From positions 1 to 27,736 of IMG/VR virus record IMGVR_UViG_3300020194_000198: 27,736 bases of DNA, one strand, 5' to 3'. Positions within the stretch are counted from its first letter, which is position 1; the number at the start of each line of letters is the position of its first letter. Below, one piece after another: positions 1 to 27,736 of this stretch. The notes beneath the pieces were generated by a model. That model did not search any database, had not been told where the DNA came from, and saw nothing but the letters and a program-made list of their open reading frames with translations. The position numbers and the translations under genes are program-made. Origin of the DNA: a virus.

Positions 1-78
1 AATTTAAGTATACCTCAATTTTTAATAATAATATTAATGATTAGATATTTTATACAGGCTTATGGACTTTCAAACTAA
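1..78 (+). CDS. C-terminal end of an upstream gene (partial, uncertain)
   Basis: Frame 1 is open from the left edge to a TAA at 76-78 and encodes about 25 residues, hydrophobic in the middle (IPQFLIIILMIRYFIQAYG). It overlaps the next gene by 17 bases, which fits the overlapping style of this genome. The fragment is too short to name, and chance openness in AT-rich DNA is possible. In related phages DNA polymerase or clamp-loader genes lie upstream of this region, but nothing here identifies one. Confidence 0.3.
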   Translation, partial: NLSIPQFLIIILMIRYFIQAYGLSN

Positions 79-598
79 CAAACAATATGGAGTAATATAT
101 GCTGACCCTCCTTGGTATTTTAAAACGTATAGTAACAAAGGAAAGGATAAAAGTCCTGAAAGACATTATCCTTGTATGTCTATCGCTGACATTATTCGGT
201 TACCTGTTGACCGAATTGCTAAGGACGATGCAGTCCTTTTAATGTGGGTTGTAGATCCACTTTTAGACCAGGCGTTTAAAGTTATTGACGCCTGGGGCTT
301 CAAGTATAAGACAGTTGGATTTACTTGGGCAAAAACGAATCGAACTAAAATGGGTTTCTTTACAGGTTTAGGTTATTGGACTAGAGCCAATCCTGAAATG
401 TGTTTGTTGGCTACTAAAGGCAAACCAAAAAGAAAATCAATGGGTGTAAAACAATTAGTGGTACAGGAAAGAGGTCGACATTCCGAGAAACCATTATTAC
501 ACAAAGAGATTGAAGCTCTTGTAGATGGTCCATACATAGAGTTGTTTGCTAGAAAAAAGCCATTTAAAAATTGGGACTATTGGGGAAATGAAGTATGA
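62..598 (+). CDS. MT-A70 family adenine-N6 methyltransferase
   Basis: 178 residues, predicted to methylate adenine at N6 using S-adenosylmethionine. The catalytic DPPW motif is at residues 15-18 (IYADPPWYF), followed by the conserved blocks LLMWV, FTWAKTN and a C-terminal VDGPYIELFARK segment that closes the Rossmann-like fold. The length is normal for the compact phage members of the family. No DNA target-recognition domain is visible. In phages such enzymes usually modify phage DNA to resist host restriction; an RNA substrate cannot be excluded. The ATG at 62 follows a weak AGG, and the stop overlaps the next small gene by four bases (ATGA). The family is clear; substrate and target site are not readable from sequence. 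Confidence 0.9.
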   Translation: MDFQTNKQYGVIYADPPWYFKTYSNKGKDKSPERHYPCMSIADIIRLPVDRIAKDDAVLLMWVVDPLLDQAFKVIDAWGFKYKTVGFTWAKTNRTKMGFFTGLGYWTRANPEMCLLATKGKPKRKSMGVKQLVVQERGRHSEKPLLHKEIEALVDGPYIELFARKKPFKNWDYWGNEV

Positions 599-702
599 TT
601 GAAATGTTTGGAGTAGGATTAATGGTTGCCATTTTTATGGTAATAGTGTATATTATACCTATTTGGTTATTGAGAAAATGGAATGATGAAGACCCTAAAT
701 AA
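595..702 (+). CDS. Small single-pass membrane protein, 35 aa
   Basis: The ATG at 595 overlaps the methyltransferase stop as ATGA, and the frame runs to TAA at 700-702. It encodes MIEMFGVGLMVAIFMV and so on: a long hydrophobic helix ending in IWLLRKWNDEDPK, typical of a tiny inner-membrane protein with a charged cytoplasmic tail. It also overlaps the start of the following gene. Function is unknown. Support comes from the tight overlap at both ends and the clean helix-plus-basic-tail layout. Confidence 0.5.
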   Translation: MIEMFGVGLMVAIFMVIVYIIPIWLLRKWNDEDPK

Positions 703-1786
703 AGAACAAGCCCTATATTGTGCTAATATATTCAATGACTATTTTAGTCAGTTTGATAGAATAGATCAGTATATGAGAGATCAAAAGTTATCTCAATTAG
801 AAACAAATAATTCTGCTGGTACATTATTTGATGATGGTCCTGAAGAAGACTTGTTTAATAGTGACATATCACCTGAAGAAATGAACTTTGAAATAAAAGA
901 GATTACTAATGAAAGATTTGATAAACTTTTAAATATGGTTTCTTCACATACAAATATGTCAAATGTTCCAGGTAAGAACTTAAAGATAGTTGTAATGGAA
1001 ACTAATACACAAAAGATAGTTGGTTTTATTAGACTATCATCTCCTGTAATTAATATGAAACCTCGTAATGAGATGTTAGGACAAGTGCCTGATTTAAAAT
1101 CATTTAACAAAACTTCTATTATGGGTTTTGTAATTGTGCCTGTACAACCATTTGGTTTTAATTATTTGGGTGGTAAACTATTGGCCGCTGTTTGTTGTTC
1201 ACACGAAGTAAGACAAAAGATGAATGTTAAATATGATATGAATATGGCCTTATTTGAAACAACATCTTTATATGGTAATAGCAAATCATCAAGCCAATAT
1301 GATGGTATGAAACCATTTTTAAGATATAAAGGCTTAACTGATAGTGACTTTATACCTTTAATACACGGTAAACCCTACCACGATTTGGCTAAGTTTGTAG
1401 AAAACAATATAGGCAAATTAGTAAAAGATGACGCTTCAAGTAAAAAACTAAAACTTACTATGGCTATTATTGGTTTAGTTAAAAGAAGTTTAGATGGTAC
1501 AGATTTAGAAAATTTTAACACAACTATTAGTAATGCTAAAAAACTTACAGAAAGAAAAAGATATTATGCTTGTAATTATGGTATTAAAAACTATATCAAT
1601 ATTGTAAATGGTACAGAAACAGATATAGTCAAAGATGAAAACTACGACAAACATAACCTAAATAATATTATAGAGTGGTGGAAAAAGAAAGCAACCAATC
1701 GTTATAATAATCTTAAAAATGAAAATCGTTTGAGGAAAGAACTTGAAATATGGTCACCGGATGCACAAATACAGATAATCAGATGA
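683..1786 (+). CDS. DruA/DUF4338-like protein (tentative)
   Basis: 367 residues, with ATG codons at 683 and 686 both possible. The N-terminal ~75 residues are acidic and probably linker-like. The core at about 95-215 has IVVMETNTQKIVGFIRLSSP, then FVIVPVQPF, GGKLLAAVCC and ALFETTSLYG. This order resembles DUF4338, the family of the Druantia protein DruA: a GNAT-like sheet, a conserved 'Lxx.LL' helix and a 'hxxTxxYG' block. I make this link from pattern memory only, and the resemblance is distant. The C-terminal ~150 residues are Lys-rich and unrecognised. It sits in the replication region between a methyltransferase and uvsX, so a role in DNA metabolism or host takeover is plausible. It ends with a four-base overlap onto the next gene. 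Confidence 0.4.
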   Translation: MMKTLNKEQALYCANIFNDYFSQFDRIDQYMRDQKLSQLETNNSAGTLFDDGPEEDLFNSDISPEEMNFEIKEITNERFDKLLNMVSSHTNMSNVPGKNLKIVVMETNTQKIVGFIRLSSPVINMKPRNEMLGQVPDLKSFNKTSIMGFVIVPVQPFGFNYLGGKLLAAVCCSHEVRQKMNVKYDMNMALFETTSLYGNSKSSSQYDGMKPFLRYKGLTDSDFIPLIHGKPYHDLAKFVENNIGKLVKDDASSKKLKLTMAIIGLVKRSLDGTDLENFNTTISNAKKLTERKRYYACNYGIKNYINIVNGTETDIVKDENYDKHNLNNIIEWWKKKATNRYNNLKNENRLRKELEIWSPDAQIQIIR

Positions 1787-2154
1787 TAACAAAAAAAGAT
1801 TACGAAGAATTAAAAGATTATTGGGACTTCCAAAGAAAGGTAGAATACAATAAAGAGGTTGTATTTAATATGGCCGATTCTTTTGAGGGTCGTGTATATA
1901 ATGATTTTGGACCTGTCAACCTTAATGATATGAAAGAATTGTTATGGATGAGGGTAAAACCTGAAGATTATGAAAATCCAAGAAAAGGTTGGGTGCCTAT
2001 AAATGAAAAATATAGGTTTGAATGGGAAGGCGAAGCTAATATGCCTAACTTTGAAATAGATACGCCAAAAGGTGATAGAATCGCTTTAAAGGCAAAAGAT
2101 ATTAAAAGGTGGCAAGAGGCCTTTGAAGACGATAATGGAAATAATGATATATAA
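1783..2154 (+). CDS. Conserved-looking hypothetical protein, 123 aa
   Basis: I choose the ATG at 1783 because it forms the usual ATGA overlap with the previous stop. The frame is open further upstream to 1750, but that start would overlap needlessly. The protein begins MITKKDYEELKDYWDF and is charged and soluble, with several Trp and aromatic residues (LLWMRVKPEDY, YRFEWEGEA) and no signal peptide. I do not recognise a family. Position just before uvsX suggests an early or replication-linked product. Confidence 0.65.
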   Translation: MITKKDYEELKDYWDFQRKVEYNKEVVFNMADSFEGRVYNDFGPVNLNDMKELLWMRVKPEDYENPRKGWVPINEKYRFEWEGEANMPNFEIDTPKGDRIALKAKDIKRWQEAFEDDNGNNDI

Positions 2155-2308
2155 TAAGGGTAAAATTGTAGAACGGTACCATTTTAAGCCACAGGAGCTT
2201 GACAAAATTAAGAATTTCTGTTATAATGATAACATCAAGTGGTACATATTAAAATATAGTGAAAAGGAGATAATGGAATATGAGCAATTTTCTAAAGGAC
2301 ATAATTAA
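2144..2308 (+). CDS. Hypothetical small protein, ~54 aa
   Basis: The frame is open from a TTG at 2123 to a stop at 2306-2308. The likelier starts are ATG 2135 or 2144, giving [14 protein letters not shown] and so on. It overlaps the previous gene by about 11 bases and the uvsX start by 29 bases. The product is Lys- and Tyr-rich and unrecognised. The uvsX ribosome-binding site lies inside this frame, so translation of the two may be coupled. Evidence is only the preserved frame between two real genes. Confidence 0.45.
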
Positions 2309-3305
2309 AGAAACAGGTAATGAGTACGCTACACTTGTAAGTGAAGGCGTTGATAGCGCAGACGTAACAAGTTTTATTGATACAGGCTCGTATTCTTTTA
2401 ATGCTTTGTTATCAGGTAGTATTTACGGTGGTATGCCTGGAAATAAAATCACAGCAATCGCTGGTGAAGCCGCAACAGGTAAAACTTTCTTTGCTTTAGG
2501 TATCTGTAAACATTTTTTAGATACAGACAAAGACGCAGGTGTAATTTATTTTGAATCAGAAAGTGCCATCTCAAAAGAGATGATTGAGGGTAGAGGTGTT
2601 GATTCAAGTAGAATGGTAATTGTGCCAGTTGCCACAGTACAAGAATTTAGAAATCAATCAATTAAAATTATAGACAAATATTTAGAACAACCAGAAGATA
2701 AACGTAAACCATTAATGTTTGTATTAGATAGTTTAGGTATGTTATCTACTACAAAAGAAATGGAAGATACGGCTGCTGGTAAAGAAACAAGAGATATGAC
2801 TAGATCACAAATAGTCAAATCAACGTTTAGAGTTTTAACACTTAAATTAGGTAAAGCAAATATACCTATGATAATGACCAATCACACTTATGATGTTATT
2901 GGTTCTATGTTCCCACAAAAAGAAATGGGTGGCGGTTCAGGTTTGAAGTACGCCGCTTCATCAATCATCTACTTAGGTAAACGAAAAGAAAAAGACGGTA
3001 CTGAAGTAGTTGGTAATATTATACATTGTAAAAATTATAAAAGTAGATTAACAAAAGAAAATGCTCAAATAGATGTCAAACTAACTTATAAAAAAGGACT
3101 TGATAAGTATTACGGTCTGTTAGAACTAGGCGAAGAAGTTGGTATCTTTAAAAAGGTATCAACTAGATTTGAAATGCCAGATGGTTCTAAAGTATTTGGT
3201 AAAAATATCAATGATGAGCCTGAAAAATATTTTACAAAGGAAGTATTAGATAAGATTGATGAATATGCCAAAAAGAAATTCAGCTACGGATCAGACGAAG
3301 AATAA
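2280..3305 (+). CDS. uvsX: UvsX, RecA-like recombination protein
   Basis: 341 residues. UvsX is the T4-type strand-exchange ATPase that coats single-stranded DNA for recombination-dependent replication and repair. Walker A is GEAATGKT at residues 62-69, and Walker B is the hydrophobic run ending LMFVLD near 145-150. A RecA-type loop ([11 protein letters not shown]) follows, then a strand near IIYLGKRK. Length matches phage UvsX proteins (about 340-390). The ATG at 2280 follows AAGGAG near 2264, a strong site. The following gene starts inside its 3' end. Pairing with the gp41-type helicase two genes on is the usual order in T4-like marine phages. Confidence 0.93.
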
Positions 3306-3585
3306 AAAAAGATACGTTTTTGTTCAAAAAGAAGGTGACGATTTTACTTGTATAAAAATCGTTGATGGTAAATTTGAAAACGTTATCTATAAGTACGGCA
3401 AAGTTGGATTTGCTAGAGATGAAAATCCAGACGGAACGTTGCCTATGAAGTTTGATTATGATATAGTAAGTAATCCTAATAAGGCAGATATTGATTCACA
3501 AGACTTTATAGATTTTATTGGTGATATATTAATGGAACAATTGGAAAAACAGGTAACAGATGGCACCGTTGTCTTTGACAAATAA
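3265..3585 (+). CDS. Hypothetical protein between uvsX and the helicase gene, ~106 aa
   Basis: The frame is open from a TTG at 3256, with ATG codons at 3259 and 3265. I favour 3265 ([19 protein letters not shown]) but cannot prove it. The start lies inside uvsX and the end overlaps the helicase start by 26 bases. The product looks like a small beta-rich domain ([20 protein letters not shown]) followed by an acidic helix ending [11 protein letters not shown]4-like cyanophages also carry a small gene at this spot between uvsX and gene 41. The function is not known to me; a helper of recombination or helicase loading is a guess from position. Confidence 0.7.
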
Positions 3586-4960
3586 CGAAAGAATAGAAAT
3601 AACTATTTTAAGAAACTTCTTTTATAATGAGGAGTTTACAAGAAAGGCTTTACCTTTTGTAAAACCTGATTACTTTACAAATAGAATAGAAAAACTATTG
3701 TACGAAGAAATAGATAAGTTTGTACAAGAATATAAAAATCTACCTACAAAAGAAACCATTTTAATTGAGTTTGGCCGTAGAAAAGATATAAATGAAGAAG
3801 AATTAAAATTAATTAAAGAACTTGTTATTAGTTTTACAGATGAAAAGTCTGATTTACAATGGTTGTTAGATACAACAGAAAAGTTTTGTAAAGATAGAGC
3901 AGTACATAACGCTGTATTATCTGGCATTAAGATACTAGATGGCAAAGATAAACAAAGACAGCCAGAGGCAATACCAAGCATATTAAGTGAGGCATTGGCC
4001 GTTAGTTTTGACAATCATATTGGACACGATTATATTGGTGACGCTGAAAGTAGATTTGATTGGTACCATACAAAAGAAAAAAGATATCCTTTTGACTTGT
4101 CTTTCTTTAACAAAATTACAAAAGGTGGTGTACCAAGTAAAACACTAAACATCGCTTTGGCAGGAACTGGTGTTGGTAAGTCTTTGTTTATGTGTCACGT
4201 AGCTTCTAACTTCTTAACACAAGGTCAAAATGTATTATACATTACTTTAGAAATGGCTGAAGAAAGAATTGCTGAAAGAATTGACGCCAATTTAATGGAC
4301 GTTACAATGGATGATTTACACGATATGCCTAAACAACTATATGATAATAAAATGGCCAAGTTAAGAAGTAAAACAACAGGTCAATTAATCATTAAAGAAT
4401 ATCCAACAGCGTCAGCTCATAGTGGTCATTTTAGAGCATTAATTAATGAACTATCATTAAAGAAAAGTTTTAAACCAGATGTTGTGTTTGTAGATTATTT
4501 AAATATTTGTGCTAGTAGCAGATTTAAAGGTGGTAATATATCTTCTTATTTTTATATTAAGGCAATTGCTGAAGAATTAAGAGGCCTAGCAGTTGAGTTT
4601 AATTTACCTATCTTTTCTGCTACACAAACAACTAGAACTGGTTACGTAAGTACAGATATTGGTTTAGAAGATACTTCAGAAAGTTTTGGTCTACCTGCGA
4701 CAGCCGACTTTATGTTTGCCTTAATGTCTAATGAAGAATTAGAATCTTTAGGGCAAATGAAAGTAAAACAATTAAAGAATAGATACAATGATCCTGGTTT
4801 AAACAGAGCATTTATTGTAGGTGTTGATAGAGCAAAAATGAGATTATATGACGTGGAAAATACGGCACAAAATATAGTAGATAGTAACCAAACAAAAGAA
4901 AAGGAAAGTTATCCTACACCTGAACAGGCTTATGATAAGTTTTCTGATTTTAAAGTATAA
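3560..4960 (+). CDS. 41: gp41-type replicative DNA helicase (DnaB family)
   Basis: 466 residues. This is the hexameric 5'-3' helicase of the phage replisome, which works with primase at the fork. Residues 1-150 form the helical N-terminal domain. The RecA-like domain starts near 180 with FNKITKGGVPSKTLNIALAG, and Walker A is GTGVGKS at 202-208. A glutamate-containing block follows (VLYITLEMAEERIAERI), then Walker B (DVVFVDYLNIC, about 306-316) and a sensor segment (IFSATQTTR). The order and length match T4 gp41. The start ATG at 3560 overlaps the previous gene and follows ACAGG. The C-terminal tail is acidic and Gln/Tyr-rich, as often seen where helicases bind partners. Confidence 0.92.
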   Translation: MAPLSLTNNERIEITILRNFFYNEEFTRKALPFVKPDYFTNRIEKLLYEEIDKFVQEYKNLPTKETILIEFGRRKDINEEELKLIKELVISFTDEKSDLQWLLDTTEKFCKDRAVHNAVLSGIKILDGKDKQRQPEAIPSILSEALAVSFDNHIGHDYIGDAESRFDWYHTKEKRYPFDLSFFNKITKGGVPSKTLNIALAGTGVGKSLFMCHVASNFLTQGQNVLYITLEMAEERIAERIDANLMDVTMDDLHDMPKQLYDNKMAKLRSKTTGQLIIKEYPTASAHSGHFRALINELSLKKSFKPDVVFVDYLNICASSRFKGGNISSYFYIKAIAEELRGLAVEFNLPIFSATQTTRTGYVSTDIGLEDTSESFGLPATADFMFALMSNEELESLGQMKVKQLKNRYNDPGLNRAFIVGVDRAKMRLYDVENTAQNIVDSNQTKEKESYPTPEQAYDKFSDFKV

Positions 4961-5223
4961 TGGTAAAAAAAAGAATACAAAAAGTAAAGTTTCACAAAGG
5001 TGATAGACGGCCTAATAATGAACAACCAAATCTTTCTTATGTAAAGAAGATGAAAAAACATAAGAAAGATATTATATGGGAAGTCATTGAAAAACCTAAT
5101 AATAATGTGATTGCTCAATTCTTTTTTGAAGAAGACGCTTACAAATTAGTGAAGTTTCAGAATAAAAACAAGGTATGGGAGCCTAATGGAGGCATACCAA
5201 AATTCTTATGGGTAAGTGTTTAG
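4960..5223 (+). CDS. Hypothetical basic protein, 87 aa
   Basis: It starts at the last base of the helicase stop (TAATG) and encodes a very basic N-terminus (MVKKRIQKVKFHKGDRRP) and a small folded-looking part, IIWEVIEKPNNNVIAQFFF. The IIWEV...VIAQFFFEEDAYKLVKFQN pattern suggests one small alpha/beta domain. I do not recognise a family. It is the last gene before a late promoter, so it closes the DNA-metabolism block. Confidence 0.65.
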   Translation: MVKKRIQKVKFHKGDRRPNNEQPNLSYVKKMKKHKKDIIWEVIEKPNNNVIAQFFFEEDAYKLVKFQNKNKVWEPNGGIPKFLWVSV

Positions 5224-5226
5224 TGT

Positions 5227-5234
5227 TATAAATA
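5227..5234 (+). promoter_or_regulatory. T4-type late promoter (TATAAATA)
   Basis: An exact match to the T4 late -10 octamer TATAAATA lies in the 72-base gap between 5223 and 5296, the only gap of that size in the first 14 kb. By the T4 rule transcription would start near 5240, leaving about 56 bases of leader. It heads the long run of overlapping genes up to 14448, which carries head-type proteins, as a late promoter should. An AGAGAGA stretch precedes the ATG at 5296. Confidence 0.7.
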
Positions 5235-5295
5235 TTAGTAAATAATTGATTTATATGGAACAAGTGATTATAGTAATGGGAAAAATGAGAGAGAA

Positions 5296-6522
5296 ATGTT
5301 TAGTTTTAAAGGATTTTTTACAAAGGAAAAAAATACACATTTAGAACATCTGGAAGACGATATAATAAATCGTGGTTCAAAAGGTGGTCAAAATGCTATT
5401 AATTTTCTTAATTCAATAAGAGATATGCTAGCTGGTTCTTCCAGTAGTAAAGTCAATATGTCCGTCAAATGGGACGGAGCTCCTGCTATAGTCTGTGGTA
5501 TTAATCCAGAAAATGGTGAATTTTTTGTAGGTACAAAGGCCGTTTTCAATGTAAATCCTAAAATAAACTATACATCATCTGATATAAGAAGAAATCATAG
5601 TGGTGAATTGGCTAACAAATTATCTATAGCATTAAGAGAACTTAAAAAATTAAACATATCTGGTATATTACAAGGTGACTTTTTGTTTTCAAAATCAGAT
5701 TTAAAAACAGCAAAAATAGATGGTGAAAATATGTTAACTTTTACACCTAATACTATTACATATGCTGTACCTATTGATTCAGATATTGGTAAAAGAATTA
5801 AAAGAGCAAGAATGGGTATAGTATTTCATACATCTTACTCTGGTAAAACAATGAAAGATTTAAAAGCAGGTTTTGGTACAGTTTCCGGTCGATCTGGAAT
5901 ATCTTCCGTGTTTTTAGCTGACGCTGCTTATAGAGATGTAAGTGGCTCAGCTAAATTAACATCAAGCGAATTATCAACCTTTAATGCTAGAATAAGAATG
6001 GCTGAAGGATCTTTATCAAAAGCTGGTTCTATGTTAGATGAAATGGCCAAATCTTCGTCTGATGCATTATCTGTAGGTTTTAGATTAAAGACTTTTTTTA
6101 ATCACTATATAAGAAATACACAAGGTAATATGGCTAAAGTAAAAACACTTGTAGATATGTTTGGTGAATATTATGAAAATGTTTTACAAGCAGAAATAGA
6201 TAGTAGAAAGACAGAAAGTGGTAAAAAGAAATATCAGGATATTTTAAAAAAGAATATGGTTTATATTAATAGAAACAAACAAGCCTTATATTTTGCTATT
6301 GCTTCACACGTTACCTTACAGAATGCTAAAAATTATTTGGTTAATAAGTTAAGTGAAATACAAAGTATTGGCCATTTTTTAAGAACATCTACAGGATATA
6401 AAGTAACAGCTCCTGAAGGATTTGTGGCCGTTGATAGAGTGGCTGGTGCTGTCAAGTTAGTAGATAGATTAGAATTTAGTAGAGCCAATTTTACGGCTGA
6501 GAAAGATTGGGTTAAAGGTTAA
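5296..6522 (+). CDS. Divergent KxDG nucleotidyltransferase-like protein (DUF6267-like), possibly head-packaged
   Basis: 408 residues. It resembles a family common in T4-like marine phages (DUF6267 by memory). The sequence shows features of the covalent nucleotidyltransferase (DNA/RNA ligase, mRNA capping) fold. K58-W-D-G61 matches the KxDG active-site motif. ILQGDFLFSKSD near 124-135 sits where motif III is expected, with Asp for Glu. A hydrophobic strand (GIVFHTSY) follows. EGFVAV at 374-379 resembles motif IV, and VKLVD at 386-390 resembles motif V. A helical insert at about 220-340 separates the halves. The N-terminus MFSFKGFFTKEK resembles a capsid-targeting peptide. Substrate is unknown. 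The structural role may be real even if catalysis is not. Confidence 0.6.
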   Translation: MFSFKGFFTKEKNTHLEHLEDDIINRGSKGGQNAINFLNSIRDMLAGSSSSKVNMSVKWDGAPAIVCGINPENGEFFVGTKAVFNVNPKINYTSSDIRRNHSGELANKLSIALRELKKLNISGILQGDFLFSKSDLKTAKIDGENMLTFTPNTITYAVPIDSDIGKRIKRARMGIVFHTSYSGKTMKDLKAGFGTVSGRSGISSVFLADAAYRDVSGSAKLTSSELSTFNARIRMAEGSLSKAGSMLDEMAKSSSDALSVGFRLKTFFNHYIRNTQGNMAKVKTLVDMFGEYYENVLQAEIDSRKTESGKKKYQDILKKNMVYINRNKQALYFAIASHVTLQNAKNYLVNKLSEIQSIGHFLRTSTGYKVTAPEGFVAVDRVAGAVKLVDRLEFSRANFTAEKDWVKG

Positions 6523-7262
6523 TGGCAAGCACAGGTTATATAAGCGAACAGAATTATCAAATTGCTAGAGGCTTGATAAAAGGAGCTTCTTCAATACATA
6601 AGTTTGGTGCGGTTCCTGCTATGTCAATTAATACGACAGGTACTTGTTGGGATAAAAATGATACTTTATATCCTTGGTCAGCATTTTCAAGTGCGAGTGT
6701 ATTAACAGCACAGGCCGTTAATGCTAGTGATAACGGAAAGATTTTAACAGTTGAAGGTTTAGATAGTAATTACGAACCACAAACAGATACAATTACATTA
6801 TCAAGTAGTGGTACAGCAAGTACAACAAAACAATTTTTAAGAGTGTATAGAGGTTACATTTCAACAGGTACAAACAATGTTGGTGTAATTGATGTAAGAA
6901 TTGGCGCAACAACTGTATTGTATATTAATGTAGGTTTAGCACAAACTTTAATGATGATTTATACTGTACCCGCTGGTAAACAATTATTATTAACAAAAGG
7001 TGCTTGTACTTCACAGGCAAGTGCTGACGCTTCAGGTTTCTTTTATGTAAGATTTTTTGGTCAAACAGCATTTAGAATACAACACACATTTGAAGTTTCA
7101 GGTTCAGATGGTTATGAATATGATTTTACTGTACCATTTGCTGTACCAGAAAAATCAGATATAGATGTTAGAATACAAACAAGAAGTAATAACGGAAGAT
7201 ATACAGCCGCTTTTGATGGTGTGTTAGTAGATGTTCCACGAACAATGTACACAGGTAGTTAA
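6522..7262 (+). CDS. Virion structural protein (beta-rich)
   Basis: 246 residues, starting MASTGYISEQNYQIARGL. This opening and the Ser/Thr/Gly-rich beta-strand pattern are typical of abundant virion proteins in T4-like marine phages. There is no signal peptide and only one Trp-rich patch (CWDKNDTLYPWSAF). The rest alternates short strands and turns (TDTITLSSSGTASTT, GVIDVRIGATTVLYINV, IDVRIQTRSNNGRYTAAF). It starts at the stop of the previous gene and ends at the start of the next (TAATG both times), so it is in one operon with the enzyme-like genes. Whether it decorates the head or belongs to neck or tail cannot be told. Confidence 0.7.
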   Translation: MASTGYISEQNYQIARGLIKGASSIHKFGAVPAMSINTTGTCWDKNDTLYPWSAFSSASVLTAQAVNASDNGKILTVEGLDSNYEPQTDTITLSSSGTASTTKQFLRVYRGYISTGTNNVGVIDVRIGATTVLYINVGLAQTLMMIYTVPAGKQLLLTKGACTSQASADASGFFYVRFFGQTAFRIQHTFEVSGSDGYEYDFTVPFAVPEKSDIDVRIQTRSNNGRYTAAFDGVLVDVPRTMYTGS

Positions 7263-8479
7263 TGAATATTATTTTAATAGGCGGTCCAGGTTCAGGTAAA
7301 TCAACTTATGCTAAGTTTATTACCAAAGAGTTTGATATAGAACACATTTATCCTGGTGAACTATTAAGAAAGGCAAAGGCACAAGGCGGAGAAATGGCCA
7401 AAAGATTATCAGATTTAGGTAAAGGTGGTTTTGCTCCTAATGATATTGTCTTAAAACTTGTAAAAGACGCCGTAGCAAAGGCAGATAATGGTTTTGTATT
7501 TGATGGTTTTCCAAGATATATGCAACAAGTAAGAGATTTAGAAAGAGAAGGAATTAAAATAGATAAAGTGGTTTATTTAAATGTAAGTCCTGAAGAAGTT
7601 ATAAGAAGACTAACGGCTAGAGGTAGAGAAGATGATAAACCAGAAATTATTAAAAACAGAATTGCTTTATATAAAAAAGAAACTGGTCCTGTAGTTGAGT
7701 ATTACAGAAAAAAACCAGGTTTTATAGAAGTAAAAGCTGAAGGCGGTGAACCTGAAGAAATAGCAAATAGAATTATAAAACAACTAAAGGCAAAACCATT
7801 AAGAGAATTTAGAGAATATTTAAATGAAGGTGTTTACGATCCAGGTATTTTTAAGGCCTTCTTTTTAGCAGGTGGTCCTGGTTCTGGTAAAACATTTGTA
7901 ACAGCTTCTGCTTTTGGTGGTACAGGTTTAAAAGTAGTTAATTCGGATGCTGCCTTTGAAAGAGGTTTAAAACAGGCAAATTTATCTTTAAAAATGCCAG
8001 ATGAAGAAGAATACTTTAGAAATATTGTAAGAGCAAAAGCAAAAATGACAGCTTCTACAATGTTAAATACTTATATAGAGGGTAGATTAGGTTTAGTTAT
8101 TGACGCTACAGGTAGAGATTTAGACTTAGTACAAAGACAAGTAGGTATGTTAAGAAATATTGGTTATGATTGTTATATGGTATTTGTAAACACTAGTTTA
8201 GATGTGGCATTAGAAAGAAATAAAAAACGACCAAGATCAATACCAGAATACATTGTACAGAAAAGTTGGCAAGGTGTTCAGGCTAATATAGGTTCTTTTC
8301 AAAGAATTTTTAGTCCTAATAAAATGTTAGTTGTAGATAATAATAGAAGTGAACAAGAATTAGTAACTCAAACATTAAACACAGCGGCTAAATTTATTAG
8401 AAGTAGATTAAGAACCAAACCAGAAAACGGTATAGCATTAAGTTGGATAAGAAAAGAATTAGAGGCTAAAAAAAGATGA
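7262..8479 (+). CDS. Adenylate kinase fused to a second P-loop kinase domain
   Basis: 405 residues in two halves. Residues 1-177 are an adenylate kinase: P-loop GGPGSGKST at 7-15, the NMP-binding helix with GELLR, DGFPR at 81-85, and a short LID (TARGREDDKPEIIKNR) without the long zinc-type insertion. Residues ~195-405 are a separate P-loop kinase or zeta-toxin-like domain, with P-loop GGPGSGK at 204-210, a GLVIDATGRD strand and FVNTSLDVALERN. The joint (PLREFREYLNEG, about 179-190) resembles the N-terminal head-targeting peptides of neighbouring proteins, as if an adk-like gene were fused in front of a packaged kinase. Adenylate kinase would convert AMP and ATP to ADP; the second substrate is unknown. 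Confidence 0.85.
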   Translation: MNIILIGGPGSGKSTYAKFITKEFDIEHIYPGELLRKAKAQGGEMAKRLSDLGKGGFAPNDIVLKLVKDAVAKADNGFVFDGFPRYMQQVRDLEREGIKIDKVVYLNVSPEEVIRRLTARGREDDKPEIIKNRIALYKKETGPVVEYYRKKPGFIEVKAEGGEPEEIANRIIKQLKAKPLREFREYLNEGVYDPGIFKAFFLAGGPGSGKTFVTASAFGGTGLKVVNSDAAFERGLKQANLSLKMPDEEEYFRNIVRAKAKMTASTMLNTYIEGRLGLVIDATGRDLDLVQRQVGMLRNIGYDCYMVFVNTSLDVALERNKKRPRSIPEYIVQKSWQGVQANIGSFQRIFSPNKMLVVDNNRSEQELVTQTLNTAAKFIRSRLRTKPENGIALSWIRKELEAKKR

Positions 8480-11127
8480 TAAAATCATTTAAAGAAAAAT
8501 TTAATTTAGTAGAAAGTATCATTGATATTCCTAGAAGAATATACGCACCAAAAGTATTTGATGATGCTGATACTGATAATCCAAAAATCAAACCTAGTGT
8601 TAAAGCACAAATAGATAAACAATTATCAGAATTTGAAAAAGAATATCCTATTATTAAAACAGGTTTAATCGGTTCTATCTTAACAAAAAGATATAGAAAT
8701 GACGCTGATTTAGACATCAATGTATTGTTTGATGTGCCTGTAGAAAAACAAGAGGAAGAAAGAGTAAGACTTTCTAAAAAATATCTATCAGCTTCTAATC
8801 CAGATAATATACAAGGTCAATTAATACCTGGTTCTGAACATCCAATTAATTTTTATTTCATTACAGATAAGAAAACTTATGATGACCAAGAAGAAAAGGC
8901 TGATGCTGTATTTGATATTGAAAGTAATACTTTTGTAAAAAGACCTGAAGAATTTATTTTTGATCCTAACTTATATGTAAATGAGTTTGAAAGAAAAGTA
9001 CAAGAATTAGATGTAGTTAAAGGTGAACTAAAAAGAGATATAATAGATTATGATGAACTAACAGAATTACAACCAAATGATGTATTAGATTTACAAGATA
9101 AGATAAAAGATAAACTAGAAGAAATAGAAAATAGTTTAGAACAGATTGTAAAAATAGGTGATAACGTTGACGCCGAAAGAAGAGCGGCCTTTGATACAGA
9201 TATGTCGCCAGATGAGATTAGACAATATGGTGTTAAAAACAGATTACCAAAAAATGTTATTTACAAAATGTTAGAGAAGTATCACTATCTAAAATTCTAT
9301 AAAAAATGTAAAAAGATATTAGAAGATGGTATTGTAACAGACCAAGAAGTTGATAGTTTAAAAACAGAAGCAGTTTCATTAAACGACATTAAAATGGCCG
9401 CTAAAAGGTGGTCTAAAGGTGTTGTTGATAAGATTAGAAGAATGGCAACAACTTCTAAAAGATATGAATACGCTGCTAAAGTTTTACAAGATGTGATTGA
9501 TAGAAAGAAAAAAGAAAGATCAAAAGAAGGATTACCTTTAAGACACGACATAGGTTACTATGCGGCTGCTGTTGCTGATACTTTCCACGACATTAATCCT
9601 AAAAAATTACAAAGTATGGTACACGAAGAATTTTTACCAGAAGCCAAGTCAGTAGCATTTACTTTTGGTAGATTTAATCCACCTACTATTGGCCACGAAA
9701 AACTAATTAAAAAAGTTAAATCATTATCTACAAATGATTACAAAATATTTTTAAGTAGATCACAAGATAGTAAAAAGAATCCATTAAGTCCAAGAGATAA
9801 ACTAAATGTAATGAAAGATATGTTTCCGCAACACGCTAGAAATATAGAACTAAATCCTACCAATATGGTTTTAGATTTAGCTACTGATTTATATAACAAA
9901 GGTTATACAGATGTAACTATGGTAGCAGGTAGTGATAGAGTAAGAGAGTTTGAAAACATATTAAAGAAATATAATGGCCAAAGAAACAGACACGGTTTTT
10001 ATGACTTTGATAGTATTAAAGTTGTATCTGCTGGCGAAAGAGATCCAGACGCTGAAGGTGCTACTGGTATGTCAGCAAGTAAAATGAGATCAGCTGCTGA
10101 AAAAGGAGATGAAAAATCTTTTTCAATGGGTGTACCATCAGGTTATAGAAAAGTACCACAACTTATGAAAATGGTAAGAAAAGGAATGAACTTAGCAGCC
10201 GCTTATGGTGGATTAATGCAAGTTTCAGGTGCTAAACCAATAGCTAGTTTACAAGAGTTTGAACAAAATCAAATAAGAGATTTATATGTTAGAGAAATGA
10301 TCTTTAACATAGGAGATAAAGTAGATTACGTCAAAGAAGACGTACAAGGAACAATAAAAAGAAGAGGTACAAATTACGTTGTACTAGAAGATAATAATAA
10401 CAATTTACACAAGGCTTGGATTTGGGACTGTATTCCAGTACCAGCAGATAGAGAGGCCGAAGTGAGAGAATATAATTTAGATGTAGATTATGGATTTGAA
10501 GCCGTATCAGAAAAGAAAGAATACGGCCATACTGACAGTTTACCACAAGATAAAGATGTTGGTAAAGTAAAAGGTACACAACCTAAAAAATACTATAAAG
10601 ATTTATCAAAAAATGTTAAATCAAAAAGAGCGGCTCACTTTAAATCACAAGATACAGAAAAAGGTCCATACAAACCAGCGCCAGGTGACGAGAAAGCAAA
10701 AACTAAACCTAGTAAACACACACAAAAATATAAGAAGATGTTTGGTGAATTAAAACAGGATTTAGCGGATGCTTGTTGGAAAGGATATAAACAAGTGGGA
10801 TTAAAAGATAAAGATGGTAAAAAAGTGCCTAATTGTGTGCCAGAGGCATATGATATAGGGCACGATTACGCTGAATACACAAATAAAATAACACCAGGTC
10901 AATCTGGTTATGACCCTAAATTCCAAGGTGGTTCATACAAACCAAGTGATCCAAAGAAGAATTTAAAACAAGTAGTAACTAATAAAGAAACTGCTGATAT
11001 TACTAAGGAAGATGTTGAAAAATGGTCACTTTCAGATGAAACAATAGATAAATATAAGAAAAGATACGCTGAAGAATGGCGTTCTAAATTGGATGAAGTA
11101 GTGAAACGAATGATGGAGAAGATATAA
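8476..11127 (+). CDS. Multidomain protein: Pol-beta-type nucleotidyltransferase plus NMNAT-like adenylyltransferase
   Basis: 883 residues, overlapping the previous stop as ATGA. Residues ~40-165 hold a Pol-beta-type nucleotidyltransferase signature: GS at 66-67, then a DLDINVLF strand giving the metal-binding D78 and D80. A long helical stretch follows (170-385). Residues ~392-560 are an NMNAT/cytidylyltransferase-like Rossmann domain: FGRFNPPTIGH (TxGH at 404-407), MVAGSDR, and GMSASKMR as the C-terminal phosphate-binding motif. Residues ~610-655 look like a small SH3-type barrel. The tail is Lys-rich, with the phage module ACWKGYKQVG and VPNCVPE. The N-terminus MIKSFKEKFNLVES resembles a capsid-targeting peptide with an LVE site. 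The protein may make NAD-type or adenylylated products, or act from inside the head. Confidence 0.75.
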   Translation: MIKSFKEKFNLVESIIDIPRRIYAPKVFDDADTDNPKIKPSVKAQIDKQLSEFEKEYPIIKTGLIGSILTKRYRNDADLDINVLFDVPVEKQEEERVRLSKKYLSASNPDNIQGQLIPGSEHPINFYFITDKKTYDDQEEKADAVFDIESNTFVKRPEEFIFDPNLYVNEFERKVQELDVVKGELKRDIIDYDELTELQPNDVLDLQDKIKDKLEEIENSLEQIVKIGDNVDAERRAAFDTDMSPDEIRQYGVKNRLPKNVIYKMLEKYHYLKFYKKCKKILEDGIVTDQEVDSLKTEAVSLNDIKMAAKRWSKGVVDKIRRMATTSKRYEYAAKVLQDVIDRKKKERSKEGLPLRHDIGYYAAAVADTFHDINPKKLQSMVHEEFLPEAKSVAFTFGRFNPPTIGHEKLIKKVKSLSTNDYKIFLSRSQDSKKNPLSPRDKLNVMKDMFPQHARNIELNPTNMVLDLATDLYNKGYTDVTMVAGSDRVREFENILKKYNGQRNRHGFYDFDSIKVVSAGERDPDAEGATGMSASKMRSAAEKGDEKSFSMGVPSGYRKVPQLMKMVRKGMNLAAAYGGLMQVSGAKPIASLQEFEQNQIRDLYVREMIFNIGDKVDYVKEDVQGTIKRRGTNYVVLEDNNNNLHKAWIWDCIPVPADREAEVREYNLDVDYGFEAVSEKKEYGHTDSLPQDKDVGKVKGTQPKKYYKDLSKNVKSKRAAHFKSQDTEKGPYKPAPGDEKAKTKPSKHTQKYKKMFGELKQDLADACWKGYKQVGLKDKDGKKVPNCVPEAYDIGHDYAEYTNKITPGQSGYDPKFQGGSYKPSDPKKNLKQVVTNKETADITKEDVEKWSLSDETIDKYKKRYAEEWRSKLDEVVKRMMEKI

Positions 11128-11663
11128 TGTTAAGTTTTACAGACTATAAAGATAAGATTAGTAAATCGGTTATGTATCATGTTGAAAATAATATACCGTT
11201 TGCTGAAAATATCTATAGAATCCATAGTGAAGAATTTTATAGGTTGTTTAGAGAGGCTAGAGAGTTATTTAAAGAAGGCCTTTTGACTGAATTAAACGAT
11301 TGGGATAAACAACTATTAGAATCTGATATTGGTGAGTTTGGTATTTACGAAGATCAAAAAGTACCACTTGATATACCAATTGAAGAAGAAGAAAAAAATC
11401 CACCACTTAACAAACCAAAAAGAGGTGGACCTAAAAAATTTTATGTGTTTGTCCGTGATGGTGACAAGATTAAAAAAGTCACTTGGGGCGACACAACAGG
11501 ATTAAGTGTTAAACTTAAAAATCCTGAAGCAAGAAAAAGCTTTGCTGCTCGTCATAGATGTGACCAGCAGAAAGATAAAACTAAAGCGGCATATTGGGCG
11601 TGTAACCTACCACGATATGCCAAGTCTTTAGGAATGTCAGGCGGCGGTAATTTTTATTGGTAA
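11127..11663 (+). CDS. Structural/internal protein with a Cys-containing phage module, 178 aa
   Basis: The N-terminal ~70 residues are helical and acidic, starting MLSFTDYKDKISK. The C-terminal part is a recurring T4-like marine-phage module: KKFYVFVRDGDKIKKVTWGD at about 103-122, then ARHRCDQQKDKTKAAYWAC (Cys145, Cys159), ending GGGNFYW. Such modules occur on several unrelated phage proteins; by memory many are virion- or prohead-associated. The two Cys may bind metal or stay reduced inside the cell. The gene is in the late operon with one-base overlaps on both sides. Confidence 0.65.
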   Translation: MLSFTDYKDKISKSVMYHVENNIPFAENIYRIHSEEFYRLFREARELFKEGLLTELNDWDKQLLESDIGEFGIYEDQKVPLDIPIEEEEKNPPLNKPKRGGPKKFYVFVRDGDKIKKVTWGDTTGLSVKLKNPEARKSFAARHRCDQQKDKTKAAYWACNLPRYAKSLGMSGGGNFYW

Positions 11664-11959
11664 TGAAAGACTTACTAGATTATTACAAGCCGTTTGAAGA
11701 TTTTGAAAATAGTATTTACAAAAATATATTTACTAGAGTCTTTAAACAAAATATTAAAGACAAACAATTGATATGGCACAAAGATCGAAAAGATCGAACT
11801 GTCAAAGTGATTTATGGAACAGGATGGAAACTACAATATGATAATGAGTTACCTACAGAATTAGAAATAGGTAACAATTATTATATTAAAAAGGAACAGT
11901 TTCACAGATTACATAAAGGTAATTCGGAACTGAAACTGGAGATAAAAGAATATGAGTAA
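11663..11959 (+). CDS. Small cupin-like phage protein, 98 aa
   Basis: I choose the ATG at 11663, which overlaps the previous TAA by one base; the frame is open from a TTG at 11657. After a helical N-terminus comes a compact beta pattern, RDRTVKVIYGTGWKLQYDN, then NELPTELEIGNNYYIKKEQF and HRLHKGNSELKLEIKEYE. This matches the small single-domain cupin-like proteins often seen in T4-type phages (xGxGW.....LP..L..G......HRL.KG). No metal-binding His cluster is complete, so a structural role is as likely as an enzymatic one. Confidence 0.55.
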   Translation: MKDLLDYYKPFEDFENSIYKNIFTRVFKQNIKDKQLIWHKDRKDRTVKVIYGTGWKLQYDNELPTELEIGNNYYIKKEQFHRLHKGNSELKLEIKEYE

Positions 11960-12260
11960 GACACTAAAAGAAATGAGATTAGATTTACAAGAAGCGGAAG
12001 CGAGTAAAACCGATCTACAATACGTTAGAGCAAAAACTGCAAACAACAATCATTTTGAAGCAAGAAGATATATTGCTGATAAAATTTTAAGAGATAGAAA
12101 ATTAGCAGATGCTTATAAAGCGTTAGAAATGGTACACGACAATTATGGTTCAATTATTGGAAATGACGCTATACAAATTAGACAAAGATTAGAAAAAACA
12201 TTAATGAACGATTTGAAAAAAAAAATTAAAAATTGGGACGCAATTTATTCGGCGTTATAG
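11952..12260 (+). CDS. Helical hypothetical protein, 102 aa
   Basis: The ATG at 11952 lies inside the end of the previous gene (eight-base overlap). The product is almost all helix-forming (MSKTLKEMRLDLQEAEASKT, then RRYIADKILRDRKLADAYKA), without Cys, signal or membrane segment. It begins with a short basic-amphipathic peptide like several late-operon proteins. I do not recognise a named family. Position in the late operon suggests an internal head or assembly protein. Confidence 0.6.
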   Translation: MSKTLKEMRLDLQEAEASKTDLQYVRAKTANNNHFEARRYIADKILRDRKLADAYKALEMVHDNYGSIIGNDAIQIRQRLEKTLMNDLKKKIKNWDAIYSAL

Positions 12261-12268
12261 GAGAAAAA

Positions 12269-13822
12269 ATGAGTAGATATAGAAACACAATGTCTGAACT
12301 TTTAAAACAAGTTAGAGGCATTAAAGAACAAGATGATAAAGACCACGAAGTTTCAATGGCTCGTGGTGAACTAGAAGCTATCGCTGATAAAGCAACTCAA
12401 CTTGCTTCAATGTTACAAGGTAAATCAGATGAAGGCAATCCTTTAGAGGCTTGGGTACAATCTAAAATTACAAAAGCAAAAGACTATATCAACTCCGTTT
12501 CAGATTATTTAATGTATAATCCTGATATGAAACAAAACGAAGAACTACAAGAAAAAACTTATGGTTGGACTTTAGTTTCAAAAGCAAAAGACCTTGCTAA
12601 AAAGTATGCTAATAATTACACAAAAGCTGTAGATGAAATAGAAAAACTAGAAAAAGGTTTATCTAAAAATCCTACAGTTGAAAAAGAATTAATGAAATAT
12701 AATGAAAGTTTAGAAGAAAAATTTACAGTACAGATTACTAAAAAAGACGGCACTACTATGGAGTTAGGCAGATACAATACAGCTGCTGAAGCACAAAGAT
12801 TTGTTGATATGTATGGTAAAGGTGCTAAAGTAAAAAAAGAAGAATTTGAATTAGAAGAAGCAAGTTTAAAAGACATATTTACGGCCAACCAAGAAGGCCA
12901 AAAGGCAGATGAAATTGCTAAAAAATTAAAAATGTCAGTTGCTGATGTTAAGAAAATACTAGGTGAAGAATCTTTAGATGAAAAAACTTATGATGACAAA
13001 GAAATAGATAAGTTTCATACAGATTTAGACAAGATAGTACACAAACATTTTGGTCATAGTTCAAAAGAAAAAGAAAAGATGAACGAAAAAGTGGCCGCTA
13101 GTATTATAAAAGACTTACAAAAAGCTTATGCTGATTTAAAAGGTAAAACTATTTCACCTCAAATGGCAACTAAAATATCAAAACATTTAGACCAACCCTC
13201 ATATGATTTAAATACTTTAAGACAGTTAGTAAAAGCTAATATACCTTTTATATCAACACTTGCTAGAAATAAAATTTACAAAAAGACAGGTAAGTTTGAA
13301 GATTTAAAAGAGGAAGATGGTGTTGAAATAGCAAAGATAAGAGCTGAAAGAGATAAAGATGATAAAAAAGAAGTTGCTTCAAAAGAAAAAGAAGTAGCGG
13401 CTCTAAAAGATCAAGTTGCTTTATTAAAAACAAAATTAGAAAATGAAAAACATAAAGCTATCAAGCCAGAACCAAATCCTGAAACAGGTGAAGTTCCACT
13501 AACAATTGGTATTGCTAATAAACTTCTTAAAGATAAAGCTGAAAAAGAAGCTAAGAAAAAAGAAGATATGAAAGAAGAAATGAGATTATATATTGAGTCA
13601 ATTGCTGCCGTTAAAAATAAGGCAGAAAAAACAGGTATGCCTTACTCAATATTAAAACAAGTTTACGATAGAGGAATGGCCGCTTGGAAAGGTGGACACC
13701 GACCAGGTGCTGGCCAAGTCCAATGGGCTCTTGCTAGAGTAAATTCATTTGTAACAAAATCCTCAGGAACTTGGGGAGGCGCTGACAAAGATTTAGCCGC
13801 TAAAGTAAAAGGGAGTAAATAA
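12269..13822 (+). CDS. Large Lys-rich modular head/internal protein, 517 aa
   Basis: The start is ATG 12269, nine bases after TAGGAG; the frame is open back to a TTG at 12233, but that is not a likely start. Modules in order: DHEVSMARGELEAIADKA with EAWVQSKITKAKDYINSV, a coiled-coil part near 110-145, a FTVQITKKDGTTMELGRY beta segment, a helix-turn-helix-like stretch (KADEIAKKLKMSVADVKK), a coiled coil (VAALKDQVALLKTKLENE), and a C-terminal module with VYDRGMAAWKGGHRPGAGQ and WALARVNSF. The first and last modules recur on many proteins of T4-like marine phages. No catalytic signature is seen. Prohead core or virion-internal protein is my inference. Confidence 0.65.
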   Translation: MSRYRNTMSELLKQVRGIKEQDDKDHEVSMARGELEAIADKATQLASMLQGKSDEGNPLEAWVQSKITKAKDYINSVSDYLMYNPDMKQNEELQEKTYGWTLVSKAKDLAKKYANNYTKAVDEIEKLEKGLSKNPTVEKELMKYNESLEEKFTVQITKKDGTTMELGRYNTAAEAQRFVDMYGKGAKVKKEEFELEEASLKDIFTANQEGQKADEIAKKLKMSVADVKKILGEESLDEKTYDDKEIDKFHTDLDKIVHKHFGHSSKEKEKMNEKVAASIIKDLQKAYADLKGKTISPQMATKISKHLDQPSYDLNTLRQLVKANIPFISTLARNKIYKKTGKFEDLKEEDGVEIAKIRAERDKDDKKEVASKEKEVAALKDQVALLKTKLENEKHKAIKPEPNPETGEVPLTIGIANKLLKDKAEKEAKKKEDMKEEMRLYIESIAAVKNKAEKTGMPYSILKQVYDRGMAAWKGGHRPGAGQVQWALARVNSFVTKSSGTWGGADKDLAAKVKGSK

Positions 13823-13824
13823 CA

Positions 13825-14448
13825 ATGACAAGATACTTACAAAGTAAGCCTGGTAGTATTGAAGAAGTAGCTGCTAAAATGTCAAAGTACGCTGCTGAAT
13901 CAGAATATCAGCAAATGTTTAAAAAAGAATTAGAGAAAACTGGTAAAGGTATAGGTTCAATGACACCTGCTGAAAAAAAGGCTTTCTTTAATAAAATAGA
14001 TTCAAAATACACTGCTAAAAATGAAAAGGTAGATAATCCTTATGCTGTGGGTATGGCTGCTGCTATGAAAGCAAAGAACGACAAACCACCTTTAAAAAAA
14101 TCTACAATTACTAAAGCACACGATATTGCTAAGTCAATTGAAAAAGATCAAAAAAATGAAACTCATTCTTTTATGACAAAAGATATGAACAAGAGTAAAA
14201 AGGATGCTAAGGGTGAAAAAGAGATTGTTGATCCAGCTCCTAAAATGAAGTTTAAAGAAGCTTATAAAAAAGTTAAAAAAGAAGCTATGAATACTGTTGG
14301 TGACGCTACGGCCGATCAAGCGAATCAAAGAGTTGGTGAGGGTCCTAAAGAAAACGATCCAGACATTAAAAAACCAAAAGCAAAGGCAGATACAGGTTCA
14401 AAAGCTACTCCAGTTGATACTTCACCTGAAGTTGAGTATAAAAATTAA
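13825..14448 (+). CDS. Lys-rich structural/internal protein, 207 aa
   Basis: It starts three bases after the previous stop and ends the late operon. It contains a short module also seen in other T4-like marine phage proteins: YQQMFKKELEKTGKGIGSMT followed by TPAEKKAFFNKIDSKYT. Then comes NPYAVGMAAAMKAKNDKPPL and a disordered Lys/Pro/Thr-rich tail. No Cys, no signal peptide and a high Lys content suggest an internal head protein or scaffold-like function, inferred from neighbours rather than from a catalytic motif. Confidence 0.6.
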   Translation: MTRYLQSKPGSIEEVAAKMSKYAAESEYQQMFKKELEKTGKGIGSMTPAEKKAFFNKIDSKYTAKNEKVDNPYAVGMAAAMKAKNDKPPLKKSTITKAHDIAKSIEKDQKNETHSFMTKDMNKSKKDAKGEKEIVDPAPKMKFKEAYKKVKKEAMNTVGDATADQANQRVGEGPKENDPDIKKPKAKADTGSKATPVDTSPEVEYKN

Positions 14449-14469
14449 TCTGTTCGCTTTTTGTTCTAT

Positions 14470-14518
14470 CTAGCTGTGTCAGAATGACACTTGACTTTTG
14501 GCTAGGATATGATAGTAT
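14470..14518 (+). promoter_or_regulatory. Inverted repeats overlapping a possible sigma70-type promoter
   Basis: The 76-base gap 14449-14524 holds a perfect inverted repeat, GTGTCA (14476-14481), GAA loop, TGACAC (14485-14490), flanked by a second pair, CTAGC (14470-14474) and GCTAG (14501-14505). A -35-like TTGACT follows at 14491-14496, with TAGTAT at 14513-14518 (16-base spacer) as a possible -10. No T-run follows the hairpin, so a plain terminator is less likely. The layout would suit an early promoter with an operator for the nucleotidase gene, or attenuation of readthrough. Confidence 0.4.
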
Positions 14519-14524
14519 ATAGAT

Positions 14525-15025
14525 ATGGAAAACACTATGAAATCAAGAATTTACTGTGATATGGATGGAGTCCTTTGTGACTTTGCCAAAGGTGTTGAGA
14601 AAGTTATAGGTAAATCTATAACTCAATGGTCTTACGGCAGTAAATCTGAAAAATGGGATCAAATAAAGGCAACACCAAAATTTTGGCATACACTTCCTTG
14701 GATGGCAGGCGGTAAAGACCTTTGGAATTTTATTTCAAAATATAAACCACATATCTTATCAGCATACGTTGAAGAAAGCTTTGATCCAAATTGTATACCA
14801 GGTAAATCACATTGGGCAAGAACTAATTTAGGAATTGCTCCAGGTAATGTCAATCTGGTAAAAAGAGTACAGAAACAAAACTATGCCAAAGTGGCAGGCC
14901 AACCTGCTATTTTAATTGACGATTACAAGAAAAACACAGATCAATTCACACAAAAAGGTGGTATAGGAATACTACATACCACTACTTCCAATACTATTAG
15001 AGAACTTAAAAAACTAGGTTTCTAG
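14525..15025 (+). CDS. 5'(3')-deoxyribonucleotidase-like HAD phosphatase
   Basis: 166 residues (ATG 14525; ATG 14537 is an alternative). The HAD nucleophile motif is YCDMDGVLCDF with D12 and D14. A cap-like part follows with WHTLPWMAGGKDLWNF, then ILSAY in the place of motif II. Motif IV is ILIDDYKKNTDQF. This fits the NT5C-type enzymes that remove phosphate from deoxynucleoside monophosphates, common in phages. It could adjust the nucleotide pool or clear modified nucleotides. No signal peptide. No good ribosome site precedes either ATG, and the putative promoter ends only a few bases upstream. Confidence 0.82.
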   Translation: MENTMKSRIYCDMDGVLCDFAKGVEKVIGKSITQWSYGSKSEKWDQIKATPKFWHTLPWMAGGKDLWNFISKYKPHILSAYVEESFDPNCIPGKSHWARTNLGIAPGNVNLVKRVQKQNYAKVAGQPAILIDDYKKNTDQFTQKGGIGILHTTTSNTIRELKKLGF

Positions 15026-15035
15026 TATCTATTCT

Positions 15036-15043
15036 TATAAATA
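15036..15043 (+). promoter_or_regulatory. T4-type late promoter (TATAAATA)
   Basis: The octamer lies 11 bases after the nucleotidase stop. It is embedded in a 17-base stretch, 15031-15047, that recurs exactly at 21446-21462 before csgF. Predicted start near 15049 leaves about 35 bases of leader, with a good ribosome site (AAGGAGAG) before the ATG at 15084. The strong leader and the hairpin after the next gene suggest a monocistronic, highly expressed virion gene. Confidence 0.8.
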
Positions 15044-15083
15044 GTAGAGTTATATAACAAATATTAAATTTAAGGAGAGATAT

Positions 15084-15641
15084 ATGTCTTTATGGGGAAA
15101 TGATATAAAGCCTAAAAATCTTACAGACGAAGAAAAAAAAGAAGTCTATGCAACCTCTCAAGGTTGGGTAAGAGAAGCTGGCTCAGTATTATCAGGTAAT
15201 GGTAATCCAAATGCAGATCCAGAAGTATTAGTAGCAATCGGCGGATTAACTACAAATATGGGTTCAGCAAATATCACACAAGTAGAATTTGTAACAACAT
15301 CAATCGGCGAAGCTGCTGGTGGAAACATTGACGTTAGAGTAAGATTTAACGAAAGAGTTGACATTACAGGAACACCACAAGTAACAGTAACTAATTCACA
15401 AGCTGGTGGTGGTACAGACGCTACATTTACAGCAGATTACAACTCTGGTACAGGAACTAACGAAATTGTATTCAGAGCAACTTATGGTGCTGCAGATGGT
15501 GGTATTGCTGAAGATGATGTACTATCAATTGGTACAAACGCAGTAGCACTTAACGGCGGTGCTATCAAAGATGCTAATACAACAACAAACTCTACAATTA
15601 CAAACGCTGCTCAAGCAGGTACATTAACTGTAGCAGCTTAA
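15084..15641 (+). CDS. Virion structural protein with Ig-like C-terminal region, 185 aa
   Basis: It starts MSLWGNDIKPKNLTDEEKKE, an opening (MSLWG) frequent in virion proteins of T4-like marine phages. From about residue 60 the protein is strand-rich with Thr, Ala and Gly, resembling cadherin- or Ig-like surface domains (NIDVRVRFNERVDITG, PQVTVTNSQAGGGTDATFTA). There is no signal peptide, so it is not secreted by Sec. It has its own late promoter and is followed by a strong hairpin. A decoration or tail-surface protein in high copy is the best reading; the exact place in the virion is unknown. Confidence 0.65.
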   Translation: MSLWGNDIKPKNLTDEEKKEVYATSQGWVREAGSVLSGNGNPNADPEVLVAIGGLTTNMGSANITQVEFVTTSIGEAAGGNIDVRVRFNERVDITGTPQVTVTNSQAGGGTDATFTADYNSGTGTNEIVFRATYGAADGGIAEDDVLSIGTNAVALNGGAIKDANTTTNSTITNAAQAGTLTVAA

Positions 15642-15651
15642 TAACAAAATC

Positions 15652-15680
15652 ATATAAGGGCGCTCAAAGTGCCCTTATAT
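15652..15680 (+). terminator. Strong hairpin, probable transcription terminator
   Basis: A perfect 10-base stem, ATATAAGGGC (15652-15661) with GCCCTTATAT (15671-15680), extends inward by three more pairs to a CAA loop. It lies 11 bases after the stop of the gene at 15084-15641. The 3' side is A/U-rich but has no clean U-run, so it may terminate, or protect the mRNA 3' end, or both. Confidence 0.65.
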
Positions 15681-15700
15681 ATACTATATGAACAAATTGA

Positions 15701-15746
15701 TCTAGGCAAATACCTAGAGTAGCATTCCCGAAAGGGTTAACAGGAG
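15701..15746 (+). promoter_or_regulatory. Structured leader before the gene at 15753
   Basis: The 111-base gap 15642-15752 holds, after the terminator hairpin, a second perfect hairpin: TCTAGG (15701-15706), six-base loop, CCTAGA (15713-15718). Then comes a short CCC-GAAA-GGG (15727-15736) with a GNRA-type loop, and the ribosome site AGGAG at 15742-15746. No TATAAATA is seen, so the downstream gene may rely on readthrough. The hairpins near the ribosome site could stabilise or control the mRNA. Confidence 0.4.
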
Positions 15747-15752
15747 AAAAAA

Positions 15753-16214
15753 ATGGCAGACAAAAAAATAACGGCGTTGACCGATCTAGGTAACGCATTA
15801 GCAAGTGCAGACTTGTTTCACGTAGTTGACGATCCGTCAGGTACACCAATCAACAAAAAAATAACAGCAGAAGATGTCTTTAATAATATTCCATCTTGGA
15901 TAGGATTAAAAGATACTGCTCAAACAATTACTGGTGATGGTTCAACATCAACAGCAGTAACACTTACTGAAAGTACAACTTTAGTTAACGCAACTTCAGG
16001 TGCAGCTCCAGTAACAGTAGGTGACGGCGCTGATGGTCAAGTTAAAATTATTATTAATAAATCAACTTCAGGTTCAAACGCAGTAACAATTACACCTGAT
16101 AATTTTGTTTCAGGTACAACTGTAAACATAGACGCACCAGGTAGAAGTGTGATTTTATTTTTTAAAGATAGTAACTGGAATGTAATTGGCGGTAACGGAC
16201 AAGTAGTCGCTTAA
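15753..16214 (+). CDS. Virion structural protein, 153 aa
   Basis: It starts [20 protein letters not shown], with [20 protein letters not shown] next. This N-terminal pattern is common in tail, fibre or decoration proteins of T4-like and other marine phages, where the first ~45 residues probably attach to the virion. The rest is Thr/Ser/Gly-rich beta structure with [19 protein letters not shown] and [18 protein letters not shown], ending GGNGQVVA. A strong ribosome site (AGGAG) precedes the ATG. Role as a structural protein is likely; the location is not known. Confidence 0.7.
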
Positions 16215-16228
16215 TTTGAGGAGATATT

Positions 16229-16429
16229 ATGGCAATTGATGAAAAAATATTACAAGAAGAATTAACAACTTTAAAATCTGATTTTGATAAAACAAAAAAA
16301 CAAATTGAAAGCATTGAAAAAGAAGTTATAGGTATGAGAAATAATTTAAATGCTCTTTACGGTGCTATTCAACAAACTGAAAAATTATTAAAGTTAAGTA
16401 GGGAAAACAAAGATGGTAAAAAAGTTTAA
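16229..16429 (+). CDS. Small coiled-coil protein, 66 aa
   Basis: A GAGGAG-type ribosome site precedes the ATG. Nearly the whole protein is a heptad-patterned helix (ILQEELTTLKSDFDKTKKQI, then NNLNALYGAIQQTEKLLKLS). It has no Cys, no signal and no membrane segment. Similar small coiled-coil proteins accompany structural genes in marine T4-like phages; their role is unknown to me. It overlaps the next gene by 17 bases. Confidence 0.6.
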   Translation: MAIDEKILQEELTTLKSDFDKTKKQIESIEKEVIGMRNNLNALYGAIQQTEKLLKLSRENKDGKKV

Positions 16430-16622
16430 ATCTTTTGTAAAAGAAGAAGAACTAAAAGACTTTGAAGAAGACTTGCTGGGTGAAACACCACCTAATACTG
16501 CTGACGCAATGAAACGTTATAAGGCAGGTAAGGCAGGTTTTACAGATAAGGCACATCTAAAAGCAAAAGGATTGATACCTCGTTCAGATGGACAAAAAAA
16601 GGTATCAGACAAATATAAGTAG
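16413..16622 (+). CDS. Small head-type protein with recurring phage module, 69 aa
   Basis: The N-terminus MVKKFKSFVKEEEL resembles a capsid-targeting peptide, and a possible prohead-protease site (LLGE) follows near residue 22. The rest is a module seen on other T4-like marine phage proteins, NTADAMKRYKAGKAGFTDKA and HLKAKGLIPRSDG. The whole protein is thus a targeting peptide plus one module, which suggests a packaged internal protein. Function is otherwise unknown. Confidence 0.6.
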   Translation: MVKKFKSFVKEEELKDFEEDLLGETPPNTADAMKRYKAGKAGFTDKAHLKAKGLIPRSDGQKKVSDKYK

Positions 16623-16631
16623 AGGAGAACA

Positions 16632-17063
16632 ATGAAAACTTTTAAACAACACGTAAAAGAAGGTATGTCACCGTTGGGCGTTGGAGTTACTACATCTAAT
16701 TCAGTTGAAGATGGCTCTATTGGTGTTCATAACATAGAAAACGCTGACGTACTTAAAAGAGTAAATGCTTTCGTGGGTTCAATTGCAGAAAGAGAGTTTA
16801 TTAAACCTCAACACGCTGTAGATGAACTTAGAGAGAAATTACATAGAATAGGTTTAACAGTATCGCCAGTTGATTTAAACGGTGATAATGGTAAAGTAAC
16901 TGCTGAAGTGAAACAATTTGGTGGGAGATTTGGTAAAGATACCGATGGATCCGATATTAATGATGATGGTATATCTCATAGAAAAGAAAGTGGTTTAAAA
17001 CTAGAAGTTAGTTACGAAACACTTAAAAACGGAACATCTAAGGTCTACGCTAAATTAGTGTAG
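16632..17063 (+). CDS. Possible internal head protein, 143 aa
   Basis: It starts MKTFKQHVKEG, very like the MKTYQEF-type capsid-targeting sequence of T4 internal proteins, after a GAGGAG ribosome site. Next is a helical part (NADVLKRVNAFVGSIAERE, HAVDELREKLHRIGLTV) and a Gly/Asp-rich beta part with SDINDDGISHRKESGLKLEV. I do not recognise an enzyme. A similar protein occurs in related marine phages by memory. Packaging in the head is inferred only from the N-terminus. Confidence 0.6.
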   Translation: MKTFKQHVKEGMSPLGVGVTTSNSVEDGSIGVHNIENADVLKRVNAFVGSIAEREFIKPQHAVDELREKLHRIGLTVSPVDLNGDNGKVTAEVKQFGGRFGKDTDGSDINDDGISHRKESGLKLEVSYETLKNGTSKVYAKLV

Positions 17064-17066
17064 TCA

Positions 17067-17438
17067 ATGTTCAAAGAGATAACCAAAGATAATTGGCTGT
17101 TATTTGCACAACAAAATTATGATAATCCTACCTTACAAAAGGAACAGGAATTTTATGATGATATTAAACGGTTTAAATATCTTAAAAGGTTATTTCGTAA
17201 GTATAAGATAACCAAAAAAATTAAAGTAAGACTAGCAGTTAATCACGTAATAGTCTTAGCAAATGTTTTTGGAGTTGAGGCAGCAGTAACTTTATTATTG
17301 TTTAAAATAGATAGAGTTTATTGGCCTTATTTAAAATCTATACTTAATAATTTGAACTATCTGTATCCACACGAATTACATAATGTAAATACAGATAAAC
17401 AAATAGATGAACTTTTAAATAAGGAATTAAATGGCTAG
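17067..17438 (+). CDS. Conserved T4-like phage protein of unknown function, 123 aa
   Basis: Helical, basic protein (YDDIKRFKYLKRLFRKYKIT) followed by VRLAVNHVIVLANVFGVEAA, a mildly hydrophobic helix, and RVYWPYLKSILNNLNYL. It matches a family I remember from many T4-like marine phages without an assigned role. It starts three bases after the previous stop and overlaps the next gene by eight bases, so the two are probably made together. Confidence 0.65.
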   Translation: MFKEITKDNWLLFAQQNYDNPTLQKEQEFYDDIKRFKYLKRLFRKYKITKKIKVRLAVNHVIVLANVFGVEAAVTLLLFKIDRVYWPYLKSILNNLNYLYPHELHNVNTDKQIDELLNKELNG

Positions 17439-17910
17439 TAGATTAGTTGATACATTAATAACTTATCGAGTTATCAAATTACTTGTAACACCTTTTGAAA
17501 GACAAGAGGCGTTTAAACAAGGTATAATTGATAAAGACGGTAATGTATTAAAGAAAAATAAAGAATTAAAAACTGAAAATGAAAAAAAAGCCTATACTTA
17601 TTTACATAGATTTGTTTTTAATTTAAAAAGAATACTTAAAAAAGTAGGTTTAGGTAGTAAATTAGGTTCTTTTGCTGTTGCTCTAGCATTACTTTTAAAA
17701 GAAAAAAAAGAGTATGAACCACATAAGACACTTATTGAAAGTGCCGTTATTACTTATTTAAAAGAAACAAATCAATACGAGCAACTATTAACAGAACAAG
17801 GCGAAGTTAAACCTATCTATGAAACAGAACCATTAATGACTTGTTTTGGTATTGATGTGTATGAAAAAGATGGACAACTTTATTCGGAGGACGAATATGA
17901 AAAGTTTTAA
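17431..17910 (+). CDS. Conserved T4-like phage protein of unknown function, 159 aa
   Basis: The protein starts MASRLVDTLITYRVIKLLVT, continues with PFERQEAFKQGIIDKDGNVL, then KKAYTYLHRFVFNLKRILKK and a Gly/Ala helix (GSKLGSFAVALALLL). It belongs to a family widely present in T4-like myoviruses next to structural genes (memory, no name). The hydrophobic segments are too short and mixed for a clear membrane protein. The C-terminus (VYEKDGQLYSEDEYEKF) overlaps the next start. Confidence 0.65.
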   Translation: MASRLVDTLITYRVIKLLVTPFERQEAFKQGIIDKDGNVLKKNKELKTENEKKAYTYLHRFVFNLKRILKKVGLGSKLGSFAVALALLLKEKKEYEPHKTLIESAVITYLKETNQYEQLLTEQGEVKPIYETEPLMTCFGIDVYEKDGQLYSEDEYEKF

Positions 17911-18250
17911 AGAAATAGCACAAGACATAGTAAGTAGAATGGAAGAAGACGCTCCAGCAAATTCAGTTGCAGGTGGTGGTGTTGACTTGGCTCCTAATGC
18001 TGCTGTATCACAATCTCCTCATATGATACGTAGAAAAAAAGAACAAGGTGATGAACAAGAAAAAATATCTAAAAAGATAAGTCAAATGGTCAAAGAAAAT
18101 AACGATAATAATAATGTACTTTTAAAACAAGTATTAGATGGCCTTGATAGAGTTGATACTAAAATAGATGAAAAGATTTATGGTAAAACTGAAATTAAAA
18201 TAGAAGAAAAAAAAGAATACAAAACTTTTAAGGACAAATATAATGCCTAA
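17897..18250 (+). CDS. Possible internal head protein, 117 aa
   Basis: I choose ATG 17897 because CGGAGG lies seven bases before it; the frame is open back to 17846 only by chance overlap. The N-terminus MKSFKEIAQDIVSRMEEDAP resembles a capsid-targeting peptide followed by the AP-ANS-GGG stretch (EDAPANSVAGGGVDLAP) found in several marine T4-like proteins. The C-terminal half is a charged coiled coil (VLLKQVLDGLDRVDTKIDE). No enzyme signature. It overlaps the previous gene by 14 bases. Confidence 0.6.
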   Translation: MKSFKEIAQDIVSRMEEDAPANSVAGGGVDLAPNAAVSQSPHMIRRKKEQGDEQEKISKKISQMVKENNDNNNVLLKQVLDGLDRVDTKIDEKIYGKTEIKIEEKKEYKTFKDKYNA

Positions 18251-18335
18251 CGCTGGTTCTTTCCAAGAGTGTGAATACAATGAAGACTGGAAAGATGAAA
18301 TGTATATAAGATATGGGTACACATATGAAAATTAA
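18243..18335 (+). CDS. Tiny protein, 30 aa
   Basis: The ATG at 18243 overlaps the previous stop by eight bases and follows AAGGA. The product is MPNAGSFQECEYNEDWKDEM and ten more residues, acidic and aromatic-rich with one Cys. Its end overlaps the next gene's start region. The composition looks protein-like rather than random, and similar tiny genes are found in related phages by memory. Function is unknown. Confidence 0.45.
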   Translation: MPNAGSFQECEYNEDWKDEMYIRYGYTYEN

Positions 18336-18978
18336 AACATTAAAAGAATATATTAGTTATATGGGTGGTTATAGAATTGGTTATGTAGATAATATATCTC
18401 CAATGGTTAGTTTAGGTGATACACCACCAAAAGGCCAAGCAGGTAAAGATAGTAGAGGTGTTGGTTTAAATGCCAATTATACATCACAGGCCGCTGGCAC
18501 AATGAGGCCATTTATAACAGCTAATAAAGAATATGATTTAAAAGATAAAGCTTTGTATATGAAACTTGTAAGACAGGCTATGTCAGTTATGCCAGGTTCT
18601 GAAAAACAAAAACAAATTAAAAAAGAAATTGAAAGAGTACAAAAAAGATTAGGTATTAGAGAAGACACAAATAGAATACCAAGAAAACCAGGACAGAAAG
18701 CTGGTTCAGATAAACATTCAGATTTATATACAGATGAAAATCCAAAAGGCACAATACACGGTTTAGGTTTTACAGACGCTGAAACGGCAAGAACATCTGT
18801 AAACAAAATAAAGAACTCTGGTAAATCACACGCACACAAAATTCAAGCGGCTATCGCAATGTCACAAAGAGCGAAAGTTGCTAGTGAAAGAGCAAAAGAC
18901 CCTAAAAAGAAAAAAGATTTAGGTGCCGCTCATAGAATATATCAATCATTTATAGATACTAACAAAAAGAAGGACTAA
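18325..18978 (+). CDS. Structural/internal protein with a His-rich recurring module, 217 aa
   Basis: ATG 18325 (MKIKTLKEYISYMGGYRIGY) is favoured; ATG 18313 is also open. Neither has a clear ribosome site. Residues ~35-70 include SRGVGLNANYTSQAAGTMRP. The C-terminal ~100 residues hold a module common in marine T4-like phage proteins: GTIHGLGFTDAETARTSVNK, then GKSHAHKIQAAIAMSQRAKV and AAHRIYQSFID. The N-terminus resembles a capsid-targeting peptide. No catalytic motif is visible. Probably virion-internal. Confidence 0.6.
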   Translation: MKIKTLKEYISYMGGYRIGYVDNISPMVSLGDTPPKGQAGKDSRGVGLNANYTSQAAGTMRPFITANKEYDLKDKALYMKLVRQAMSVMPGSEKQKQIKKEIERVQKRLGIREDTNRIPRKPGQKAGSDKHSDLYTDENPKGTIHGLGFTDAETARTSVNKIKNSGKSHAHKIQAAIAMSQRAKVASERAKDPKKKKDLGAAHRIYQSFIDTNKKKD

Positions 18979-18979
18979 T

Positions 18980-19558
18980 ATGGAACTATTAATAGCTTTA
19001 GCAATGAAATTTTGGCAGTGGTCATTATTAATATTATGTGTTATCATAGGATTTATTATAAACTTATTAGATAAAAGAAAATCTAATTTAAAGTTTTCAT
19101 ACGAAGAACTACCACATTTACAACCAGTAAGAATTGCTACCAAAGGAAAAGGATTTTGGAAAGGTATTATTATGTGGTTAATGTCAACAAGAAATTGGGA
19201 ACTAACAAAGAATTGGAGATACAATATAAATGGTACTGAGTATGTAATACCAAAAGGTTTTCAATTTGATGGTGCAAGTATACCAAAATTTTTAAGAACG
19301 TTTTTTTCACCAGTTGGTGTGTTATTAATTGGCGGTCTTGTACACGATTATATGTACAAGTATGCTGCTTGTAAACCAGCAGATAAATCGGGTTCACTTC
19401 TATTAGTAAATCAAAAAAGAGCAGATCAAATCTTTAGAGATATAAACATAGAAGTAAACGGTTTCTATTTTATGAATTACCTTGCTTATTGGTCATTAAG
19501 ACTAGGTGGCTTTGTAGCTTGGAATGGTCATAGAAAAAGAAACGAACAAATAAAGTAA
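18980..19558 (+). CDS. Membrane-anchored DUF1353 protein
   Basis: 192 residues. Residues 10-30 form one transmembrane helix (FWQWSLLILCVIIGFIINLL). The DUF1353 signature follows: VIPKGFQFDGASIPKFL around 89-105, and the invariant VHDYMY at 121-126. A second hydrophobic part is near 112-120. DUF1353 is a phage- and prophage-associated family of unknown activity, often close to lysis or tail genes; the conserved His-Asp-Tyr cluster hints at metal or catalytic use. It opens the lysis-like region. A cell-wall role is an inference; a true endolysin is not visible elsewhere in the window. Confidence 0.75.
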   Translation: MELLIALAMKFWQWSLLILCVIIGFIINLLDKRKSNLKFSYEELPHLQPVRIATKGKGFWKGIIMWLMSTRNWELTKNWRYNINGTEYVIPKGFQFDGASIPKFLRTFFSPVGVLLIGGLVHDYMYKYAACKPADKSGSLLLVNQKRADQIFRDINIEVNGFYFMNYLAYWSLRLGGFVAWNGHRKRNEQIK

Positions 19559-19574
19559 CAAAGGAGAAACTAAT

Positions 19575-19733
19575 ATGGAATGGTTAAAAGCTAGAATGAA
19601 AGAGTTATCATCATTACACGGTGGTGCTTTAATAGCTATGGGTCTTATAATTTTATTTGCAAGTCCTATTGCTAAAATGGCCGCTTGGGCTTCAATCGCT
19701 TGGGGTCTGTGGGCTATCTGGAAGAAAGACTAA
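19575..19733 (+). CDS. Small membrane protein, holin-like candidate, 52 aa
   Basis: A strong AAGGAG site precedes ATG 19575. The protein has a basic amphipathic start (MEWLKARMKELSSLHGGA) and then a hydrophobic hairpin (LIAMGLIILFASPIAKMAAW, then ASIAWGLWAIW) closed by KKD. It lies directly before the spanin genes and after the DUF1353 gene, where a holin would be expected. Size and topology fit a small class II or III holin or pinholin, but other small membrane proteins look the same. Confidence 0.55.
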   Translation: MEWLKARMKELSSLHGGALIAMGLIILFASPIAKMAAWASIAWGLWAIWKKD

Positions 19734-19736
19734 ACT

Positions 19737-20204
19737 ATGTTAAGTTTTAGATTATTTTTTATTGGACTACTCATCAGCGCCGTCATAGGCGCTGGTGCTT
19801 ATGTTATGAAGTTACAAAGAGATAACATTATTCTAAAAGAAAACGCAGTTAAATTAGAATCTGCCATATCAGAACAGAAACAAGTTATTGAAAATCAAAA
19901 GAAAGACTTTGCTGAAATATTAGAAGCAAATAAAAAGATAAATGAATTAGTCAATAATCTCAAAAAAGACTTAGATGATTTAGATAAAAGATTTAATAAG
20001 AAAGAAAGAGATATTGGTAAACTGGCCATTGAAAGAACAAAGGTCATAGAAAGAATTATAAACAAAGGTAGTGAAAACGCTAAAAGATGTATTGAAATCG
20101 CTAGTGGTTCACCATTAACGGAAGAAGAAAAGAATGCTACAAAGAAGTCAGAAATCAATCCTGAATGTCCTAGTATTGCTAATCCTAAGTATATTCCTTA
20201 CTAA
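19737..20204 (+). CDS. Inner-membrane spanin (Rz-like)
   Basis: 155 residues. It has an N-terminal transmembrane helix (FFIGLLISAVIGAGAYVM, about 7-24) and then a long coiled coil through about residue 110 (AISEQKQVIENQKKDFAEIL). A C-terminal part carries two Cys (RCIEIASG, ECPSI). This is the layout of an i-spanin, which joins an outer-membrane lipoprotein across the periplasm in the last lysis step. The next gene starts inside its 3' end in another frame and is a lipoprotein, which is typical of Rz/Rz1 pairs. Confidence 0.75.
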   Translation: MLSFRLFFIGLLISAVIGAGAYVMKLQRDNIILKENAVKLESAISEQKQVIENQKKDFAEILEANKKINELVNNLKKDLDDLDKRFNKKERDIGKLAIERTKVIERIINKGSENAKRCIEIASGSPLTEEEKNATKKSEINPECPSIANPKYIPY

Positions 20205-20517
20205 CTGCTCAGGTGTTAAGAAGTTAAGTATATTTAAAGAAGAAGTCAAAAGACAGGAACTAAATTTAGAGAAACCTACACCTCTACAATTAGAACAAAT
20301 TAAGTGGATTATTATTACATCTGAAAACGCTGATGAAGTATTTAAAAAGATGGAAGAACAAGGCCTTGATCCTGTCTTATTTGGCCTTACAGATAATGAC
20401 TATCAATTGATAGCAAAAAACTTTGCTCAAATAAGAAATCAATTAAAAATTACAAACGATATACTTGACAAGTATAAAGAATACTACGAAGGAGATAATG
20501 ATGGCGAAACTAGGTGA
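20134..20517 (+). CDS. Outer-membrane spanin-like lipoprotein (Rz1-like)
   Basis: 127 residues, beginning 71 bases inside the i-spanin gene in a different frame. The N-terminus is a lipoprotein signal, VLVLLILSIFLTNC, with the lipid-bearing Cys at 25; Asn at -1 is unusual but allowed in some lipoproteins. After a short linker comes WIIITSENADEVFKKMEEQG with LFGLTDNDYQLIAKNFAQIR and a helix ending LDKYKEYYEGD. That second part resembles a small phage protein family found alone in other marine phages, so the gene may be a fusion of an o-spanin signal and that domain. It is much longer than lambda Rz1. Confidence 0.7.
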   Translation: MLQRSQKSILNVLVLLILSIFLTNCSGVKKLSIFKEEVKRQELNLEKPTPLQLEQIKWIIITSENADEVFKKMEEQGLDPVLFGLTDNDYQLIAKNFAQIRNQLKITNDILDKYKEYYEGDNDGETR

Positions 20518-20920
20518 TAAAACTGACTTTAGTTATAGAGTAAAAAGAGTTACAAAAGTTGTAGATGGAGATACAATAGATGTTATATTAGATATGGGGT
20601 TTGACATTTTGTTTGCTCAAAGAGTTAGACTATTTGGTATAGACACACCAGAAAGTAGAACAAGAGATAAAGTAGAAAAAATTTATGGTTTAAAGTCTAA
20701 AAAGTTTTTACAAGAAAAATTAAAAAAAGCAAAAAAGATTACAATTAAAACATACAAAAATTCAGAAACAGGTAAGTTTGGTAGAATACTTGGAGATGTA
20801 TGGTGTGACGGAAAATCTGTTAATTCAGAAATGGTTAAAGTAGGTCACGCTGTTGCTTACTATGGTCAAAACAAAAAACTTGTTGAAGCAGCTCATTTAA
20901 GAAATAGAAAAAGAGTATAA
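20501..20920 (+). CDS. Thermonuclease (SNase) family nuclease
   Basis: 139 residues from ATG 20501; ATG 20498 is in frame and nearly as good. GGAG at 20491-20494 is spaced better for 20501. The open frame further upstream (20465) overlaps the lipoprotein and is not used. It shows the full SNase active-site set: VDGDT (D22, D24), RVRLFGIDTPE (R43, D48, E51) and GKFGRIL (R95). The expected activity is calcium-dependent cleavage of DNA and RNA. There is no signal peptide, so it would act in the cytoplasm or be packaged. T4-like marine phages often carry one near lysis or structural genes; host DNA breakdown is a likely role. Confidence 0.85.
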   Translation: MAKLGDKTDFSYRVKRVTKVVDGDTIDVILDMGFDILFAQRVRLFGIDTPESRTRDKVEKIYGLKSKKFLQEKLKKAKKITIKTYKNSETGKFGRILGDVWCDGKSVNSEMVKVGHAVAYYGQNKKLVEAAHLRNRKRV

Positions 20921-21195
20921 TGTTTTTTGATATACTAACACAATTTGGATTACCAGTTGCGGCCGCTGTCACAATGGGTGTATTCATTTATATTATTTTA
21001 AAATATATTTTAGCAGGTGTAGTTGGTTCAGTCAAAGGTTTACACGGTATTATTATGGGTTTAGAAAATAGAATTGAAACAATGAACAATGATTTAATAC
21101 ACATTGATACTTTAATTTCACACTCATTACACTTAAAACCAGATTTAGATAGAATAGCAAGAGCTGACGGTAAAAAAGACGCTAGACGAGATTAA
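20920..21195 (+). CDS. Small membrane protein A of a tandem pair, 91 aa
   Basis: N-terminal transmembrane helix (LPVAAAVTMGVFIYIILKYI), then an amphipathic helix with IMGLENRIETMNNDLIHIDT, and a charged end (ADGKKDARRD). The next gene encodes a protein with the same plan, so the two are tandem paralogs. Start and stop overlap neighbours by one base. Similar pairs occur in T4-like cyanophages by memory. Possible roles are a membrane-remodelling or lysis accessory, or a superinfection factor; none is proven. Confidence 0.65.
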   Translation: MFFDILTQFGLPVAAAVTMGVFIYIILKYILAGVVGSVKGLHGIIMGLENRIETMNNDLIHIDTLISHSLHLKPDLDRIARADGKKDARRD

Positions 21196-21446
21196 TGACT
21201 GTATTAGAAATATTAAATCAATATGGATTTGCTACCTTGGCCGCTATTGGTATGGGCTGGTTTATATTTTTTATCTATACCTATATCACACAAGAAGTTA
21301 CAAGTAAACTAGGTGAAGCAAATAAAGCCTTAATTGCTCTTTTAGACAAGATAAGAAGATTAGATAATGATTTGATTAGAATTAAATCTAAATTGAACAC
21401 TATTTTGACATTAAGAGAAGAACAAGATAAGAAAAACAAAGACTAA
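21195..21446 (+). CDS. Small membrane protein B of a tandem pair, 83 aa
   Basis: Same layout as the preceding gene: LNQYGFATLAAIGMGWFIFF transmembrane start, then LLDKIRRLDNDLIRIKSKLN. The shared core is QxG...AAxxMGxFI and xxIxxLNNDLIxI-like. The two proteins differ most at the C-termini. Heteromer formation is plausible since both copies were kept side by side. It ends just before the late promoter of the curli-like island. Confidence 0.65.
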   Translation: MTVLEILNQYGFATLAAIGMGWFIFFIYTYITQEVTSKLGEANKALIALLDKIRRLDNDLIRIKSKLNTILTLREEQDKKNKD

Positions 21447-21450
21447 TTCT

Positions 21451-21458
21451 TATAAATA
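21451..21458 (+). promoter_or_regulatory. T4-type late promoter before csgF
   Basis: TATAAATA sits in the same 17-base context (21446-21462) as the promoter at 15036. By the T4 rule the start would fall at or within one to two bases of 21464, the A of the csgF ATG. No ribosome site exists between promoter and ATG. The mRNA from this promoter would therefore be leaderless or nearly so. Confidence 0.75.
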
Positions 21459-21463
21459 GTAGT

Positions 21464-21922
21464 ATGAAAACACTTATAAAATATAGTGTTTTCTTTGGAC
21501 TTTTACTATTATCCACATCATTACAGTCAAGTGAATTGACACAAGAATTTAAGAACCCATCCTTTAGTGGAAATGGTTACTCAAATCACGTGTTATCAAT
21601 ACAACAACTTGAACACCAAAGAGAGCAAAAGATAAAAGAAGACAAAGAAGCCGCTGAAAGGCAGGCTAAACGTGACGAAGACAATAAGACAATCAATCGT
21701 TTTATTGCTAACGTTGAAAGTAGAATTTACGCTAACATATCAAAACAATTAGTTGACAATATGTTTAGTGATACTGGACAAACATCTGGTACGGCTGAGA
21801 TAGAGGGTGCTACAATTGTTTGGAATAAAGATAGTGACTTAGGTACGATTGCTATTACCATAACGGAAGCTGACGGCACCATAACAACATTAACAGTACC
21901 GATTGGAGATTTCGGTTTCTAA
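21464..21922 (+). CDS. csgF: CsgF-like curli assembly protein
   Basis: 152 residues. A Sec signal at 1-20 (MKTLIKYSVFFGLLLLSTSL) is followed by the CsgF mark LTQEFKNPSFSGNGY, with NPSFSGN at 31-37. Then comes a helical part (QLEHQREQKIKEDKEAAERQ) with RFIANVESRIYANISKQLVD, and a C-terminal sheet (GTIAITITEADGTITTLTVP). In Escherichia coli, CsgF caps the CsgG pore and couples curlin export to nucleation at the cell surface. The N-terminal segment inserts in the pore; its sequence type is kept here. The start is fixed by the signal peptide. The next gene, csgG, overlaps its stop by one base. Confidence 0.85.
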   Translation: MKTLIKYSVFFGLLLLSTSLQSSELTQEFKNPSFSGNGYSNHVLSIQQLEHQREQKIKEDKEAAERQAKRDEDNKTINRFIANVESRIYANISKQLVDNMFSDTGQTSGTAEIEGATIVWNKDSDLGTIAITITEADGTITTLTVPIGDFGF

Positions 21923-22719
21923 TGTTAAAATTTTTAACGGTGGCGTTAATAGCTGTTTTCTTAAACGGTTGTGCTACTGTACCAAAATATGAAGACCCTA
22001 AACTGTCTATCTCTCCTTTACAAAAGAAGTTTAAAGAGATAAAACCTTTAGATGGTCCACAGATTACAATTGCTGTCTATTCATTTTCAGATAAGACAGG
22101 TCAAAGAAAACCAAGTCAAAAGTTTTCTCAATTAAGTTCAGCAGTTACACAAGGTGCTGAAGTTTGGGTGATACAGGCATTACAAGAAGTTGGTAATAGT
22201 AGTTGGTTTAAAGTAGTAGAAAGAATTGGATTAGATAATCTAATCAAAGAACGACAGTTAATTCGTTCTACCAGAGAACAATACGAAGAAGAAAAAAATA
22301 AAAGATTAAAACCTTTATTGTTTGCTGGTTTAATTGTTGAGGGTGCTGTAGTTGGTTATGATTCAAATGTAGCAACTGGCGGTGCTGGTGCTAGATATTT
22401 GGGAATAGGATTACAAACTCAATATAGAGTAGATAATGTAACTGTTTCAATGAGAGTAGTAAGTGTATCCACAGGAGAAGTATTACTTTCAGTAGCAGTT
22501 GAAAAACAAATTTTATCAGTTTCTCAAGGCGGTGATGTGTTTAAGTTTTTAGATATGGGTACAAGAGCAGTAGAGATTGAATCAGGAACAACGGTAAATG
22601 AACCTGTTAATTATGCTGTAAGAGCAGCAATAGAACAGGCCGTAGTCGAAATGATATTAAAAGGTGAAGCAAAAAACCTTTGGAAGTTTAAACAAGGAGA
22701 TAAAGTAAATGTTAAATAA
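21922..22719 (+). CDS. csgG: CsgG-like curli secretion channel lipoprotein
   Basis: 265 residues, near the E. coli length of about 277. Residues 1-17 are a lipoprotein signal ending LNGC (Cys17). The CsgG core follows: ITIAVYSFSDKTGQ, then AVTQGAEVWVIQALQ, SSWFKVVERIGLDNLIKERQ and RSTREQYEEE. After that comes a transmembrane-hairpin part with LLFAGLIVEGAVVGYDSNVA and a second one (TVSMRVVSVSTGEVLLSVAV). CsgG forms the nine-subunit outer-membrane pore that exports unfolded curlins. The constriction loop region (KPSQKFSQL) keeps an aromatic residue. Clear family match; subunit number and cargo are inferred. Confidence 0.9.
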   Translation: MLKFLTVALIAVFLNGCATVPKYEDPKLSISPLQKKFKEIKPLDGPQITIAVYSFSDKTGQRKPSQKFSQLSSAVTQGAEVWVIQALQEVGNSSWFKVVERIGLDNLIKERQLIRSTREQYEEEKNKRLKPLLFAGLIVEGAVVGYDSNVATGGAGARYLGIGLQTQYRVDNVTVSMRVVSVSTGEVLLSVAVEKQILSVSQGGDVFKFLDMGTRAVEIESGTTVNEPVNYAVRAAIEQAVVEMILKGEAKNLWKFKQGDKVNVK

Positions 22720-23422
22720 ACTAACAATTATATTATTTACATTATTGTTTGGTGTTAACGTTTATGCTAATGATATTTATATAGACCAAGTTGGTGATAG
22801 CTTAGATTTAGATATAGTGCAAGATGGTCAAAACAACAAAATTGGTACATCTTTAGTTGACGCTGATTTTGATGGTGATAATATGACGTTTAGTATTACT
22901 CAAACAGGTAACACTAACGAAATCACAGCAGACATACAAGGAAATACATACACTGGTACTTGGGCGTTTACAGGTAACTCAAACACAGTTGACTTACTTT
23001 GTGATAGTTCAGCAAACGGAAATTGTGAAACTGTAACTTTAAATATCACAACAACAGGTGATAGTAACGCTTACACAATTAACATTGGTGAAACTGGTGA
23101 TGCTGAAAATGCTACAATTGCTTTTACAGTAACAGGTGATAATTCAGTTATCAACACAGATGTAGATGGTACAAATTCAGACATTACTGTAACAATGAAT
23201 AACTCCGCTTCATTAGCAACAACAAGTGCTAATTCAGATGAGGGTAACCAACTAGACTTAACTCAAACTGGAAACGGTGATAGTTTAGGTCATAGTATTA
23301 CTTTAAACATCACAGGCGGTGGTAGTACATACACAGTAACACAATCTGGTATCTATGATAATAAAGTTGACGCTACATTTAATGGTGATAGCCAAGACGT
23401 AGATATTACACAATCTGATTAA
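22709..23422 (+). CDS. Secreted curlin-repeat protein (CsgA/CsgB-like)
   Basis: 237 residues, AAGGAG nine bases before ATG 22709, overlapping csgG by 11 bases. The signal peptide (MLNKLTIILFTLLFGVNVYA) is followed by curlin-type strand repeats: IYIDQVGDSLDLDIVQDG, then FSITQTGNTNEITADIQGN, LTQTGNGDSLGHSITLNI and YTVTQSGIYDNKVDA. The Q-x-G-x-x-N core is the amyloid-forming unit of CsgA and CsgB, but the spacing here is looser and Asp-rich. One Cys pair is present in the middle (LLCDSS, NCETV). This is the likely export cargo of the pore. Fibre formation is an inference. Confidence 0.8.
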   Translation: MLNKLTIILFTLLFGVNVYANDIYIDQVGDSLDLDIVQDGQNNKIGTSLVDADFDGDNMTFSITQTGNTNEITADIQGNTYTGTWAFTGNSNTVDLLCDSSANGNCETVTLNITTTGDSNAYTINIGETGDAENATIAFTVTGDNSVINTDVDGTNSDITVTMNNSASLATTSANSDEGNQLDLTQTGNGDSLGHSITLNITGGGSTYTVTQSGIYDNKVDATFNGDSQDVDITQSD

Positions 23423-23430
23423 CGATAAAA

Positions 23431-23523
23431 ATGGACTTTGGAACAATAAACTTATTATTAATTATAGGGATATTAGTATATGCGAATATTGAGTTTTATA
23501 ATTTTATTGATAATAACTTCTAA
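23431..23523 (+). CDS. Tiny membrane peptide, 30 aa (uncertain)
   Basis: ATG 23431 begins MDFGTINLLLIIGILVYANI, one hydrophobic helix. It overlaps the FecR gene start by 44 bases. No strong ribosome site is seen before it (AACGATAAAA). It may be a leader peptide that couples translation of the next gene, or chance. Confidence 0.25.
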   Translation: MDFGTINLLLIIGILVYANIEFYNFIDNNF

Positions 23524-24580
23524 CACTGCTTTTGCCAATATTGGTAAAGTAAGTGAACATAAAGGTTCAGGCCTTATCAAAAGGACAACTGGCGATAAGG
23601 TTGAAACCAATTTAGAAACTGATGTGTTTTCAATGGACGAAGTTTCTACTGGACAAGGTAGAACAGGTATTACGTTTGTTGATGATACTAAAGTTGAATT
23701 GACTGAACACTCCAAATTAGTCATTGATGAATTTGTTTACGACCCCAATACAAACACAGGTGCTTTAAGTTTAAAAGCAAGTTTAGGAAGTGTTCGTTAT
23801 GCGAGTGGTCAAATAGCAAAGAACAGTAAGCAGAATGTAAAAATATCCACACCAACTGCCACAATTGCTGTTAGAGGTACAGACTTTGCTATGATTATAG
23901 ATGAGTTAGGTGGTTCTACAATCTTATTGTTACCAAGTTGTGATACAACAGGACTATGTTATGTAGGAGAAATTGAAGTTATATCAGACGCAGGCCAAGT
24001 GATTATGAATCAGGCCTTTCAAGCTACAAGAGTAGAGGCGCCTGAAAGTAAACCATTTAAACCTATCTTGGTTGATGTAAATGAAAGTATGATTTCTAAT
24101 CTTCTCATTTTATCTCCACCTAAAAATTTAAATACTGAAGAAAATGCTAATGAAAGAAAAGCAGTTGCTGATGTTTTAGATATAGACTTTTTAGAAATAG
24201 ATATTTTAAATGAAGATTTACTATCAACAAAAGATGATGATAACTTTGAAGAATTAGATGTTGATTATTTGGCACAAGACTTTTTATCTGATGTATTAGA
24301 CGCTATCAATAAAGTATTAGCAGAAAGTTTTTTAAGTCAGTTGACAGATGTATTTGTTAAGAAGAAACAAAAGACAGGACAAGATACAGAAACAGGTATT
24401 ATTATAATTGACAATGGAACATTTTGGGAGTTTAGACGAGAAGACACTAACAATTTTGTTAGATTACGATTAAGTAAATCAAGTGAGTATATTATCAATT
24501 TAACACAAGGTGATTTTGTAACAAGAGATTACATAATAGGAGATGGTAGTTTAAACAATATAGACATCTATCAAAAATAA
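23480..24580 (+). CDS. Secreted FecR-domain protein
   Basis: 366 residues. A Sec signal, MRILSFIILLIITSNTAFA, is followed by a FecR domain at about 22-165: GLIKRTTGDKVETNLET, STGQGRTGITFVDDTKVELT, then LGSVRYASGQ and the hallmark ISTPTATIAVRGTDFAM. Residues ~215-310 are acidic and helical. The C-terminal ~60 residues are a beta-rich extra part (FWEFRREDTNNFVRLRLS). There is no transmembrane segment after the signal, so it is periplasmic or exported, unlike the classical FecR anti-sigma factors. In bacteria FecR-domain proteins are often beside CHASE2 cyclases, and the same pair occurs here. The partner or ligand is unknown. Confidence 0.82.
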   Translation: MRILSFIILLIITSNTAFANIGKVSEHKGSGLIKRTTGDKVETNLETDVFSMDEVSTGQGRTGITFVDDTKVELTEHSKLVIDEFVYDPNTNTGALSLKASLGSVRYASGQIAKNSKQNVKISTPTATIAVRGTDFAMIIDELGGSTILLLPSCDTTGLCYVGEIEVISDAGQVIMNQAFQATRVEAPESKPFKPILVDVNESMISNLLILSPPKNLNTEENANERKAVADVLDIDFLEIDILNEDLLSTKDDDNFEELDVDYLAQDFLSDVLDAINKVLAESFLSQLTDVFVKKKQKTGQDTETGIIIIDNGTFWEFRREDTNNFVRLRLSKSSEYIINLTQGDFVTRDYIIGDGSLNNIDIYQK

Positions 24581-24581
24581 T

Positions 24582-25874
24582 ATGTTTTATAAAATTTTAA
24601 AAAAGTTTGTTATCTATTTGTTTATCTGGATGGTATTCTTTTCTATAGTAGATAAAGTAAAAGCAGATTTATATTACGACACTTACGCTGGTACAGGTGC
24701 CACGCCAAGTTTTCCAGGTAATGGTGGTAGTTTAACATATCCCACAAAATTAAGTTCAGGTACAATATCAAGTATAGATTACAATTGGGGAAGTGGTTAT
24801 GTATTAGACTCTGGTAGAAACGAAAGGGTTATTGTACATATGTATGGTTACATCACCATACCAGACACAGGTTCACAGGACATACAGTTCTATCTATATG
24901 CTGATGATGGTGTGTATATGAAATTAGATGATACAGTTGTCATTAACGATTGGCAAGAGCAAGGTGCTGGTACTTGGAACTATGTTTCAACAGACCAAAC
25001 ACTCACAGGTGGACAAACTTATTATATTGATATGTGGTGGTATGAAAACGGTGGAGGTGCCGCCGTTAAGTTATATTGGGACCAAACAGGTTCAGTTGCG
25101 ATTGTTCCTGCTTCAACATATTCTTTAACAGAACCAACACCTACTTCAGCTGCTACTTCAACACAAACAAGTTTAAGAACAACAACAAGAAATATTACCA
25201 ATTCAGGTAATGCTATTTACATTGACCAAGCTGGAACTAATTTAGATTTAGATGTAGTACAAGACGGTGACGATAATTTAATTGCTGGTACAAGTACAAC
25301 ATCAAGTACAATAACAGACGCTAACATAAGTGGTGATTACAATACAGTAAATCTATCACAAAAGAGTGATAACAATGTTTTACTATTTGGTGTAAATGGT
25401 GACCATAATGATTTAACGGTATCACAAGGCGACAATGTAAATGACACAGGTGGTCATAGAGCAATTGTAGATGTAACAGGTAATTATAATAGTACATCAT
25501 TGACACAATACGACACAGGTTTTGGTTCAGGTCAATTCGCTGACATAAATATTTCTGGTAATGATAATACAATTACATCAACACAAAGAGAAACCGACAA
25601 AATGTTATTCATAGATGTCAACGGTTCTGATAATACTATAACAACTGACCAAAAAGATTCAGGTCAACATTTTTTAGATATTACTGTAGGTTCAAATCAA
25701 ACTGTAAGTGTAACTCAACAAGGTACAGGTGACCACGCTGCTACTATTGATATGGGTGGTTATTCAGCTGGACTTTCACTAGACCAAAATTCATCAACTG
25801 ACCAAAATTATGTATTAGAACAAACTTGTGCTAATGTATCTGGTTGTGGTACAACAAGCGTAACTCAAAATTAA
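24582..25874 (+). CDS. PA14 domain-curlin repeat fusion protein (secreted)
   Basis: 430 residues. Signal-type N-terminus with a long hydrophobic part (IYLFIWMVFFSIVDKVKA). Residues ~30-180 are a PA14 domain, a beta-sandwich often binding sugars or host surfaces: YADDGVYMKLDDTVVINDW at 106-124, then GGQTYYIDMWWYENGGGAA and VKLYWDQTG. A Ser/Thr linker (~182-205) leads to curlin-type repeats at ~207-430, starting IYIDQAGTNLDLDVVQDG, nearly the same as the start of the other curlin-like protein. C-terminal Cys pair (EQTCANVSGCG). This would put an adhesin head on a curli-like strand. Fusion of these two domains is unusual to my knowledge. Confidence 0.8.
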   Translation: MFYKILKKFVIYLFIWMVFFSIVDKVKADLYYDTYAGTGATPSFPGNGGSLTYPTKLSSGTISSIDYNWGSGYVLDSGRNERVIVHMYGYITIPDTGSQDIQFYLYADDGVYMKLDDTVVINDWQEQGAGTWNYVSTDQTLTGGQTYYIDMWWYENGGGAAVKLYWDQTGSVAIVPASTYSLTEPTPTSAATSTQTSLRTTTRNITNSGNAIYIDQAGTNLDLDVVQDGDDNLIAGTSTTSSTITDANISGDYNTVNLSQKSDNNVLLFGVNGDHNDLTVSQGDNVNDTGGHRAIVDVTGNYNSTSLTQYDTGFGSGQFADINISGNDNTITSTQRETDKMLFIDVNGSDNTITTDQKDSGQHFLDITVGSNQTVSVTQQGTGDHAATIDMGGYSAGLSLDQNSSTDQNYVLEQTCANVSGCGTTSVTQN

Positions 25875-27736
25875 TGAAGAAAATATTAACACATTGGACA
25901 ATAGCATTTGTAACATTATTTGTTATTACATTTATAGGTTTAAAAGACCCACAAGTTAAAGAGATATTAAGACTAAAAGGTTTTGATTTATTATTACAAT
26001 CAGAACCAAAAGAAATTTCACAAGACATACACGTTGTAAGTATAGATGAAAAGGCCATAGAGAAGTATGGACAATGGCCTTGGAAAAGAGATGTACTTGC
26101 TGATGTAGTAAATCAATTAAGAGAAAAAGGTGCTGGTATTATAGTCATACCTATACTGTTTTCAGAATATGATAGACTAGGTGGTGATGAAGATTTTATT
26201 AATACAATCTATCAAAATGGTGTAGTTATAGCACAAACAGGAACAAATCAAATTAATAAGAATGCTGTACCAAGAGGTGTTGCTAAAATAGGTGACCCAC
26301 TACCTTGGTTATTTGAATGGGGAGGAATGTTAGGTCCTGTTAAAGAGTTTGGTGAATACGCTGATGGTGTGGGTGTGACAAACACAGCACCTGAAGTAGA
26401 TGGTGTTGTAAGAAGAATACCATTGTTAATGAGAATAGGTGATGAGATATACCCAGCAATGGCAATAGAAGTAATAAGAGTTGCTACAGGCGCACCTAGT
26501 TATCAAGTTAAAACAGGTGAAGGTGGTATTATCGCTATGAGAGTACCTGGTTTTGATACAATAGAAACAGACGCTAATGCTCGTATCTGGTTAAGATGGA
26601 ACAAAGAATATGTAACTACATCTATTGCTGATTTAGAAACAACTGAAGTTAAATTTAATAATAAAACAGTTATTATAGGAATGAATGCTGAAGGACTTGG
26701 TGGAATAATTGCGACACCAGTTGGAGAAAGATATGCTTACGAGTTAACTGCTTCAACACTATCAACTGTATTAGATGGTAAGAATATTACAAGAGTTGAT
26801 ATAAGTTTTATATCTGAATTAGGAGTATCATTTATATTAGGTCTTGCGTTAATTCTTATTACAAGATTTATGCCTTATTGGGTGATAGGTTTAAAACTAT
26901 TATCTTGGTATATAATTGCTGTTTATTTAAGTCATTATTTCTTTACAAAACATTTAATGCTTGTAGATGTAAGTTGGATTATTATAACAATTACAATTGT
27001 AGGATTTCATAGTGTCTTTAATAGATTTATTTTAGAGTTTAAATTAAAACAACAAATACGAAAACAGTTTGAGAAGTATTTGGATCCAAGACAAGTTGCT
27101 ATACTTGTAAAGAATCCTGAAAAGTTAAAACTTGGTGGTGATAGAAAAGAAATGTCTTTCTTGTTTATGGACATTGTAGGCTTTACTCCTATTTCTGAAT
27201 ACTATAAAAACAAAGATGATCCTGAAGGACTAGTTGCTGTAATCAATGATTATCTAAATCGTATGAGTCAAATTGTTTTAAGAAATGGTGGTACGATTGA
27301 CAAGTATATGGGTGATTGTATTATGGCATTTTGGAACGCACCATTAGATTGTCCTAATCACGCCGAGATGGCTGTAAAGACAGGTATAGAATGTGCTGAA
27401 GAAACTGAAAAGTTAAAAAAAGAATTTAGGGAGAAAGGTCTTCCTGATATTAATATAGGTTCAGGTGTTAACACAGGAACTTGTATTGTCGGTAATATGG
27501 GTAGTGAAAACCGATTAGATTATTCTGTTGTAGGTGACGCTGTAAACTTGGCAGCTAGACTTGAGGCTGCTACAAGAAATTATAGAGATGAAAATGGAAA
27601 GGTTACACCTTTGATTTATTCTTCCTATACAAAAGAGCAACTGAAAAATATTAAGTCAATTGAGTTAGATAAAATTAAGGTTAAGGGTAAAGATGAGTTA
27701 GTAACCATTTATAAACCAGTAACAAACTTAATGGAG
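25874..27736 (+). CDS. CHASE2-domain class III adenylate/guanylate cyclase (right end outside window)
   Basis: 621 codons are open to the window edge with no stop. One transmembrane helix (~7-23), an extracytoplasmic CHASE2 domain (about 30-310, with YGQWPWKRDVLADVV and AGIIVIPILFSEYDRLGG), three more helices (~312-400), then a cyclase domain from about 425. Metal ligands are D433 (LFMDIVGFT) and D481 (DKYMGDCIMAFWNAP); K477 fits the substrate-specifying position; N558 and R562 lie in GDAVNLAARLEA. Thus the main catalytic residues are kept in one chain, as in homodimeric bacterial cyclases. Lys suggests ATP over GTP, but the second specificity position is Ser. It overlaps the PA14-curlin stop by one base. 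Confidence 0.88.
   Translation, partial: MKKILTHWTIAFVTLFVITFIGLKDPQVKEILRLKGFDLLLQSEPKEISQDIHVVSIDEKAIEKYGQWPWKRDVLADVVNQLREKGAGIIVIPILFSEYDRLGGDEDFINTIYQNGVVIAQTGTNQINKNAVPRGVAKIGDPLPWLFEWGGMLGPVKEFGEYADGVGVTNTAPEVDGVVRRIPLLMRIGDEIYPAMAIEVIRVATGAPSYQVKTGEGGIIAMRVPGFDTIETDANARIWLRWNKEYVTTSIADLETTEVKFNNKTVIIGMNAEGLGGIIATPVGERYAYELTASTLSTVLDGKNITRVDISFISELGVSFILGLALILITRFMPYWVIGLKLLSWYIIAVYLSHYFFTKHLMLVDVSWIIITITIVGFHSVFNRFILEFKLKQQIRKQFEKYLDPRQVAILVKNPEKLKLGGDRKEMSFLFMDIVGFTPISEYYKNKDDPEGLVAVINDYLNRMSQIVLRNGGTIDKYMGDCIMAFWNAPLDCPNHAEMAVKTGIECAEETEKLKKEFREKGLPDINIGSGVNTGTCIVGNMGSENRLDYSVVGDAVNLAARLEAATRNYRDENGKVTPLIYSSYTKEQLKNIKSIELDKIKVKGKDELVTIYKPVTNLME

Follow-up and report, generated by a model that had tools for sequence, protein, structure and literature searches.

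A late phage operon with CsgE-less curli secretion genes, a PA14-headed curlin, a FecR protein with a curlin-like tail and a CHASE2 cyclase

The marine phage record IMGVR_UViG_3300020194_000198, whose 27,736 nucleotides are the window analysed here, carries a late operon that joins curli secretion genes to a candidate sensor (Table 1). With a probability somewhat above even, the operon combines a CsgE-less curli system, a lectin-bearing fibre and a FecR-CHASE2 sensor arm. It would equip the infected cell with a type VIII (curli) secretion system in which CsgG and CsgF form an outer-membrane pore and both curlins are exported through it. Since the second curlin bears a head of a glycan-binding type, the fibre would be an adhesive that bears a lectin. 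Through its curlin-like repeats, the periplasmic FecR protein would touch the curlins or the pore; its FecR domain would report to the CHASE2 domain of a membrane cyclase, and tmA and tmB would be closely linked membrane partners. The most likely benefit is that infected cells, or virions released by lysis, attach to further hosts or to particles coated with glycans.

Table 1. Features of the curli module and its companion genes in the window
Feature	Position	Strand	Description
Curli module of IMGVR_UViG_3300020194_000198	21464-27736	+	csgF, csgG, cur1, FecR-domain gene, cur2, CHASE2 cyclase (Pfam)
tmA	20920..21195	+	91-aa single-TM protein; phrog_18771
tmB	21195..21446	+	83-aa single-TM protein; tmA paralogue, same PHROG (phrog_18771)
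T4-type late promoter TATAAATA	21451-21458	+	13 nt upstream of the csgF ATG
csgF	21464..21922	+	152 aa; signal peptide; Pfam CsgF 1.2e-15
csgG	21922..22719	+	265 aa; outer-membrane lipoprotein pore; Pfam CsgG 2.8e-56
cur1	22709..23422	+	237 aa; secreted curlin-like protein
FecR-domain gene	23480..24580	+	366 aa; signal peptide, FecR domain, C-terminal curlin-like tail; Pfam FecR 1.1e-9
cur2	24582..25874	+	430 aa; PA14 lectin-like head (about aa 28-185) and curlin solenoid
CHASE2 cyclase	25874..27736	+	transmembrane class III cyclase; runs off the window end

A curli cluster with signalling partners is known in pelagiphages and is not new (PMC7029224, PMC9599517, as far as the parts covered go). 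In 2022 the latter described, for pelagiphages of both podoviral and myoviral type, CsgF, CsgG, two CsgA/B proteins, FecR and an adenylate cyclase. The earlier note was right that the full set is present, but its suggestion that the set might be new does not survive this precedent. The additions made here are the heads of the second curlin, the FecR tail, the tmA/tmB pair and a bacterial sister operon. The PA14 head, the FecR tail and the non-kinase front genes are absent from the parts of the two publications covered, and the term 'PA14' has no occurrence in the main text of PMC9599517. Within the open-licence PMC literature, the scope searched, neither a PA14-curlin fusion nor a curlin-tailed FecR protein was found, and both features, together with the two companion small genes, look undescribed. 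The record belonging to PMC9599517 (MW574966) has no csg-annotated gene in 45 kb of its 59.8 kb, and it was not among the hits when the phage collection was searched for CsgG.

The comparison with pelagiphage gene order that the earlier note proposed gave an identical arrangement in the cultured pelagiphage HTVC008M, namely csgF-csgG-curlin-FecR-second curlin-cyclase, preceded by two small genes. The OM43 phage Melnitz shares this gene order; in its record one gene is annotated as a FecR domain protein and two as curlin-repeat proteins. Misassembly of host DNA with phage DNA, which the earlier note would have counted against the cluster, is for practical purposes ruled out: HTVC008M is a complete genome of a cultured phage with the same order, and the near-identical contig L002 (99.89% over 11,155 bases, 12 mismatches) runs on past the cyclase into ribonucleotide reductase genes. 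Nothing in favour of misassembly came to light.

Six genes do occupy the range 21446-27736 in which the cluster was originally placed, but the unit begins upstream of 21446, with the two small genes at 20920-21446. Across 80 csgG-seeded viral loci, csgF (77/77), cur1 (66/66), FecR (51/51) and the cyclase (30/30) are present wherever the flank is long enough, and cur2 is present in 33 of 38. Loci seeded with csgG and with the tm pair share contigs (e.g. L027, L187); identical sequences were counted once and other overlaps were kept. At least 594 csgG relatives occur in the sampled phage contigs, among which curli-type modules are common.

The late promoter proposed earlier is borne out by its position. 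The motif TATAAATA occurs four times in the window against a mean of 6.3 in shuffles, with no excess, and because this count is at chance level the motif is informative only by its place across loci. It lies 8-60 nt before the in-frame ATG in 61 of 125 csgF genes from related loci, and in 34 of 1119 other open reading frames (at least 120 aa) that served as the control. The exact 13-nt spacing from promoter to csgF was noted post hoc. Read with the geometry of T4-type late promoters, this position makes it likely that the csgF mRNA is leaderless.

The identities given earlier to CsgF, CsgG, the curlins, the PA14-curlin fusion, FecR and the CHASE2 cyclase agree with Pfam matches, with cur1 recognised through its alignment with cur2 and its annotated relatives. 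After the signal peptide, CsgF continues with FKNPSFSG, which resembles the N-terminus of the mature E. coli protein. The pattern F..P.F is kept in 116 of 121 proteins and the stricter F.NP.F.G in 71; the match to the PDB sequence of CsgF itself is weak (E 0.41). A CsgG pore lipoprotein, a CsgF with a conserved N-terminal stretch and a curlin-repeat subunit, three components of type VIII (curli) secretion, are present. E. coli curli shares all three. Unlike that system, the phage module lacks CsgE and adds FecR, the CHASE2 cyclase and tmA/tmB, and its curlins are larger, one of them headed. The absence of CsgE reported in the earlier note extends to all 13 records searched, and alphaproteobacterial curli modules likewise lack it, according to the part of PMC9599517 covered. 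Pfam scans confined to the module genes met neither CsgC nor CsgD. A pore that imports nutrients or cofactors, as raised in parts of PMC7029224 and PMC9599517, would suit a CsgG channel with no CsgE gate found, but is very improbable, as it accounts neither for CsgF nor for the pair of curlins and the FecR protein with its curlin-like tail.

The relatives of tmA and tmB are 81-159 aa long (a tally of mapped loci, not of distinct phages), and the D-x-R-x-D end of tmA is invariant in 18 alignment rows. Among the matches of 36 tmA/tmB proteins at E up to 0.1 there is no kinase family (HisKA or HATPase_c), and a kinase role was rejected. The published label 'histidine kinase' is taken to mean these genes because of gene order; if it does, the result speaks against it. 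The pair is linked to the curli module even where inverted, and csgF/csgG are present in 66 of 80 tm-seeded loci. Of the 14 others, 11 end 0-1,131 bases past the pair and two (L244, L251) still hold the cyclase; L240 starts at the pair and has 9.7 kb downstream without csg genes, a possible exception. A tm family living apart from curli was rejected on these counts. Among full-flank loci, the pair is absent from 3 of 19 (L048, L083, L087).

In the window, the tm pair and module come directly after a spanin pair and a nuclease. This arrangement, the late promoter and the small, single-TM form of tmA and tmB would fit the proposal made for Melnitz that CsgG-CsgF acts as a gated outer-membrane pore and sets the time of lysis; the Melnitz module was called incomplete in the part of PMC9004378 covered. 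Spanin homologues occur in 7/105 and 10/65 mapped loci (again loci, not phages). Most mapped loci, however, yielded no spanin homologue (flanks vary), the HTVC008M and Melnitz records annotate none next to the module, and two curlins, FecR and a cyclase would be superfluous. Nor is there a Pfam holin family among the tmA/tmB matches; gene layout was the sole support for calling them holins, and that assignment was dropped. A lysis pore is accordingly quite unlikely.

The curlins differ in how readily they are recognised. The cur1 protein scores below the Pfam cut-off for Curlin_rpt (E 0.14), aligns with the curlin part of cur2 at 29% (tblastn 1.8e-15; composition correction and masking both off), and has relatives in HTVC008M and Melnitz annotated as curlin-associated. 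The cur2 protein matches PA14 (4e-10) and, over three stretches, Curlin_rpt (6.3e-8); its curlin body matches the solved curlin 8c50 by profile (3.5e-13) and 8enq weakly (0.0066). Solved relatives of the head are a PA14-domain protein (1.3e-15), RsgI3 (6.6e-14) and a Lap adhesin domain (E 0.01). The last is taken to be the Marinobacter Lap PA14 domain, which binds sugars via Ca2+ (PMC6650083, in the part covered). A DDG motif is conserved in 13 of 13 PA14-headed rows, and from family and D-D motif the head appears to be of a glycan-binding type. Family, motif and an adhesive protein context are shared with the PA14 domains of RTX and yeast adhesins (PMC6650083, same part); unlike those, the phage domain is fused to a curlin solenoid.

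The second curlin is modular across loci, carrying a PA14 head, a tentative GIFT/ThuA-like head, or neither, and unlike heads sit on similar bodies (L024 versus L091). The alternative head is tentatively GIFT/ThuA/GH42-like, from VIA-align Z scores of about 10-12 on a model with mean pLDDT 62; Foldseek gave it no match below 0.001. Complete second curlins with neither head number 33/45 and 17/28 in the two head tallies, and the split L090 protein was counted under two head classes. Since most lack either head, lectin binding is not a universal function. Melnitz, unlike the window, has a second curlin with no PA14 match.

Several observations sit uneasily with a fibre: no clumping in Melnitz infections (PMC9004378, in the part covered), headless second curlins, a cur1 that barely resembles Curlin_rpt, the lack of CsgE, and no separate CsgB identified. 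The earlier idea that infected cells may assemble and monitor a surface structure at a late stage would agree with the promoter, the lectin-type head, the FecR tail and CHASE2. Melnitz without clumping counts against it, though the second curlin there has no PA14 match. Surface fibres are also compatible with superinfection exclusion, in which a fibre coat or pore masks receptors from rival phages (put forward in the part of PMC9599517 covered). Late expression would, however, miss much of the useful time, and exchangeable heads suggest outward binding; exclusion is thus an unlikely purpose.

A fold comparison pairs the FecR domain with the signalling domain of PupR (Z 15.3), and the predicted model has a 15-residue, signal-peptide-like N-terminal helix before it. 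A curlin-like pattern stands at the C-terminus in 72 of 72 viral proteins. Because the pattern was picked after reading the tails (a stricter one fitted 51/76), it was checked on held-out proteins, where it occurred in 26 of 28 against 4 of 337 controls; of the two misses, L219 looks like a split gene, and L246 has residues after the Q. The tail aligns with that of cur1 (hhalign E 5.3e-5, probability 67), while eight control profiles gave 0.086 or worse and none of 100 column shuffles did as well. It resembles the tails of cur2 weakly (probability 33), and fold-search rows, spanning residues 19-209, contain no match to the tail. At E up to 1 no other Pfam domain, and so no anti-sigma domain, was found; with just the N-terminal helix, periplasmic FecR domain and curlin-like tail, an iron-dependent anti-sigma regulator is unsupported.

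The protein might instead anchor or nucleate the fibre, taking the CsgB role with no sensing, while the cyclase serves a separate function. The tail is curlin-like, residues 18-113 match the adhesin surface-anchoring domain 5ix9 at a middling Z of 7.6 (rmsd 2.1 over 74 residues), and no separate CsgB was identified, the roles of the two curlins and FecR being inseparable by sequence. Yet PupR is the stronger fold match, and FecR and cyclase genes occur together in all 19 viral loci with full flanks and in three bacterial loci. An anchor is possible, if rather less probable than not.

In the preferred reading, FecR forms a sensor arm with the cyclase. In a Burkholderia biofilm operon a CHASE2 kinase is partnered by a FecR protein (PMC5192318), and CHASE2 cyclases of S. 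meliloti respond to a signal relayed by an outer-membrane protein (PMC13001267; parts of both sources). The phage enzyme matches CHASE2 (1e-41) and Guanylate_cyc (1.4e-17), is full-length in L002 (651 aa), and carries in the window the catalytic motifs FMDIVGF and DYSVVGDAVNLAARL, which identify a CHASE2 class III adenylate cyclase. Three observations run against the preferred reading: Ser replaces the transition-state Asn in 20 of 68 complete phage cyclases, there is little to receive cAMP in sampled Pelagibacter-group genomes, and 12 phage records, some possibly fragments, hold no cNMP-binding domain. The 100 sampled genomes make up the genus group of G004, an uncultured Candidatus Pelagibacter sp. 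that holds L108 (completeness of at least 80 was requested; the output gave no values). A class III cyclase is absent from all of them, and a domain of the cAMP-binding type occurs in 11. A bolder and unlikely reading is a private envelope-to-cytoplasm signalling channel, in which lectin-bearing amyloid is exported, FecR senses its passage or attachment, and the cyclase with tmA/tmB converts this into a signal (cAMP, or a drain on ATP) for the phage's own use. It would set a phage cyclase in a host without most cAMP machinery and, if true, could for example make lysis coincide with contact with a new host or a particle. Features that lend themselves to tests are the exchangeable sugar-binding-type heads, the proposed contact between FecR tail and curlin, and a cyclase in hosts mostly without a cNMP-binding domain.

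The core csgF-csgG-curlin-FecR-CHASE2 cyclase also occurs as an operon in three alphaproteobacterial MAGs: the near-identical L109 and L110 (Caulobacteraceae) and L113 (Hyphomonas TMED17). These loci show neither a tm pair nor a match to PA14. Two genomes, G001 and G003, supplied rows of the FecR query alignment; full-length FecR is found in G001 alone among 249 genomes of its order and in G003 alone among 385 of its class (1/105 in its family), and other bacterial matches cover the N-terminal part only (26/249 and 11/385 genomes). In a tree of 69 of 71 chosen rows (L112 and L115 left out), bacterial-operon CsgG is sister to phage CsgG on a joint branch supported at 100/99. The bacterial operon is therefore a likely sister of the phage module, and a place to study the same sensor arm.

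The window, an IMG/VR virus record of 27,736 bases, is T4-like, with a DnaB-type helicase, a RecA-family recombinase and DUF6267 all present, and among the matches listed its helicase is closest to those of the OM43 phage Melnitz (66.5%) and the cultured pelagiphage HTVC008M (64.1%). Its operon, in which two small single-TM genes (tmA and tmB) precede csgF and two curlin genes (cur1 and cur2) follow csgG, genuinely belongs to an already known type of phage curli module. Pfam matches to CsgF, CsgG, FecR, PA14 with curlin repeats, and CHASE2 with a cyclase domain support the earlier note's calls of csgF, csgG, FecR, PA14-curlin and CHASE2 cyclase. HTVC008M has the identical gene order, including a 41% relative of the PA14-curlin gene. 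The cluster together with its signalling partners is already known from published work. Pelagimyophages carry CsgF, CsgG, a curli-associated protein and two hypothetical proteins (PMC7029224). A fuller set in podo- and myoviruses includes two CsgA/B, FecR, adenylate cyclase and 'HK', with an alphaproteobacterial origin inferred for the module (PMC9599517); the hint that signalling partners make the set new therefore falls. A lysis role has been proposed for the Melnitz curli genes, and Melnitz infections showed no clumping (PMC9004378).

A second, near-identical contig (L002) matches the window over 11,155 bases at 99.89% identity (12 mismatches) and continues beyond the cyclase into ribonucleotide reductase genes. 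Spanin homologues occur in 7/105 and 10/65 mapped loci; none is annotated beside the curli module in HTVC008M or Melnitz.

Features of the window
Feature	Position	Remark
tmA, tmB, csgF, csgG, cur1, fecR, cur2, CHASE2 cyclase	20920 to window end	8 genes, single strand
CHASE2 cyclase	25874-27736	catalytic motifs intact
Overlapping i-spanin (phrog_739) / o-spanin (phrog_812) pair	19737-20517	directly upstream of curli module
Nuclease gene		upstream of operon, as is spanin pair
Adenylate kinase fused to second P-loop kinase / zeta-toxin-like domain	7262-8479	
MT-A70 family methyltransferase	62-598	

The best reading of the module, which we consider somewhat probable, is of a lectin-bearing curli fibre, predicted to be made late in infection and to have FecR and CHASE2 as its sensor arm. 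The body of cur2 matches solved curlins, and its PA14 head has as solved relatives a PA14-domain protein (1.3e-15), RsgI3 (6.6e-14) and a Lap adhesin domain (0.01). The Marinobacter Lap PA14 domain binds sugar Ca2+-dependently and has a D-cis-D motif (PMC6650083, available text); it is presumably the Lap chain matched here. A DDG motif is found in 13/13 PA14-headed rows of an alignment of second curlins, and in 0 of the 3 remaining rows. Among open-licence papers, as far as their available text goes, only a yeast adhesin review matched a search for a PA14 domain with curlin.

The second curlin is modular, its head differing among loci. Six more loci carry another head, roughly 200 residues long, for which Pfam gave nothing convincing (one weak ThuA hit, 0.023). 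Its model is alpha/beta, nearest to IFT52, ThuA, OST48 and GH42 domains (Z about 10-12); because Foldseek gave no match below 0.001, the GIFT/ThuA-like assignment is tentative. Complete distinct second curlins from viral loci collected by CsgG search (n=45) comprise 6 PA14, 6 GIFT-like and 33 with neither; those collected by tmA search (n=28) comprise 4, 7 and 17, respectively. Further head types probably exist, as two second curlins with neither head (L246, L247) have other, differing N-terminal regions.

The tail of the FecR protein is curlin-like at the level of sequence. Of the complete, distinct viral FecR proteins in the first set, 72/72 have a pattern of hydrophobic-x-hydrophobic/small-x-Q at most 3 residues from the end, as do 2/512 control ORFs of at least 150 aa. 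This pattern was picked after the tails were inspected, and was hence tested on unseen proteins (26/28; control 4/337). In profile comparisons, the last 50 FecR residues match the tails of cur1 (E 5.3e-5, probability 67) and cur2 (4.6e-4, probability 33), while the two curlin tails match each other at 7.1e-6 (probability 84). Controls against cur1 were eight profiles (the tail and the middle of CsgF, the tails of CsgG and the cyclase, and four internal FecR blocks), which scored 0.086 or worse; 0/100 column shuffles reached 5.3e-5 (best 0.0031). The FecR model has six strands at 307-365 (block pLDDT 83-90). Of the bacterial FecR homologues, the Caulobacteraceae ones close with a similar strand, and the single Hyphomonas one lacks it. 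The main rival to a sensor is that FecR anchors instead: residues 18-113 resemble an adhesin anchoring domain (Z 7.6), but the PupR signalling domain matches more strongly, at Z 15.3 over residues 50-209.

For a sensor arm, CHASE2 proteins reading envelope signals have precedents in S. meliloti (PMC13001267) and in a Burkholderia biofilm operon with FecR and a CHASE2-kinase (PMC5192318). Serine replaces the transition-state Asn in 20/68 complete phage CHASE2 cyclases, which may be altered or dead. In the genus of G004, a Pelagibacter-group genome, class III cyclase was found in 0/100 genomes, a cNMP-binding domain in 11/100 (ten in an 870-aa protein) and CsgG in 1/100, this being the short L108 contig of G004 itself. 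A cNMP-binding domain was found in 0/12 phage records. The 870-aa protein has a second weak match in two of its 10 genomes.

The module is constant across viral loci. A search with twelve CsgG proteins matched at least 600 viral stretches, at least 594 of them relatives. Among the best 80 of these relatives, csgF (77/77), cur1 (66/66), FecR (51/51), cur2 (33/38) and the cyclase (30/30) are present where the flank suffices, and the tm pair in 16 of the 19 loci that have long flanks at either end. Conversely, a tmA-seeded search found csgF/csgG in 66/80 loci; 13 of the other 14 end early or carry the cyclase, and L240 is a possible exception to the linkage. The tm genes lie opposite in strand to csgG in 17/121 mapped loci having both, and are convergent with the csg genes in several (L229, L230, L241, L245, L246, L248, L249). 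In the phage collection, six records of Pelagibacter and Methylophilales phages hold tmA relatives, and the same records hold cur2 relatives.

The two tm proteins share one PHROG, are 81-159 aa long, and have a single hydrophobic stretch and invariant residues, among them the D-x-R-x-D end of tmA. The matches of 36 members, taken to E 0.1, include no kinase family. From gene order, they would correspond to the 'HK, sometimes two' of PMC9599517 (available text).

The late promoter proposed ahead of the cluster is borne out: TATAAATA stands 8-60 nt ahead of an in-frame ATG for 61/125 csgF genes versus 34/1119 other ORFs. The corresponding counts are 46/235 for tm, 0/124 for csgG, 0/112 for FecR, 4/209 for curlin and 1/84 for cyclase genes. 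In the window it lies 13 nt upstream of the csgF ATG, a spacing shared by 41/125 csgF genes. Given what we take to be T4 late promoter geometry, the csgF message would start at or beside the AUG.

Bacterial operons of csgF-csgG-curlin(s)-FecR-CHASE2 cyclase are rare. They occur in L109, L110 and L113 among the 80 best genome loci; tested neighbour genes of L109 and L113 are ordinary bacterial ones. In a 69-row tree, their CsgG proteins are sister to 33 phage-type CsgG (joint branch 100/99; phage-type group 89/87), with 33 other bacterial CsgG apart. These operons qualify a published statement that FecR and cyclase are absent from bacterial curli operons. Phage-type csg contigs also occur in bacterial MAGs (by title: L107, Pirellulales; L108, Pelagibacter; L112, Flavobacteriales; L115, Sphingobacteriales), and could mislead claims of curli in those bacteria. 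The CsgG of L107 and L108 nest inside the phage clade of the same tree, L115 is a T4-like contig with a T4-like clamp loader (gp44 lid), and L112, a 4-kb piece, is judged phage-type by layout only. L112 and L115 alone hold tm genes among the 80 best genome loci. OR851715.1, a record 1.5 kb long and labelled Salmonella phage S.Kent 1-2-1, has a 41% CsgG match.
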